Position numbers and translations under genes: made by a program. Shown here one piece after another: positions 1 to 64,000 of a DNA stretch of 64,000 bases; position 1 is the stretch's first letter, and every line of letters begins with the position of its first letter. Where the stretch lies: positions 4,431,501 to 4,495,500 of the forward strand of contig NZ_CP121695.1 of assembly GCF_029761915.1 (NCBI RefSeq), in the 5' to 3' direction. Below the pieces are notes generated by a model that was not told where the DNA came from, did no database searches, and worked only from the letters and a program-made list of their open reading frames with translations. Origin of the DNA: Bradyrhizobium sp. CB1650. GTDB lineage: Bacteria > Pseudomonadota > Alphaproteobacteria > Rhizobiales > Xanthobacteraceae.

Positions 1-468
1 CCATTCATGATGGCGCTGATCAACACGCGCAACGTCCATCGTTCCAACATGCTGATGGGCTTCCCTTACGGCAAGGAATTCGTCTACGACGAGATGGTCC
101 TGACCGGTCCCGGCGAGAAGGGCGAGGCGAATGCGAAGCGCGTGATGGCCGCCAATGCGGAGAAGACGGGCCCGAATGCGCCGAAGCCGGGCGAGGGTCC
201 TTCGAAGGAAGAACGGGAAAGCGGCCGCTTCGATCTGCTCTATGTTGCAATCGCGCCCGACGGCCGCCAGGTCCGCGCCGGCGTCACCGGCGACCGCGAC
301 CCCGGTTACGGCTCGACCTCGAAGATGATCTCGGAATGCGCGATCTGCCTGTTGCACGATGCGACGGATGTGGCGACCGGCTTCTGGACGCCCGGCGCGG
401 CGATGCAGCACAAGCTGATCAAGCGGTTGCAGGATCACGCTGGGCTGACGTTCAGGGTCGAAGGCTAA
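1..468 (+). CDS. Saccharopine dehydrogenase-like (trans-acting enoyl reductase family) protein, C-terminal part
   Basis: The reading frame is open from the first base of the window, so the 5' part of the gene lies outside. The 155 visible residues match the C-terminal third of the next gene (481-1674) at roughly four residues in five, including NTRNVHRSNMLMGFPYG, GEGPSKEER and the ending MQHKLIKRLQDHAGLTF. The full-length neighbour has a Rossmann-type N-terminus, so this is the tail of a tandem paralogue of the saccharopine dehydrogenase / trans-acting enoyl reductase superfamily. The substrate is unknown. It ends 12 bases before the next start, so the two copies are probably co-transcribed. 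The DNA of the last 45 or so bases is almost identical between the copies, which suggests recent duplication or gene conversion. Confidence 0.85.
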   Translation, partial: PFMMALINTRNVHRSNMLMGFPYGKEFVYDEMVLTGPGEKGEANAKRVMAANAEKTGPNAPKPGEGPSKEERESGRFDLLYVAIAPDGRQVRAGVTGDRDPGYGSTSKMISECAICLLHDATDVATGFWTPGAAMQHKLIKRLQDHAGLTFRVEG

Positions 469-480
469 GTTCGAGCGGCC

Positions 481-1674
481 GTGCGGGAAACTCGATCCGT
501 GTCGTCGAAGTTCGACATCGTTGTCTACGGCGCGACCGGATATACCGGCCGGCTGATCGCCGAGTACCTCGCTGCACAGTACGCCGGCGACAGCGCGCTG
601 ACATGGGCGATGGCCGGGCGAAGCAGGGACAAGCTCGCGTCGGTTCGCGACGCGATTGGCGCACCCGCTGACACGCCGCTCATTGTTGCTGATGCCGCCG
701 ATCCTGCGTCGTTGCGCGCGATGGTCGATCAAGCGAAGCTGGTGATCACCACCGTCGGCCCGTACCAGCTTTATGGCTCCGATCTGCTCGCTGCCTGTGT
801 CGCGTCGGGCACGGACTACATGGACCTCTGCGGTGAGCCGATCTGGTTGAAGCAGATGATCGACAGGCATGAGGCGGCAGCCAAAGCGAGCGGCGCGCGC
901 ATCATGGTCTCCTGCGGTTTCGACTCGGTGCCGTTCGAGCTCGGTGCGTTCTTCGTGCAGGAGGAAGCCAGACGCGCGTTCGGCGCGCCGGCGCCGCGCG
1001 TCAAGGGCCGCGTCCGCGATATCAGCTGGAAGTTCTCCGGCGGCACTTCGGCGAGCGCGAGGGTCACCTACGAGGCAGTTGCGCAGGATCTCAGCCTGGT
1101 GTCGATCCTCAAAAATCCCTTTGCATTCACGCCCGGTTTTGAAGGTCCGAAGCAGCCGCGCGGCAACAAGCCCGTCTTTGAAGAAGATCTGCAATCCTGG
1201 GCCGCACCGTTCGCGATGGCGACGCTGAACACGCGCAACGTCCATCGCTCCAACATGCTGATGGGATTCCCGTATGGCAGGGACTTCGTCTATGACGAGA
1301 TGGTGCTGACGGGGGCTGGAGAGGAAGGGCAGGTTAACGCGAAGCGCGTCATGGCGGCCAACGGCGAGAAGACCGGTCCCGACGCGCTCAAGCCCGGCGA
1401 AGGGCCGTCGAAGGAGGAGCGCGACAACGGTCATTACGATCTGCTCTACGTTGCGATTGCGCCTGATGGCCGTCAGGTTCGCGCGGCGGTCAAGGGCGAT
1501 CTCGATCCTGGCTATGCATCAACGGCGAAGATCATCTCCGAATGCGCGATCTGCCTGTTGCGCGATGCGACGGACGTGGCGGCCGGCTTCTGGACGCCCG
1601 GCGCGGGGATGCAACACAAGCTGATCAAGCGGTTGCAGGATCACGCTGGGCTGACGTTCCGGAAAGAAAAGTAG
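481..1674 (+). CDS. Saccharopine dehydrogenase-like / trans-acting enoyl reductase family protein
   Basis: A 397-residue protein opening with a dinucleotide-binding Rossmann motif (FDIVVYGATGYTGRLIAEYL, about residues 11-30). It then has the conserved segments GPYQLYGSDLLAAC and SCGFDSVPFELG that are typical of the saccharopine dehydrogenase-like family, whose bacterial members act on lipids or polyketides as enoyl reductases. An NAD(P)-dependent reductase is therefore likely, with unknown substrate. The GTG at 481 is used here; a second in-frame GTG at 499 would remove six residues and is equally plausible. It follows a closely related gene in tandem and is followed by a palindromic repeat at 1686-1764. 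The length is normal for the family and no cofactor-site damage is visible. Confidence 0.85.
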   Translation: MRETRSVSSKFDIVVYGATGYTGRLIAEYLAAQYAGDSALTWAMAGRSRDKLASVRDAIGAPADTPLIVADAADPASLRAMVDQAKLVITTVGPYQLYGSDLLAACVASGTDYMDLCGEPIWLKQMIDRHEAAAKASGARIMVSCGFDSVPFELGAFFVQEEARRAFGAPAPRVKGRVRDISWKFSGGTSASARVTYEAVAQDLSLVSILKNPFAFTPGFEGPKQPRGNKPVFEEDLQSWAAPFAMATLNTRNVHRSNMLMGFPYGRDFVYDEMVLTGAGEEGQVNAKRVMAANGEKTGPDALKPGEGPSKEERDNGHYDLLYVAIAPDGRQVRAAVKGDLDPGYASTAKIISECAICLLRDATDVAAGFWTPGAGMQHKLIKRLQDHAGLTFRKEK

Positions 1675-1685
1675 CTGCAGATTCT

Positions 1686-1764
1686 AGGGTGGGCAAAGCG
1701 AAGCGTGCCCACCATTCGCAAGCAAGATTGCGAGAGATGGTGGGCACGCGCCTTTGCCCACCCT
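1686..1764. repeat. Bradyrhizobial palindromic intergenic repeat (GGGTGGGCAAAG type)
   Basis: A long imperfect inverted repeat lies between two convergent genes. The left arm begins AGGGTGGGCAAAGCG and continues to CGTGCCCACCAT. The right arm runs ATGGTGGGCAC to TTTGCCCACCCT. The folded RNA would be a long hairpin that could stop transcription from both sides. The arm sequence is the kind of unit I associate with dispersed repeats of Bradyrhizobium chromosomes; that is recollection, not a search result. Confidence 0.75.
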
Positions 1765-1778
1765 ACGGCAGCATGCAA

Positions 1779-2975
1779 CTAGACCGCCCGCGCGTCATAC
1801 GCGTACATGAAGTCCATACCCTTGGCGCCGAGCGGCAGCAGCCACTTCATCATTTGATTGCGAATCCAGGCGCCAGTGGCGCTGAATTCGCGCTTGCTGT
1901 TGCCGTTGCGGCGGGCGATCGCGACGATCTTCTCGGCGCGCGGGCGCCGCTCGGCTTCGAAATTCTGGAAGGTGACGCCGAGTTCCTGCCCGTCCTGCAT
2001 CAGCCGCGCCAGACGCATCGCGTCCTCGAGCGCGAGCGAGGCGCCCTGGCCGGCATGCGGGCTCGTCGCATGCGCGGCATCGCCGATCAGCAGCGAGCGC
2101 TTGCGCGACCAGGTCGGCAGTGTCGCGACGTCGAGCGTATCCGTCACCACGATGTTCTCGGCCGCCTCGATGATGGCCGGGATCGGATCGTGCCAGCCGC
2201 GGTGGAAGTCGCGCAGATGCTGCTTGATCGTTGCCTGGTCCTGCGCGCGAAACATCGCGGCATCCATGCCATGCGCGGGCTGTGTGCTCCACCACATCGC
2301 GCCGTCATTCTGATCTGGACTGCAAAAGCCGTAGCCGAAGAAGCCGCTCTGCCCGAACGTGGTCACGACGCGCCGGCCGATCGCGGTTCCGTCGAGAACC
2401 GCTCGCGGCACGAAGCCGCCGAACCCGATCAGGCCGGTGTCGAAGGGGGCCGGCCCGTCCGGGATCACCTGGCGGCGCACCATCGAGTGCACGCCGTCCG
2501 CGCCGATCAGGCAATCGCCTTCGGCAGTGGTGCCGTCGGCGAAATAGGCGATGATGGGCTGGTCGCCGCGATCCTCGATTTTGATCAGCCGCTTCTCGAA
2601 ATAGAGCGAGACGCAGGAACACCAGGCTTTGTCGATCAGCATTTCGTTCAGCGTGGCGCGGCAGACATTGACCGCGGGCTGGCCGAAGCGGCGCTCCATG
2701 TCGCGGTTGAGCGAGCCGAGCCTTTCGCCGCTCTGTGAGCAGAAGTCGAAGGATTCCGCGACCGAGCCGCGGCTGACCAGCTCGCCGGCAAGGCCGATCT
2801 CGTCCATCACCTGCATGCCGTTCGGCGCGATCTGCAATCCGCCGCCGATGCCCTTGGAATAGGGCCAGGCCTCGTAGATCGCGGACTCGATGCCGGCCCG
2901 GCGGAGGAGAATAGCGGCGACAGGCCCGGCGATGCCGGCGCCGATGATCAGGGCCTTGCGGGGGCGGTTGGACAT
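1779..2975 (-). CDS. FAD-dependent monooxygenase (UbiH / salicylate hydroxylase-like)
   Basis: A 398-residue class A flavoprotein monooxygenase. An N-terminal FAD-binding GxGxxG motif (IIGAGIAGPVAAILLRRAG, residues 10-28) is followed by the DG motif in CLIGADGVHSMVRRQV (about 155-170). The second FAD motif is GDAAHATSPHAGQGASLALEDA (about 295-316). Enzymes of this family use NAD(P)H and oxygen to hydroxylate aromatic rings, or modify drugs as in TetX. The substrate cannot be told from sequence. The gene is divergent from a MarR-family regulator across a 90-base region containing a perfect palindrome at 3029-3041. It is therefore probably the regulated target: the regulator would sense an aromatic ligand and the enzyme would remove it. 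Confidence 0.88.
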   Translation of the reverse strand: MSNRPRKALIIGAGIAGPVAAILLRRAGIESAIYEAWPYSKGIGGGLQIAPNGMQVMDEIGLAGELVSRGSVAESFDFCSQSGERLGSLNRDMERRFGQPAVNVCRATLNEMLIDKAWCSCVSLYFEKRLIKIEDRGDQPIIAYFADGTTAEGDCLIGADGVHSMVRRQVIPDGPAPFDTGLIGFGGFVPRAVLDGTAIGRRVVTTFGQSGFFGYGFCSPDQNDGAMWWSTQPAHGMDAAMFRAQDQATIKQHLRDFHRGWHDPIPAIIEAAENIVVTDTLDVATLPTWSRKRSLLIGDAAHATSPHAGQGASLALEDAMRLARLMQDGQELGVTFQNFEAERRPRAEKIVAIARRNGNSKREFSATGAWIRNQMMKWLLPLGAKGMDFMYAYDARAV

Positions 2976-3028
2976 GGCTTGCTCCGGACGTTTCCGTGGT
3001 GCTAGGAGAAATTACGGTCGCTAACTCT

Positions 3029-3041
3029 CTTAGTGACTAAG
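3029..3041. promoter_or_regulatory. Probable MarR operator between divergent monooxygenase and regulator genes
   Basis: CTTAGTGACTAAG is a perfect 6+1+6 palindrome in the 90-base divergent intergenic region. Palindromes of this size are typical MarR-dimer sites. It lies about 30 bases before the regulator start and about 55 bases before the monooxygenase start, so one bound dimer could repress both. Confidence 0.6.
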
Positions 3042-3065
3042 ATATATATCGAGTAAGAGAAGAGG

Positions 3066-3599
3066 TTGGCCTTGTCAAGGACGAAGGCGCGCGCGACGTT
3101 GCTGAGGGAACTCGAAGAGGCGATGCGGCGGTCGTCTGCGCAAGGTGTGCTCTATGGCCAAACCGTTGCCAACGTGGCTGGAATTGCCAATTCCGACCTC
3201 GAATGCATGGACATCCTGTACCTGGAGGGGCGCGTCACCGCCGGGCGACTCGCGGAGGTCACCGGGCTCACCACGGGCGCGATCACGGGCGTGGTGGACC
3301 GGCTCGAGAAGGCCGGCCTCGTGCGGCGCGAGCGGGACGATGCGGATCGCCGCAAGGTCTTCATCGCGGTCGTGCCCGAGGCGGCGATGAAGATCGGGCA
3401 ACTCTACGTGCCGATGCAGCAGGCGATGGAGAAGGTCTTTGGCGCCTATTCTGATGAGGAGTTGCGCCTGCTGCTGCGCTTCGCCAGTGACGGCTACAGG
3501 GGCGTGCTCGCCGCAACCGAAGCGCTCAAGAGCCTTCTCGATACGCCGCCGGAAAAGCGTCCCGATCTCAAGCTGAAGAAGCTCCGTCGCCAGTCTTGA
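3066..3599 (+). CDS. MarR family winged-helix transcriptional regulator
   Basis: A 177-residue (or 175-residue) MarR-type regulator. The winged helix-turn-helix spans about residues 55-100, with recognition helix TTGAITGVVDRLEKAGLV followed by the wing RRERDDADRRKVFIAV. Flanking helices would form the dimer interface. Two TTG starts are possible, at 3066 and 3072. The purine-rich ribosome site AGAGAAGAGG ends right at 3065, so 3072 gives better spacing. It is transcribed away from a flavin monooxygenase, with an operator-like palindrome between them, so autorepression and control of that enzyme are likely. Its 3' end overlaps the convergent EPS ligase gene by 32 bases. Confidence 0.88.
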   Translation: MALSRTKARATLLRELEEAMRRSSAQGVLYGQTVANVAGIANSDLECMDILYLEGRVTAGRLAEVTGLTTGAITGVVDRLEKAGLVRRERDDADRRKVFIAVVPEAAMKIGQLYVPMQQAMEKVFGAYSDEELRLLLRFASDGYRGVLAATEALKSLLDTPPEKRPDLKLKKLRRQS

Positions 3600-4824
3600 T
3601 CTTGTAGGCCTGTGCCGCCGCGATCATGCCCCACATGGCGCCGAGCATCAGCCAGAAGTGACGCCAGTGGTCGGTGTCGATCACGAAGCTTTCGCCGACA
3701 GTGCCGACGAAGGCGGAGAAGATCGCCAGATACGCGCGCTGCCAGGGCACGCGGACGAGGATGTGGCGGAAGCCCATGATCGCGGTGGTGAAGACCAGCG
3801 CGGGATAACAGATGCCGGAGAGCCAGCCGCCCGACATGAAGGCGTTCAGGTAGGAGTTGTGGGTGTCTTCGGGGAAGTAGCGGTGGAATTGCAGCGGGCC
3901 GATGCCGAACGGCAGGTCGAGCGCCATCTCCGCGCCGAGGATATGCCGGCCGAAACGACCGAAGCGGCCTTCGTCATAGCTCTGGTCGAAACTCGCGCGC
4001 TGCTTGAACATCTCGGCGATGGAGTCGAATGACAAGAGGATCGCGATCAGCGCGAGTCCCAGCACGGCCGCGACCAGCGCCATGATGATGATGCGCGAAC
4101 GCTGCGCGTTGCTTCGGCTGGTGAGCACCATCAGCGCCAGCATGAAGGCGGAAGTCAGGACCAGGCCGCCCCAAGCGGCACGGGAGAAGGCGAGCAGGAT
4201 CGCCAGCGCCATGATGCCGAAGGCGATGACGTTGCGGAACGCCTTGCCGAGGCGGTCGGAGACCACGCTCTGCAACGAGAACAGCGCCGGCAGGATCAGG
4301 AAGGCCCCGAGCACGTTGGGGTCCTTGAAGGTGCCACGCGCGCGCTCGTAGAGCGTCAGGAGGTCGTGCCCGCCGGGAACGAGGTTGAAATAGCCGGCGA
4401 TGGCGGAGAGCGAGGCAACCATCGCACCGACCACGAGACCGCGGCGGAGCATGTCGAGCCGCGCCGCCGTATCCTCGGAGGTGACCATGGCGAAGAACAC
4501 CACGGTGACCGCCATGTACCAGGAGGTCGCGATCCAGCTTACGACCTCGGACTGTTCGTACAGCGGGACCGCGCTGATGGTGTAGCCGACATTGAGCAGG
4601 ACCAGCAGCAGCACCAGCGGCATGAGCGCGAGCCTCAAGCGCAGGCCGGTGGCGAAGAAGGCGACCGTGGCGAGCACCGTCACGATCTCGTAGGGACTTG
4701 GCTCGATGAAGACGACCGCGCCGGAGGCGCCAACCAGCCACACCAGCGCGCGCTGGACCGCAAGCACGCCGGGCGCAGCCGGTGCGGCTGCCTTCAGTCT
4801 CCCGGCCGTCGCCGCATACGCCAT
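3568..4824 (-). CDS. O-antigen ligase / EPS polymerase family membrane protein (ExoQ/WzyC-like)
   Basis: A 418-residue polytopic inner-membrane protein with about ten to twelve hydrophobic segments. The Wzy_C/O-antigen-ligase signature lies near residues 290-345: GRHILGAEMALDLPFGIGP, then EDTHNSYLNAFMSGGW with the conserved His-Asn after the periplasmic loop. The loop GTFKDPNVLGAFL near residue 165 is also typical. Such proteins polymerise lipid-linked repeat units or ligate them to lipid A. Next to an undecaprenyl-phosphate sugar transferase, a GT4 enzyme and a Wzc-like protein, polymerase of the exopolysaccharide is the better guess. The 3' end overlaps the convergent MarR gene. Confidence 0.85.
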   Translation of the reverse strand: MAYAATAGRLKAAAPAAPGVLAVQRALVWLVGASGAVVFIEPSPYEIVTVLATVAFFATGLRLRLALMPLVLLLVLLNVGYTISAVPLYEQSEVVSWIATSWYMAVTVVFFAMVTSEDTAARLDMLRRGLVVGAMVASLSAIAGYFNLVPGGHDLLTLYERARGTFKDPNVLGAFLILPALFSLQSVVSDRLGKAFRNVIAFGIMALAILLAFSRAAWGGLVLTSAFMLALMVLTSRSNAQRSRIIIMALVAAVLGLALIAILLSFDSIAEMFKQRASFDQSYDEGRFGRFGRHILGAEMALDLPFGIGPLQFHRYFPEDTHNSYLNAFMSGGWLSGICYPALVFTTAIMGFRHILVRVPWQRAYLAIFSAFVGTVGESFVIDTDHWRHFWLMLGAMWGMIAAAQAYKIKTGDGASSA

Positions 4825-4860
4825 GACACGCTCACACGCTTACGCAACCTACTCACGCTG

Positions 4861-4961
4861 TCATCGCCCGGCTCGACCGAGCGATCCAGTACGCCGAGCC
4901 GGTGCAGTTTAATCTCGCCGCCGCGGCGTACTGGATGCCCCGCCTTCGCGGGGCATGACGA
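4861..4961. repeat. REP-type double hairpin
   Basis: Two inverted arms, ATCCAGTACGCCG (4884-4896) and CGGCGTACTGGAT (4924-4936), bring together two smaller hairpins. One is around GCCCGGCTCGACCGAGC. The other is GCCCCGCCTTCGCGGGGC at 4937-4954. This is the layout of a REPIN (paired REP elements). It lies between two minus-strand EPS genes and could attenuate read-through. Confidence 0.6.
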
Positions 4962-4972
4962 GAGAACTCAAC

Positions 4973-6571
4973 TCAATACGCGTTCTCGCTCTTGGTCAGC
5001 AGCGAGATCGGCGTCCCCAGGAGAATGTAGAGGTCGAACAGCACCGACCAGTTCTCGATGTAGTAAAGGTCGAACTCGACGCGCTTCTGGATCTTCTCTT
5101 CATTGTCGATCTCGCCGCGCCAGCCGTTGACCTGGGCCCAGCCGGTGATGCCGGGCTTGACGCGGTGACGCGCGAAATAGCCGTCGACGGCTTCGTCGAA
5201 CAGCCGGCTCTGAAGCTTGCCCTGCACCGCGTGCGGACGCGGGCCGACCAGGGAGAGATTTCCGGAGAAGACCACGTTGAAAAGCTGCGGCAGCTCGTCG
5301 AGGCTGGTCTTGCGGATGAAGCGGCCGACGCGGGTGACGCGCGGGTCGTTCTTGGTGACGACCTTGGCGGCGAGCGGGTCGGCCTGCTCGTGATACATCG
5401 AGCGGAACTTGTAGACGTCGATGCGCTCGTTGTTGAAACCGAAGCGCTTCTGGCGGAACAGCACCGGGCCACGGCTGTCGATCTTGATCGCGATCGCCAC
5501 CAGCGCCATCACGGGAAGCGCGGCGAGCAGCGCGAGGCTGCCGACGAGACGGTCGAACAGCCATTTCATCACCAGATCCCAGTCGGTGATCGGCGCCTCG
5601 AACACGTCGAGCGTCGGCACCTCGCCGAGATAGGAATAGGAGCGGGGGCGGAAGCGCAGCTTGTTGGTGTGCGCGGAGAGGCGGATGTCGACGGGCAGGA
5701 CCCAGAGCTTCTTCAGCATCTCCAGGATGCGCGTCTCGGCCGAGATCGGCAGCGCGAACAGCACGAGATCGACGCGGGTGCGGCGGGCGAACTCGACGAT
5801 GTCGTCGACCTTGCCGAGCTTGCGCGCGCCGGCGCAGGTGTCGAGCGCGCGGCTGTCGTTGCGGTCGTCGAACACGCCGAGCACGTGGATGTCGGAATCC
5901 TCCTGCGCCTTCAGCGCCTCGACCAGCTCCTCGCCGTTGCGGTCGGAGCCGACGATGATGGTGCGGCGATCGAGCCGGCCTTCGCGCGCCCAGCCACGCA
6001 CCAGGGTACGCAGCACCAGGCGCTCGACGATCAGTGCGGCAAGGCCGAGAAAGAAGAATGCGGCGAGCCACACTCGCGATACCTCGCCGCCGAGCTTGGC
6101 GAAGAACGAGGCACCGATGAACAGCAGGAAGACGAAAGACCAGGACGAGATCATCCGCGTCATCTGCCGAAGCTGTCCGCGGAAGAGCTGGACCTGGTAG
6201 ATGTCGGCGGACTGGAAGCAGACCACGGCGGCGACGGCAACACCGCCGATCGCCGCGAGATAATTCCAGCGAAAGCCGGTGAGCGGCATGACATAGCCGA
6301 CATAGAGCGTGATGCCGACGAGGCTCAGCAGCACGAAATCGGCCACGCGCACGAAGCCGGCGATCACGATCGGCGAATAGGCGCGTGCGACCTTCTGGTT
6401 GACGACCTCGAGCGCCGCCGGCGAAAGGCGGCGACGACGTTCGACGAAAGGTTTTTCAGCGGGTTTGGCCGCGCCACCGGTCGCGGCATCGAGCATCGAG
6501 CGTGCGTTGAGCGGTTCCACGGTCGTCCACGTCCATTCCAACAAACCCGCGGCGCGATCCCGGGCGGGCAT
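4973..6571 (-). CDS. Undecaprenyl-phosphate sugar-1-phosphate transferase (WcaJ/ExoY-type polyprenyl glycosylphosphotransferase)
   Basis: A 532-residue protein with four or five N-terminal membrane helices (about residues 65-190), a CoA-binding-like Rossmann region (about 195-330) and a C-terminal bacterial sugar-transferase domain. The catalytic domain carries [21 protein letters not shown], the DELPQLFNV motif and [12 protein letters not shown], then [12 protein letters not shown]. It should transfer glucose-1-P or galactose-1-P to undecaprenyl phosphate, the first committed step of EPS assembly at the inner membrane. The long N-terminal part is as in WcaJ/CpsE rather than the short ExoY. 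The start at 6571 has a weak ribosome site; an internal Met about 25 residues in is the alternative. Confidence 0.93.
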
Positions 6572-6632
6572 CCCCCGGCACTTCGCTTAACGGACAAATC
6601 GGAAGATTCTCTAAAGCCGCCCTTAAGAATGG

Positions 6633-7766
6633 TTAATGATTGACAAATGCGTCGCGGTAGCCGGCGAGCACGCCATCGACCATCGCCTGCTGGGAGAAAT
6701 GTGCCGAAATGCGCTCGCGCAAGGACGCCGCGCGCTGCGCGGTTGACTGTGCGTCCTCGAGCGCGGCCAAAATCGCCTCCGCCATGGCGTCGGCATTGCT
6801 CGGCGCGAACAGGGCCGGGCTATCGGTGCCGAAGATCTCCGGGATGCCGCCGACCCGTGCCGCGATCATGGGAATGCCGGCCGCGCCCGCCTCGATCACG
6901 ACATAGGGCATGGAGTCGCCGCGCGAGGGAACGACGAGCAGCCGCCCCTTGGAAAAGCCGTAGCGCGCCTTGACGTGGCCGATGAAGCGGATCGCACCGG
7001 ACAGGCCGAGCTTCTCCACCTGCGCTTTCAGCGCCGCCGTCTCCTCGCCGTCTCCGCCGAGCGTCAGCGTGACCTTCCGTCCCTGGGCGTGCAGGCGCGC
7101 CACCGCATCGACCAGGAGGTCGGCGCCCTTGATGTGCCTGAACTCGCCGACATAGGCGAGGTCGGTGGCGTCATCGGCGGTGACGACGGGCTCGAATTCC
7201 TCGGGTGTGACGCCGTTGAAGACACAGTGGACCACGCCCTTGGGCGTGCCGACGATGCGCTGATAGGTGTCGCGGGCAAATGCGCTCTCGAACAGGAACA
7301 GGTCGGTACTGCCCATCAGCGCGCGCTCGAGCCGCGCGTAAAACTCGCCCTTGAAGGTGTGCAGCGGATAATGCAACGAGCCGCCATGCGGCGTGTAGAT
7401 GCGGATGGTGTCGTCGGCGCGCCGCCGCATGCGGACGAAAGCGCCGGCCTTGGCGCCGTGGCCATGCATGACATCCGGCTCGAGCTTGACGATCAGGCGC
7501 CGCATGCGCAGCCACACGAGAAAATCGTCGGGCGACGGCTCGCGGCGGATCGCCAGCCGGTGCACGCCGAGCTTCAGCCGCGGCGCGAGCTCCGTGAGCG
7601 CCTTCTCGGCACGCTCGCCGCCGGTCAGACTATCGGCGAGGATCCCGACATGATGTCCGCGATCGACCTGGCCGTTGGCGAGGTCGAGGATGTGACGGAA
7701 GATGCCGCCGACGGGCGCGCGCACGGCGTGCAGGATGCGAAGCGGCTGGTCGGGAGAGGGAGGCAT
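6633..7766 (-). CDS. Glycosyltransferase family 4 (EPS biosynthesis)
   Basis: A 377-residue GT-B fold glycosyltransferase. The N-terminal domain begins LRILHAVRAPVGGIFRHILDL with the GG loop of GT4 enzymes. The C-terminal domain has the nucleotide-sugar signature VPSRGDSMPYVVIEAGAAGIP, giving the E-x7-E-like spacing, followed by GGIPEIF. It probably adds a sugar to the lipid-linked EPS intermediate in the cytoplasm; donor and acceptor are unknown. It lies upstream of the initiating transferase on the same strand with a 61-base gap, and is divergent from the Wzc-like gene, so a two-way promoter should lie in 7767-7960. Confidence 0.9.
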   Translation of the reverse strand: MPPSPDQPLRILHAVRAPVGGIFRHILDLANGQVDRGHHVGILADSLTGGERAEKALTELAPRLKLGVHRLAIRREPSPDDFLVWLRMRRLIVKLEPDVMHGHGAKAGAFVRMRRRADDTIRIYTPHGGSLHYPLHTFKGEFYARLERALMGSTDLFLFESAFARDTYQRIVGTPKGVVHCVFNGVTPEEFEPVVTADDATDLAYVGEFRHIKGADLLVDAVARLHAQGRKVTLTLGGDGEETAALKAQVEKLGLSGAIRFIGHVKARYGFSKGRLLVVPSRGDSMPYVVIEAGAAGIPMIAARVGGIPEIFGTDSPALFAPSNADAMAEAILAALEDAQSTAQRAASLRERISAHFSQQAMVDGVLAGYRDAFVNH

Positions 7767-7960
7767 GATCAGAACCAGCGCTCGAAGGCGAACAATCCAC
7801 TGAAATACGAGAAGGATTAAGAGGCCTCGTGGTTAACAAACGGTATTGCCGACGGTTGCGGCGGCGATCGCAAGGTGCGATTAACTCAGCGGCAACCTTA
7901 ATGGAGTGTAATCGCCCCCGGTCGAGGTAGAGTCGCGGCGTTGCCCTGCGGGAGTGTGAG

Positions 7961-10213
7961 ATGCGTTTGGCGTTCTGGCGTGCCGGCAAGGACAAGGCGG
8001 TGGTCGCGCGGGCTGTCTCGAAGGCCAAAGCCAAGCCTGAGACCAAAGCCAAGGTTGAAGCCCAGCCTGCGCCTGCTGCAGTGAAGCGGGCACTGATCGA
8101 ATCCGGCGACATCGATCTGCACGCGCTGGGCGCAGCACTGGCCCGCAAGCGCGGCTGGATCATCGTGCCAACGGTGTTGGCGCTGGTATTGTCGGTCGCC
8201 GGTGTCAATCTGGTGACGCCGCGCTACAAGTCCGAGTCGCGCATCCTCATCGACGGTCGCGAGAACGTGTTCCTGCGCCCGAACAGCGATCGCACCGAGG
8301 AGCGGCAGGCGCTCGACGCCGAGGCCGTCACCAGCCAGGTGCAACTCGTGCTGTCGCGCGATCTCGCGCGTGAGATCATCAAGAAGAACAAGCTGGCGGA
8401 ACGGCCCGAATTCGATCCGGTGCTGCAAGGCATCTCGCCGCTGAAATCGCTGGCGGCGCTGGTCGGCGTCGGCCGCGATCCGTTCTCGATGACGCCGGAA
8501 GAGCGTGTGCTGGACGCCTATTACGAGCGGCTCCAGGCATACGCCGTCGACAAGTCGCGCGTCATCGTGGTCGAATTCCAGTCGGCCGATCCGGACCTCG
8601 CCGCGCGCGTCGCCAATTCGATCGCCGAAGGCTACCTCGTGCTGCAACAGAATGCGCGCCAGGACCAGGCGCGCAACGCGAGCCAGTGGTTGGCGGGCGA
8701 GATCGAGAATTTGCGCAAGAAGGTCTCCGACGCCGAGGCCAAGGTCGAGGACTTCCGTTCCAAGTCGAGTCTGTTCGTCGGCACCAACAACACGACGCTG
8801 TCGAACCAGCAGATGGGTGAGGTCAACACCCAGCTCAACAATGCGCGCGCACTCAAGGCCGACGCCGAGACCAAGGCGCGGCTGATCCGCGAGATGCTCC
8901 AGAGCGGCAAGCCGATCGAAGCGTCCGAGGTGCTCAACTCGGAACTGATGCGGCGCCTGTCCGAGCAGCGCGTGACGCTGCGCGCCCAGCTCGCCGAACA
9001 ATCCTCGACGCTGCTCGGCAACCATCCGCGCATCAAGGAATTGAAGGCCCAGCTCGGCGATCTCGACACCCAGATCCGCGACGAGGCGGGCAAGATCTCG
9101 CGCTCGCTTGAAAATGACGCGCGCATCGCCAGCGGCCGGGTCGACGGCCTGACCGCAAGCCTCGAGCAGCTCAAGAAGCAGGCGACCTCGACCAACGGCC
9201 AGGACGTCCAGCTCCGTGCGCTGGAGCGCGAGGCCAAGGCGCAGCGCGACCTGCTCGAGACCTATCTCGCCAAGTACCGCGAGGCCAACACCCGCGAGAC
9301 CATCGATACCGCGCCGACGGAGGGCCGCATCATCTCGCGCGCCATCGTCTCGAATACGCCGGCCTATCCGAAGAAGCTGCCGATCGTGCTGATCGCGACG
9401 CTGGCGACGCTGCTGCTCTCGTCCGGAATCGTCGTCACCGGCGAACTCCTGCGCCAGACTGCGCCGCGCGCGATTGCCGCACTCATCCCGTCGTCGCCGG
9501 AACCGGTGCGCCATGAGCCGGTCATCGATGCCGTGGCGGCCGACGATTCCATGATTGCAGAGTCGGCACCGCTGCAGCCGGACATGACGCCGGATGCGGA
9601 CATCACCGAATTTGCCGAGATCGAGCAGTTGGCCGAGCGCCTGCGCGCCGCGGGCACGGCGGCGAAGAAGGTCACGGTGCTCGGTACCGCGGCCGGCGAG
9701 GCCATCACGCTGTCGACGTTGACGCTGGCCCGGCATCTGGCGCGCGACGCCCGGGTCGTCGTGGTCGATCTCGCCACGTCCTCGCCCACGATTGCCGCCG
9801 TATCCGTCGATGCCTCGGCGCCCGGCCTTGCCGAGCTGATGCAGGGCGATGCGTCGTTCGCGCAAGTGATTACCAAGGACAGGCTCTCCCGGCTGCATCT
9901 GGTCATGGCCGGCCGTCCGGGCTTCGACCGCGGCCTGCTTCAGTCGCCGAGAGTGACGCTCGCGATCGATGCGCTGCTCAGGGTCTACGACCACGTGCTG
10001 CTCGACGCCGGAAGCGCTTCCGACCTGCCGGCCGAGTTGCTGACAACCAATGCGCGCGCCGTCGTGGTGCCCGACGCCGCGATGGTCGCGGACGCGCGCA
10101 CGCTGATGTGCGATCAACTCAGGGCGGTCGGCTTCAGCGAAGTGACGATGCTGAGCAAGCCTGTGCAGCCGCCGGACGCGCCGGACGCCGGCCTGCGCGT
10201 CGTCGCGGCGTAG
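7961..10213 (+). CDS. Wzc/GumC-like polysaccharide co-polymerase with degenerate kinase domain
   Basis: A 750-residue chain-length-determinant protein with a first membrane helix at about residues 65-85 (GWIIVPTVLALVLSVAGVNL) and the Wzz domain after it. Long periplasmic coiled coils follow, including NASQWLAGEIENLRKKVSDAE and repeated heptad-like stretches to about 450. The Pro-rich second helix is PKKLPIVLIATLATLLLSS (about 468-486). The C-terminal Rossmann-like domain (from about 570) corresponds to the BY-kinase, but the P-loop SxxPGEGKT is replaced by GTAAGEAIT, so the lysine is missing. The second Asp of Walker A' is also lost (VVVVDLATSSP). No C-terminal tyrosine cluster is present. 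It should control EPS chain length and export as a scaffold without kinase activity. The ATG at 7961 follows GGGAGTGTGAG. Confidence 0.9.
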   Translation: MRLAFWRAGKDKAVVARAVSKAKAKPETKAKVEAQPAPAAVKRALIESGDIDLHALGAALARKRGWIIVPTVLALVLSVAGVNLVTPRYKSESRILIDGRENVFLRPNSDRTEERQALDAEAVTSQVQLVLSRDLAREIIKKNKLAERPEFDPVLQGISPLKSLAALVGVGRDPFSMTPEERVLDAYYERLQAYAVDKSRVIVVEFQSADPDLAARVANSIAEGYLVLQQNARQDQARNASQWLAGEIENLRKKVSDAEAKVEDFRSKSSLFVGTNNTTLSNQQMGEVNTQLNNARALKADAETKARLIREMLQSGKPIEASEVLNSELMRRLSEQRVTLRAQLAEQSSTLLGNHPRIKELKAQLGDLDTQIRDEAGKISRSLENDARIASGRVDGLTASLEQLKKQATSTNGQDVQLRALEREAKAQRDLLETYLAKYREANTRETIDTAPTEGRIISRAIVSNTPAYPKKLPIVLIATLATLLLSSGIVVTGELLRQTAPRAIAALIPSSPEPVRHEPVIDAVAADDSMIAESAPLQPDMTPDADITEFAEIEQLAERLRAAGTAAKKVTVLGTAAGEAITLSTLTLARHLARDARVVVVDLATSSPTIAAVSVDASAPGLAELMQGDASFAQVITKDRLSRLHLVMAGRPGFDRGLLQSPRVTLAIDALLRVYDHVLLDAGSASDLPAELLTTNARAVVVPDAAMVADARTLMCDQLRAVGFSEVTMLSKPVQPPDAPDAGLRVVAA

Positions 10214-10268
10214 CTTTCTTCCCCTCACCCCTTGTGGGTGAGGGTAGGCAGCGGACAAGTGGAGAGTT

Positions 10269-11450
10269 TTACCCGAACGCCCGCCGCAGTTTCCGCGCGA
10301 GGTCGAACAGCATCTGGTTCTGCTTGACCAGGCGTTTGCCGTGGCTCAGCGACGACATCGCGATTGCCGCGAGCTTGCCGCGCGAGGTCAGTGGGATAAA
10401 GCTGTCGAAGATGTCCTCGTCGTCCTTGCAGAACATCCGCTTGTAGTCGTCCGAGCCGATGCCGAGGTCGAGCACGCGGTAACCGCGCTCGGCGCAGCGG
10501 TCGATGATGTAGCGCATCAGGATCAGGCCGGGGCTGTAGCGTGCATGGTCCGACAGCGTGTAGGTGTTGAACATCATCGAGAAGCGTTGGCCGTCGGCGA
10601 CGCCCGCGAAGATCGCGATCACCTCGTCGTCGCATTCGAGCGCATGGATGTCGATGATGCGGCCTTCACCGCGCCGCATCAGGCATGCGCTGCGGATGAA
10701 CTCTTCGACGCCGGGCTCGGCGAACACGTTCGGCAGTTTCTGTTCCGCCATCCGCGCCGGCTTGATGCGAAGGAACCAATCGAGCAGGCGGGTGATGTCC
10801 TCGTCCGTGGCGGCGAGGTGATGGCGATAGCCTGCGAGCGCCTGGAGCTTCTTTTCCTTGCTCTTCAGGCGGCGGCGGAAGGAATTGCTGATCCGTGACG
10901 CCGGCGGACCGCCAGGCTCCATCGCAAGGACCGGGCAGCCATTTATCGAGTTCTGCCGCGGCAGCAGCGCGAACGGGTTCTGCTGGCCGTGCCAGCGCAG
11001 CGGCTGCTGCGTCAGCGCCAGCACATCGACATTGCCGCGCAATGCTGCAAGCAGTGCGTCGAGATCGGCGGCGACGGCTTGCGCGGCGAACTCGGCGTTC
11101 CACAGGCCCATGTTGAAGGTCGTATGCTTGCCGCCCATGAAGCAGGCCGTGCGCACACCATGGCTTTGGCGCAGCGAGAGCGGAAGCAGCACGAGCGGCC
11201 GACGCTCGGCGTCGTAAGCGATCACAATGAAGGGGCGGGCGGCTTCGTGTTCGCCGACGAGCCGCTGCCACGGGCTCAACAGATCGAAGCGCTGATAGGG
11301 TGTCGAGAGGTGGCCCGGCCCCTCGAAGGCGCGCCAGACCGGCTCGGCCTCTTTGAGATCACTGACGACGTCGACATGCGCGATACGGCTCGCTTTCGAC
11401 CGCGCTGGCGCTTCTGCCGTCCGGCTTTGCATCGCCGCAGCCATGGTCAT
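10269..11450 (-). CDS. CelD/BcsL-like acetyltransferase (GNAT fold, Acetyltransf_6)
   Basis: About 393 residues from the Met at 11450 (MTMAAAMQ). The frame stays open further upstream, but that part is antisense to the next gene and has no family similarity. The N-terminal half carries the FEGPGHLSTPYQRFDLLSPWQ region. The C-terminal half has the GNAT-like core with DEVIAIFAGVADGQRFSMMFNTYT and RYSPGLILMRYIIDRCAERGYRVLDLGIG. These are features of BioF2-like / cellulose-synthesis CelD acetyltransferases. Members decorate extracellular polysaccharides or their precursors, so acyl substitution of the EPS is likely. It faces the Wzc-like gene tail-to-tail and is divergent from the NodB-fold gene. 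Confidence 0.85.
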   Translation of the reverse strand: MTMAAAMQSRTAEAPARSKASRIAHVDVVSDLKEAEPVWRAFEGPGHLSTPYQRFDLLSPWQRLVGEHEAARPFIVIAYDAERRPLVLLPLSLRQSHGVRTACFMGGKHTTFNMGLWNAEFAAQAVAADLDALLAALRGNVDVLALTQQPLRWHGQQNPFALLPRQNSINGCPVLAMEPGGPPASRISNSFRRRLKSKEKKLQALAGYRHHLAATDEDITRLLDWFLRIKPARMAEQKLPNVFAEPGVEEFIRSACLMRRGEGRIIDIHALECDDEVIAIFAGVADGQRFSMMFNTYTLSDHARYSPGLILMRYIIDRCAERGYRVLDLGIGSDDYKRMFCKDDEDIFDSFIPLTSRGKLAAIAMSSLSHGKRLVKQNQMLFDLARKLRRAFG

Positions 11451-11549
11451 TCGCGAAACCTGTCGAGAAACGAAAATTTGCGTATTTCGGCCTATGGCCG
11501 ACCTTTGCAAACAAATGTCAACAAAGGGTAAGGACAGTGGCGGAGGGAC

Positions 11550-12629
11550 GTGCCGCCGGTGAATGCGCGGGAAGGGGGGATATTGGCATCCGACGACAGA
11601 TGGCGGGAGCGGCTGCGCCATGAACTGGCCTGGTTCACCGGCCAACCCCTGCTGCGCGGGCGCGGCGCCGGGGCAATCCTGCGCTTTGAGCACGTGCGGC
11701 CCCGACGGAGCGGTGTGTTCCAGCCGCTGCGCGCGCGCGAGATCACGCCGCAATTCCTCGACCGTGTCATTCGCACGCTGAAGCGCTGGCGATACGACTT
11801 TCTCGGCATGGACGACGTTTGCCGGCGCGCGGTCACGCTGCCGGAGCAGCGACGCTTCGTAGCGCTGACCTTCGATGGCGCCGGCAAGGATCTGATCAAC
11901 TTTGCCTATCCGGTGCTGGCGCGCCATGCGGTGCCATTCACCGTGTACGTTCCCACCGCCTTTCCCGACGGCGTGGGCGAAGCCTGGTGGCTCGCACTCG
12001 AACGGATGATCGCGCGTGAAAGCCGCATCAGCTTCATGATGGGCGAGAGGGAGCAGCGCTTTGTCGTCACCGGCAATGCGGAGAAGCAGGCGCTGTTCAC
12101 CTTGATCGAGCGTTGGCTGCGCACGCTACCGCCGGCGGGCCTGTCCGCCGCGATCCACGATCTCTGCGCGCGCTACCGGATCGATCTCGCCGCCATCTCG
12201 CGCGAGGCATCGATGGATTGGGAGGACCTAACGAAGCTTGCGGCCGATCCGAACGTGACGTTAGGCAGCGCGACCGTCAATTATCCCGTGCTCGCCAACA
12301 CGAAGGATCCAGCAGCACTGCGCGAGATGACGATGGGAAAGGCGGTGGCGGAAGCGGCGCTTGGCCGCGAGATCCGGCATTTCGCGTTCCCGTTCGGCGA
12401 TCGCGCCGCGTTCCGGCGCAGCCACGTCGTGATGGCCGAGGAGGCGGGCTTTGCCAGCGCGGTATCGACCATATCGGGCATCGTGGAGACCGAAGGGCGC
12501 ACCAACCTGCGCGCGCTGCCGCGGATTTCATGGGACGGCCGGGTGCGCTCGCTGCGCATGCTGCGGGTGCTGGTGTCAGGCGTCGCCTTCGCGCCGGTGC
12601 GGCCGACCGGCAGCGGGCAAGCCATCTAG
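11550..12629 (+). CDS. NodB-fold polysaccharide deacetylase homologue lacking metal ligands
   Basis: About 350 residues related to the polysaccharide deacetylases found in EPS loci. Motif 1, normally TFDDG, reads LTFDGAGKD (about residues 109-117), so the metal-binding second Asp is Gly. Motif 2, normally (A/S)HTxxH, reads SATVNYPVLA (about 239-248), so both zinc-binding histidines are Ala and Tyr. The later FAFPFGDR motif is kept. The fold is intact but hydrolytic metal catalysis should be lost, so a carbohydrate-binding or structural role is more likely. Three starts are possible: GTG 11550, GTG 11559 and TTG 11583. The last has the strongest ribosome site, GGGAAGGGGGGA. Confidence 0.85.
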   Translation: MPPVNAREGGILASDDRWRERLRHELAWFTGQPLLRGRGAGAILRFEHVRPRRSGVFQPLRAREITPQFLDRVIRTLKRWRYDFLGMDDVCRRAVTLPEQRRFVALTFDGAGKDLINFAYPVLARHAVPFTVYVPTAFPDGVGEAWWLALERMIARESRISFMMGEREQRFVVTGNAEKQALFTLIERWLRTLPPAGLSAAIHDLCARYRIDLAAISREASMDWEDLTKLAADPNVTLGSATVNYPVLANTKDPAALREMTMGKAVAEAALGREIRHFAFPFGDRAAFRRSHVVMAEEAGFASAVSTISGIVETEGRTNLRALPRISWDGRVRSLRMLRVLVSGVAFAPVRPTGSGQAI

Positions 12630-12835
12630 GCGCGGTCGGGTCGCTGCATCCAGCTCACGATCGGCATCGCCGGCAAGACCCAACCCATGCCCGCCACGAC
12701 GTAGTAGATCGCCTGCCGCCAGCCGGACTCGGCGATCCACGGCATCTGCGCCAGCACCATGCCAAGCAGGGCCCAGACGGCGGCCAGCACCAGGAGCGCG
12801 ATGGTGCCGAGGAACTTGCGGGTGCGGATCGTCAT
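12626..12835 (-). CDS. DUF2842 family small membrane protein
   Basis: A 69-residue protein with two hydrophobic helices (about residues 9-30 and 42-60), of the DUF2842 type found in alphaproteobacteria. I recall this family beside heme A synthase genes, which is the arrangement here, with ctaA divergent 98 bases away. Its function is unknown; the placement hints at a part in cytochrome oxidase biogenesis. The stop overlaps the convergent NodB-fold gene by four bases. Confidence 0.75.
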   Translation of the reverse strand: MTIRTRKFLGTIALLVLAAVWALLGMVLAQMPWIAESGWRQAIYYVVAGMGWVLPAMPIVSWMQRPDRA

Positions 12836-12932
12836 GACGTGAGCTTTTGCGGCCTTTTGCGTAGCTTGCGCTGCGGGAGCGGGGGACTATAAGGGGCACG
12901 CAGTCCGGTTCAACCTTTGTTTTGCCCCTGAA

Positions 12933-14015
12933 ATGACGACGGTTTCCGCCCCGACCAAGCCATACCGCGCTCTGCGCTGGTGGCTCATTTGCGTGGCCGC
13001 GCTGATCGCGCTGATGGTGTTGGTCGGCGGTGCGACACGGCTGACCGAATCCGGGCTCTCCATCGTGGAATGGAAGCCGGTCACCGGGACTGTGCCGCCG
13101 CTCTCGGAGGCGCAATGGATCGACGCATTCGAGGCCTACAAGAAGATCCCGCAATATCGCGAGCTCAATGCCGGGATGACTCTCTTCGAGTTCAAGGAGA
13201 TCTTCTGGTGGGAATGGAGCCATCGGCTGCTCGGCCGCTTCATTGGCGTCGCCTATCTCCTGCCGTTCCTGTTCTTCCTGTGGCGCGGCGGCCTGCCCGG
13301 TGACTTGAAGCGGCGGTTGTGGCTGCTGTTCGCCCTCGGCGGCCTCCAGGGCGCGGTCGGCTGGTGGATGGTGGCCTCGGGCCTCTCTGGCCGGGTCGAG
13401 GTGTCGCAGTATCGGCTGGCGACGCATCTGGTGCTCGCGCTCCTGATCTTCGCCGGGATCGTCTGGACCGTGCGGCGCCTGGCTGAGCGGCCGCAGATCG
13501 TTGCGCCGGTGCGGCTGAAGCTGACGAGCACCTTGCTCGTCGTCGTGACCTTCGTGCAGATCTATTTCGGCGCGCTGGTTGCGGGCCTGCGTGCCGGGCG
13601 CGCCTACAACACCTGGCCGGGAATCGATGGCACATTCATTCCGTCGGCGGACCGGCTGTGGTTCGAGACGCCGTGGTGGCGCAACATGTTCGACAATGTG
13701 CTGACGGTGCAGTTCGAGCACCGCATGACGGCGTACGCGCTGTTCGTGTTGGCGGTATTGCATGCGTTCGATGCAGTGCGATGCCGCGTCGGGACGGCGG
13801 CGCGTGGCGCACTGTGGCTGTTTGCGGCCGTGAGCCTGCAAGCGGTGCTCGGCATCCTCACGCTCCTCAACCAGGTGCCGATTGGACTGGCGCTCGGCCA
13901 CCAGGCGGTCGCGATCGCCGTGTTGACGCTTGCGGTGATGCAGGCGGAGCGGCTCGCCGCGCGGCAATCGGCGGAGGCGCAACCGCGTGCGGTTCCGGTC
14001 GGTCAGGCCGGTTAG
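12933..14015 (+). CDS. ctaA: Heme A synthase
   Basis: A 360-residue integral membrane protein with eight predicted helices, of the alphaproteobacterial/mitochondrial Cox15 type. It converts heme O to heme A for aa3-type cytochrome oxidase. Visible hallmarks are [20 protein letters not shown] after helix 1, [14 protein letters not shown] with a heme-ligand His, [32 protein letters not shown] and the last ligand His in ALGHQAVAI. The length is usual for the Cox15 group. The neighbouring DUF2842 gene is divergent; the small secreted protein gene downstream is convergent and overlaps by four bases. Confidence 0.96.
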
Positions 14016-14353
14016 CAATAGCCGTAGATGCCGCACGCGTAGGGCAGCCGCCAGAAATAACCGACCTGCGGTCCGCCATAATACGGGCCCTGATAGTCGT
14101 AGTCCCAGGGCCGGCCGTAATATCCCGGCAGTGTGTAGGAGCCGGGCAGCAGCGGCGTGCCCGGCAGATTGCGGACATAGCTGCCGACGCCATAGGCCGG
14201 CGAGATCAGCGCGTCCGGATCCGTCTCGACATAGACCTTCGCCGGTGGTGGCGGCGCGACGGCTCGCCGCCCCGGCGTGGCCGGAAGATCAGCGGCGATG
14301 GCGCTCGAAACCGTCAGCATCGCCACAAGGGCGGGCACCATCCAGCGCAGCAT
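14012..14353 (-). CDS. Small secreted Pro/Tyr/Gly-rich protein of unknown function
   Basis: A 113-residue protein from the Met at 14353; a Met ten codons upstream is possible. A signal peptide (residues 1-18, [18 protein letters not shown], cleaved near AIAA) precedes a low-complexity mature part rich in Pro, Gly and Tyr with a C-terminal GIYGYC. I do not recognise a named domain. Export to the periplasm or surface is likely. The single Cys at the C-terminus could form an intermolecular bond. Its last four bases overlap the end of ctaA on the opposite strand. Confidence 0.6.
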
Positions 14354-14427
14354 CGTCGGCTCCGAATCAAAAGGGCGATCCAACGATCATTTATGCAGCA
14401 GATATGGTTAATGACTGTTAACTGGCG

Positions 14428-14471
14428 CCGTCATTCCGGGTCTGGTCCTTCGGACCATCCCGGAATGACGG
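14428..14471. repeat. Perfect long hairpin (REP-like / bidirectional terminator)
   Basis: Arms CCGTCATTCCGGG (14428-14440) and CCCGGAATGACGG (14459-14471) are exact reverse complements. The loop contains a second perfect stem, TGGTCC/GGACCA. It lies 9 bases beyond the metY stop codon, so it may act as its terminator, although no T-run follows. The sequence matches a common rhizobial palindromic repeat type. Confidence 0.7.
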
Positions 14472-14479
14472 TGGTGACG

Positions 14480-15760
14480 CTACGGGCTCAGCGCCTGCTC
14501 CAAATCGGCGATCAAATCTTCCTTGTCCTCGATGCCGATCGAGAGCCGCACCACGTCGGGGCCGGCGCCCGATTTGACCTTGGCGGCGTCGTCGAGCTGG
14601 CTGTGCGTGGTCGAGGCGGGGTGGATGACGAGCGAGCGGGTGTCGCCGACGTTCGCAAGGTGCGAGAACAGTTGCAGCTTCGACACCAGGCTGACGCCGG
14701 CATCATAGCCGCCCTTCAGGCTGAAGGTGAACACGGCGCCCGCGCCCCTCGGCGCATATTTGCGCGCGAGCTGGTTGTACTTGTCGCCGGGCAGGCCCGC
14801 ATAGCTCACCGAGGCCACCGCCGGATGGCCGGCGAGGAATTCGGCGATCGCTTTCGCGTTGTCGCAGTGCTTCTGCATGCGCAGCGGCAGCGTCTCGATG
14901 CCGGTCAGGATCATGAAGGCGTTGAAGGGCGACAGCGCGGGACCGAGGTCGCGCAGGCCGAGCACGCGGCAGGCGATCGCGAAGGCGAAATTGCCGAATG
15001 TCTCCTGCAGCCGGATGCCGTGATATTCCGGCCGCGGCTCCGAGAGCATCGGATATTTGCCGCCGGTGGACCAGTCGAAGGTACCGGCATCGACGATGAT
15101 GCCGCCGAGCGAATTGCCGTGGCCGCCCAGAAACTTCGTCAGCGAGTGCACGACGATGTCGGCGCCGTGATCGATCGGGCGGATCAGGTAGGGCGAGGCC
15201 AGCGTGTTGTCGACGATCAGCGGCACGCCGGCCTTGCGGGCCACCGTCGAGATCGCCTCGATATCGGTGATGCTGCCGCCGGGATTGGCGATGGACTCGA
15301 TGAAGATCGCCTTGGTGCGGGGGCTGACCGCGCGCTCGAAGGTCGCGATGTCGTCGGGATCGGCCCACACCACGTTCCAGCCAAAGCTCTTGAACGCATG
15401 CGTGAACTGGTTGATCGAGCCGCCGTAGAGTTTTCGCGCGGCGATGAACTCGTCGCCGGGCTGGAGCAATTGCTGCAGCACCACGACCTGCGCTGCGTGG
15501 CCGGACGCAACCGCCAGCGCCGCCGTGCCGCCTTCGAGCGCCGCGACGCGCTCTTCCAGCACGGCGTTGGTGGGATTGCCGATGCGAGTATAGATGTTGC
15601 CGAACGATTGCAATCCGAACAGCGAGGCGGCGTGGTCGGCGTCGTTGAAGACGAACGAGGTCGTTTGATAAATCGGGGTCGCGCGCGCACCGGTGGTGGG
15701 GTCGGGCTGTGCACCGGCATGCACGGCAAGGGTCGAAAATCCCGGAAGGCGATCGCTCAT
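14480..15760 (-). CDS. metY: O-acetylhomoserine aminocarboxypropyltransferase (sulfhydrylase)
   Basis: A 426-residue PLP enzyme of the Cys/Met metabolism family. The start FSTLAVHAGAQPDPTTGARA and the phrase TPIYQTTSFVFND are typical of MetY. The PLP lysine lies in DIVVHSLTKFLGGHGN (about residue 210). GNPTNAVLEERVAALEGG and the C-terminal RLSIGIEDKEDLIADLEQAL complete the family pattern. It makes homocysteine (or methionine directly) from O-acetylhomoserine and sulfide. The next upstream gene on the same strand encodes a CoA-binding protein 138 bases away; co-transcription is possible. I looked for a SAM-II-type riboswitch in 15761-15898 and saw none. Confidence 0.93.
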   Translation of the reverse strand: MSDRLPGFSTLAVHAGAQPDPTTGARATPIYQTTSFVFNDADHAASLFGLQSFGNIYTRIGNPTNAVLEERVAALEGGTAALAVASGHAAQVVVLQQLLQPGDEFIAARKLYGGSINQFTHAFKSFGWNVVWADPDDIATFERAVSPRTKAIFIESIANPGGSITDIEAISTVARKAGVPLIVDNTLASPYLIRPIDHGADIVVHSLTKFLGGHGNSLGGIIVDAGTFDWSTGGKYPMLSEPRPEYHGIRLQETFGNFAFAIACRVLGLRDLGPALSPFNAFMILTGIETLPLRMQKHCDNAKAIAEFLAGHPAVASVSYAGLPGDKYNQLARKYAPRGAGAVFTFSLKGGYDAGVSLVSKLQLFSHLANVGDTRSLVIHPASTTHSQLDDAAKVKSGAGPDVVRLSIGIEDKEDLIADLEQALSP

Positions 15761-15898
15761 TCGTGGCGTCCTGTTCTTGTGGTCTGAAATCGCGCGGCAT
15801 GCTGATAGGCGCCGCGCCCGCCGTCAAGGCGCGGCGTCACATCAGAACGATCGTGCTTCGCATTGTCGCGTTCGCGAAATGAATGCTACGAGATCGCG

Positions 15899-16483
15899 TC
15901 AGCTTTGCTCGCTCTTGTTTTTGGCGGCCCGATCCGATGCCGCCGTGTCGCCGCCGCCCACGCTCATCCGATTGAGTGACAGCCGCATGCCCTGCGTCGG
16001 TGCCGGCGGGCGCTTCGAACTCAGCGTGCGCGAATTGACGCCCATCCAGGAGATCTCCGACGACAGGCGGCCATATTCGATCTTGGGGCAGCGGTTCATG
16101 ACCACCTTGATGCCGGCGGCCTCGGCCTTCTCCGCGGCCGCATCGTCACGCGCCCCGAGCTGCATCCAGATCACCTTGGGCAGCGGATCGAGCGTCAGCG
16201 CCTCATCGACCACCGGCATGATGTGGCTGGAGTTGCGAAAAATGTCGATCATGTCGACGGGACGGCCGAGGTCGCGCAGCGAGGCGACGAAGGGTTTTCC
16301 GAGCAGCTCCTTGCCGACATGGCCGGGATTGACCGGGATCATGTCGTAACCGCGCTGCGCCAGATATTTGAACGCGAAGTAGCTCGGCCGCACGTTGACC
16401 GGCGAGGCGCCGACCATTGCGATCGACTTCACGCTGTTGAGGATGCCGCGGATGTAGTTATCGGGATAGGAGTCGTGGTTCAT
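15899..16483 (-). CDS. CoA-binding domain protein (YccU-like)
   Basis: About 194 residues from the Met at 16483 (MNHDSYPD). The longer open frame upstream runs into a palindromic repeat and is not protein-like. The Rossmann-type CoA-binding domain is clear: SIAMVGASPVNVRPSYFAFKYL, then YDMIPVNPG, then VIWMQLGARDDAAAEKAEAAG and VVMNRCPKIEY. This is the single-domain form related to the N-terminus of succinyl-CoA ligase alpha. The biochemical role is unknown. The C-terminal 50 residues (after EISWMGVNSRTL) are a polar tail of low complexity. Confidence 0.85.
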   Translation of the reverse strand: MNHDSYPDNYIRGILNSVKSIAMVGASPVNVRPSYFAFKYLAQRGYDMIPVNPGHVGKELLGKPFVASLRDLGRPVDMIDIFRNSSHIMPVVDEALTLDPLPKVIWMQLGARDDAAAEKAEAAGIKVVMNRCPKIEYGRLSSEISWMGVNSRTLSSKRPPAPTQGMRLSLNRMSVGGGDTAASDRAAKNKSEQS

Positions 16484-16501
16484 TGGCTCATCTTTGTTGA
16501 A

Positions 16502-16586
16502 GTCATTGCGCGGAGCGAAGCGACGAAGCAATCCAGACCGTCACCGCGGAGGGATTTCTGGATTTCTCCGCTTTGCTCGCAATGAC
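16502..16586. repeat. Bradyrhizobial palindromic repeat (GTCATTGCG type), copy 1
   Basis: An inverted repeat starting GTCATTGCGCGGAGCGAAGC and ending GCTTTGCTCGCAATGAC, with an inner GCAATCCAGA segment. A second copy of the same family lies at 46435-46520. It separates the CoA-binding gene from the enoyl-CoA-hydratase gene. Confidence 0.75.
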
Positions 16587-16590
16587 GATT

Positions 16591-17415
16591 TCACTCATCC
16601 CGCCATTTCGGCTCACGCTTCTCGATGAAGGCGCCGATGCCTTCCTCGGCGTCGCGCGCCATCATGTTCTCGGTCATCACCTCTGCCGCATAGCGATAGG
16701 CCTCGGCAAGGCTCATCTCGGCCTGACGATAGAACGCCTCCTTGCCGAGCTTGACGGTGTAGGCGGATTTCAGCGCGACCTGCTGCGCCAGCGCGATCGC
16801 GGCGTCGCGCTCGGTGCCGGCGGCGACCACGCGATTGACGAGGCCGATTTCGCGGGCGCGCGCAGCCGGGATCGGTTCGCCCGTCAGCAGCATCTCCATC
16901 GCCTGCTTGCGCGGCACGTTGCGCGACAGCGCCACCATCGGCGTCGAGCAGAACAGGCCGATGTCGACACCGGGCGTGGCGAAGCTTGCCGCCTCCGAGG
17001 CGACCGCGAGGTCGCAGCTTGCAACGAGCTGGCAACCCGCTGCCGTGGCAATGCCCTGTACGGCAGCGACCACAGGCTTGGGTAGACGCACGATCGCCTG
17101 CATCATCGCGCTGCAGGCCGTCATGACTTGAGCAAAATAGGCCCGGCCGCGATCCGGATCGGTGCGGCGCGCGGTGAGCTCTTTCATGTCGTGGCCGGCG
17201 GAAAAAGCGGGGCCGTTGGCCGCGATGACGGCCGCGCGGATACGCTTGTCCTCCGCGATCGCGTTGAGGCTCGCATGCAACTGTCCGATCATCCCTTCCG
17301 AGAGGCTGTTGCGCGCGGCCGGTCGGTTCAGTGTGAGCACGGCAACGCTGTCGACGATCTCGCGCAGCAGGATCGGCGGTGGCGGGGAGGGGGCGCGGGC
17401 GACCTGGACTGACAT
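16591..17415 (-). CDS. Enoyl-CoA hydratase/isomerase family protein (ECHDC3-like)
   Basis: A 274-residue crotonase-fold protein. The first oxyanion-hole segment is AFSAGHDMKEL (about residues 70-80) and the second is VQGIATAAGCQLVASCD. The two catalytic glutamates of hydratases are not found: Gln replaces the first (GCQL instead of GCEL), and the segment that normally reads PEV reads PGVDIG. This pattern resembles the ECHDC3 group, whose reaction is unclear. It should bind an acyl-CoA but may not hydrate it. It lies upstream of the CoA-binding protein and metY on the same strand, with a palindromic repeat between. Confidence 0.88.
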   Translation of the reverse strand: MSVQVARAPSPPPPILLREIVDSVAVLTLNRPAARNSLSEGMIGQLHASLNAIAEDKRIRAAVIAANGPAFSAGHDMKELTARRTDPDRGRAYFAQVMTACSAMMQAIVRLPKPVVAAVQGIATAAGCQLVASCDLAVASEAASFATPGVDIGLFCSTPMVALSRNVPRKQAMEMLLTGEPIPAARAREIGLVNRVVAAGTERDAAIALAQQVALKSAYTVKLGKEAFYRQAEMSLAEAYRYAAEVMTENMMARDAEEGIGAFIEKREPKWRDE

Positions 17416-17501
17416 TGAAGCGATTCCGCTTGGATTGTTGCAGTTGGATGATGCAGATAACTTAATGTAACAGGCGAAGTGAAGCGAGGGTGGGGCACGG
17501 C

Positions 17502-17930
17502 ATGGCGTTAGCGAAAATGAGCGTGGCGGATCTCGAACAGTTCCTCCGCGACGAGTTTCCCCAGGCGTTCAGCGGCGACGACATCACGATCGAGAGCGCG
17601 GACGGCCAGACCTGCCTCCTGCGCCAGCGCTACAGCGAAAGGATGCTGCGGCCGGGTGGAACCGTGTCCGGCCCGACGCTGATGGCGCTTGCCGACTTCG
17701 CCATGTACGTGGTGCTGCTGTCGGCGATCGGGCCGGTCGGGCTCGCGGTCACCACCAACCTCAACATCAACTTCCTGCGCAAGGGCCAGCCGGGACAGGA
17801 CGTGCTTGCGGAGGCCCGGCTGCTCAAGCTCGGCAAGCGCCTGGCGGTCGGCGAGGTGAACCTGCTGTCCGGGACCTCGGCCGATCCGATCGCGCACGTC
17901 ACGTCGACCTATTCCATTCCAACTATTTGA
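17502..17930 (+). CDS. PaaI-type hotdog-fold thioesterase
   Basis: About 142 residues from the ATG at 17502, chosen because GCGAGGGTGGGG gives a ribosome site at good spacing. A GTG at 17490 and an ATG at 17517 are alternatives. The hotdog motif is GGTVSGPTLMALADFAMYVVLLSAIGPVGLAVTT split over about residues 50-85, followed by NLNINFLRKGQPGQDVLAEARLLKLGKRL. Such enzymes hydrolyse acyl- or aryl-CoA thioesters in the cytoplasm. It is divergent from the ECHDC3-like acyl-CoA gene, so a shared acyl-CoA metabolism role is possible. Confidence 0.85.
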   Translation: MALAKMSVADLEQFLRDEFPQAFSGDDITIESADGQTCLLRQRYSERMLRPGGTVSGPTLMALADFAMYVVLLSAIGPVGLAVTTNLNINFLRKGQPGQDVLAEARLLKLGKRLAVGEVNLLSGTSADPIAHVTSTYSIPTI

Positions 17931-18002
17931 GGTTTTCGAGGGTATTATAACACCATATTTCTAAACGATTGATTTATCTAATGTAATTTCCGTCGTTGGG
18001 CA

Positions 18003-18031
18003 TTGACCGTTGCGCGTCGCTTCTCTAGAAA
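18003..18031 (+). promoter_or_regulatory. Housekeeping promoter candidate for rplM-rpsI
   Basis: TTGACC (18003-18008) and TAGAAA (18026-18031) are separated by exactly 17 bases, 56 bases before the rplM ATG. This fits a sigma-70-type promoter for the ribosomal protein operon. Confidence 0.5.
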
Positions 18032-18087
18032 GCCGCGCAGTCCGGTGCGGTGTTCGCGCCGATGTCTCCCTCCACGGAAATTCTGAC

Positions 18088-18552
18088 ATGAAAACCTTTT
18101 CGGCAAAGCCGGCCGAGGTGACGAAGAAGTGGGTGCTGATCGACGCCAAGGGTCTGGTCGTCGGCCGTCTCGCTACCATCGTCGCCATGCGGCTCCGCGG
18201 CAAGCACCTCCCGACCTACACGCCGCACGTTGATTGCGGCGACAACGTCATCATCATCAACGCCCAGCATGCGGTCCTCACCGGCCGCAAGCGCGAGCAG
18301 AAGACCTACTACAAGCACACCGGCTATGTCGGCCACGTCAAGGAGCGCACCGCGCGCCAGATCCTCGAGGGCCGTCACCCCGAGCGCGTGCTCGAGAAGG
18401 CCGTCGAGCGCATGATCCCGCGTGGTCCGCTCGGCCGCGTCCAGATGGGCAACCTCCGCGTCTATGGCGGCGCCGATCATCCGCACGAGGCGCAGCAGCC
18501 CGAGAAGCTCGATATCGCCAAGTTGAACCGCAAGAACACGAGGGCCGCATAA
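18088..18552 (+). CDS. rplM: 50S ribosomal protein L13
   Basis: 154 residues from the ATG at 18088; the frame is open further upstream but that part is leader sequence. Family features are [55 protein letters not shown] and the [13 protein letters not shown] motif. L13 is an early-assembly protein of the large subunit. The gene is followed one base later by rpsI, the conserved bacterial pairing, with a candidate promoter at 18003-18031 and a terminator after rpsI. Confidence 0.98.
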
Positions 18553-18553
18553 C

Positions 18554-19033
18554 ATGGCCGAATCCATCCAGTCGCTCGACCAGCTCTCGCAGCTCAAGAC
18601 GGCGGCCGCGCCCGACGCGCCCAAGCACGAGAAGAAGGTCGACAAGCTCAATCGCGCTTATGCCACCGGCAAGCGTAAGGACGCGGTTGCCCGCGTCTGG
18701 ATCAAGCCCGGTGCCGGCAAAGTCATGGTCAACTCGCGCGAGGTCGAAGTTTATTTCGCCCGTCCCGTGCTGCGCATGATGATCCAGCAGCCGTTCGTTG
18801 CAGCCGCGCGCGCCGGCCAGTACGACGTGATCTGCACCGTCGCCGGCGGCGGTCTGTCCGGCCAGGCCGGTGCCGTGCGGCACGGCATCTCCAAGGCGCT
18901 CACCTATTTCGAGCCGGAGCTGCGCACCGTGCTCAAGAAGGGCGGCTTCCTCACCCGCGACTCCCGCGTGGTCGAGCGCAAGAAGTACGGCAAGGCCAAG
19001 GCGCGCAGGTCGTTCCAGTTCTCCAAGCGTTAA
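18554..19033 (+). CDS. rpsI: 30S ribosomal protein S9
   Basis: 159 residues. An N-terminal alphaproteobacterial extension of about 30 residues precedes the conserved [39 protein letters not shown] and the C-terminal [24 protein letters not shown] (in part) are the usual S9 hallmarks; the basic tail contacts P-site tRNA. It is co-transcribed with rplM and ends 45 bases before a strong intrinsic terminator. Confidence 0.98.
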
Positions 19034-19077
19034 TCGCTTCGGTAACATTCGCCGCGAAAGCGGCTTCAATGAGATGC

Positions 19078-19107
19078 AAAAGGGCGCTGATTTCAGCGCC
19101 CTTTTTG
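19078..19107 (+). terminator. Intrinsic terminator of rplM-rpsI
   Basis: Perfect 10-base arms AGGGCGCTGA and TCAGCGCCCT with a two-base loop are followed by a T-run (TTTTTG). It lies 45 bases after the rpsI stop. Confidence 0.85.
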
Positions 19108-19262
19108 TTGTTCGTTTGTATGCAAATTCATGGATTCTTTCGCGAAAACTTGGCCCCCCATGAAAACCTGAATGGAACTCGCGGGACATAGCGTCGCATC
19201 TGGAAGGGCGCGCAAGTCGGCTGAGCCGATCGCGTAACTGCTATGTCTTAAAGGGGGCCGAC

Positions 19263-20483
19263 ATGATGTCGCTCGATAGCATCACGCTCTATTTGGTCGC
19301 CACAATGGTTGCCGCACTACTCGGCGCCATGATGGTGTTTTTCGGCAAGCAGGAGAACAGTCCTGCGCTGAAATGGTGGGGCACCGCATATCTGCTCGGC
19401 GCAGCCTCGGTGGCGCTGTGGACGGCGGCCGGCGACAGGCTCGGTCCGCAGATCTATCTCGCGCTGAACGCGGTCGGCTTCGTCGCCTGCGGCATGGTGT
19501 GGAACGCCGCGCGCGTTTTCCACGGCCGCAAGCCGAACTGGCCGGGCCTGCTGATAGGGGCGCTCGCATGGGTTGCGGCGGTGACGCTGCTCGATCCCGC
19601 CGCATCCACGCTGCGCATGGTCATCGGCGCCGGCATCGTCTCGGTCTATGCGGCGCTGACCGCGAGCGAGCTCTGGGTCGAGCGGCGTAAGAGCCTGCAG
19701 CGGCGCTGGCCGGCCTTCGTGGTGCCGGCGATGCACGGCTGCGTGCTATTGCTGCCGATCCTGATTGGCGGCTTCCTGCGGCCGAACGATGCGAGCTTCT
19801 CGTCCAGCATCTGGGTCACCGTGTTCGCGGTCGAGCTCGTGCTCTATGCCGTCGGCACCGTATTCGTGATCTTCATGCTGGTGTCGGAGCGCACGGTCAC
19901 CGCGCACCGGACCGCAGCCTCCACCGATCCGCTGACCGGCATGCTCAACCGCCGCGGCTTCTCGGAGGCCTGCGCGCGGGTGATCGAGCGCGAGGCCAAG
20001 GGTGGACGTCCGGTAACCGTGATGATCTTCGACATCGATCACTTCAAGTCGATCAACGACCGCTTCGGCCATCCCGCCGGAGACGAGATGCTGAGACTGT
20101 TCTCGACCGTCGTCGTCAGCAATCTGCGCATCTCGGACCTCTCGGGCCGCATCGGCGGCGAGGAGTTCGCGGCGCTTCTGCCGTGCTCGCTGGACGAGGG
20201 CGTGCTGGTTGCCGAGCGCGTGCGCGAGGCGTTCGAGACCTCCGGCGTCGTGGTCGAGGAGGGACCGGTCGACACCACCGTCAGCATCGGCGTGGCGGGC
20301 GGCCCGGCCGGCACCGAGCTCGAGGTGCTGCTGGCGGCCGCCGACACCGCGCTCTACCAGGCCAAGCGCGGCGGCCGCAACCGCGTCGAGGCAGCGGAAG
20401 AGCTGCCGCTGTCGCTGGAGAACTGGCGCCGCCAGAGCGCGGCGCGGGTCGGCGTGCCGCGGACGCAGCCGGCCACGGTCTGA
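19263..20483 (+). CDS. Membrane-bound diguanylate cyclase (GGDEF)
   Basis: A 406-residue protein with six or seven N-terminal membrane helices (residues 5-210) that form a sensor-like domain, then a GGDEF domain (about 220-385). The domain start TDPLTGMLNRRGF, the metal-site segment FDIDHFKSINDRFGH and the active-site GGEEF are all intact. The product-inhibition I-site RxxD (RISD) lies five residues before GGEEF. It should make cyclic-di-GMP and be feedback-regulated. The signal sensed by the membrane part is unknown. Two Met codons (19263 and 19266) follow AAAGGGGG; either may start. Confidence 0.92.
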   Translation: MMSLDSITLYLVATMVAALLGAMMVFFGKQENSPALKWWGTAYLLGAASVALWTAAGDRLGPQIYLALNAVGFVACGMVWNAARVFHGRKPNWPGLLIGALAWVAAVTLLDPAASTLRMVIGAGIVSVYAALTASELWVERRKSLQRRWPAFVVPAMHGCVLLLPILIGGFLRPNDASFSSSIWVTVFAVELVLYAVGTVFVIFMLVSERTVTAHRTAASTDPLTGMLNRRGFSEACARVIEREAKGGRPVTVMIFDIDHFKSINDRFGHPAGDEMLRLFSTVVVSNLRISDLSGRIGGEEFAALLPCSLDEGVLVAERVREAFETSGVVVEEGPVDTTVSIGVAGGPAGTELEVLLAAADTALYQAKRGGRNRVEAAEELPLSLENWRRQSAARVGVPRTQPATV

Positions 20484-20541
20484 GGCGCAGGCGGGTTTGC
20501 GGTAACCCTCTGTTTACCATTCGATCCCTACCATTCAGGTC

Positions 20542-20778
20542 ATGGAATCGATCAGTCGACAGAATCCGCAGGCCGCCCTGATGTCACTCGAAGCTGCTGC
20601 GGCGTCGGCTCGCGGGGGCTTTGCCTGTCTGTTCTCGACCGCCGACGAGTACGAGACCGCCGTCATCAGCGAGCGCCGCGCACAGGGGCGCTATACACAG
20701 AGCCGCAGCTATTGGCCGTTCGGGGTGTTTCTTGGTTGCGCGCTCATCGTGGCGGGCACGGTGCTGCTGTTCGTCTGA
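20542..20778 (+). CDS. Small single-pass membrane protein, unknown function
   Basis: 78 residues with a soluble N-terminal 54 residues and one C-terminal hydrophobic helix (WPFGVFLGCALIVAGTVLLFV). I recognise no domain. The ATG follows 58 bases after the diguanylate cyclase and a terminator lies 20 bases downstream, so it may be the last gene of a two-gene unit. A tail-anchored topology is likely. Confidence 0.6.
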   Translation: MESISRQNPQAALMSLEAAAASARGGFACLFSTADEYETAVISERRAQGRYTQSRSYWPFGVFLGCALIVAGTVLLFV

Positions 20779-20800
20779 GAGCGCTGCATTTTCCGGTCGG

Positions 20801-20829
20801 TAGGGCGCCGTTTCGGCGCCTTTTTCTTT
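20801..20829 (+). terminator. Intrinsic terminator
   Basis: GGCGCCG (20804-20810) and CGGCGCC (20814-20820) form a stem with a TTT loop, followed by TTTTTCTTTTT. Confidence 0.85.
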
Positions 20830-20878
20830 TTCTCCCGCTGCGGTAGACACTCCCATCAAGCAAGAAGGGTGGAAACCG

Positions 20879-21175
20879 ATGATTACCGAGATCGCGCAAA
20901 TCGACGTCAAGCCCGGCAGCGAGAAGGATTTCGAGGCCGCTGTCGCCAAGGCCAAGGCCGCGTTCGGCCGCGCCAAGGGCTTTCACGGCTTCGAGCTGCA
21001 CAAGTCGATCGAGAAGCCACAGCGCTACCGGCTGATGGTGAAGTGGGCGACGCTGGAAAATCACACCGTCGATTTCCGCAGCTCGGAGAATTTCACCGAA
21101 TGGCGCGGCCTGGTCGGCCAGTATTTCGCCGCGCCCCCGGAGGTCGAGCACACCGAGACCGTGCTGACGACCTGA
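20879..21175 (+). CDS. Antibiotic biosynthesis monooxygenase (ABM) domain protein
   Basis: 98 residues forming a single dimeric alpha/beta-barrel ABM domain: ITEIAQIDVKPGSEKDFEAAV, then GFHGFELHKSIEKPQRYRLMVKW and a terminal GQYFAAPPEVEH. Small proteins of this family are cofactor-free monooxygenases or heme-degrading enzymes; the heme ligand set of IsdG is not obvious, so the substrate is open. The gene stands alone between a terminator and a convergent permease gene 6 bases away. Confidence 0.85.
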   Translation: MITEIAQIDVKPGSEKDFEAAVAKAKAAFGRAKGFHGFELHKSIEKPQRYRLMVKWATLENHTVDFRSSENFTEWRGLVGQYFAAPPEVEHTETVLTT

Positions 21176-21181
21176 GTGACT

Positions 21182-22324
21182 TCACGCCGCTTCGGCGTGG
21201 GCGGGCGCTGCGGTCTCATAGGTCTTGAAGTGATCGATCATGACCTTGGCGATGGCGACCAGCGGCAGCGCCAGCGCGAGACCCCAGATTCCGAAGACCA
21301 CCCCAAGCAGGATCTGGAACGCGAACAGCGTCGCCGGGGGAATGTCCAGCGCCTGGCGCTGGAGGATCGGCGTCAGCACATAGCTCTCCATCGCGTGCAC
21401 GCCAAGGAACAGCAACAGCGCGGATAGCGCTGGGATCCAGCCCGAGGCGAGGCTCGCCAGCACCACGACGACGCCGGCGATGATGGCGCCGACCGTCGGG
21501 ATGAAGGCGAGCAGACCGGCCTGAATGCCGAGAATGAATGAGCCGGGGATGCCGATGATGGCGAGCCCGATCCAGGTCACAGCGCCGACGGCGATCATGA
21601 CGATGATCTGCGCAATCAGCCAGCGCTCCAGCGTCTCGCTGATGCGGTCGATGATGAGGGTCGCCCGGGTACGATGCCGGGCCGGCGCGAGGAACAACAG
21701 CCCTTCGTGGTAGAGGCTTGGCTGGGCGGCAAAGGCCAACCCCAGGAACAGCACGATGAAGATGTTGCCGACGGCGCTGATCGTGCCGAGCAGCAGCTTG
21801 AAAGTCTGGCTCACGATCGCCCCGCCGCTGGAGGCGAGGGCGCCTGCGCCCGGCAACTGGCCGTGCGGGGCCGGGCTTGGGGCGGGCGCGGTCTCCGAGG
21901 CTGCGTTGGTGGAGGCGGGCGTCGCATTGCCGATATCGAAGAAACTGGTGTCGATGCCGTGGTTCTCGAGGAAGGACCTGACGTGCGTGATCTGCGACTT
22001 GATGGTGTTGCTGAGCGCCGATGCCTGTTCGGCGATGGTGGCGCCGCCGAGGTAGCCGACACCTGCGAGCATCACGGCAAGCGCCATACAGACGATCGCG
22101 AGCCGAACCGGATGCGGCCATTGAACACGCCGGCCGAGCGCATTGGTCAGCGCGTTTAGGCCGAGGCCGAGCAGCATGCCGGTGAAGATCAGGAGCAGCG
22201 TCGCGGCAAAATACCAGGTGAAGACGAGCAGCGCGGTGAATAGCACGATGCCGATGCCGCCGACCGTGATCGCCCAGGCCAGATCGCTGCGCGTCCGGGA
22301 TCGTTCGTCCGCTGGGATGCTCAC
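21182..22324 (-). CDS. AI-2E family transporter / permease (PerM-like)
   Basis: About 380 residues from a GTG at 22324 with an AAGGAAA ribosome site. The frame extends to 22357, but without a convincing start signal. About eight membrane helices and the family segments GNIFIVLFLGLAFAAQPSLYHEG, IGLAIIGIPGSFILGIQAGLLAFIP (in parts) and the C-terminal GLALALPLVAIAKVMIDH are visible. A long periplasmic region with a Ser/Pro/Ala-rich insert (about 165-190) is present. AI-2E family members include autoinducer-2 exporters and Na+/H+ antiporters; the cargo is unknown here. Confidence 0.87.
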   Translation of the reverse strand: MSIPADERSRTRSDLAWAITVGGIGIVLFTALLVFTWYFAATLLLIFTGMLLGLGLNALTNALGRRVQWPHPVRLAIVCMALAVMLAGVGYLGGATIAEQASALSNTIKSQITHVRSFLENHGIDTSFFDIGNATPASTNAASETAPAPSPAPHGQLPGAGALASSGGAIVSQTFKLLLGTISAVGNIFIVLFLGLAFAAQPSLYHEGLLFLAPARHRTRATLIIDRISETLERWLIAQIIVMIAVGAVTWIGLAIIGIPGSFILGIQAGLLAFIPTVGAIIAGVVVVLASLASGWIPALSALLLFLGVHAMESYVLTPILQRQALDIPPATLFAFQILLGVVFGIWGLALALPLVAIAKVMIDHFKTYETAAPAHAEAA

Positions 22325-22614
22325 ATCGTTTCCTTTCGAAGGCCGCGCGCACGGCACTCTTTCGCGAAATCCGCCCCCGGATCAAGCCGGGACCGCGGGC
22401 CGGTTTGATGGGGACGGCGACCCGGCCTCAAGGGAGCGAAACGTCCGTTGACAGGCCGCCATCCCCGGGCCGGCGGGGAGGGCGCTTCAATTGCCGTCAG
22501 GCGGGGCATTTAAGCGAAAATAGCATTGCCGTCCCGCGGTCTCCTCGGTTGAATTTGTTCCATCCGGCGGGCATGTTTGGAGAATCTTCTTCGGCGGGGA
22601 GGTCGGAACAGGAG

Positions 22615-23388
22615 ATGAGAAAGCCGGTCGTCGGCGTGATCGGGAATGCCCATCGCGTCGAAAATCGATTTCAGGTCCAGATGGTCGGTGAGCGCAATTT
22701 GCGTGCGATTGCCGAAGTCTCCGGCGGCTTGCCGTTGATGTTCGCGGGCTCGCCCGACATCACCGACATCGGCGCGCTGCTCGATACCGTTGACGGCATC
22801 ATCCTCACCGGTGCCCGCGCCAACGTCCACCCGACGCGCTTCAACGTCGATCCCTGCGAGAAGCACGAGCCCTACGACATCCATCGCGACGAGGTCGCGC
22901 TGGCGCTCTCGGTGGCCTGTGTCTCGCGCGGCATCCCACTGTTCGGCATTTGCCGCGGCCTGCAGGAGATGAACGTCGCCTTCGGCGGCTCGCTGCACCC
23001 CGAGATCCGCGAACTGCCTGGCCGGATGAACCACCGCATGCCGCGGCTGGAGAACGGCGAGATCCATCCCGATCCGACCGTGGTGTTCGCCGACCGCCAT
23101 GACGTCGCCCTCACGCCTGGCGGCGCCTTCGCCAAAATCCTCGGCTGCGACACGATCCGCGTCAATTCGCTGCACGGCCAGGGCATCCTGGAGCCAGGCA
23201 AGCGCGTGCTGATCGAAGGCGTCGCCGAAGACGGCACCATCGAGGCGATCCGCATCGCGGAGGCACCGAGCTTTGCGCTCGGCGTGCAATGGCACGCCGA
23301 GTACGACCCGCAGCGCAATCCGATCAACCGGAAGCTTTTCGAGGCGTTCGGCGAGGCCCTGGTCGAACGGCAGCGCGCGACGGCGTAA
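22615..23388 (+). CDS. Gamma-glutamyl-gamma-aminobutyrate hydrolase family (PuuD-like, peptidase C26)
   Basis: About 257 residues from the ATG at 22615 (MRKPVVGVIGN); an upstream Met at 22573 is possible. It has a class I glutamine amidotransferase fold with nucleophile Cys in LFGICRGLQEMN (about residue 108) and catalytic His in LGVQWHAEYDP (about 223). LDTVDGIILTGARANVHPTRF is the family's substrate-loop region. PuuD-type enzymes hydrolyse gamma-glutamyl-GABA during putrescine degradation. No other Puu gene is adjacent, so the physiological substrate is uncertain. Confidence 0.9.
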   Translation: MRKPVVGVIGNAHRVENRFQVQMVGERNLRAIAEVSGGLPLMFAGSPDITDIGALLDTVDGIILTGARANVHPTRFNVDPCEKHEPYDIHRDEVALALSVACVSRGIPLFGICRGLQEMNVAFGGSLHPEIRELPGRMNHRMPRLENGEIHPDPTVVFADRHDVALTPGGAFAKILGCDTIRVNSLHGQGILEPGKRVLIEGVAEDGTIEAIRIAEAPSFALGVQWHAEYDPQRNPINRKLFEAFGEALVERQRATA

Positions 23389-23462
23389 TGCATCCGCGAA
23401 CAAATGGGTGTTTGAGGCTTCCCTCCGTCGCATCGTCGTTGCAACGACAGAGGAGAGGCGCG

Positions 23463-23681
23463 TCATCCGTGCGTGAAGTCGCCGGGTTTCAATCCGAGTG
23501 CTTTGACAGCGACCTCCGGAAGCGGTCCGTACGCTTCGACGCGTTCATTCGGGGCCATCATGGCGGCGATGATTGCGGCGGCCTTGGCCGGATCTCTTTC
23601 GGCCACGAAGAAAACCGAGCGAACGGGTGAGCCGCCGCCCAACGGTTCAGTTGTAACAAGAACAACCTGACCATTTGCCAT
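23463..23681 (-). CDS. Small hypothetical protein
   Basis: 72 residues, from an ATG at 23681 preceded by AGGAGAG. The sequence has a beta-rich start (GQVVLVTTEPLGGG), a helix (DPAKAAAIIAAMMAP) and a C-terminal LGLKPGDFTHG. No transmembrane segment and no recognised family. Good codon-third-position GC and a clear ribosome site support it as a gene. It is divergent from the E1alpha gene. Confidence 0.6.
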   Translation of the reverse strand: MANGQVVLVTTEPLGGGSPVRSVFFVAERDPAKAAAIIAAMMAPNERVEAYGPLPEVAVKALGLKPGDFTHG

Positions 23682-23861
23682 GCTCTCCTATACCCTCCTT
23701 ACGGCGTCGTATCCATGATCATGTGGTTCGGTCGCCGCAACCCGGCGGTACGGTAACAATCAAGCGCGCACCAGGGCTAATGCTCCGGCGGTATTGCATC
23801 GTCTGGCACAAACACCACCTGAATGCGTTGTAGAGGTCACAATCGCTCCGGGAGTGAGGGC

Positions 23862-24959
23862 GTGACCAGCCGAAGGGTAAACCAGGATCTCCCCGTCATC
23901 GCGCGCTTTGAGGTGCGTTACCGCAATTACCTCGCGCCAGACGGTTCGATCCAGCGACCGCTTCCTTCTTTCGCCTCCGATTCCAAGCTGCTGATTGAGC
24001 TTTACCGGTCGATGGTGCTGCTGCGCCTGTTTGACCGGAAGGCTGTTGCGTTGCAGCGCACCGGCCGGCTTGGGACTTATGCCGTTTCGCTCGGCCAGGA
24101 GGCCGTATCGGTCGGGATCGCCAGTGCGATGCGGGAGGAGGACGTGCTGTTGCCGTCCTATCGCGACAATGGGGCACTGCTCTGGCGCGGCGTCAAGCTG
24201 GAGGAGATCCTCCTGTTCTGGGGCGGCGACGAACGCGGCAACCAGTTTTCGGGACCGGTTCACGATTTCCCATTCTGCGTTCCGGTCGGATCCCAGGCGC
24301 CGCATGCCGCCGGTGTCGCCTACGCCCTCAAGCTGCGCAAGGAACCGCGCGTCGCCGTGTGCCTGTTCGGCGATGGTGCCACCTCGAAAGGCGACGTCTA
24401 CGAGGCGATGAATTTTGCCGGCGTGCACAAATTGCCGCTCGTCTTCGTCGTCGCCAACAATCAATGGGCCATATCGGTACCGTTGCGACAGCAGACCGCG
24501 TGCGAAACGCTGGCGCAGAAGGCGATCGCCGCAGGCTTTATCGGTGAGCAGGTCGACGGAAGTGACGTGGTGGCGATGCGGGCCGCTGGGGAGGAGGCCA
24601 TAGCCGCCGCCCGCGACGGCAACGGACCCCGGTTCATTGAGGCGGTCACGTACCGGCTCGGCGACCACACGACATCCGATGACGCAGCGCGCTATCGCCC
24701 GGCCGAGGAGGTCCAGGCGCATTGGAAGGAAGAGCCGATCGCGCGGCTGAGGGCCTATCTTGTCGCCCAGAAAATGTGGAGCAAGGTGGACGAGGAGCGG
24801 CTTGCCGCCGACTGCCACGCGCACGTCGAGGCGGCGGCCGAACGCTATCTGGCGACATTGCCGCGCCGGCCCGAAACCATTTTCGATCACCTCTATGCTG
24901 AACTGCCCGAGGTCTACGCCGCGCAACGCCGCGAACTTGCGGGAGAGCACGATGCCTGA
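23862..24959 (+). CDS. 2-oxoacid (pyruvate / branched-chain) dehydrogenase E1 alpha subunit
   Basis: About 365 residues from a GTG at 23862, chosen for the GGGAGTGAGG ribosome site; an ATG at 23823 has none. The ThDP-binding GDG...N motif is GDGATSKGDVYEAMNFAGVHKLP to VVANNQ (about residues 168-200). RLFDRKAVALQRTGRLGTY and the phosphorylation-loop-like YRLGDHTTSDDAARYR match pyruvate or branched-chain 2-oxoacid dehydrogenase E1 alpha. It decarboxylates the 2-oxoacid with E1 beta. The E1 beta start overlaps its last eight bases. No E3 gene is in the cluster, so a shared lipoamide dehydrogenase must be encoded elsewhere. Confidence 0.9.
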   Translation: MTSRRVNQDLPVIARFEVRYRNYLAPDGSIQRPLPSFASDSKLLIELYRSMVLLRLFDRKAVALQRTGRLGTYAVSLGQEAVSVGIASAMREEDVLLPSYRDNGALLWRGVKLEEILLFWGGDERGNQFSGPVHDFPFCVPVGSQAPHAAGVAYALKLRKEPRVAVCLFGDGATSKGDVYEAMNFAGVHKLPLVFVVANNQWAISVPLRQQTACETLAQKAIAAGFIGEQVDGSDVVAMRAAGEEAIAAARDGNGPRFIEAVTYRLGDHTTSDDAARYRPAEEVQAHWKEEPIARLRAYLVAQKMWSKVDEERLAADCHAHVEAAAERYLATLPRRPETIFDHLYAELPEVYAAQRRELAGEHDA

Positions 24960-25932
24960 GGCAACGTTGGTCGAAGCCGTCAACCTGGCGCTCGCTCGCG
25001 CGATGGAGGATGATCCTGACGTGGTCATGCTTGGCGAGGACGTTGGCGTCAACGGCGGCGTCTTCCGCGCAACCGCGGGCTTGCAGAAGCGGTTTGGGGC
25101 GGAGCGGGTCCTCGATACGCCGCTTGCCGAACTCCTGATCTCCGGGCTCTGCGTCGGCATGGCCGCGCAGGGACTGAAACCGGTCGGCGAGATCCAGTTC
25201 ATGGGGTTCATCTATCCCTGCCTGGATCAGCTCGTGAACCATGCGTCCCGATTGCGCAACCGGACCCAGGGACGGCTCACCTGTCCCATGGTTCTGCGCA
25301 CGCCGCACGGCGCAGGCATCCGCGCGCCCGAGCATCATTCCGAAAGCACCGAGGCAATGCTCGCCCATATTCCCGGCCTGCGCGTCGTCATGCCTTCCTC
25401 GCCCGAACGTGCCTATGGATTGCTGCTCGCCGCCATCCGCGATCCCGATCCCGTCGTGTTTCTCGAGCCGACGCGGCTGTACCGTGCGGCAAAGGGCGAG
25501 GTGGAGGACGATGGCCAAGCCTTGCCGCTGGATGTCGCTTTTGTCGTGAGGAAAGGTCGCGATCTCACGCTGATCTGTTGGGGGGCCATGCTGAAGGAAA
25601 CCATGGCTGCGGCGGAGGCTCTGTCGGCCGAAGGCATCGCGGCAGAGGTCATCGATCTCGCCACGCTCAAGCCCTACGACGAAGACACCGTGCTCGGTTC
25701 GGTCGCCAAGACCGGCCGTTGCGTTATCGTGCACGAGGCGGCACGCACCGGCGGATTTGGCGCCGAGATCGCCGCGACCATTGCCGAGCGTCGTCTGTCC
25801 TCGCTGCTTGCGCCTGTGACCCGCGTCAGCGGCTACGACACCGTCGTTCCGATGGCGCGCCTGGAGCAATACTACATGCCTTCGGTCGAGCGCATCATGA
25901 CCGCCGCTCGCAAGGTCTGCCAATTCAGCTAG
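24952..25932 (+). CDS. 2-oxoacid dehydrogenase E1 beta subunit
   Basis: 326 residues from the ATG at 24952, which overlaps the E1 alpha stop. Transketolase-like features are LVEAVNLALARAMEDDPDVVMLGEDVG with the ThDP-activating Glu, FRATAGLQKRFGAERVLDTPL, and PEHHSESTEAMLAHIPGL. The C-terminal domain carries LICWGAMLKE and VHEAARTGGFGAEIAATI. It completes the E1 heterotetramer. The E2 gene follows 35 bases downstream. Confidence 0.93.
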   Translation: MPEATLVEAVNLALARAMEDDPDVVMLGEDVGVNGGVFRATAGLQKRFGAERVLDTPLAELLISGLCVGMAAQGLKPVGEIQFMGFIYPCLDQLVNHASRLRNRTQGRLTCPMVLRTPHGAGIRAPEHHSESTEAMLAHIPGLRVVMPSSPERAYGLLLAAIRDPDPVVFLEPTRLYRAAKGEVEDDGQALPLDVAFVVRKGRDLTLICWGAMLKETMAAAEALSAEGIAAEVIDLATLKPYDEDTVLGSVAKTGRCVIVHEAARTGGFGAEIAATIAERRLSSLLAPVTRVSGYDTVVPMARLEQYYMPSVERIMTAARKVCQFS

Positions 25933-25967
25933 ACGTCAACGGACCGGATTTTAACGGATTTGGGCCC

Positions 25968-27062
25968 ATGCGCCAGTTCACGTTGCCGGATCTTGGAGAA
26001 GGCCTCGAGGAGGCGGAGATCGTGAGCTGGTATGTCGGCGAGGGCGATCACGTCGTCACCGATCAGCCCCTCGTTTCCGTCGAGACCGACAAGGCGGTCG
26101 TTGAGATACCATCTCCATCGAGCGGGCGCATCGCGCGCGTGTTTGGTGCCAAGGGCGATATCGTCAAGGTCGGCGCGCCGCTCGTCGAATTTGGCGAGGG
26201 CGCCGAACAGGACACTGGCACTATCGTTGGCGAGCTCGGCGGCGGCGAGCATCTGCCCGCTCCAGGAATGCCTTCCGGGCCCTCGACCGGACCGCAGGTG
26301 TTTCCGGCTGTGCGCGCGCTCGCGCGCAAGCTCGACGTCGACCTTGAGAGCGTAGAGCCCACCGGACCTGGCGGTACCATCACACGCGCCGATGTCGAGC
26401 GGGCTGCGAGGATGGTGTCCCAGGTCGGCTCCGCCGAGCCCTTGCGAGGCATGCGGCGTGCCATGGCCCAGCGCATGGCAACGGCCCATGCGCAAGTTGT
26501 CCCCGCCACGGTGACCGATGAAGCCGACATCGACGATTGGCCGACGGGCGAGGACGTGACGATCCGTCTGGTGCGGGCCATCGCTGCCGCCTGCACCGCA
26601 GAGCCCGCGCTCAATGCCTGGTACAATCCCGGCGCAGGAGAACGGCGTCTCATGGCGCGTGTCGATCTCGGCATTGCCGTGGATACCGAGGGCGGCCTGA
26701 TTGTTCCAGTGTTGCGCAATGTCGAAAAGCGCAGCGTCTCGGACTTGCGGGCGGGACTCGACCGGCTGCGGACCGACGCTATCGCGCGCTCGATACCGCC
26801 TGAAGAGCTGCGTGGCGCGACGATTACCCTATCCAACTTCGGGATGATCGGCGGCCGGTTCGCAAATCTGATCATCGTGCCGCCGCAGACGGCCATCATC
26901 GGTGCCGGACGGATTTCGCCGGGCGTCGTGCCGCATCGGGGGCAGCCCGCCGTGAGGCGCACGCTGCCGCTGTCGCTCACCTTTGATCATCGCATCGTGA
27001 CGGGCGGTGAAGCTGCCCGCTTCCTGGTCGCACTCAAGTCGGATCTTGAGCAGATGTCGTGA
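25968..27062 (+). CDS. 2-oxoacid dehydrogenase E2 (dihydrolipoyl acyltransferase) with altered active-site motif
   Basis: 364 residues from the ATG at 25968, short for an E2. One lipoyl domain (1-80, lipoyl lysine in VETDKAVVEIPSP) is followed by a peripheral-subunit-binding domain (about 110-145, VRALARKLDVDLESVEPTG) and a catalytic domain (about 155-364). The catalytic motif DHRxxDG reads FDHRIVTGGEAARFL: the His is kept but Asp is replaced by Thr. The nucleotide sequence is unambiguous there. Either this variant is a tolerated subgroup feature or the transacylase is altered. It is the third gene of the E1alpha-E1beta-E2 set and is followed by nfeD after 140 bases. Confidence 0.9.
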   Translation: MRQFTLPDLGEGLEEAEIVSWYVGEGDHVVTDQPLVSVETDKAVVEIPSPSSGRIARVFGAKGDIVKVGAPLVEFGEGAEQDTGTIVGELGGGEHLPAPGMPSGPSTGPQVFPAVRALARKLDVDLESVEPTGPGGTITRADVERAARMVSQVGSAEPLRGMRRAMAQRMATAHAQVVPATVTDEADIDDWPTGEDVTIRLVRAIAAACTAEPALNAWYNPGAGERRLMARVDLGIAVDTEGGLIVPVLRNVEKRSVSDLRAGLDRLRTDAIARSIPPEELRGATITLSNFGMIGGRFANLIIVPPQTAIIGAGRISPGVVPHRGQPAVRRTLPLSLTFDHRIVTGGEAARFLVALKSDLEQMS

Positions 27063-27202
27063 ACGCCGTTCGCAGCGCGCTCGCAGCAACAGTCCTTCGG
27101 TCGCCTCAGCCCATCGCATCGCACAACGACACCCATGATTCCCTTTATGCCTTATCCGGGCATTGAGGTTCCGGAACCGGGCGCCATATCTTCGGCAAGG
27201 GA

Positions 27203-28624
27203 GTGCTTGCCGTGCAGACCGTAAAGGCGGCCTTCGTTGCGGCGATTGCCATCGTTGCTCTGGTTGTCTCCCATCTTCCCAGTTCGGCGGAGGAGAGCGG
27301 CGGCCGTCTTGCACTCACCGTCACGATCGACGGGGCCATCGGCCCTGCGTCGGCCAGCTACGTGAAAGAGGCTTTGGCCAAGGCCGGCGAGCGGCGCGCC
27401 GAGATCGTGCTTCTAAGAATGAACACGCCCGGCGGTCTCAATTCCAGCATGCGCGAGATCATCGCAGACGTGCTTGCCTCGCCCGTCCCCGTCATCGGCT
27501 ACGTTGCCCCCTCCGGCGCCCATGCGGCGAGCGCCGGGACCTATATCCTCTATGCGACCCACATCGCGGCGATGGCGCCGGGCACCAATATCGGCGCCGC
27601 GACGCCGGTGCAGATTGGCGGACCGCTGCCGGGCCTGCCGAGCGGCACCCCCGACAAGGGCGGCAAGGACAAGAAGGACGGTGACCAGCAGGGCGAGCCC
27701 AAGGATCAGCCCAAGGATGCCATGACGGCAAAGGCGACCAATGATGCGGTGGCCTTCATCCGCAGCCTTGCGGAGCTGCGCAGCCGCAATGCGGACTGGG
27801 CCGAGAAGGCGGTCCGCGAGGCGGCCACGCTCTCTGCCAACGGAGCGCTAGAGGCCCATGCCATCGATCTCGTCGCGCGCGATCAGGCCGAGTTGCTGCG
27901 GCAGCTCGATGGTCGCGTGGTAGAGGTAGCCGGCGGCAAGACGCTGCGCCTCGCCACCAAGGACGTCGTCGTTGAAGCCATCGATCCCGGATGGATTTCC
28001 CGTTTCCTGGCGGTCATCACCGATCCGAACGTGGCGTTCATTCTGCTGATGGTCGGCATCTACGGCCTGATCTTCGAGTTCATGTCCCCCGGCGCGGTCG
28101 CCCCGGGAGTCGTCGGCGCGATCTGCCTGCTGATTGGCCTCTATGCACTCAACTTGCTGCCGATCAACTATGCCGGCCTCGCCCTGATGTTGATCGGAAT
28201 CGCGCTTCTCGCCGTCGAAGCCTTCAACCCGACCGTGGTGATCGGTTTCGGAGGAATCATCGCATTCGTGCTGGGAGCCTTGATGCTCTTCAGGGCCGAG
28301 GCGCCCGGCTACCATCTGTCATGGTGGGTGATCGGCGTCACCGCGGCTGTGTTCGCCGGCTTTGCCCTCGTCGTGCTTGGTTCGCTTCGGCGTGCCGGCA
28401 AGGCTCCTGCACGGGTCGGCGCGCAGGCCATGCGAGGCCTGTCCGCCGAGGTCCTCGATTGGAACGGGAATGAAGGTCACGTCTTTGCCCATGGTGAGCG
28501 CTGGCAGGCGCGCGGCGCCGAAACGTTCGAGCCCGGAGAGATTGTCGAAGTCGCCAACATCGTCGACTTGACGCTGCTGATACGGCGCGCGCCGGCCCGG
28601 ACCGGCGAGGGAGGTAGACCATGA
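27203..28624 (+). CDS. NfeD-family membrane serine protease (long form)
   Basis: 473 residues, from GTG 27203, or GTG 27212 with better ribosome-site spacing. A signal helix (about 6-28) leads to a ClpP-like protease domain: [17 protein letters not shown], then the nucleophile Ser in [17 protein letters not shown] and the general-base Lys in [15 protein letters not shown]. Four or five membrane helices (about 270-395) and a C-terminal OB-fold NfeD domain (about 405-465) follow. Long NfeD proteins cleave the C-terminus of partner stomatins. The partner slipin gene overlaps by four bases (ATGA), the classical pairing. A Lys/Asp-rich insert (about 150-170) is visible. Confidence 0.93.
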
Positions 28625-29382
28625 TGCTGGAATATCTGACTTATGCGGCGCTTGCGCTGCTTGTCATCATCTTTCTATCCCAAGCAATTCGAATCCTGCG
28701 CGAATACGAGCGCGGCGTCGTCTTCACGCTCGGCCGCTTCACCGGGGTGAAGGGCCCGGGCCTCATCATCCTCATCCCGGTGGTGCAGCAGCTCGTCAAG
28801 GTCGATCTGCGGGTGATGGTGCAGGTCGTGCCGCCCCAGGACGTGATTTCGCGGGACAACGTCTCCGTCAAGGTCAACGCCGTTCTGTACTTCCGCATCG
28901 TCGATCCCGAGCGGGCCATCATCAAGGTCGGTGACTACATGGCCGCGACCAGCCAGCTCGCCCAGACAACGCTGCGCTCGGTGCTCGGCAAGCACGAGCT
29001 CGACGAGATGCTTGCCGAACGCGACCGGCTGAACGCCGACATCCAGGAGATCCTCGACAAGCAGACCGATGTCTGGGGTATCAAGGTCACCGGCATAGAG
29101 ATCAAGGACGTCGACATCAACGAAACCATGGTGCGCGCGATCGCCAAGCAGGCCGAGGCGGAGCGGTTGCGGCGCGCCAAGGTGATCAATGCGATGGGCG
29201 AGCAGCAGGCTGCCGAAAAGCTCGTCGAGGCCGGCCGTATTCTCGCGCAGGAGCCGCAGGCGATGCAGCTACGTTACTTCGCGGCTCTGCACGACATCGC
29301 GGGCGAACGGTCGTCGACCGTCGTCTTTCCGTTGCCGACGGGCCTGCTCGACCATTTCATGCCGCGGCGTGAGAGCACGTAG
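28621..29382 (+). CDS. Slipin / stomatin-like SPFH-domain protein
   Basis: 253 residues with an N-terminal membrane helix (about 4-22, [18 protein letters not shown]) and an SPFH/Band 7 domain ([20 protein letters not shown] to about 200). The segments [20 protein letters not shown] and [19 protein letters not shown] are typical. The C-terminal end lies beyond a coiled coil ([22 protein letters not shown]). It oligomerises in membrane microdomains and is the likely substrate of the NfeD protease encoded just upstream, with which it is translationally coupled. Confidence 0.93.
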
Positions 29383-29433
29383 CCGGCAGCCGGAGAGCGA
29401 AGCGAAACCCATCTTCCTTCCAAGGGGCGGGAT

Positions 29434-29469
29434 GATGGCTTCGCAACAGCTCTCCCATCCTACGAGCTG
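29434..29469 (+). repeat. Palindromic repeat fragment, left of asparaginase gene
   Basis: GATGGCTTCGCAACAGCTCT continuing CCCATCCTACGAGCTG matches the copy at 30711-30746 in the same orientation with a few differences. The larger palindromic unit begins near 29391 with GAGCGAAGCGAAACCCATC. Together the two copies flank the asparaginase gene. Confidence 0.6.
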
Positions 29470-29552
29470 GTCACCTCGCAGCAGGATGACCCATCTTCGG
29501 CCCAAATGGGCGTGTCGAATGTTGCTCCCAACTTAAACGGGAGGAAAGTTCG

Positions 29553-30692
29553 ATGACCAAGCATGCCGTGAGACCAGCAAGCCGCCGCTACAGTCGGAGA
29601 TTGGTGCTCTCCGTCCCACTGGTGGCCCTCGCGGTCTGGTCGTGGGGAGCCGGTGTGGCGGCGCAAGCCGCAGAGCCGGGCAAGGAGGCGACGGCTGCCA
29701 GCCTGCCGCGCGTTCTCGTGCTTGCGACGGGAGGGACCATCGCGGGTCAGGCCGACCCGCGTGCGACGGGTGCGTACAAGTCCGGCCAGATCACGGGCGA
29801 GCAACTGGTCCAGTCGGTTCCGGGCCTGGACAAGCTGGCAAAGCTGAACGCCGAACAGATTTCGTCGATCGGATCCCAGGACATGAACGACAAGGTCTGG
29901 TTTGCGCTGGCCCGTCGTATTCAGGATGCCTTCGATAAGAACGAAGCCGATGGAATAGTCATCACCCATGGCACGGACACGCTCGAAGAGACGGCTTTTT
30001 TCTTGGACAACGTCCTCCGCGGCGACAAGCCGGTGGTCATCGTTGGGTCGATGCGTCCCGCCACGGCGGTTAGCGCAGATGGTCCTGGCAATCTTTATGA
30101 AGCAGTCCAGGTGGCGGCCGATCCCCGCGCTCGCGGGCGCGGCGTCATGGCCGTGCTGAACGACAAGATTCAGAGCGCTCGCTCGGTGACCAAGACCAAC
30201 ACCACGAGCATCGAGACGTTCAACTCGCCCAATGACGGGCCGATCGGCTATGTCGACGCGGCCGGCGGCATTCGTTTCATGGCGCAGGCTCCCGGTTTTA
30301 AGCGCACGACCTATCAGCTCCCGGCCGGCGAGCAATTGCCCCGTGTTGAGATCGTATATTCGCACGCCAACATGGATGCCGTTCCGGTCGAGGACGCCAT
30401 CGCTCACGGCGCAAAGGGCATCGTGCTGGCCGGTGTGGGCGACGGGAACACGTCGAAGCAGGCCCTCGATGCGCTTGAGCAGGCGGCAAAGAAGGGCGTC
30501 ATCGTTGTCCGTTCCACGCGGGTCCGATCCGGCTTCGTCACCCGGAACGTCGAGGTTGACGACGACAAGAACGGGTTCGTCGTTTCCGAGGACCTCAATC
30601 CTCAGAAAGCCCGCGTTCTCGCCCAACTGCTGATCGCGAGCGGTGTGACGGCGCCGGCCGAGCTGCAGCGAGCCTTCACCGCAACTTGGTAG
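29553..30692 (+). CDS. Type II (periplasmic) L-asparaginase
   Basis: 379 residues with a signal peptide (Arg-rich start, hydrophobic LVLSVPLVALAVWSWGAG, cleavage near AQAAE at about 48). The catalytic Thr motifs are VLATGGTIAGQAD (about 58-70) and THGTDTLEETAFFLDN (about 138-153). The flexible lid Tyr region is TGAYKSGQITG. It hydrolyses asparagine, and often glutamine, to aspartate and ammonia in the periplasm. Its placement beside glnA is suggestive of nitrogen scavenging. It is preceded by GGGAGGAAAG and flanked by two copies of a palindromic repeat. Confidence 0.94.
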   Translation: MTKHAVRPASRRYSRRLVLSVPLVALAVWSWGAGVAAQAAEPGKEATAASLPRVLVLATGGTIAGQADPRATGAYKSGQITGEQLVQSVPGLDKLAKLNAEQISSIGSQDMNDKVWFALARRIQDAFDKNEADGIVITHGTDTLEETAFFLDNVLRGDKPVVIVGSMRPATAVSADGPGNLYEAVQVAADPRARGRGVMAVLNDKIQSARSVTKTNTTSIETFNSPNDGPIGYVDAAGGIRFMAQAPGFKRTTYQLPAGEQLPRVEIVYSHANMDAVPVEDAIAHGAKGIVLAGVGDGNTSKQALDALEQAAKKGVIVVRSTRVRSGFVTRNVEVDDDKNGFVVSEDLNPQKARVLAQLLIASGVTAPAELQRAFTATW

Positions 30693-30700
30693 GAGCCGAT

Positions 30701-30746
30701 CAGCCCGTAGGATGGGTTTCGCAAGCTCTACCCATCCTACGGGCTG
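30701..30746. repeat. Perfect palindrome right of asparaginase gene
   Basis: Arms CAGCCCGTAGGATGGGT (30701-30717) and ACCCATCCTACGGGCTG (30730-30746) are exact reverse complements with a 12-base loop. The right part repeats the element at 29434-29469. Confidence 0.75.
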
Positions 30747-30753
30747 CGCAAAC

Positions 30754-30788
30754 GAAAAGGCGCTCCGTTCGGAGCGCCTTTGTTTGTC
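30754..30788. terminator. Bidirectional intrinsic terminator between asparaginase gene and glnA
   Basis: Perfect arms AAGGCGCTCCG (30757-30767) and CGGAGCGCCTT (30770-30780) are followed by T-rich sequence on both strands (TTTGTTTG on plus, TTTTCGTTTG on minus). Confidence 0.8.
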
Positions 30789-30807
30789 GCAAGCCTCTTC
30801 GAGCCGT

Positions 30808-32217
30808 TTAGCCCGAATAGTACATGTCGAACTCGACCGGGTGCGGGGTCATCTCGAAGCGCTCGACCTCGGTCATCTTCAGCTCGATGTAGCTGTCGAT
30901 AAAGTCGTCGTCGAACACGCCACCGGCTTTCAGGAACGCGCGGTCCTTGTCGAGATTTTCCAGCGCCTCGCGCAAGCTGCCGCACACGGTCGGGATCTGC
31001 TTCAGCTCCTCTTTCGGCAGGTCGTAGAGGTCCTTGTCCATCGCCGGACCCGGATCGATCTTGTTCTTGATGCCGTCGAGGCCCGCCATCAGCATCGCGG
31101 CGAAACCGAGATAGGGATTGGCGAGCGGATCGGGGAAGCGCACCTCGACGCGCTTGGCCTTCGGCGAAGCGGTATAGGGGATGCGGCATGAGGCCGACCG
31201 GTTGCGCGCCGAGTAGGCGAGCAGCACGGGGGCCTCATAGCCCGGGACCAGACGCTTGTAGGAGTTGGTCGTCGGGTTGGTGAAGGCGTTGATCGCCTTG
31301 GCATGCTTGATGATGCCGCCGATGTAGTTGAGGCAGGTCTCCGACAGGTCGGCATACTTGTTGCCGGCGAACACCGGCTTGCCTTCCTTCCAGATCGATT
31401 GATGGACGTGCATGCCCGAGCCGTTGTCGCCGTAGACCGGCTTCGGCATGAAGGTGGCGGTCTTGCCGTAGATGTGCGCGACCTGGTGGATGCAGTACTT
31501 GTAGATCTGCAAGTGGTCGGCCATCAGCGTCAGGGTGTCGAACTTCATGCCGAGCTCGTGCTGGGCGGAGGCGACCTCGTGGTGATGCTTCTCCACCTTC
31601 ACGCCCATCTTGGCCATGGCGCCGAGCATCTCCGAGCGCATGTCCTGCACGGAGTCCTGCGGCGGCACGGGGAAATAGCCGCCCTTGGTGCGGATGCGGT
31701 GACCGAGATTGCCGCCTTCATATTCGGTGTCGGAGTTGGTCGGGAACTCCGAGGAGTCGAGCCTGAAACCGGTGCTGTAGGGGGTGGAGGAGAAGCGTAC
31801 GTCGTCGAACACGAAGAATTCGGCTTCGGGGCCGACGAAGACGGTGTCGCCCACGCCCATCGACTTCACCATCGCTTCGGCCTTCTTGGCGATGCCGCGA
31901 GGGTCGCGGTTGTAGGGCTCGCCGGTGGTCGGCTCGAGCACGTCGCAGACGATGACCATCGTGGTCTCGGCGAAGAAGGGATCGATCGTCGCCGTGGCGG
32001 GGTCGGGCATCAGGCACATGTCGGATTCGTTGATCGCCTTCCAGCCGGCGATCGAGGAACCGTCGAACATCTGGCCTTCAGCAAAGGTGTCTTCTTCGAT
32101 CATGCTGACGTCGAACGTGACGTGCTGCCACTTGCCGCGCGGATCGGTGAAGCGCAGGTCGACGTATTTGACGTCGTTGTCCTTGATCGATTTCAGGACG
32201 TCTTTGGCGGTCTTCAT
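30808..32217 (-). CDS. glnA: Glutamine synthetase type I
   Basis: 469 residues from the ATG at 32217 (MKTAKDVL), preceded by AAAAGGGG; an upstream Met adds only leader sequence. GSI features are [17 protein letters not shown], the metal and ATP site [40 protein letters not shown] and [10 protein letters not shown]. The adenylylation tyrosine lies in [10 protein letters not shown], so control by GlnE is expected. It makes glutamine from glutamate, ammonia and ATP. glnB lies 151 bases upstream in the same orientation, the known Bradyrhizobium japonicum arrangement. Confidence 0.98.
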
Positions 32218-32368
32218 GCATACCCCTTTTGGCTCTGCGGGTCGGTTTCCAGACTTCAAGCGACCGTGTCCGCGCTCTTTGACTTGCGCGATTGCACAAA
32301 CGAAATCAGGCCGCCGAAGCAGCCTTATCTCCTGTTAGAACGTCGCAGAATGCGGGATAGCACCCGCC

Positions 32369-32892
<524 letters not shown>

Positions 32893-33086
32893 AATTGCAA
32901 ACACCCTGATTATTGGAGCGTTATCAGCCTTTTAACGAGCATCTCTGATAGGTGGAGCCGATCCGCTCAAAATAGCGGAGACTACGAAATAGGCAAACGG
33001 TTCAATCTCTGTGCAGATCCGCGTTTTTCGTTTCGCCTCGGCACGAAAAATGCCTGTTGAAGAGGCGTTTGTACCAGGGAAGTGGC

Positions 33087-34586
33087 ATGGAAGTTCTGAC
33101 CAACGCTGAAATGCAGCGGGCCGACCAGCTCAGCATCGCGGCTGGCACCCCCGGCTTCAAGCTGATGCTGAGCGCGGGCCAGGCGGTCGCCGAAGCGGCC
33201 CAGGCGCTGGTGGAGGAGGGGCCGATCCTGGTTGTCGCCGGGCCCGGCAACAATGGCGGCGACGGTTTTGTCGCGGCCGCCGAGCTCGCCGCCCAGGGCC
33301 GCGAGGTCTCGGTGATCCTGATGTGCGAGCGCGATCAGCTTCAGGGCGATGCGGCTTCCGCCGCACGGGGCTGGAAGCATCCGGTGCTTCCGTTCAATCC
33401 GCAGGCGATCGGCAGACCGGCCCTGATCATCGATGCGCTGTTCGGTGCGGGCTTGAGCCGCACCGTTGACGGCGAGGCGCATGAGATGATTGCCGCGATC
33501 AACGCCAATGGCGCGCCGGTGCTTGCCGTCGATTTGCCGAGCGGCATCAACGGCACCAGTGCGAGCATCATGGGTGTTGCCGTGAACGCCGCCGAGACCG
33601 TCACCTTCTTCCGCAAGAAGCCGGCGCACCTGCTGCTGCCGGGCCGCATCCATTGCGGCCGCGTGCGCGTCGTCGATATCGGCATCGATGCGCAGGTGCT
33701 CGCCGAGATCCGGCCGCAGATATTCGAGAACGATCCGGATTTCTGGGGCGCAGCCTTTCCGGTGCCGCGCATCGACGGCCACAAATATGCGCGTGGCCAT
33801 GTGCTCGCGGTCTCCGGCGATGCGGCCGCCACCGGCGCGGCGCGGCTCGCCGCGCGCGGGGCGCTGCGCGCCGGTGCGGGCCTGGTGACGCTGGCGAGCC
33901 CGCGCGATGCACTCGCGATCAATGCCGCCGCGCTTACCGCGGTGATGGTCCGTCCCGTCGACACCGCCGTCGAATTTGCCGGGCTCCTCGGCGACAAGCG
34001 CCACAACACCTGCATGATCGGCCCCGGCGCGGGCGTCGGGGAACGCACCTGCGACTTCGTCCACAGCGCGCTCTCGGCGCAGCGGCATTTGGTGTTGGAC
34101 GCGGACGCGCTCACCAGCTTTGCCGCGAAGCCCGAGAGGTTGTTCGAGTCGATCAAGGCTTCGCAGGACACCGCGGTGGTGCTGACGCCGCACGAGGGTG
34201 AGTTTCCGCGGCTGTTCTCCGACCTCAGCAACAAGCATCCCGGCCGCTCGAAGCTCGAGCGCGTCCGCGCCGCGGCCGAGCGCTCGGGCGCGGTGGTGCT
34301 GCTGAAGGGCCCCGACACGACCGTTGCCGCACCCGATGGCCGCGCCACCATCGCCGCCAATGCCCCGCCCTGGCTTGCCACTGCCGGCGCCGGCGACGTG
34401 CTCTCGGGCGTCATCGCCGGGCTCCTGGCCCAGGGCGTCCCGGCGTTCGAGGCCGCCAGCATTGGCGTGTGGATGCATGGCGAGGCGGCCAGCGAGGCCG
34501 GCCCTGGCCTGATCGCGGAAGACCTGACCGAGACGCTGCCCGCCGTGCACCGGCGGGTCTATGACGCGCTGGGGGTGGAGTACTAG
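33087..34586 (+). CDS. Bifunctional NAD(P)H-hydrate epimerase / ADP-dependent NAD(P)H-hydrate dehydratase
   Basis: 499 residues from the ATG at 33087 (MEVLTNAEM) with CAGGGAAG upstream. The N-terminal YjeF_N epimerase domain (1-215) has NAEMQRADQLSIAAGTPGF, VVAGPGNNGGDGFVAA and DALFGAGLSR. The C-terminal carbohydrate-kinase-like dehydratase domain (about 225-495) has ARGHVLAVSGDAAATGAARLAA, MIGPGAGVG, LTPHEGEFPRLF, LLKGPDTTVAAPDG and TAGAGDVLSGVIAGLLAQG. Together they repair hydrated NADH/NADPH. The length is standard for fused proteins. The next gene starts on its stop codon (one-base overlap). Confidence 0.96.
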   Translation: MEVLTNAEMQRADQLSIAAGTPGFKLMLSAGQAVAEAAQALVEEGPILVVAGPGNNGGDGFVAAAELAAQGREVSVILMCERDQLQGDAASAARGWKHPVLPFNPQAIGRPALIIDALFGAGLSRTVDGEAHEMIAAINANGAPVLAVDLPSGINGTSASIMGVAVNAAETVTFFRKKPAHLLLPGRIHCGRVRVVDIGIDAQVLAEIRPQIFENDPDFWGAAFPVPRIDGHKYARGHVLAVSGDAAATGAARLAARGALRAGAGLVTLASPRDALAINAAALTAVMVRPVDTAVEFAGLLGDKRHNTCMIGPGAGVGERTCDFVHSALSAQRHLVLDADALTSFAAKPERLFESIKASQDTAVVLTPHEGEFPRLFSDLSNKHPGRSKLERVRAAAERSGAVVLLKGPDTTVAAPDGRATIAANAPPWLATAGAGDVLSGVIAGLLAQGVPAFEAASIGVWMHGEAASEAGPGLIAEDLTETLPAVHRRVYDALGVEY

Positions 34587-35023
34587 TGCTCAGGCAGCTC
34601 GTGCTCGCCGACATGGACGCGGCTGCGCAGGTTCATCGCATGGCGTTTGACCAGGCGTTGCCGTGGCTCGTTGGGCTGCACACGCCGGACGAGGATCGCT
34701 GGTTCTATCGCGAGCATGTTTTCTTGAACTGCCGCCTGTGGGGGTATTTCGACGGTGATGTCCTGAGCGGGATCATCGCGTTCCGCGAGGGTTGGATCGA
34801 TCAACTCTACGTGCTTCCCGCTGCCCAAGGCCGCGGGGTCGGCACCAGGCTGCTCGACGTCGCCAAAGACGCCTTCGGGCCTCTGCAGCTCTGGACGTTT
34901 CAGCGCAACACGCGCGCACGCCGCTTCTATGAGGCCCGTGATTTCGACCTGGTCGAGGAAACCGACGGCGCGAGGAACGAGGAAAAAGAACCGGACGCGC
35001 GCTACGTATGGATACGCCAGTAG
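34586..35023 (+). CDS. GNAT family N-acetyltransferase
   Basis: 145 residues starting with GTG at 34586, inside the preceding stop codon. The acetyl-CoA-binding motif A is LYVLPAAQGRGVGTRLLDVAK (about residues 75-95), with the typical Q/R-x-x-G-x-G/A. Motif B follows as TFQRNTRARRFYEARDFDLVEET. The substrate is unknown. It is translationally coupled to the NAD(P)HX repair gene, an unusual but tight pairing. Confidence 0.9.
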   Translation: MLRQLVLADMDAAAQVHRMAFDQALPWLVGLHTPDEDRWFYREHVFLNCRLWGYFDGDVLSGIIAFREGWIDQLYVLPAAQGRGVGTRLLDVAKDAFGPLQLWTFQRNTRARRFYEARDFDLVEETDGARNEEKEPDARYVWIRQ

Positions 35024-35028
35024 GGCGC

Positions 35029-36345
35029 TCATTCCACCGCGTACCATCGCGCCAGCCGCGGCGCGGTCCAGTCGGTGGCGACGGACTCGATCAGCCAGCG
35101 GCCAGGGTAGGTGGCAGCGAAGGCGATGCGCTGGGTCTGGCCGGGCTCGGTCGCGAGCGTGTCGAGCCAGTAGGGTTTCCAACCATCGTCGAGCCGGTCG
35201 AGCAGGCGGAAGTGGTGGCCGTGCAGGTGGAAGACGGTGGTGATGGGCGCGGTGTTCTTCAGGGCCAGCACGACGGTCCGGCCGGCCTTGGCGCGGAAGG
35301 CGGGGGTGGTCGAGGCGGAGACGCTCGACGGACGAACCCAGCCGGCCTCGGTTGCGCCCAGCGCGACATCGAACCGCAGGGCATGCCTGAGTTCGAGATT
35401 GGCGGGGAGGCCGTTGGAGGGCAGCGGGGCCGGGGGCGAAAGGCGGTTCGGGCGAAGCGGCGGCTCGGCGGACGTCAGGAGACGGGCGAGCGGTCGGGCC
35501 TCCTTGCCGTCGTGCAGCAGGATCGGCGCGGCGGAGCCTGGCGCCGCGGTGCCATCGAGGAAAACATCGGCCCTGCTGCCGGGCGCCAGCACCAGGGCGC
35601 CGTTGCGGGCGGTGAAGGGTTCGGCGGGCTGGCCGTCGAGAGCCATGACCAAAACTTCAACGCCGTCGAATTTGACCGCAACGACAGCGCGTTGGCAGCC
35701 ATTGATCAAGCGCAGCCTGAGCCGCTCGTTGGCACGGAGGGCGAAGTCCGGTGCGATCCTGCCATTGACGGTAAAGATCGGCGCGCTCTCACCGCCGACA
35801 GCTCCCGCGGGAAGCGCGGCGCCGTCCGCGGCGAGGTGCCAATCCTCGACCAGGAACAGCTCGTCATGGTCGACCCCAAGCGGCTCCGGCTCCTGAACGA
35901 TGATCGGAAGCGGTCGGACCGGCTGCTTCAGACCATCGTCGAGCAGGCGAAGGTCCGCCATCAGAGTTCCAGCGTGAGGTATTGAAAGAATTGAGGTTTC
36001 CGTCCCTCCTGAGGGGGCGGCCGAACGTGCGAGAAGCGGTTCGGCCGCGCTTGCCCCGTCCAGCCCGTACCAGGTCGGGGCAACCGGGACAGCCAGGTCG
36101 TTCCGGAGCGTCACCTCGCAGCGCTCGCCACGCCTGAGACGGACGTCGCCGCTGGGACTCAACGCCGCCAGTTCCCAGATCGGTGTAGCCGGTTGTCCCG
36201 GCCTTAAGGCCAGCGTTGCCGGGCGTGCCAGGAGGGCGAGACGGGCCGTCGCGGGCGCCGCGACACCCAAGGTCAGGCCCGCGGCCGAGGCCCCGAGGCC
36301 AGCCATCACCGCACGTCGGGTCGGGTGAAAAATCCGCGCTGTCAT
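35029..36345 (-). CDS. Tat-exported multicopper-oxidase-fold protein lacking copper ligands
   Basis: 438 residues from the Met at 36345. A twin-arginine signal (TRRAVMAGLGASAAGLTLGVAA, about 8-30) is followed by three cupredoxin domains. The four copper motifs are mostly lost. HWHG reads TWYGLDG, the HSH motif region reads ADLRLLDDGLKQ, HCHxxxH reads WLIESVATDW; only HLHGHHF is kept. Oxidase activity is therefore unlikely. The E. coli protein FtsP (SufI) is a known copper-free member of the same fold that stabilises the divisome under stress, so a structural role in the periplasm is plausible. The gene is convergent with the GNAT gene, five bases apart. Confidence 0.85.
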   Translation of the reverse strand: MTARIFHPTRRAVMAGLGASAAGLTLGVAAPATARLALLARPATLALRPGQPATPIWELAALSPSGDVRLRRGERCEVTLRNDLAVPVAPTWYGLDGASAAEPLLARSAAPSGGTETSILSIPHAGTLMADLRLLDDGLKQPVRPLPIIVQEPEPLGVDHDELFLVEDWHLAADGAALPAGAVGGESAPIFTVNGRIAPDFALRANERLRLRLINGCQRAVVAVKFDGVEVLVMALDGQPAEPFTARNGALVLAPGSRADVFLDGTAAPGSAAPILLHDGKEARPLARLLTSAEPPLRPNRLSPPAPLPSNGLPANLELRHALRFDVALGATEAGWVRPSSVSASTTPAFRAKAGRTVVLALKNTAPITTVFHLHGHHFRLLDRLDDGWKPYWLDTLATEPGQTQRIAFAATYPGRWLIESVATDWTAPRLARWYAVE

Positions 36346-36499
36346 GAGCCGATGCGGACCATGCCGCGCTGGATAAGTCCAGCCGCCGTACCTACTTAAA
36401 GAGGGCGTTCTCATGGCCATTTTTTTGCTGCGAACAGGCGGGCACATGCTATAAGCCCGGCCGCCCGCGGCATCGCGGCCGGTGTTGATGCAAATTCAC

Positions 36500-36584
36500 G
36501 CGGGCGTGGCGGAACTGGTAGACGCGCTGGATTTAGGTTCCAGTGACGAAAGTTGTGGGGGTTCGAGTCCCTCCGCCCGCACCA
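36500..36584 (+). tRNA. tRNA-Leu (anticodon TAG)
   Basis: 85 bases with encoded CCA. Acceptor GCGGGCG pairs with CGCCCGC; the anticodon stem CTGGA/TCCAG holds loop TTTAGGT, giving TAG. A long variable arm (class II) and GGTTCGAGTCC T-arm confirm leucine. Confidence 0.97.
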
Positions 36585-36762
36585 AGCGCTCTATCCAGCG
36601 TTTGCACGGATTACCGATGGAGCTGTCTCCTTGCGGCGTTTGCCCCGAGGAGCCGGGTCCGACAAACCACCGGCGGAAGGCGTTAGCCTTCGCGCCGGAT
36701 CGATTGATGACAACGTCCCGACGCATGCGTGCCGGGACCGAACGAGAAGAAGATTGGACGCC

Positions 36763-38124
36763 ATGCAGGTCACAGAGACCCTCTCGGAAGGATTGAAGCA
36801 CGAGTTCAAGATCAGCGTTCCTGCGTCTGATCTCGACGCCAAGGCCGATGCCAAGCTCGTCGATCTCAAGGACAAGGTCCGCCTCAATGGCTTCCGCCCC
36901 GGCAAGGTGCCGGTCACTCACCTCAAGAAGGTCTATGGCCGTTCGGTGATGGCCGAGACCATCGATCAGACGATTCGCGACACCAACACGCAGCTATTCT
37001 CCGAGCGCGGCTTCCGCCTTGCGACCGAACCGAAGATCACGATGCCGACCGAGCAGAGCGAGGTCGAGGAGCTGCTCTCGGGCAAGTCCGACCTGACCTA
37101 CACGGTCGCGATCGAAGTGGTGCCGCCGATTGCGCTCGCCGACTTCAAGAGCTTCCAGGTCGAGAAGCCCGTCGCCGACGTCTCCGACACCGATGTCGAC
37201 GAGGCGATCAAGCGCATCGCCGATTCCAACCGTGGCTATGCCGCCAAGGGTGAGGGCGCGAAGGCCGCTTCCGGCGACCGCGTCACCGTCAACTTCAAGG
37301 GTACCATCAACGGTGAAGCCTTCGAGGGCGGCACCGGCGAGGGCATCCAGGTCGTGATCGGCTCCAACACTTTCATCCCGGGCTTCGAGGAGCAGCTCAC
37401 AGGCATCGCTGCCGGCGAGACGCGCACGCTGAAGGTGTCGTTCCCCAAGAACTACATGAACGACAAGCTCGCCGGCCAGCCGGCCGAGTTCGAGACCACC
37501 GCGACGCTTGTCGAGGCGCCGCAGGACGTCGCCATCGACGACGAGTTCGCCAAGTCGCTCGGTCTCGAGTCGCTCGACAAGCTGAAGGAGGCCGCGCGCG
37601 AGCGGCTCGCCGCCGAGTTCGCGACCGCGACGCGCCAGCGCGTCAAGCGCGCGCTGCTCGATCGCCTCGACGAGGCGCATCGCTTCGATGCGCCGCCCTC
37701 GCTGGTCGACGAAGAGTTCAATCTGATGTGGAACTCGGTCAAGGCCGAGATGGATTCCGCCGGCAAGACCTTCGCCGACGAGAGCACCACGGAAGACGCC
37801 GCGAAGGAAGAGTATCGCAAGATCGCCGACCGCCGCGTGCGGCTCGGCCTCGTGCTGTCGGAGATCGGCGAGAAGAACAAGATCACCGTGACCGACGACG
37901 AGGTGGGGCGCGCCGTGATCGAGCGTGCGCGCCAGATGCCCGGCCGCGAGAAGGAGGTCTGGGACTTTTATCGCAACAACGCCAACGCGCTGGCCCAGCT
38001 TCGTGCACCGATCTACGAGGACAAGGTCGTCGACTTCATCCTGGAGCTCGCCAACGTGACCGAGAAGAAGGTCTCGCGCGAGGATCTCTACAAGGATGAC
38101 GAGGCGGACAAGACTGCTGCCTGA
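36763..38124 (+). CDS. tig: Trigger factor (ribosome-associated chaperone / prolyl isomerase)
   Basis: 453 residues from the ATG at 36763. The N-terminal ribosome-binding domain carries the signature GFRPGKVP (about 43-50). The FKBP-like domain (about 160-245) starts [20 protein letters not shown]. The long C-terminal alpha-helical arm domain holds [12 protein letters not shown] and ends in an acidic tail. It meets nascent chains at the exit tunnel. It starts the tig-clpP-clpX-lon block, the common bacterial order, and lies 178 bases after tRNA-Leu. Confidence 0.97.
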
Positions 38125-38251
38125 GGGCTTTGAGGCAGTCTCCTGTTAAGGATGATCGGCACAGGGGTCCAGCTAGCCAGGTGGCCGGCTGGGCCTCTTT
38201 GCGCGAATCAGCTTCAACTGCCGCGTGGATTAAGCCTTAATGCGGTCCGCA

Positions 38252-38280
38252 CTTGTCTGGCGCGAATTGGGCTATATCTG
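38252..38280 (+). promoter_or_regulatory. Possible heat-shock (RpoH-type) promoter of clpP
   Basis: CTTG (38252-38255) and GCTATATCTG (38271-38280) resemble the alphaproteobacterial RpoH pattern CTTG...CYTATNTNNG, though the spacing is shorter than usual (15 bases). It is about 115 bases before clpP. Tentative. Confidence 0.3.
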
Positions 38281-38394
38281 TCGGTACTACGCAAACCTAC
38301 TACCAAAGTTCCTGCATCACGGGACGTCCATCGGCCTTCCGGCAAATCCAGCGAGAACTGGCGATGTCCGTCTTCCGAAAACCCTAGGTGACTC

Positions 38395-39030
38395 ATGCGC
38401 GATCCGGTTGAAACCTACATGAACCTCGTGCCCATGGTGGTCGAGCAGACCAACCGCGGCGAGCGCGCCTACGACATCTTCTCGCGTCTCCTGAAGGAGC
38501 GCATCATCTTCGTGACCGGTCCGGTCGAGGACGGCATGTCGACGCTGATCGTCGCGCAGCTCCTGTTCCTTGAGGCGGAAAATCCGAAGAAAGAAATCTC
38601 GATGTACATCAACTCGCCGGGCGGCGTGGTGACGTCGGGACTCGCGATCTACGACACCATGCAGTTCATCCGCCCGCCGGTCTCGACACTGTGCACGGGC
38701 CAGGCCGCCTCGATGGGCTCGCTGCTGCTCGCCGCCGGCGAGAAGGACATGCGCTTCTCGCTGCCGAACGCGCGCATCATGGTGCACCAGCCCTCCGGCG
38801 GCTTCCAGGGCCAGGCCACCGACATCATGCTGCACGCGCAGGAAATCCTGAACCTGAAGAAGCGGCTCAACGAGATCTACGTCAAGCACACCGGCCAGAC
38901 CTACAAGACAATCGAGGACGCGCTGGAACGCGACAAGTTCCTGACCGCCAACGACGCCAGGGACTTCGGTCTGGTCGACAAGGTCATCGACAGGCGAGCC
39001 GAAGAGCCGGCGCCTGTGAAAGCCCCATAG
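38395..39030 (+). CDS. clpP: ATP-dependent Clp protease proteolytic subunit
   Basis: 211 residues. Catalytic Ser lies in [16 protein letters not shown] (about residue 106), His in [16 protein letters not shown] (about 131) and the Asp further on in the [17 protein letters not shown] region. The processing segment before the [20 protein letters not shown] core is short. It forms the double-heptamer degradation chamber and works with ClpX encoded downstream. A terminator-like hairpin lies 110 bases after the gene, so clpX probably has its own promoter. Confidence 0.98.
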
Positions 39031-39479
39031 CGTTACCGCAATCGCACCGGCGATCGTCGGGATTGCAGGGGATCGTCAGGGCCGCGTTCACGTTAAGGAC
39101 GCGTTCGCAGCGCGCAAACGCAGTTTTTGCGCCCTGCAGCAAGCGGAAAGTTCCGCTTTCGTGCTTGTTTTTGCGTGGCAATCCAGCAACGCGCGCGCGA
39201 TTTCGATCACTTCTCCCGTGCCAAGACGTGAAATCACGGTATTGTCACGGGTAGCCAGCGCCCCCCCGATTAGCGAATTCTTGATAGTCGGGTGACAGCA
39301 TGGTTGGCTACGCTTGATCGGCTATGATCGCGGGAGAATCGAGCGACGCTGATTCGTACGGGATGAAACGCGTAGGGTCTTTTTTGGTACGAAATTTGCT
39401 CTATTTGAACCTTGTACCGGCCGCTGTGTCGGGATGGGGCGATCGAGCGGACGGGATCGAACGGCGGACGGAGACATGA
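39031..39479. other. Gene-free clpP-clpX intergenic region
   Basis: 449 bases with no supported gene. A hairpin with tail (39138-39174) lies in the first third. The AT-richer stretch 39270-39420, with a T-run at 39379-39384, probably holds the clpX promoter; I could not assign -35/-10 boxes with confidence. Confidence 0.5.
39138..39174 (+). terminator. Probable clpP terminator
   Basis: Arms AAGCGGAA (39141-39148) and TTCCGCTT (39151-39158) are followed by CGTGCTTGTTTTTG. The T-run is a few bases away from the stem, so termination may be partial. Confidence 0.55.
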
Positions 39480-40751
39480 ATGAGTAAGGTCGGCACGAGC
39501 GACTCCAAGAACACGCTATATTGCTCGTTCTGCGGCAAGAGCCAGCACGAAGTCCGCAAACTGATCGCGGGTCCCACGGTCTTCATCTGCGACGAATGCG
39601 TTGAGCTCTGCATGGACATCATCCGTGAGGAGAACAAGTCCTCGCTGGTGAAGTCGCGCGACGGCATCCCGACGCCGAAGGAAATCTGCAAGGTGCTGGA
39701 CGACTACGTGATCGGCCAGAGCCATGCGAAGAAGGTTCTGTCGGTCGCGGTGCACAATCACTACAAGCGCCTCAACCACCAGACCAAGCACAACGACGTC
39801 GAGCTTGCGAAGTCGAACATCCTGCTGATCGGTCCGACCGGTTCGGGCAAGACGCTGCTCGCGCAGACGCTCGCCCGCATCCTGGACGTGCCGTTCACGA
39901 TGGCTGACGCCACGACGCTGACCGAAGCCGGCTATGTCGGTGAGGACGTCGAGAACATCATCCTCAAGCTGCTCCAGGCCGCCGACTACAATGTCGAGCG
40001 CGCCCAGCGCGGCATCGTCTACATCGACGAAATCGACAAGATCAGCCGCAAGTCCGACAACCCCTCGATCACGCGCGACGTGTCGGGTGAGGGCGTGCAG
40101 CAGGCGCTGCTGAAGATCATGGAAGGCACGGTGGCTTCGGTCCCGCCGCAGGGCGGCCGCAAGCATCCCCAGCAGGAGTTCCTGCAGGTGGATACCACCA
40201 ACATCCTGTTCATCTGCGGCGGTGCCTTCGCGGGCCTGGAGAAGATCATCTCGGCGCGTGGCCGGTCGACCTCGATCGGCTTCGGCGCCCAGGTGCTCGC
40301 GCCGGAGGATCGCCGTACCGGCGAGATTTTCCGTCACGTCGAGCCTGAGGACCTGCTGAAGTACGGCCTCATCCCAGAGTTCGTCGGCCGTCTGCCCGTG
40401 GTGGCGACGCTGGAGGACCTGGACGAGACTTCGCTGAAGAAGATCCTCACCGAGCCGAAGAACGCGCTGGTGAAACAGTACCAGCGGCTGTTCGAGATGG
40501 AGAACATCGAGCTGACCTTCGCCGATGAAGCGCTTGGTGCGGTCGCCCGCAAGGCGATCGAGCGCAAGACCGGCGCGCGTGGGTTGCGTTCGATCCTCGA
40601 GGCAATCCTGCTCGAGACCATGTTCGACCTGCCGGGCCTCGAAGGTGTGGAAGAAGTCGTGATTTCGCGCGAAGTCGTGGAAGGCACGGCCCGTCCGCTC
40701 TACATCTATGCCGATCGGTCCGATCGCGCCGTCGAGAATGCCAGCGCCTAA
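39480..40751 (+). CDS. clpX: ATP-dependent Clp protease ATPase subunit ClpX
   Basis: 423 residues, the usual length. The N-terminal C4 zinc finger is [11 protein letters not shown]...[10 protein letters not shown] (about residues 15-43). The AAA+ module has Walker [16 protein letters not shown], Walker [12 protein letters not shown], pore loop GYVGEDV and sensor regions near [12 protein letters not shown]. It unfolds tagged substrates and feeds them to ClpP. The start at 39480 follows GGACGGAG. A hairpin with a T-run (40843-40866) follows the gene. Confidence 0.98.
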
Positions 40752-41069
40752 ATTGCGGCGCTGGCACGCTCTAATCGTGTCAATCTGAACTGATGGCTGC
40801 GGAATTCTCCGCAACCAAGTTGCGTCGCTCGCTTGCGTGCGTAAGCGCCGAATGGCGCGCGTTTTTCAATGACTTGACACCCCCCGGGGCGATAGCCACC
40901 TAATGTCGGCGGCGAGTGATAATTCTCTTCAAGATTCGCCTCGGTTACGATCCGGCGATGCCGGTCCATCTGCCAAGGACCGACCGGTTTTGCGGATCAT
41001 TTCGCACCTTGTGGCGGTTGCGCATGGGAGCGGACTGCGTGCAAGGGGGCAAAGCAAAAGGAAAAGGCC
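40752..41069. other. Gene-free clpX-lon intergenic region
   Basis: 318 bases. It holds the short hairpin at 40843-40866 and a CTTGACA box at 40873-40879 followed by a C/G-rich run, which may be the -35 element of a lon promoter. A convincing -10 element was not found. No small gene is supported here. Confidence 0.45.
40843..40866 (+). terminator. Probable clpX terminator
   Basis: GCGCC (40845-40849) and GGCGC (40854-40858) form a short stem followed by GCGTTTTTC. The stem is only five bases, so it is moderate evidence. Confidence 0.45.
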
Positions 41070-43493
<2,424 letters not shown>

Positions 43494-43511
43494 GGTTCAC
43501 CGAAAGATAAC

Positions 43512-43540
43512 AGAACGGCGCCTCCGGGCGCCGTTTTTGT
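43512..43540 (+). terminator. Intrinsic terminator of lon
   Basis: AACGGCGCC (43514-43522) and GGCGCCGTT (43527-43535) form a perfect nine-base stem with a TCCG loop and a following T-run. Confidence 0.85.
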
Positions 43541-43554
43541 TCTGGAGGCTGGCC

Positions 43555-43959
43555 ATGCAGATCGACGGGCAATGCCATTGCGGCCGGATCACCTATGAGG
43601 CCGAGATCGACCCCGAGGCAGTCTCGGTCTGCCATTGCCGCGACTGCCAGACCTTGAGCGGCTCGCCGTTCCGGGTGACGGCGATCTGCTCGGGGCAGGC
43701 GATCCGGCTGACCGGCGGTACGCCAAGGGTCTACGGCAAGCGCGGCGACAATGGGCAGATGCGCTTCCAGCACTTTTGCGGCGACTGCGGTTCCCCGCTG
43801 TTCACCAGCGGTGAGGGCGACCAGTCCGATGACTGGGGCATCCGCTGGGGCAGTATCCGCCAGCGCGACGCCTTGCGGCCCGTCAGGCAGATCTGGTGCC
43901 AGTCGGCGGCGGTGTGGATCGATACGGTACCGGTCTTGCCGGGCCGGCAGCAGGATTGA
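43555..43959 (+). CDS. GFA / CENP-V domain zinc protein
   Basis: 134 residues from the ATG at 43555, six bases after GGAGG. Zinc-ligand clusters are GQCHCGRITYEA (about 5-16), SVCHCRDCQTLSG (about 27-39) and FCGDCGSPLF (about 77-86), the pattern of the glutathione-dependent formaldehyde-activating enzyme (GFA) family. Most such proteins have no proven activity; glutathione adduct binding is the usual suggestion. It stands alone between the lon terminator and tRNA-Val. Confidence 0.88.
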   Translation: MQIDGQCHCGRITYEAEIDPEAVSVCHCRDCQTLSGSPFRVTAICSGQAIRLTGGTPRVYGKRGDNGQMRFQHFCGDCGSPLFTSGEGDQSDDWGIRWGSIRQRDALRPVRQIWCQSAAVWIDTVPVLPGRQQD

Positions 43960-44022
43960 CGTCCAGCTCGGTAGGGCTGGGCACTTGCCCCTTCGGGGCC
44001 CGGAGGGCTAAAGAGACGGCGA

Positions 44023-44099
44023 GGGCGGTTAGCTCAGCTGGTTAGAGCATCTCGTTTACACCGAGAGGGTCCGCGGTTCGAATCCGTGACCGCCCACCA
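44023..44099 (+). tRNA. tRNA-Val (anticodon TAC)
   Basis: 77 bases with encoded CCA. Acceptor GGGCGGT pairs with ACCGCCC; anticodon stem TCTCG/CGAGA holds loop TTTACAC, giving TAC. D-arm TAGCTCAGCTGG and T-arm GGTTCGAATCC are canonical. Confidence 0.97.
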
Positions 44100-44175
44100 G
44101 CCTTCGCTCGCTTCGCGAACTACGGCTGGGCAGGCCAGCCTCGGAACATCATTGACGCGAAGCGAGCGAAGGCTG
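44098..44175. repeat. 20-base perfect inverted repeat abutting tRNA-Val
   Basis: Arms CAGCCTTCGCTCGCTTCGCG (44098-44117) and its exact reverse complement (44156-44175) begin inside the tRNA CCA end. A second small stem, GGCTGG/CCAGCC, lies in the loop. It may serve as a terminator or mark an insertion boundary. Confidence 0.7.
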
Positions 44176-44551
44176 CCACGCCGGAGCTCAACGGGCGAAG
44201 GCGGGCTTGCTTGCTCTCTATCTTGTTGCAAACCTCCATCAGCCGATCAGTGATTCTGCGAGAGTTGATTGCGGATGAAGTCTGCTCCAGTCTGCACCCA
44301 CTCTTGACAGGACGGCAGCCGGCATCGTTGCAGATCAACTGTCAGGAAGTCTGCGGCTTGGACGGCGTGGATTCGACCTGCTTGCGGTGCGGCCTATGAG
44401 GCAGTCGGCGCCCTTCCTTTCTCGCCGCGCCTGGCCCCGACGCCCGAAAGAGACCCTCGGGACGTCCAAAATTACCTTTTTTCGGCCATCTTTTCGATCG
44501 CCGTCCGAACCACCGTTCCGGCTCCCTGCATCAGCGTGGAGTATCGCCGAG
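44100..44551. other. Gene-poor region after tRNA-Val
   Basis: 452 bases. The first 75 are the inverted repeat. The rest has no credible gene; on the minus strand 44311-44334 reads as ICNDAGCR and is 22/24 identical to 44909-44932, suggesting two decayed remnants of one small gene family. Confidence 0.45.
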
Positions 44552-44743
44552 ATGAGTGATCTTCGCATCAAGCTGGAAAGGTACGAGTCCAAAGCCGTCC
44601 ACTGCATGAAGGCGGCTCAAGAAGCTCCTGATGAGGCCGGTCGCGCCTTTTATGAGGAGCTTGCTCACTACTACGACGAGCTGGCAACTGACTTTCGCCG
44701 CGTGCTTGCGAAGCGCACCGGAGCCTCGCTGGCGGCCGAATGA
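44552..44743 (+). CDS. Small helical hypothetical protein
   Basis: 63 residues from the ATG at 44552 (MSDLRIKLERYESK). The whole protein is predicted helical and charged (KAVHCMKAAQEAPDEAGRAF, ELAHYYDELATDFRRVLAKR), without a membrane segment. It is reminiscent of small two-helix proteins common in Bradyrhizobium, but I do not recognise a named family. Position after tRNA-Val in a gene-poor stretch suggests accessory DNA. Confidence 0.55.
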   Translation: MSDLRIKLERYESKAVHCMKAAQEAPDEAGRAFYEELAHYYDELATDFRRVLAKRTGASLAAE

Positions 44744-45037
44744 TCTAGCGCGTTGTGGCGCCGGAGCCCCGGTGCGAAGGCGGGCTTGTCGATGCGAGGT
44801 TCGGCTCGGTATGCCGGCCTTCGCGGCCCGCTGACGTCAATTGCAAACTTCGGAGTTGCTGGGGTTGAAGCGGTTGTTTCGCGCGGTCAAGCCCGCCGAT
44901 GAGCTTTCGACGGCAGCCGCCATTGTTGCAGACGATTGGCCCTGTTGCCTGCGGAAGGGCACCGGCCGGCATGCCAGTTGTCACTGTGGGCTGCCAAATG
45001 AGCCCACAATGGCGCTGCGTCATTCCTGATGGGGATG

Positions 45038-45394
45038 TTAGGCAGTCTTGGTGAACAGAGTAAGGACGCCTTCGGTGATGTTGATGGCAACGACCTGCGA
45101 CGAGGTCAGGCCCTTCGCCTTGAGCGCAGATGCTGCCTGGGGACTTGCGTCAATCGTTTTCCGAAGCGATTGAATATCGTCATCGCTCGTCTGTGCGATG
45201 ATCTCATCGACCTTTGAGCGAACCGCTGGCTGCAGGTCCTTGACGTCGACAACCTGGATCTGGCGGATGACTGGGCTCGACTTCGCAGACGGTGATTCTG
45301 CCCCGGGCTGCGACGATGTTCCTTGCGCCTGTACGAATGTCGGCGCCCCGACGGAGAGGGCTGCGATGATGACGGATGCCGTGAAGCTGCGCAT
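45038..45394 (-). CDS. Small periplasmic hypothetical protein
   Basis: 118 residues from the ATG at 45394, with GGAAAGG ten bases upstream. A signal peptide (1-23, SFTASVIIAALSVGAPTFVQA) precedes a polar mature part rich in Ser and Gln, then IRQIQVVDVKDLQPAVRSKV and a Thr/Ser helix ending in NITEGVLTLFTKTA. No known domain. Divergent from the methyltransferase across a region with a perfect 20-base palindrome. Confidence 0.65.
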   Translation of the reverse strand: MRSFTASVIIAALSVGAPTFVQAQGTSSQPGAESPSAKSSPVIRQIQVVDVKDLQPAVRSKVDEIIAQTSDDDIQSLRKTIDASPQAASALKAKGLTSSQVVAINITEGVLTLFTKTA

Positions 45395-45500
45395 GGTCAA
45401 GCCTTTCCAGGTGAGAAACCCGAAAATCCTACCGACGAAATCTGGTTGACGTCTGATTCTTATGGGGCCATTCGGTGAAACCAATGCGGCCGCAATGCGA

Positions 45501-45520
45501 GTGCTTCCTGCAGGAAGCAC
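45501..45520. promoter_or_regulatory. Perfect 20-base palindrome in divergent promoter region
   Basis: GTGCTTCCTGCAGGAAGCAC is self-complementary over its full length. It lies 36 bases before the methyltransferase ATG and about 105 bases before the divergent small periplasmic gene. It may be an operator; it could equally be a hairpin remnant. Confidence 0.4.
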
Positions 45521-45555
45521 CGCCGGATCGGCGAATCCGAGCAAGGGGAAGTGCG

Positions 45556-46416
45556 ATGGAATTGCCAAGCGGGCACGAACTCAACGCCGACCAGATCGCC
45601 TATTGGAACGGGCCAAGCGGGCAGCGCTGGGCCGATCGCCATGCGGCGCAGGAGAGTTTGCTCGGGCCGATCGCCGACGTGCTGATCGACCGCGCCAGGC
45701 CGAGGCCGGGCGAGCGCGTCCTTGACGTCGGCTGCGGCTCGGGTGCGACGTCGTTCGCATTCGCGACAGCGGTGGCGCCGAACGGGTTCGCGCTCGGCCT
45801 CGACGTGTCCGATCCGATGTTGTCGCAAGCGCGCGCGCTGGCGCCCAAAGGCCTGCCGCTGGATTTCGTGCTGGCGGACGCGACCGTCTATCCGTTCGAG
45901 CCGGGAAGCTTCGATCTCTTGGTCTCGCGTTTCGGCGTCATGTTCTTCGCCGATCCGATCGCGTCCTTCACCAACCTTCGTCGTGCGCTGAAGCCGACCG
46001 GGCGGCTGGCGTTCACCTGCTGGCGCGAGCCGCGCGACAACCCATGGATGATGGCGCCGCTGATGGCGGTCTACAAACACGTGCCAAAGATGCCGCCGGT
46101 TGGCCCCGAGGAGCCCGGTCCGTTCGCCTTCGCCTCAGAGGAGCGCGTGATGCGCATCCTCAACGGCGCCGGCTTCGTCGATGTGGCGATGGAGCCGCAC
46201 AATCTCGCAATGGATGTCGCGCTCGGCGGTGGGCTCGAAGCGGCCGTCGACGGCAGCTTGCAGATCGGCCCGGCCAGCCGGGCGCTTCAGGGCCACCCGC
46301 CGCAGACCGTTGAAGCCGCCAAGGCTTCGATCCGCGAGATGCTCGCGCCGTTCCTGAAGGGGCAGTCGGTGGCCTTGCAGGGCGCGATCTGGATCGTCAC
46401 GGCGAAGGCGGCCTAG
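45556..46416 (+). CDS. Class I SAM-dependent methyltransferase
   Basis: 286 residues from the ATG at 45556, preceded by AAGGGGA. SAM-binding motif I is VLDVGCGSGATSFAFA (about 55-70), motif II LGLDVSDPMLSQAR, and post-motif DFVLADATVYPFEPGSFDLLVSRFGVMFF. Trp-rich TCWREPRDNPWM follows. The family resembles UbiE/Coq5-like small-molecule methyltransferases; the substrate is unknown. A palindromic repeat (46435-46520) separates it from the CDF gene. Confidence 0.88.
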   Translation: MELPSGHELNADQIAYWNGPSGQRWADRHAAQESLLGPIADVLIDRARPRPGERVLDVGCGSGATSFAFATAVAPNGFALGLDVSDPMLSQARALAPKGLPLDFVLADATVYPFEPGSFDLLVSRFGVMFFADPIASFTNLRRALKPTGRLAFTCWREPRDNPWMMAPLMAVYKHVPKMPPVGPEEPGPFAFASEERVMRILNGAGFVDVAMEPHNLAMDVALGGGLEAAVDGSLQIGPASRALQGHPPQTVEAAKASIREMLAPFLKGQSVALQGAIWIVTAKAA

Positions 46417-46434
46417 GGACAATTCTTCCCGCAC

Positions 46435-46520
46435 CGTCATTGCGAGGAGCGAAGCGACGAAGCAATCCAGACTACATCCGCGGCGACAGACTGGATTGCT
46501 TCGCTGCGCTCGCAATGACG
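46435..46520. repeat. Bradyrhizobial palindromic repeat (GTCATTGCG type), copy 2
   Basis: Outer arms CGTCATTGCGAG and CTCGCAATGACG plus inner arms GAAGCAATCCAG and CTGGATTGCTTC. Same family as 16502-16586. It sits between two convergent genes and may end transcription of both. Confidence 0.8.
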
Positions 46521-46575
46521 ATGTGGATGCATTCTCGTGCCGCGTCCTCTACCGCCATGCCCGGCATTGAGAGCC

Positions 46576-47553
46576 TCACACCACATCATCCGGCGCCAGC
46601 GCGCAGCCGTTATCCGGCTTCGTCTCCACCTGAAGCGTAGTGTGGCCGATGCGGAAGGTCGTCTTCAGCAGTTGCGCGGTCTCCATCAGGAATGCATCGC
46701 CCGCGACGCCGCCGGGCATGACGAGGTGACAGGTCAGCGCAGTCTCGGTGGTCGAGATCGGCCAGACGTGGAGATCGTGGATCGCGGACACGCCGGGGCG
46801 GTTCAGGAGAAATGCCCTGATGGCGTCGAGGTCGGTGCCCTTTGGTGCGGCGGCCATCGACATATCGATCGAGCTGCGCAGCAGGCTGGTCGTGCTCCAC
46901 AGGATGGTGGCGCAGATGATGAGGCTGGTCACGGGATCGAGCCAGAGCCAGCCGGTCCAGATGATCAGCGCCGCCGAGACGACGACGCCCAGCGAGACCG
47001 CGGCGTCCGCGGTCATATGCAGATAGGCGCTTTCGATGTTGATGTCGTCCTTGCGGCCGCTGGCGAATAGCATGGCGGTGGCGCCATTGATGAGGATGCC
47101 GATGCCGGCTACCACCATCACGGTCACGCCCGCGATCGGCTCGGGCTCGCGCAGGCGCAGGATCGCTTCCCAGCCGATCGCGCCGGTCGCAACCAGCAGG
47201 AACACCGCGTTCGCCAGCGCCGAGAGAATGGTGGAGGCGCGCAAGCCATAGGTGAAGCGGCCGCTCGGCGCGCGCCTCGCCGCGATCGATGCGCCCCAGG
47301 CCATGACAAGCCCGAGCACGTCGCTGAGATTGTGGCCGGCGTCCGCAAGCAGCGCGGTGGAATTGGCGATATAGCCATAGACCGCTTCGGCCACGACCAG
47401 CGCGGTGTTGAGCGAGATGCCGATTGCAAAAGCCTTGCCGAAGTTGGCCGGCGCATGGACATGCGCGTGGCCCTGGCTGTGACCATGGCCGTGATGATGA
47501 TCATGGCTGTGACCGGCGTGGTCATGACCGGCATGATGGTCGTGGCTTGCCAC
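46576..47553 (-). CDS. Cation diffusion facilitator (Zn/Co/Ni-type) metal exporter
   Basis: 325 residues with a His-rich N-terminus (residues 4-34, repeated HDH and HGH units) that should bind metal. Six membrane helices follow. TM2 has ALLADAGHNLSDVLG and TM5 has HMTADAAVSLGVV, each with the H-x3-D metal site of CzcD/DmeF/ZitB-type exporters. The C-terminal ferredoxin-like domain includes GVSAIHDLHVWPIS. It exports divalent metal from cytoplasm to periplasm, where the CzcCBA-like pump encoded one base upstream can carry it out. It is the last gene of the efflux array. Confidence 0.93.
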   Translation of the reverse strand: MASHDHHAGHDHAGHSHDHHHGHGHSQGHAHVHAPANFGKAFAIGISLNTALVVAEAVYGYIANSTALLADAGHNLSDVLGLVMAWGASIAARRAPSGRFTYGLRASTILSALANAVFLLVATGAIGWEAILRLREPEPIAGVTVMVVAGIGILINGATAMLFASGRKDDINIESAYLHMTADAAVSLGVVVSAALIIWTGWLWLDPVTSLIICATILWSTTSLLRSSIDMSMAAAPKGTDLDAIRAFLLNRPGVSAIHDLHVWPISTTETALTCHLVMPGGVAGDAFLMETAQLLKTTFRIGHTTLQVETKPDNGCALAPDDVV

Positions 47554-47554
47554 T

Positions 47555-50759
<3,205 letters not shown>

Positions 50760-50767
<8 letters not shown>

Positions 50768-51737
50768 GATCGGCGTCTCCCTTGCCCATCTCAGCCTTCA
50801 CGACGAAGCTGTTCTCGGCGACGTAGCGCTCGCCGGCGGAAAGACCCGCCTTGATCGCGACATAGCGCGGATCGGACTCGCCGAGCTCGACGGGGCGCGC
50901 CTCGATCTTGTCGCCGTCCTCGCGAACGAACACGATGGTTCTGTTCTCCAGCGTCTGGATCGCGCTCCTGCGAACCGCGACGGCAACGTTGCGCGCGGCC
51001 AGGATCAGCCGCGCCGTGACGAACAGTCCGGGCCGCAGCCTGCCGTCGGGATTTGGCAGGACAACGCGCGCAAGCGCGGTCTGCGTCTCGCTCGAGCCGA
51101 TCGGCGCGAGGTAGGAGATCGTGCCCTTGATCTCGTCGCGGCCGTCGTCCGGATCGATGAGCACCTCGTCACTGATGCGAACGCGCCGGAGGTCCTGGCG
51201 ATAGATCGAGAGATCGACCCAGATGGTCGAGAGGTCGGCGACGACGAAGGCGGGCTTCTGCTCGGAGGCGTATTCGCCGAGCGAGATCTGCCGCTCGATG
51301 ATGGTGCCGCCGATCGGTGCCTTGAGCTCGTAGACGGTGAGGCTCTGGTTGCTCTCGATCGCGGCGAGCAGGTCGTCCTTGGCAACCTTGTCGCCGATGC
51401 GCTTCTGGATCGATTTGGCGACGCCGGGGAAACGCGGCGTCACCTGCACCACTGCCTCCTGGTTGGCGCGCAAGATGCCATTGAAGGCGAGGGTGTCGGT
51501 CAGCGTGGCGCTTGCGGCCTCGGCCAGGATCACGCCGGCGGCGGCGAGCTTGACGTCGGAGATCCGGATGCGGTCGGCGCCGTGCTCGTCCTGCCCGACA
51601 TGGTCGTTCGGCTTCTCTGCCTTTTTCTCCTCGGTGTGACCGGCCGGCCCGACCCTGGCGGGCGCGAGCATCGCGTAGCCATAGGCGCCGAGCACTGAGG
51701 CGAGGAGTGCGACGAGGATGGTGGAGGATGTCTTCAT
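50760..51737 (-). CDS. RND efflux periplasmic adaptor (CzcB-like)
   Basis: 325 residues. An N-terminal membrane anchor (about 6-25) and a short charged segment (HTEEKKAEKPNDHVGQDEHG, metal-binding-like with His) are followed by the barrel-sandwich, alpha-hairpin and beta-barrel domains: FNGILRANQEAVVQVTPRFPGVA, LKAPIGGTIIERQISLGEYA and LPNPDGRLRPGLFVTARL. It bridges the CzcA-like pump and the CzcC-like outer-membrane factor. ATGA overlap with the OMF gene and 8-base overlap with the pump gene suggest tight stoichiometric coupling. Confidence 0.93.
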
Positions 51738-53008
51738 CTTGCGCTCTCCCGTGCGAGCGTGAAGGGATTGCCGACGAGGCCTTCGATGGTCGCAACGCCC
51801 GTGTGGAAATTCTGCAGCGCCTCCTGCTCGCGCAGGCGCGCCTGGGTGACGCTCGCCTGCGCATCGAGGACCTCGAGCAAGGTGAAGCGGCCCTGTCCGT
51901 AGCCCTGCGAGATCGCCTCCGCCGCTTCGCTCGCCTTCGGGATCGCGGTCTCGCGCAGCACGGCCAGCTCGCGCAGCGAACCCTCGAGAGAGTCGTAGGC
52001 GCGGCCCGCGACGACGATCAGCATGTTGCGGCTGGCCTCGCGTTCCGCCCGGGTCTTGGCGAGGCTCTCCTGCGCCGAGAGGATGTTGCCCTGGTTCTGG
52101 TCAAATACCGGAATCGGGACCGAGACGGTGAGGCGCACTGCGTCGTCATTGGTCTCGTTGAAATGCCGCCAGCCGGCGGCGATCCGCACGTCCGGATAGG
52201 GCTTCAGCCGCGCCAGCAGCAGCTCGGCATTGCGCTGCGCATAGACCGCGGTCCAGCGCACGAGCTGCGGATTGGCGTCGATCGCGGCGACCACCGCCTT
52301 GAATGAGGGCGGGCGTCCCGTGGTGTCGAGCCGGCCGGAGACCTCTAGGAATTTTGCCGCGGGATCGCCCATCAGCACGGCAAGCTCGCGGCGTGCGCTC
52401 GCCAGCGTTGCCTTGAAGCGCTCGCGGTCGGCCTTGACCAGCGCGGAGGCGACCTCGGCGCGGCCGATTTCGGCCGGCGAGGAGGCGCCGGCGTCGACGC
52501 GGCGGCGCAACAGCGGCGTCAGCCGGTCGATCGCGGCAATCTGCTCGTCGAGGATCTGGATGCGCCGCTGCGCGCCGAGCACGCTGAGGAAGGCGATCGC
52601 GGTCTCCGACAGCACCTCGAGCCTGACGGCCTTGCGCTGGATCGCGGCGACCTCGACGCTGGCGGCACCGGCGGCGATCCGCGCCTCGCGCTTGCCGAAC
52701 AGCTCGAAGGCCTGGCTGATCTGGAGGGTGGTTTCGGCCGATCTTGTGCCGCGGTAGATTCCGGAGCCGAAGGAATTGTCCTGCTCATAGGATAGTTCCG
52801 GATTGAGCAGGCTACCCGCCTGGATGCGCTGGCCGGTGGCGATGCCGACGTCGCGCTCGGCCGCGGTGAGCCGCGGGCTGGCTGCGAGTGCGCGCGTCAG
52901 CGCTCCCCGCATCGTCAGGGTCTGGGCGTGCGCGGCCGACATGAGCGGACCGCTGATGAGGAAAGCCGTCGCGCACGCCATGCGCGCGGCCGTTCGCCTG
53001 CAAAACAT
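51734..53008 (-). CDS. Outer-membrane efflux protein (CzcC/TolC-like)
   Basis: 424 residues with a signal peptide (about 1-28, ending SAAHAQ) and two OEP repeats. The repeats carry LTAAERDVGIATGQRIQAGSL and LNPELSYEQDN, then AGWRHFNETNDDAVRLTVSVPIPVFDQNQG. The C-terminal repeat end is QGYGQGRFTLLEVLDAQASVTQA. It forms the outer-membrane and periplasmic tunnel. No second OMF is present in the window, so it may also serve the CusBA-like pump upstream. It overlaps the adaptor gene by four bases. Confidence 0.92.
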   Translation of the reverse strand: MFCRRTAARMACATAFLISGPLMSAAHAQTLTMRGALTRALAASPRLTAAERDVGIATGQRIQAGSLLNPELSYEQDNSFGSGIYRGTRSAETTLQISQAFELFGKREARIAAGAASVEVAAIQRKAVRLEVLSETAIAFLSVLGAQRRIQILDEQIAAIDRLTPLLRRRVDAGASSPAEIGRAEVASALVKADRERFKATLASARRELAVLMGDPAAKFLEVSGRLDTTGRPPSFKAVVAAIDANPQLVRWTAVYAQRNAELLLARLKPYPDVRIAAGWRHFNETNDDAVRLTVSVPIPVFDQNQGNILSAQESLAKTRAEREASRNMLIVVAGRAYDSLEGSLRELAVLRETAIPKASEAAEAISQGYGQGRFTLLEVLDAQASVTQARLREQEALQNFHTGVATIEGLVGNPFTLARESAR

Positions 53009-53062
53009 GAATACGACCTGCGAAAGAGGACCGATGGGCGCGCGCGGCGCCCGGCTATCCGC

Positions 53063-53428
53063 TCAGGTCAGATGCTTGGGGGGCGGGGAGTCCGTATCGG
53101 GCGCAATGCCGGCGAGCGCGGCTTGAAGCGGCAGCGGCGGCTCGCCAGGGAGTTCGGCAACGGCATCCGGTTGCGCCGGCTGGACGACCGCGACCGAGAA
53201 GCAGCCATGGCAGTGATGGCCGGCGAGCGCCTTGTGGTCGCCATGGCCGGCAAAGCCATCGTCGAGGATCGAAGCGATCTCCGGGCCGCCGGACGGACTG
53301 GTCACGTCGATGTCATGCGCACCATGCAGCGCGCCCGCGAGCAAATACGTGATCGCGATGAGCACAGCCAGCAGCCCGCGCCAATCGCGCGGGTGGCATA
53401 GTCTCGGAAGCCGGCGGCTCAGGATCAC
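53063..53428 (-). CDS. Small His/Cys-containing membrane or periplasmic protein in efflux array
   Basis: 121 residues. One N-terminal hydrophobic segment (about 18-36, LLAVLIAITYLLAGALHGA) may be a signal peptide or anchor. The central segment HGDHKALAGHHCHGCFSVAVVQ (split here: HGDHK and HHCHGC) is a potential metal site. The C-terminus is Pro-rich. It lies 55 bases upstream of the OMF gene on the same strand, the position of CzcI-like proteins in other czc operons. Not assigned to a family; a metal-sensing or scavenging role is inferred from context. Confidence 0.6.
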   Translation of the reverse strand: MILSRRLPRLCHPRDWRGLLAVLIAITYLLAGALHGAHDIDVTSPSGGPEIASILDDGFAGHGDHKALAGHHCHGCFSVAVVQPAQPDAVAELPGEPPLPLQAALAGIAPDTDSPPPKHLT

Positions 53429-53555
53429 GAATTCACTCGGGTTGAGAGTTCGACTCGCCTAGCACAGCGGCTGGAACAGTGTCGACCCGCAACATTGTTA
53501 CGTGTGGGGAACTTGATGTCGCGGCGGACCCTTTCATGCCGTTGCACTGCGTGCG

Positions 53556-53786
53556 CTAGTGGCACTGACCGTCCGTTTGGACGGGCGGACAGGGTACTGA
53601 GCCGAATGAGCAAAACACGCAGCAGTCGCCGGCTTTAGGCTTCAATCGCTTCCCGCATCCCTTGCAATCGTAGAAGAACTGGCAGGCGTCCGTCGGCATT
53701 GTTTCGACCGCTTGATGGCCGCACTCAGGACAGGTGAGGATCGACTCGAGCTGCATCCTAGTTAGCCTTCCTCCATTTTTGCTCAT
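53556..53786 (-). CDS. GDCCVxC-domain putative metal-binding protein
   Basis: 76 residues (66 from a second Met at 53756). Two CxxC-type pairs and the GDCCVFC motif: LTCPECGHQAV, YDCKGCGKRLKPKAG, then GDCCVFCSFGSVPC, with a C-terminal CH. These define the small GDCCVxC family, whose function is not established. The start at 53786 forms an ATGA overlap with the CusA-like pump stop, so translation is probably coupled. A cytoplasmic metal buffer or chaperone is a reasonable inference given ten cysteines and the location. Confidence 0.8.
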   Translation of the reverse strand: MSKNGGRLTRMQLESILTCPECGHQAVETMPTDACQFFYDCKGCGKRLKPKAGDCCVFCSFGSVPCPPVQTDGQCH

Positions 53787-56700
53787 TGGGCCGGTTCCAA
53801 CACGTCGAGGTGTTGCTCCGGGCCTTGAGCATTGGGCGGCGGCGCGACATTCGTGCCGGAGTCAGATGGTAGCCCAATCCCCTTCACCAACCCGAAGATC
53901 GCGGGAATCACGATCAGCGTCAGCAGCGTCGACGAGACCATGCCGCCGATCATGGGCACGGCAATGCGCTGCATGATCTCCGATCCCGCGCCGCTGCTCC
54001 ACATGATCGGCAGCAGGCCGGCCATGATCGCGACCACCGTCATCATCTTCGGGCGGACGCGCTCGACGGCGCCTTCCATGATGGCGTCGTGGAGATCGCC
54101 GCGGGTCATGGCCCGGCCTTCGAGCGTACAGCGCGCCCTGGTCTCGGCAAGTGCCTGGTTGAGGTAGATCAGCATCACCACGCCGGTTTCGGCCGCCACA
54201 CCGGCAAGCGCAATGAAGCCGACAGCGACCGCGACGGAGAGGTTGAAGCCGAGCCACCACATCAGCCACAGCCCGCCGACGAGGGAGAACGGCAACGACA
54301 GCATCACGATCAAGGTCTCGGTGACCGAGCGGAAATTGAGATAGAGCAGCAGGAAGATGATCAGCAGCGTCACCGGCACGACGATTTTCAGCCGCGCGGT
54401 GGCGCGTTCCAGATATTCGTACTGCCCGCTCCAGACCACGTAATAGCCTGGCGGAAACTGGACGCTCGCCTGCACCGCGCGTTGCGCGTCAGCGACGTAG
54501 CCGCCGAGGTCGCGGTCGCGGATGTCGACATAGATGTAGGTCGCGAGCTGGCCGTTCTCGGTCCGGATCGAGGTCGGCCCGCGCGTCGGGGTGACGCTTG
54601 CGACCTCGCCGAGCGGGACCGCGCCGCCGGAGGGCATCGGCACCAGGATGTCGCTGGCGATGGCCTTGGGATTGTCGCGCAGATCGCGTGGATAGCGCAT
54701 GTTGACGGTGAAGCGCTGGCGGCCCTCGACGGTCGTCGTCACCGCCTGGCCGCCCAGTGCGGTCGCGATCGTGTCCTGCACGTCCTGCACCATGATGCCG
54801 TAGCGCGACAGCGCCTCACGGTTCGGCGTGATCTCGAGATAGTAGCCGCCGAGGCTTCGCTCGGCATAGGCCGAGGAGGTGCCCGGGACCGCCTTGAGAA
54901 CCTGCTCGATCTGCCTGGCGAGCTTGTCGATCCCGGCAAGATCGGTGCCGATGACCTTGACGCCGATCGGGGTACGGATGCCGGTCGAGAGCATGTCGAT
55001 GCGCGCCTTGATCGGCATGGTCCAGGCGTTGGAGACGCCGGGAAACTGCAGCGCCTTGTCCATCTCCGCAATCAGGCTGTCGACGGTCACGCCCGCACGC
55101 CACTGCGTCTTCGGCTTGAGGTTGACGATGATCTCGAACATCTCCGACGGCGCGGGATCGGTCGCGGTGGCCGCGCGGCCGGCCTTGCCGTAGACCGAGG
55201 CCACTTCCGGAAACGAGCGGATGATCCGATCCTGCGTCTGCATCAGCTCGGCCGCCTTGGTCACGGAAATGCCGGGCAGCGTGGTCGGCATGTAGAGCAG
55301 GGTGCCTTCGTCGAGGTTCGGCATGAACTCCGTGCCGAGCTGACGTGCCGGCCAGATCGAGGCGGCCAGCGCGCCGACCGCGAGCACGATGACCAGGATC
55401 CTGGCCCGCAGCACGGCGGCGATCACCGGACGATAGATGAAGATGAGGAAGCGGTTGAGCGGATTCTTGTGCTCCGGAATGATCTTGCCGCGGACGAAGA
55501 TCACCATCAGCGCCGGTACCAGCGTGACCGACAGCAGCGCCGCCGCCGCCATGGCAAAGGTCTTGGTGAAGGCGAGCGGGCTGAACAATCGGCCTTCCTG
55601 GGATTCCAGGGTGAAGATCGGCATGAACGACACGGTGATGATCAGCAGGCTGAAGAACAGCGCCGGTCCGACCTCGGCAGCGGCCTTGATCAGGATCGCC
55701 ACCCGCGACCGGCCGGGCTCGGCGCGCTCGAGATGCTTGTGCGCGTTCTCGATCATGACGATCGCGGCGTCGATCATCGCACCGATCGCAATCGCGATGC
55801 CGCCGAGACTCATGATGTTGGAGCCGATCCCGAGCAGCTTCATCGCGCCGAAGGCCATCAGCACGCCCACGGGCAGCATCAGGATGGCGACGAGGGCGCT
55901 GCGAACGTGAAGCAGGAAGACAATACAGACCAGCGCCACGACGATGCTTTCCTCGACCAGCGTATGCCCCAGCGTATCGATCGCTGCGTAGATCAGGTTG
56001 GAGCGGTCATAGACCGGGACGATCTCGACCGATTTCGGCAGGCTGGTCGCGATCTCCTTGAATCGCTTCTTGACGTTCTCGATCACGTCGAGTGCGTTCA
56101 TGCCGAAGCGCTGGAGCACGATGCCGCTGGCGACTTCCCCCTCGCCGTTGAGCTCGGCGATGCCGCGCCGCTCGTCGGGCCCAAGCTCGACGCGGGCGAC
56201 GTCGCGCAGCTTGACCGGCGTTCCGTTGTCGGTCTTCAGCACGATGTTGCCGAGATCGTCGATGCTCTTGAGATAGCCCTTGCCGCGGATGACGTACTCG
56301 AACTCGGAGAGCTCGACGGTGCGGCCGCCGACGTCGGCATTGCTGGCGCGGATGGCCTCGCGCATCTTCTGCATGGTGATGCCGAGATCGCGCATGCGCT
56401 GCGGATCGAGGACGACGTTGTACTGCTTGACGAAGCCGCCGACGCTGGCGACCTCCGCGACGCCTTCCGCCTTGGCGAGGGCGAATTTCAGATTCCAGTC
56501 CTGGATCGTCCGGGTCTCCGCGAGGTTCAGTTCTCTCGACGTTACGGCATATTGGTAGACCCAGCCGACGCCCGTCGCGTCCGGGCCGATCGTCGGCGCG
56601 ACGCCGGCCGGCAGCCGGGATGCCGCGCCGTTGAGGAACTCCAGCACACGCGAGCGGGCCCAGTAGATGTCGGTGCCGTCCTCGAAGATGACGTAGACGA

Positions 56701-56974
56701 AGGAGACGCCGAAGAAGGAGAAACCACGTACCACTTTCGACTTCGGCACCGTCAGCATCGCGGTGGTGAGAGGATAGGTGACCTGGTCCTCAATCACCTG
56801 CGGGGCCTGGCCGGGATATTCGGTGTAGACGATGACCTGGGTGTCGGAGAGATCGGGGATGGCGTCCAGCGGCAGATGGATCAGCGCATACAAGCCCGCA
56901 GCGGCGGCAAAGCCGGTGCCGAACAGCACCAGAAGCAGGTTGCGGGCCGACCAGGCGATGACACGCGCGATCAT
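53783..56974 (-). CDS. cusA: Heavy-metal RND efflux transporter, Cu/Ag type (CusA-like)
   Basis: 1063 residues, full length. The TM4 signature GAMIDAAIVMIENAHK identifies the monovalent-cation (CusA, HME4) type. Methionines expected in the export path are seen in GTLLYMPTTLPGIS and RIDMLSTGIRTPIGVKV. YRPVIAAVLRARILVIVLAV marks the mid-protein helix repeat. It should export Cu(I)/Ag(I) from periplasm to outside. The adaptor gene overlaps by four bases upstream, the GDCCVxC gene by four bases downstream. Confidence 0.94.
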   Translation of the reverse strand: MIARVIAWSARNLLLVLFGTGFAAAAGLYALIHLPLDAIPDLSDTQVIVYTEYPGQAPQVIEDQVTYPLTTAMLTVPKSKVVRGFSFFGVSFVYVIFEDGTDIYWARSRVLEFLNGAASRLPAGVAPTIGPDATGVGWVYQYAVTSRELNLAETRTIQDWNLKFALAKAEGVAEVASVGGFVKQYNVVLDPQRMRDLGITMQKMREAIRASNADVGGRTVELSEFEYVIRGKGYLKSIDDLGNIVLKTDNGTPVKLRDVARVELGPDERRGIAELNGEGEVASGIVLQRFGMNALDVIENVKKRFKEIATSLPKSVEIVPVYDRSNLIYAAIDTLGHTLVEESIVVALVCIVFLLHVRSALVAILMLPVGVLMAFGAMKLLGIGSNIMSLGGIAIAIGAMIDAAIVMIENAHKHLERAEPGRSRVAILIKAAAEVGPALFFSLLIITVSFMPIFTLESQEGRLFSPLAFTKTFAMAAAALLSVTLVPALMVIFVRGKIIPEHKNPLNRFLIFIYRPVIAAVLRARILVIVLAVGALAASIWPARQLGTEFMPNLDEGTLLYMPTTLPGISVTKAAELMQTQDRIIRSFPEVASVYGKAGRAATATDPAPSEMFEIIVNLKPKTQWRAGVTVDSLIAEMDKALQFPGVSNAWTMPIKARIDMLSTGIRTPIGVKVIGTDLAGIDKLARQIEQVLKAVPGTSSAYAERSLGGYYLEITPNREALSRYGIMVQDVQDTIATALGGQAVTTTVEGRQRFTVNMRYPRDLRDNPKAIASDILVPMPSGGAVPLGEVASVTPTRGPTSIRTENGQLATYIYVDIRDRDLGGYVADAQRAVQASVQFPPGYYVVWSGQYEYLERATARLKIVVPVTLLIIFLLLYLNFRSVTETLIVMLSLPFSLVGGLWLMWWLGFNLSVAVAVGFIALAGVAAETGVVMLIYLNQALAETRARCTLEGRAMTRGDLHDAIMEGAVERVRPKMMTVVAIMAGLLPIMWSSGAGSEIMQRIAVPMIGGMVSSTLLTLIVIPAIFGLVKGIGLPSDSGTNVAPPPNAQGPEQHLDVLEPAQ

Positions 56975-58413
56975 GGCTTGGCTCCCATCCCGCCTGCTGG
57001 CTCCTCGGATGACGGGCTGGCGGAGGCGGCAAATCCCTTGAGCGCCGCTTTCAAATTGCTCTCGGCATCGATCAGGAAGTTCGCCGAGGTCACGACCGCT
57101 TCACCTTCGGAGATGCCATCCGTGATCTCGACGAGGCCGCCGCCGCGCCGGCCGAGCTTGACTTCGCGCGGCTCGAAACGGCCTTCTCCCTTGTCGATGA
57201 GGACGGCCTGCCGCGTGCCGCTGTCCAGCACGGCGCTTTCGGGGACAGCCAACACGGGACCTGGCGTCCCCGTTTCGATCTCGGCATCGACGTACATCTC
57301 GGGCCGCAGCAGTTCGTCTGGATTGGGCACTTCGATCCGCACGCGCGCGGTCCGCGTTTGAGCGATAAGATGTGGATAGATCAATGCGACTGCGCCGGTG
57401 AAAGTCTGGCCGCCCAGGGCACGCGGTCTGATCGTCACCTTGGTTCCGACGGCGACCTGAGCGAGATCCCGTTCGGCGACGTCGACGAGAACCCAGACGA
57501 GGCGGTGGTCAGCGATCCTGAACAGAACGTCGCCCGGGCCCGCCCGCATTCCGTTCACCGCATTGCGCTCGAGGATTTCGCCGTCCTGCGGCGCGAGCCA
57601 CGGGATGGAGAGCGAAATCTCCCGCGTGCGCTCCAGCTCCCTGATGGCCGGCTCGGGAGTGGCAAGATTCTCCAGCCGCCGACGCGCGCCCTTCAACTCC
57701 TTGCCGGTGGCCGCAGCGTTGATCGCGGAAAGATATTCGGCAGCGGCGCTGGAAAGCGCCGGACTGTACACGTTCATCAGAGGCTGCCCCTTGTGAACGT
57801 GGTCGCCCGTTGTGATGTTGGCGACGCTTTCGACGAATCCCTCGAAGCGCAGCGCGACGACCGAGACGCGCCGCTCATCCTCCTTGATGGTCCCCGGCGC
57901 GCGGATCACCGACCTGACCGGCTGCCGCACGACAGGTTCGGACTTGGCGCCCGTCCGCTGGATCTTGCCGGGCGACAGTTTTACGGTTCCGTCGTCGGCG
58001 TCCTCGCCTTCATAGACGGGAATGTAATCCATCCCCATCGAATCCTTCTTGGGCACCGGCGAGGTGTCCGGCAGCCCCATGGGGTTGCGGTAGTATTTGA
58101 TCTTGCGCTCGGCCTTCGCCTCGGCTGCTTTCGAATCGGCTGGCCGCTCATCGGGCTCGTCGAAGCTAACGTCGGCGCCCGCCGGCACGGCGCGCCAGGA
58201 ACGCCCGTCCGGCGTCTTCCTCGGTGTGAGCGAGTAGAGCGGCTTTCCGTCCGGGTCCTGATAGTAGATCGTCGCGCCGGCTTCGGCGGCCGTGGCTGAT
58301 GTGGTCGCGGCGTCGGCGAACGGATTCCCGCGCAGGATCGCTCCCGTGGAAAAGGCGGCACCTGCCGCTGCGAGGATCGCAGCAGCAGTGCCGACGAGGC
58401 GGTTGCGGCTCAT
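56971..58413 (-). CDS. cusB: RND efflux periplasmic adaptor with two heavy-metal-binding-like segments (CusB-like)
   Basis: 480 residues. After a signal helix (about 8-28) come two related segments. Residues 49-77 (IYYQDPDGKPLYSLTPRKT start) look like a degenerate copy of the heavy-metal-binding domain. Residues 106-134 (KYYRNPMGLPDTSPVPKKDS then MGMDYIPVY) keep the methionines. The adaptor core then runs with RFEGFVESVANITTGDHVHKGQPL and LRPEMYVDAEIETGTPGPVL. It links the CusA-like pump to an outer-membrane factor and may hand over Cu(I)/Ag(I). It overlaps both neighbours by four bases. Confidence 0.92.
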   Translation of the reverse strand: MSRNRLVGTAAAILAAAGAAFSTGAILRGNPFADAATTSATAAEAGATIYYQDPDGKPLYSLTPRKTPDGRSWRAVPAGADVSFDEPDERPADSKAAEAKAERKIKYYRNPMGLPDTSPVPKKDSMGMDYIPVYEGEDADDGTVKLSPGKIQRTGAKSEPVVRQPVRSVIRAPGTIKEDERRVSVVALRFEGFVESVANITTGDHVHKGQPLMNVYSPALSSAAAEYLSAINAAATGKELKGARRRLENLATPEPAIRELERTREISLSIPWLAPQDGEILERNAVNGMRAGPGDVLFRIADHRLVWVLVDVAERDLAQVAVGTKVTIRPRALGGQTFTGAVALIYPHLIAQTRTARVRIEVPNPDELLRPEMYVDAEIETGTPGPVLAVPESAVLDSGTRQAVLIDKGEGRFEPREVKLGRRGGGLVEITDGISEGEAVVTSANFLIDAESNLKAALKGFAASASPSSEEPAGGMGAKP

Positions 58414-58808
58414 TGCTCGGCCGTGACGACGAGCTTGTTTTCGACCGTTCCGGTTTCGCCTTGCACCTTGGCGCCAAGCGAAAGCTGCCAGCGCCCGGCC
58501 ATGCTGAAGGTCGCCTTGAACCGGTAGGTGCCGGGCTCGCTCGCCGGCATCGGCGTGACCTTGGTGGCCATCTCCTGCATGCCGTCGGGAGCCATGTCGA
58601 GCCGGCTGGCGAAGACCACTGCGTCGGGCACGGCCTTGCCGGTGGTCTTGTCGACCAACCGCACCGTCACGACGCGATCGGCTCCGGCCTTGACGGTCGG
58701 TTGAGTGAGCTGGAACTCGTAGTTCTTGATTTCGGCATGCGCAGTGCCCGTGAGGGCAGCGCCGACCAACGCGGCCAGGGCGGCACGCGTGACGTTGAAC
58801 GTTGTCAT
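58410..58808 (-). CDS. Periplasmic FixH/YtkA-like protein
   Basis: 132 residues from the ATG at 58808. A signal peptide (1-25, ending GTAHA) precedes an Ig-like domain: YEFQLTQPTVKAGADRVVTVRL, a Met-containing stretch LDMAPDGMQEMATKVTPMPA, then GTYRFKATFSMAGRWQLSLGA. This is the YtkA/FixH-like fold; Met-rich members bind Cu(I) in the periplasm. It is the gene just before the CusB-like adaptor, overlapping by four bases, so a copper-delivery role is likely. Confidence 0.85.
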   Translation of the reverse strand: MTTFNVTRAALAALVGAALTGTAHAEIKNYEFQLTQPTVKAGADRVVTVRLVDKTTGKAVPDAVVFASRLDMAPDGMQEMATKVTPMPASEPGTYRFKATFSMAGRWQLSLGAKVQGETGTVENKLVVTAEQ

Positions 58809-58929
58809 GACTTCAATTCCTCGATTGGTCTGATGGAGCCGCCGGAGCCGCACGCGACAAGCCGCAAGGCAGGCAGGCAGTGGTGCGCGCGCCGGCTTTG
58901 GCACGCGACATCAGGCGCGTGGGCGCCGA

Positions 58930-59328
58930 TCAGACCAGGGTTCGAGGGGGATGGTCGGGGGGTTTTGCGCCGAGACCGTCGACGGGAAGATCATTACGCA
59001 GCACGCGCGCGCTGTGCCGAGCCTGGCGCTCGATCAGCGCAACAGCTCCCGACGGAGTGGGGACGGAGATGCTTAGCATGCACAGCACCACGAACGGACA
59101 AGGTCCCCCATCGTTGCTCTTGCTCTGTCCTGGACAGCACGGCATGTCCGCCATCGCCTGCATCTCATCCGACGAAGCCTGACCGTCGTCCGCCATGGCC
59201 TGCATGTGCTGATGATGAGCGGTACCGGAGATCGGAGCGGCGAACGCGGGGGCGGCCAGCGGCGCGAACAAAAGCCCGAGCGCGACCAGCAGCATGACCA
59301 CCGCGTTGGCGAACCGTTTCAGGAGCAT
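58930..59328 (-). CDS. Exported Cys/Met/His-containing small protein (DUF2946/CopL-like)
   Basis: 132 residues. A signal peptide or anchor (about 8-30, VVMLLVALGLLFAPLAAPAFA) is followed by HHQHMQAMADDGQ, MQAMADMPCCPGQSK and GGPCPFVVLCML. These His/Met/Cys clusters resemble small proteins found at the head of copper-resistance operons (DUF2946 or CopL type); the family assignment is tentative. It is the first gene of the minus-strand efflux array, 121 bases before the FixH-like gene. I found no regulator gene (CueR, CusR or MerR type) beside it. Confidence 0.65.
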   Translation of the reverse strand: MLLKRFANAVVMLLVALGLLFAPLAAPAFAAPISGTAHHQHMQAMADDGQASSDEMQAMADMPCCPGQSKSNDGGPCPFVVLCMLSISVPTPSGAVALIERQARHSARVLRNDLPVDGLGAKPPDHPPRTLV

Positions 59329-59465
59329 GCCCTATTCTCGCATGTCGCGACGGAACCTGCAAACCGGGCCCCATCACGATTTGGCCAGGGCGGACGCGGC
59401 CGCTTTTGCCTGGTGGGGTGGGCAAGACAATTCGCGTTACGCGGAATGCCTTGAAGAGGGAGTGA

Positions 59466-59735
59466 TCAGGTACCGCGCTCGGGCTGTTGCGACAACAACG
59501 CGTCCGCTGCCGCGTCTAGGAGGAGCCAGTCTTCCCTGGGTTCGATCGTGACCGCGACGCGACGGCTAGCCTCCATCGCCCGTTCCAGCCATTTGATGGC
59601 TTCGTCGATCCACTGATCGTGGTGTGCGGGGTCGGCGATGGCCTTCTCCCGAAATGCGTTTGCCTGGTTCAGACAGGCGGTTCTGCGGTCCACGCGGCTC
59701 TCCCGATGTTCCGCCCCAAGCGCATCTTTGAGCAT
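59466..59735 (-). CDS. Small hypothetical protein
   Basis: 89 residues, helical and charged: NQANAFREKAIADPAHHDQW, IDEAIKWLERAMEASRRVAV, then LLLDAAADALLSQQPERGT. This tetratricopeptide-like look is seen in other small rhizobial proteins, but I recognise no named family. No signal peptide. The 147 bases upstream contain no other feature. Confidence 0.5.
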   Translation of the reverse strand: MLKDALGAEHRESRVDRRTACLNQANAFREKAIADPAHHDQWIDEAIKWLERAMEASRRVAVTIEPREDWLLLDAAADALLSQQPERGT

Positions 59736-59882
59736 CGCGGGAAGTGCGTCGTTAACATAGGACAGGGGACGCGGCGCAAATGCAGAAGGCCGGTTCCGGC
59801 GCGAACTACGTCGCTGGGCGGATCGCGTCGCCCGATGCCGGTGCCGTAGGCTCCGCCTTGGCGGCCGCGGTGACTGCGGTCA

Positions 59883-60500
59883 TCACCGGCGGGGAAAAGC
59901 CCGCCCCTCATACATGAACGTCATCGGCTTTGGCCCCGGCATGTAGCCGACATCGAGATTCTGGACGGCGAAGCCGTGATCGCCGATCAGGTCTGCGATC
60001 GCACGATTGAGATGGCAGCCGCCAGCGATGACCTTCCAGGGCGGGGTCAAACGATCCTGCCACCATTGCACGCTGGCCTCGGGCGCTCGGCCATGCTCTA
60101 CGAACAGGAGTTGCCCGCCTGGCTTCAGGATGCGTCGCGCCTCCGAGAGCGCGCGACCGACATCCGGGATGCTGCACATGGTCCACGTCGTCACGACGGT
60201 GTCGATGCTCGCATTATCCAGGGGAATGGCTTCCGCAGTGCCTTCGATCAGCTCGAGGTCGCTTGCATGCTGTCGACCGGCGTCGCGCGCGATCTCCAAA
60301 AGCTTTGGTGATGGATCAATGCCAATGATCCGTGTCACGCTCGGCCCGTAAAATCCGAGATTGAGCCCCGGACCGATTCCGAGCTCGAGGACCCGGCCGG
60401 TTGCGGCGGATGCGACCCGGGTGCGATATGGCACAAGGTAGGGCTGACGCATGGCGAGCTGCGTCAGCCAGGGCAAGATCCTGTCCTGATAGAAGCTCAT
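59883..60500 (-). CDS. Class I SAM-dependent methyltransferase (UbiE-like)
   Basis: 205 residues. SAM motif I is VLELGIGPGLNLGFYG (about 37-52), then IIGIDPSPKLLEIARDAG, the acidic-loop segment IEGTAEAIPLDNASIDTVVTTWTMCSIPD, and LKPGGQLLFVEHG. A C-terminal GGCHLNRAIADLI and YMPGPKPMTFMYEG match the small UbiE-like group of unknown substrate often found near metal or arsenic genes. Arsenite methylation would need conserved Cys residues that are not evident here. It stands alone upstream of the efflux array. Confidence 0.87.
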   Translation of the reverse strand: MSFYQDRILPWLTQLAMRQPYLVPYRTRVASAATGRVLELGIGPGLNLGFYGPSVTRIIGIDPSPKLLEIARDAGRQHASDLELIEGTAEAIPLDNASIDTVVTTWTMCSIPDVGRALSEARRILKPGGQLLFVEHGRAPEASVQWWQDRLTPPWKVIAGGCHLNRAIADLIGDHGFAVQNLDVGYMPGPKPMTFMYEGRAFPRR

Positions 60501-60569
60501 GCGAAATCCTCGGACATCGTGTTCTCCGGCGCTGCCCGCAGCGCCGGCCCGGGTCTTGCCGCGATGAAC

Positions 60570-61820
60570 TTACGCGCGTTCCTCCCAGATCATCGCGAGA
60601 TGCACGATGGTCTGCACCGCTTTCTCCATGTCCTGCCGGCTGACCCATTCCAGGCGCGAGTGGAATGCGTGCTCGCCGGCGAAGATGTTGGGGCAGGGCA
60701 GGCCCATGAACGACAGCCGCGAGCCGTCGGTACCGCCGCGGATCGCCGTGCGCATCGGACGCAGGCCGGCGCGCCGGATCGCCTCGATGGCGTATTCGAG
60801 AATGTGCGGGTGACGGTCGATCACCTGCTTCATGTTGCGGTACTGCTCCCTGACCTCGAACCGGTAGGTCGAGCGCGGATAGTCCTTCATCACGTCCTTG
60901 ACGATGCCCTCGAGCAGGGCCTCCTTCTCCTTCAGCCCCTCCTCGGTGAAGTCGCGCACGATGAAGGCGAGCGTTGCCTGTTCGAGCGCGCCGGTGATGC
61001 CGATCGGATGCAGGAAACCCTGCTTGCCTGATGTCGTCTCGGGCGAGCAGCCTTCCTTGGGCAGCCGCTCGATGATGGCGGCGGCGATCTTGATCGCGTG
61101 CTCCATCTTGCCCTTGGCGTAGCCGGGATGGGCGCTGACGCCGTTGATGGTGATGGTGGCGCCGTCGGCCGAGAAGGTCTCGTCCTCGACGCTGCCGGCA
61201 CTCTCGCCGTCCATGGTATAGCCGAAATCGGCCCCGAGCTTCTTGAGGTCGACATTGTCGACGCCGCGGCCGATCTCCTCGTCGGGCGTGAACAGGATCT
61301 TGATGGTGCCGTGCTTCACGTCGGGATTGTTGATGAAGAAATGCGCGGCATCCATGATCTCGGCGACGCCGGCCTTGTTGTCGGCGCCCAGCAGCGTGGT
61401 GCCGTCGGTGGTGATGATGTCGTTGCCGATCTGGTTCTTCAGCGCCGGGTGCTCGGCAAAGCGGATCACCTGGGTTGGGTCGCCGGATAGTGTGATGTCG
61501 CCGCCGCGATAATTCTTCACGACCTGCGGCTTGACGTCCTTGCCGGAGCAGTCGGGCGAGGTGTCCATGTGCGAGCAGAAGCAGATCACCGGCACCTTCT
61601 TGTCGGTGTTGGCCGGGATCGTCGCATAGACGTAGCCGTAATCGTCGAGATGGGCGTCCGCGACTCCCATGGCCTTGAGCTCGGTGACGAGCACGCGGCC
61701 GAGATCCTTCTGCTTCTCGGTCGAGGGCGAGGAGGGAGATTCTGGATCGGACTGGGTGTCGATGGTGACGTAGCGCAGGAAGCGCTCGGTCACGGTGTGC
61801 GTGAAGGTGAGGGAGGACAT
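60570..61820 (-). CDS. pepT: Peptidase T (tripeptide aminopeptidase, M20)
   Basis: 416 residues. The dinuclear zinc site is seen in ICFCSHMDTSPDCSG, TLLGADNKAGVAEIMDAA, FTPDEEIGRGVDNVD and the late VSRQDMEKAV region with the GEHAFHSRLEWVS His. The lid/dimer domain is inserted between (about 205-310). It removes N-terminal residues from tripeptides in the cytoplasm. Ordinary length and complete catalytic set. Confidence 0.96.
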   Translation of the reverse strand: MSSLTFTHTVTERFLRYVTIDTQSDPESPSSPSTEKQKDLGRVLVTELKAMGVADAHLDDYGYVYATIPANTDKKVPVICFCSHMDTSPDCSGKDVKPQVVKNYRGGDITLSGDPTQVIRFAEHPALKNQIGNDIITTDGTTLLGADNKAGVAEIMDAAHFFINNPDVKHGTIKILFTPDEEIGRGVDNVDLKKLGADFGYTMDGESAGSVEDETFSADGATITINGVSAHPGYAKGKMEHAIKIAAAIIERLPKEGCSPETTSGKQGFLHPIGITGALEQATLAFIVRDFTEEGLKEKEALLEGIVKDVMKDYPRSTYRFEVREQYRNMKQVIDRHPHILEYAIEAIRRAGLRPMRTAIRGGTDGSRLSFMGLPCPNIFAGEHAFHSRLEWVSRQDMEKAVQTIVHLAMIWEERA

Positions 61821-61934
61821 TTCTGGTCAAACCGCCGGGTCTCAGGTGAGCAGGCGGTATACCAGAAAAGCGTCATTCCGGGGGCCGCGTTGAAGCCGGC
61901 GCCACGCCGGATCAGACTTAACGAAACGTAGCGC

Positions 61935-62234
61935 TCAGATCGCTTCCTTGAGTTCCTTGACCGGGCGGAATGCGACCTTCTTGCTTGCCTTGATGTGGAT
62001 CGGCTCGCCGGTGGCGGGATTGCGGCCGGTGCGCGCGGCGCGTTTGCGGACCTGGAGGATGCCGAGGCCCACGATTCGGACGCGGTCGCCCTTCTTCAGG
62101 TGCTTGGTGATCAGGTCGACCATGTCGGTCAGGATCGCCTCGGCATGCTTTTTCGAGAGCTCCTGGCCTTCCGCGATGGCGGCGGCGAGGTGCTTGAGCG
62201 TGATGGTGGCTGGAGCGGCTGCCTTCTTCGCCAT
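61935..62234 (-). CDS. HU family DNA-binding protein
   Basis: 99 residues from the ATG at 62234 (MAKKAAAP). The histone-like fold is complete: ITLKHLAAAIAEGQELSKKHA, KKGDRVRIVGLGILQVRKRAA, and the DNA-binding arm RTGRNPATGEPIHIKASKKVAF. The HU/IHF signature proline is kept. It bends DNA as nucleoid protein. In many alphaproteobacteria it follows lon; here it is 18 kb from lon, beside tRNA-Asp. Confidence 0.95.
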   Translation of the reverse strand: MAKKAAAPATITLKHLAAAIAEGQELSKKHAEAILTDMVDLITKHLKKGDRVRIVGLGILQVRKRAARTGRNPATGEPIHIKASKKVAFRPVKELKEAI

Positions 62235-62473
62235 GTCTGGCCTCCTCGTGTCTTGCCGGAGTCCCCTAGGAAGACAGTCTGGGAACCCCGCAAGTTCCGC
62301 GAGGCGTAGACGATTCGGGACTGGATTGACTACGTCGCCGGCGCGACCGTTAAGCATGGTCTGCATGCGTCGCTCGTAGAAGTGCGGACGTTGCAGCTAA
62401 AGACGCAACGTCCTTGACTTCACCAAGGCCCGCCTTTAAGTCCCCCCTCGTTCCGCGGACATCTGCGCGTCAC

Positions 62474-62550
<77 letters not shown>

Positions 62551-62729
62551 TTTTTGGCAACATTTTCATCCTCCTTAGCCTCAAGCCCTCGCTCCGGATG
62601 CGTCCGCATTGGACCGTCGGTCGGCTCTTTCCAGTGTTTTGGCCGCGCCATGGCCGATGGGAAGTTCATCTGCGATGGAATCTCCTTTCAAGTCAGGCGC
62701 TTGCCCGCAGATCTTGAGCTTCGGCCGAA

Positions 62730-62760
62730 AAGCAAAAGACCGCCCCGGAGGCGGCCGTTC
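62730..62760 (-). terminator. Intrinsic terminator of the small membrane protein gene
   Basis: On the minus strand a GGCCGCCTCC/GGGGCGGTC hairpin is followed by TTTTGCTTTTC. It lies about 30 bases beyond the stop codon at 62789. Confidence 0.7.
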
Positions 62761-62788
62761 GTCTCAAACCGGTCCTTATCTTGCGCCG

Positions 62789-62992
62789 TCAGCGAATCTC
62801 CGACGCGCCCGAGCTGGTGACCACCACCGGCTTGCCGGCCTTGATGACATGGGTCGCCTGGGCGGTCTCGCTGTAGTTGGCGTTGGTGCGAGCTGCGATT
62901 CCCAAGGCGGCCACCGCGATACCAGCCACCAGCGCCACCACCACGATCTTCCGGTGGGTCGCACGATCAGCAGAGTGAATTGAGTGGTTCAT
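62789..62992 (-). CDS. Small single-pass membrane protein, unknown function
   Basis: 67 residues with a basic N-terminus (HSIHSADRATHRK), one hydrophobic helix (IVVVALVAGIAVAALGIAA, about 17-35) and a polar C-terminal tail. No recognised family; similar short membrane proteins are common in Bradyrhizobium. A terminator follows. It is the only gene between tRNA-Asp and the MFS transporter. Confidence 0.6.
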   Translation of the reverse strand: MNHSIHSADRATHRKIVVVALVAGIAVAALGIAARTNANYSETAQATHVIKAGKPVVVTSSGASEIR

Positions 62993-63130
62993 CTGAGCCT
63001 CCCGACGGGCTTTGCCGCCGTTGTGTTGGCTCTTGTCTTAAGGACGGTCTGTTTCCGGATGGTTTCGCGGGTTCCGCAAAATGGTTTCATGTGGCTGCCG
63101 GGTTGGTTTCGCCCGGCAGACGATGGGATT

Positions 63131-64000
63131 TTAGGCCGCGGCGCGCGCGATATCGGCCCGGATCGGACGGGCCGCCCAGACGAACAGGAGCGCGCCGACG
63201 GTGGTCGTGATCGCCGCCGAGAGCAGGGAATAGCGCACGGCATCGGCACCGAAGCTGCCCTTCAGCGCGTCGTTGACCATCCCCACGGCGAGCGGGCCGA
63301 CGCCCTGGCCGAAGCAGGTCGCGGTGAGCGCGATGAGGGCCGAGGCCAGCGCCCGCATGCTGGGCTTCGCCACGGTCTGCGCGATCGCGAAGATCGGCCC
63401 GAGATGAAAGCCGACCAGGAACGAGGTCAGTGCCAGCATGGCCACCATCATCGCAAAATCCTGCGTCAGCATGCACAGCGCGAACACCGGGCCGGCTAGC
63501 CCCGAGGTGATCGCGGGCGCCCACAGCTTCCAGCGGTCGTCGCGGCGGCTCACTTGCGCAACCACGAAGCCGCCGAGCAGGGTGCCCGCCATCCCGGCGA
63601 GTCCCTTGAAGGTGCCGGCATAAGTGCCGATCTCCGCGCTCGACAGGTGATGCACACGGGCGAGGAACGGCGGGATCCAGGCCGCGGTCGCGTAATTGGT
63701 GTAGGTGGTGAGGCAGAAGCCGATCAGCACGATGACGAAGCTTCGTTGCGAGGCGAGGAAGCGCAGCGTCGGGCCGAGCGGCTCGGGCACGAAGCTCTCC
63801 TGCATCGCGCCGCGCTTCGGCTCGGAGATCGTCAGCCACAGGATCGTGGCGAGCAGGATGCCGGGCAGGCCCGCGACATAGAACGCCATCCGCCAGCCAT
63901 AGTGCTGATTGACGTAGCCGCCGACGAAATAACCGAGGAAGACGCCGAGATAGGTGCCGATGGCGTAGATGCCGAGCGCGCGCGGACGCTCGTTCTTGGC
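63131..64000 (-). CDS. MFS transporter, C-terminal part (5' end beyond window)
   Basis: 290 visible residues; the frame stays open to base 64000, so the N-terminus is outside. The first visible residues include RALGIYAIGTYLGVFLGYFVGGY and then WRMAFYVAGLPGILLATI, the TM4-TM6 part of a major facilitator protein. Six more helices follow after the central loop (ISEPKRGAMQESFVPEP). It resembles the spinster / hexuronate-type MFS group; the substrate is unknown. Confidence 0.88.
   Translation of the reverse strand, partial: AKNERPRALGIYAIGTYLGVFLGYFVGGYVNQHYGWRMAFYVAGLPGILLATILWLTISEPKRGAMQESFVPEPLGPTLRFLASQRSFVIVLIGFCLTTYTNYATAAWIPPFLARVHHLSSAEIGTYAGTFKGLAGMAGTLLGGFVVAQVSRRDDRWKLWAPAITSGLAGPVFALCMLTQDFAMMVAMLALTSFLVGFHLGPIFAIAQTVAKPSMRALASALIALTATCFGQGVGPLAVGMVNDALKGSFGADAVRYSLLSAAITTTVGALLFVWAARPIRADIARAAA

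Follow-up and report, generated by a model that had tools for sequence, protein, structure and literature searches.

In Bradyrhizobium sp. CB1650, a polysaccharide gene cluster containing a protein of the NodB fold lies in the window, i.e., the whole 64,000-nucleotide stretch of contig NZ_CP121695.1 that was analysed (Table 1). The open reading frame 11550-12629 on the plus strand translates into 359 amino acids with no inner stop, as the initial annotation had stated, and its product matches PF01522 with 41.9 bits (Pfam cut-off 23.1). The likely start of the gene is TTG 11583, which gives a protein of 348 amino acids, the length of database entry P0002. This codon is preceded by the run GGAAGGGG; GGAGG also stands before the alternative start, GTG 11550.

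Table 1. Features of the polysaccharide cluster and of the pseudo-deacetylase gene, in window positions
Feature	Position	Strand	Remark
Wzy/O-antigen-ligase-like polymerase	3568..4824	-	PF04932
Initiating sugar-phosphate transferase, WcaJ type	4973..6571	-	TIGR03023, 494 bits (cut-off 411)
GT4 glycosyltransferase	6633..7766	-	domain search
Wzc-like chain-length/co-polymerase protein, kinase-like part without Walker A Lys	7961..10213	+	
GNAT/CelD-like acyltransferase (PF13480), divergently transcribed neighbour	10269..11450	-	
Intergenic stretch between the divergent GNAT and pseudo-deacetylase genes	11451..11582	.	
Pseudo-deacetylase, NodB2-type NodB fold (PF01522)	11583..12629, stop included	+	TTG start preferred, GTG 11550 possible
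Motif 5 position, catalytic His replaced by Glu47 (GAG)	11688..11690	+	varies within clade
Motif 1, Asp109 and Gly110	11874..11879	+	codons read
Motif 2, Ala241 and Tyr245 in place of the two metal His	12270..12284	+	codons read
W328-D-G-R331..S334..R339, residues newly fixed in the pseudo-deacetylase group	12531..12566	+	from residue numbers
COX15/CtaA, conserved flanking position marker	12933..14015	+	

The polysaccharide-gene neighbourhood described in the initial annotation recurs among relatives: in all 129 degenerate loci whose upstream flank exceeds 1.5 kb, the GNAT gene lies next to the pseudo-deacetylase gene and is transcribed divergently, and COX15 was found in all 94 degenerate loci whose downstream flank exceeds 2.5 kb. 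A sigma-70 scan of 10150-13000 gave no site in the divergent intergenic stretch; its single promoter-like site is on the minus strand at 12886-12913. The initiating transferase matches the HfsE model below that model's cut-off, and five PF02397 matches occur in this genome, any of which could be uppE. Together with uppC, another gene for unipolar polysaccharide, uppE is reported to be needed for polar root attachment in B. ottawaense (PMC12727192), and a review equates uppE with RPA2750 of R. palustris (PMC9133744).

Two further observations concern other genes of the window. In the Wzc-like protein, residues ~571-590 include GTAAGEAITL, in which the Walker A Lys is missing, and the last 60 residues hold no Tyr. 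No GK[ST] occurs anywhere in 145 of 149 distinct homologous segments, and by eye that of the other four is not at the P-loop place; the cluster seems to contain an old pseudo-kinase as well. At the window edge, which cuts it, the plus-strand ORF 7-468 shares 83% identity, across 151 residues, with the C-terminal portion of ORF 481-1674 on the same strand, probably as a result of tandem duplication.

The encoded protein has the architecture of the NodB2 group, defined in PMC10967932 as the PgaB/IcaB/PplD type. In particular, the motif 5 position (residues 43-49) lies N-terminal to motif 1, and the AYPYG-type motif 3 reads FAFPFGD. The AlphaFold model (mean pLDDT 75.9, pTM 0.76) has PplD, IcaB, and PgaB as its top structure-library matches, all of which are active metal-dependent NodB2 deacetylases, as the protein studied here probably is not. 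Its translation contains ALTFDGAGKD, GSATVNYP, and HFAFPFGDR, and codons 11874-12284 confirm the earlier reading of Gly-Ala-Tyr instead of the Asp-His-His metal triad: Gly110 (GGC, 11877-11879) replaces the metal Asp, Ala241 (GCG, 12270-12272) the first metal His, and Tyr245 (TAT, 12282-12284) the second. The motif-1 catalytic base is retained as Asp109 (GAT, 11874-11876). The catalytic His of motif 5, which the initial annotation had not covered, is also gone; the sequence around Glu47 is ILRFEHV, compared with IFMLHHV in an intact paralogue of the same genome.

In PplD, Zn is held by the Asp-His-His triad, and the H105A and D167N mutants are described as behaving like the deletion (PMC8807736), so by analogy there is a strong case that the protein encoded in the window is catalytically dead. 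The protein retains its fold and many framework positions, as would be expected of a deacetylase that still depends on metal held by alternative ligands. However, such an enzyme is most improbable here: the replacing residues form no usual ligand set, the Glu47 position is not conserved, and the lost motif-5 His is one whose mutation abolished PplD function (PMC8807736).

A sequencing or frame artefact was rejected because independent genomes share the altered state and the frame is open. A frameshifted pseudogene was rejected as well. Although initial genome searches had flagged stops in some relatives, tblastn alignments of loci L001-L219 (with L249-L258 outside this check) show none outside the loci of G227 and G247, where they fall at residues 350-352.

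The altered site is conserved across Bradyrhizobium and beyond. An orthologue is present in all 45 same-genus genomes searched (36, including the genome's own, and nine more), and Asp-His-His is absent from the triads read in all 45; close orthologues with the intact triad, which the initial annotation had named as evidence against its reading, were looked for and none was found. In the family, 47 of 198 genomes have a close match (E at most 2e-94), and all 47 proved degenerate when fetched. In a group of 150 distinct degenerate sequences, delimited by their metal positions, Gly replaces the metal Asp in 99%, Ala the first metal His in 91%, and Tyr the second in 93%. The motif-5 position is Glu in 50%, Ala in 24%, and Gln in 13%, with Asp and Arg among the others.

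When the five catalytic columns are masked, a tree of 108 rows unites the 40 degenerate rows in one clade (SH-aLRT 99, stem 0.40), which contains 39 rows at SH-aLRT 100 when long branches and the outgroup are left out. All 40 rows of this clade are degenerate, and full loss occurs in none of the 68 other rows, 65 of which read HDDHH; the exceptions are L208 (RDDHH), L210 (HDGHF), and L050 (DDHH, motif 5 not aligned). Loss of the catalytic set is thus old and clade-wide. Automatic annotation labels these Bradyrhizobium orthologues "polysaccharide deacetylase" and "chitooligosaccharide deacetylase", names that probably mislead as to function, the paralogue being the likely active protein. Contig L125, titled Frankia sp. 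RB7, carries the Bradyrhizobium locus at 85% identity and in the same order, and this record is therefore probably mislabelled or contaminated.

In genomes outside the clade, the gene order is the same and the protein encoded at this place is an intact HDDHH form, 35-47% identical to the protein of the window. Such intact orthologues, which add to the initial annotation, occupy the same position in other genera: they were found in 39 family genomes (each with at least one cluster or flanking gene beside the copy; short contigs show only one or two) and in five genomes of other families in the order (L176, L212-L215). The loss therefore happened in place. Confusion with the paralogue was excluded, as gene order separates the locus copies from the dispersed paralogue clade.

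The branches nearest to the degenerate clade are two locus copies with partial losses, L208 of G095, in which only motif 5 is lost, and L210 of G073, in which the metal Asp and the second His are lost. They join the clade at SH-aLRT 91-92, at a node that is not starred, and both carry the clade-typical Trp80. Since L208 and L210 lost different residues, degeneration ran separately at least twice near the base of the clade. The metal Asp has become Gly in three separate lineages, namely the window clade, L210, and L343.

The claim of the initial annotation that substitutions are confined to the active site proved wrong: about a dozen other positions are switched, the N-terminus is different, and identity to the intact positional orthologues checked in the family falls within the low range given above. 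Residues fixed in the degenerate group that differ in intact sequences include L60, W80, Y245, W328, D329, R331, and S334; R339 is likewise fixed but occurs in 22% of intact sequences. The sequence set behind this comparison is weighted towards other genera and counts L030 twice; as the groups are defined by the triad itself, the residue tables describe them and do not test them. The changes outside the active site suggest a new interface or a rebuilt pocket.

A rebuilt pocket could belong to a metal-free enzyme of the SwsB kind, in which Asp109 and the residues Y245, W328, D329, R331, S334, and R339 would carry out a new reaction on an amino sugar. Asp109 is kept in 150 of 150 degenerate sequences, which were grouped by the metal positions and not by this residue, and the new residues are fixed outside Bradyrhizobium too. 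There are also precedents: SwsB of Bacillus subtilis, a CE4-family protein in which a catalytic residue is changed, is described as lacking deacetylase activity and as acting as a lactam cyclase with no apparent need for a transition metal (PMC12444981), and 3CL6 is described as a NodB-fold enzyme that is not metal-dependent (PMC10967932). However, SwsB belongs to another CE4 group and lost the base, not the metal ligands, whereas the proteins studied here retain the base and show no constraint at the motif-5 position (E, A, Q, D, R, and others). Moreover, sister lineages have deleted the gene (see below), so the product is not needed by the cluster there. A new metal-free enzyme is regarded as unlikely.

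NodB/CE4 pseudoenzymes are already known. The Bacillus protein Ba0150 (PDB 4M1B) resembles the protein studied here in its NodB fold with changed motifs 1 and 2, and it is described as having no bound metal and being catalytically inert (PMC10967932, PMC6115787). However, Ba0150 is a Gram-positive protein of the NodB1 type that is grouped with MurNAc deacetylases, whereas the Bradyrhizobium protein is of the NodB2 type, is encoded in a polysaccharide cluster, and has intact positional orthologues. EcCDA (PDB 2VYO), given as probably inactive in PMC10967932, likewise has neither motif-2 His but has also lost the motif-1 catalytic Asp, which is kept here. BA3943 (PDB 7bkf), titled a CE4 family pseudoenzyme and mentioned in PMC6115787, is a weaker structure match than the NodB2 enzymes. 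BA0330 and BA0331 are reported as CE4 proteins with the triad kept and no detected activity that matter for the cell wall (PMC4505593). A search of open-licence papers found no report of this Bradyrhizobium pseudo-deacetylase; a polysaccharide deacetylase of B. japonicum is mentioned in PMC4070659 and PMC4070871.

Within Bradyrhizobium, the pseudo-deacetylase gene has a median dN/dS of 0.18 (1479 pairs of 116 sequences, including two MAG contigs labelled Alphaproteobacteria and one labelled Frankia), as estimated by the pairwise Nei-Gojobori method from sampled pairs with dS of 0.1-1.2. The medians of its neighbours are 0.19 (GNAT), 0.16 (Wzc and COX15), 0.12 (initiating transferase), and 0.10 (GT4); the gene is therefore under purifying selection, in agreement with the ratio well below 1 that had been anticipated. 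For the intact paralogue, dN is 0.05-0.20 at dS of 0.33-0.95 (ten pairs of five sequences). With the metal ligands gone from the NodB domain, this state conserved among orthologues, and purifying selection acting on the gene, the protein has the marks of a CE4 pseudoenzyme.

Across genera, NodB distances relative to neighbouring genes are 1.4-2.4 times higher in the degenerate than in the intact group. The ratio is 1.73 versus 0.94 with COX15, 1.69 versus 0.74 with Wzc, 1.12 versus 0.47 with GNAT, and 4.44 versus 3.20 with MetB, the last being the safest contrast. These values are medians from local alignments to the window proteins, with distant neighbours partly saturated, and come from 28 degenerate and 22 intact loci hand-picked for flank length and spread. 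The pseudo-deacetylase remains under constraint, though in relaxed form.

The gene is cleanly missing at 19 fetched loci that keep flanking cluster genes, and no NodB remnant was found there at E below 1e-3. The spacing between GNAT and COX15 is 462-601 bp in 18 deleted loci and 483 bp in G235, compared with 1455-2260 bp in 146 loci. G102 (L284) is not among the 19, as it keeps Wzc, GNAT, and MetB and has no match to NodB or COX15; G217, with no GNAT match listed and only a 28% Wzc match, is outside the locus check. Because the gene is missing inside the genera g44, g49, g50, and g67 while other members keep it, it has probably been lost several times.

These deletions, together with the raised distances to COX15, MetB, Wzc, and GNAT in the dead group, would suit slow decay, in which a locus copy that lost its function in the presence of an intact paralogue is drifting out and Bradyrhizobium has yet to delete it. 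However, dN/dS within Bradyrhizobium is close to that of GNAT, Wzc, and COX15, inner stops are limited to the two loci named above, every same-genus genome searched has the gene, and the replacing Gly, Ala, and Tyr are themselves conserved, all of which makes slow decay distinctly unlikely. The original statement that this is not a decaying pseudogene thus stands for selection within the genus, but it is weakened by the faster evolution across genera and by the 19 genomes that keep the cluster and have lost the gene.

The intact paralogue, a further addition to the initial annotation, is encoded at G000:C1:9167534-9168613 in the same genome; it is 41% identical to the pseudo-deacetylase and has all five catalytic residues. 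By eye, the genes beside it are unrelated to polysaccharide. Those neighbours (L160, G000:C1:9159000-9177000) resemble genes of aerobic benzoyl-CoA (box) degradation; a box-type neighbourhood would be an odd place for a polysaccharide deacetylase.

The dispersed paralogue clade is represented in 46 of 47 genomes with a degenerate locus copy (it is missing in G222, which is 89% complete) and in 19 genomes without a locus match, and HDDHH was found in all 65 copies read. It is absent from all 39 genomes whose locus copy was checked and is intact. When G073, G095, and G097 are added to the 46 of 47, an intact second copy accompanies a degenerate locus copy in 49 of 50 genomes, that of G073 lacking ~25 residues in the alignment. 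Only G093 and G094 of the 39 intact-locus genomes have a second copy at E 1e-60, in both cases of other descent. In G093, the locus copy is intact and the second copy (L343) is degenerated, reading HDGHH with the metal Asp lost; in G094, both copies are intact (HDDHH), so a second copy does not force loss. G243, which has two matches and 9% contamination, was kept outside the counts of locus state.

Relatedness weakens such genome counts. In an independent-pairs count of 73 rows, which excluded G222 and five named contigs, the association between a degenerate locus and a second copy amounts to a single phylogenetic contrast and may therefore be a coincidence of descent. With only one independent pair, it is not claimed that the paralogue permitted the loss.

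The near-constant presence of the paralogue in dead-copy genomes (46 of 47) and the invariably adjacent, divergent GNAT gene could point to heteromeric control, with the pseudo-deacetylase as a dedicated activator or chaperone of the intact paralogue or of the GNAT acyltransferase. However, the dispersed paralogue is present in 18 of the 19 deletion genomes (G101 has neither locus gene nor paralogue), and these 18 have both paralogue and GNAT without the pseudo-deacetylase gene; neither protein thus absolutely needs it, and a dedicated activator is very unlikely. Control of the acetyltransferase, one of the roles first proposed, is likewise less likely as an essential function because all 19 genomes retain the acyltransferase without the gene.

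On balance, it appears somewhat probable that the pseudo-deacetylase persists because it binds glycan or aids assembly without catalysing a reaction, and that catalysis has passed to the paralogue. Its ancestor at the same position would have been a metal-dependent NodB2-type de-N-acetylase of the polysaccharide cluster, the substrate of which was perhaps a cytoplasmic, lipid-linked precursor; no signal peptide was seen by eye in the protein of the window. The ancestor of Bradyrhizobium and its sister genera would have lost the motif-5 His and all three metal ligands (one Asp and two His) but retained the fold, the motif-1 Asp, and further conserved positions; L60, W80, Y245, W328, D329, R331, S334, and R339 would have become fixed. 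Deacetylation, if still needed, would be performed by the stand-alone paralogue, whose catalytic residues are present and whose activity is presumed. The locus copy would most likely serve as a subunit without catalytic activity, binding either the same (acyl-)sugar intermediate or a partner in the cluster machinery; glycan or polymer binding, as already proposed in the initial annotation, may be its function. This role would be useful in Bradyrhizobium and dispensable in the several sister lineages that deleted the gene. Against this explanation stand the single contrast behind the association of dead copy and paralogue and the two intact copies kept in G094; the repeated deletions and the faster evolution would also be compatible with slow decay.

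The GNAT protein encoded beside the gene may acylate the amine supplied by the stand-alone paralogue. A comparable pair is known from the Caulobacter holdfast, where the putative deacetylase HfsH and the FemX-like GNAT HfsK are described as acting on one polysaccharide adhesin (PMC8449245, PMC5362036), and HfsK has been suggested to acylate amines exposed by HfsH (PMC5362036). However, HfsH has all five catalytic motifs and the protein of the window does not; the latter gave no match to the HfsH model at E 0.001, and intact homologues match it weakly. It is also possible, if rather unlikely, that a polysaccharide pathway divided its deacetylase between two genes, such that the stand-alone enzyme kept the chemistry and the rebuilt, metal-free protein in the cluster catalyses a new reaction on the polymer precursor or presents this precursor to GNAT, with the newly conserved Y245, W328, D329, R331, S334, and R339 standing beside the retained Asp109.

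Judged by the open-licence papers searched, a NodB2 setting in a polysaccharide cluster, combined with a series of states at one locus, seems to be new. A single position shows the intact enzyme, two partial losses, a fixed pseudoenzyme, and deletion, and the same neighbours serve as internal controls. Such a series makes the question of why a dead enzyme is kept directly testable in genetically tractable soil bacteria.
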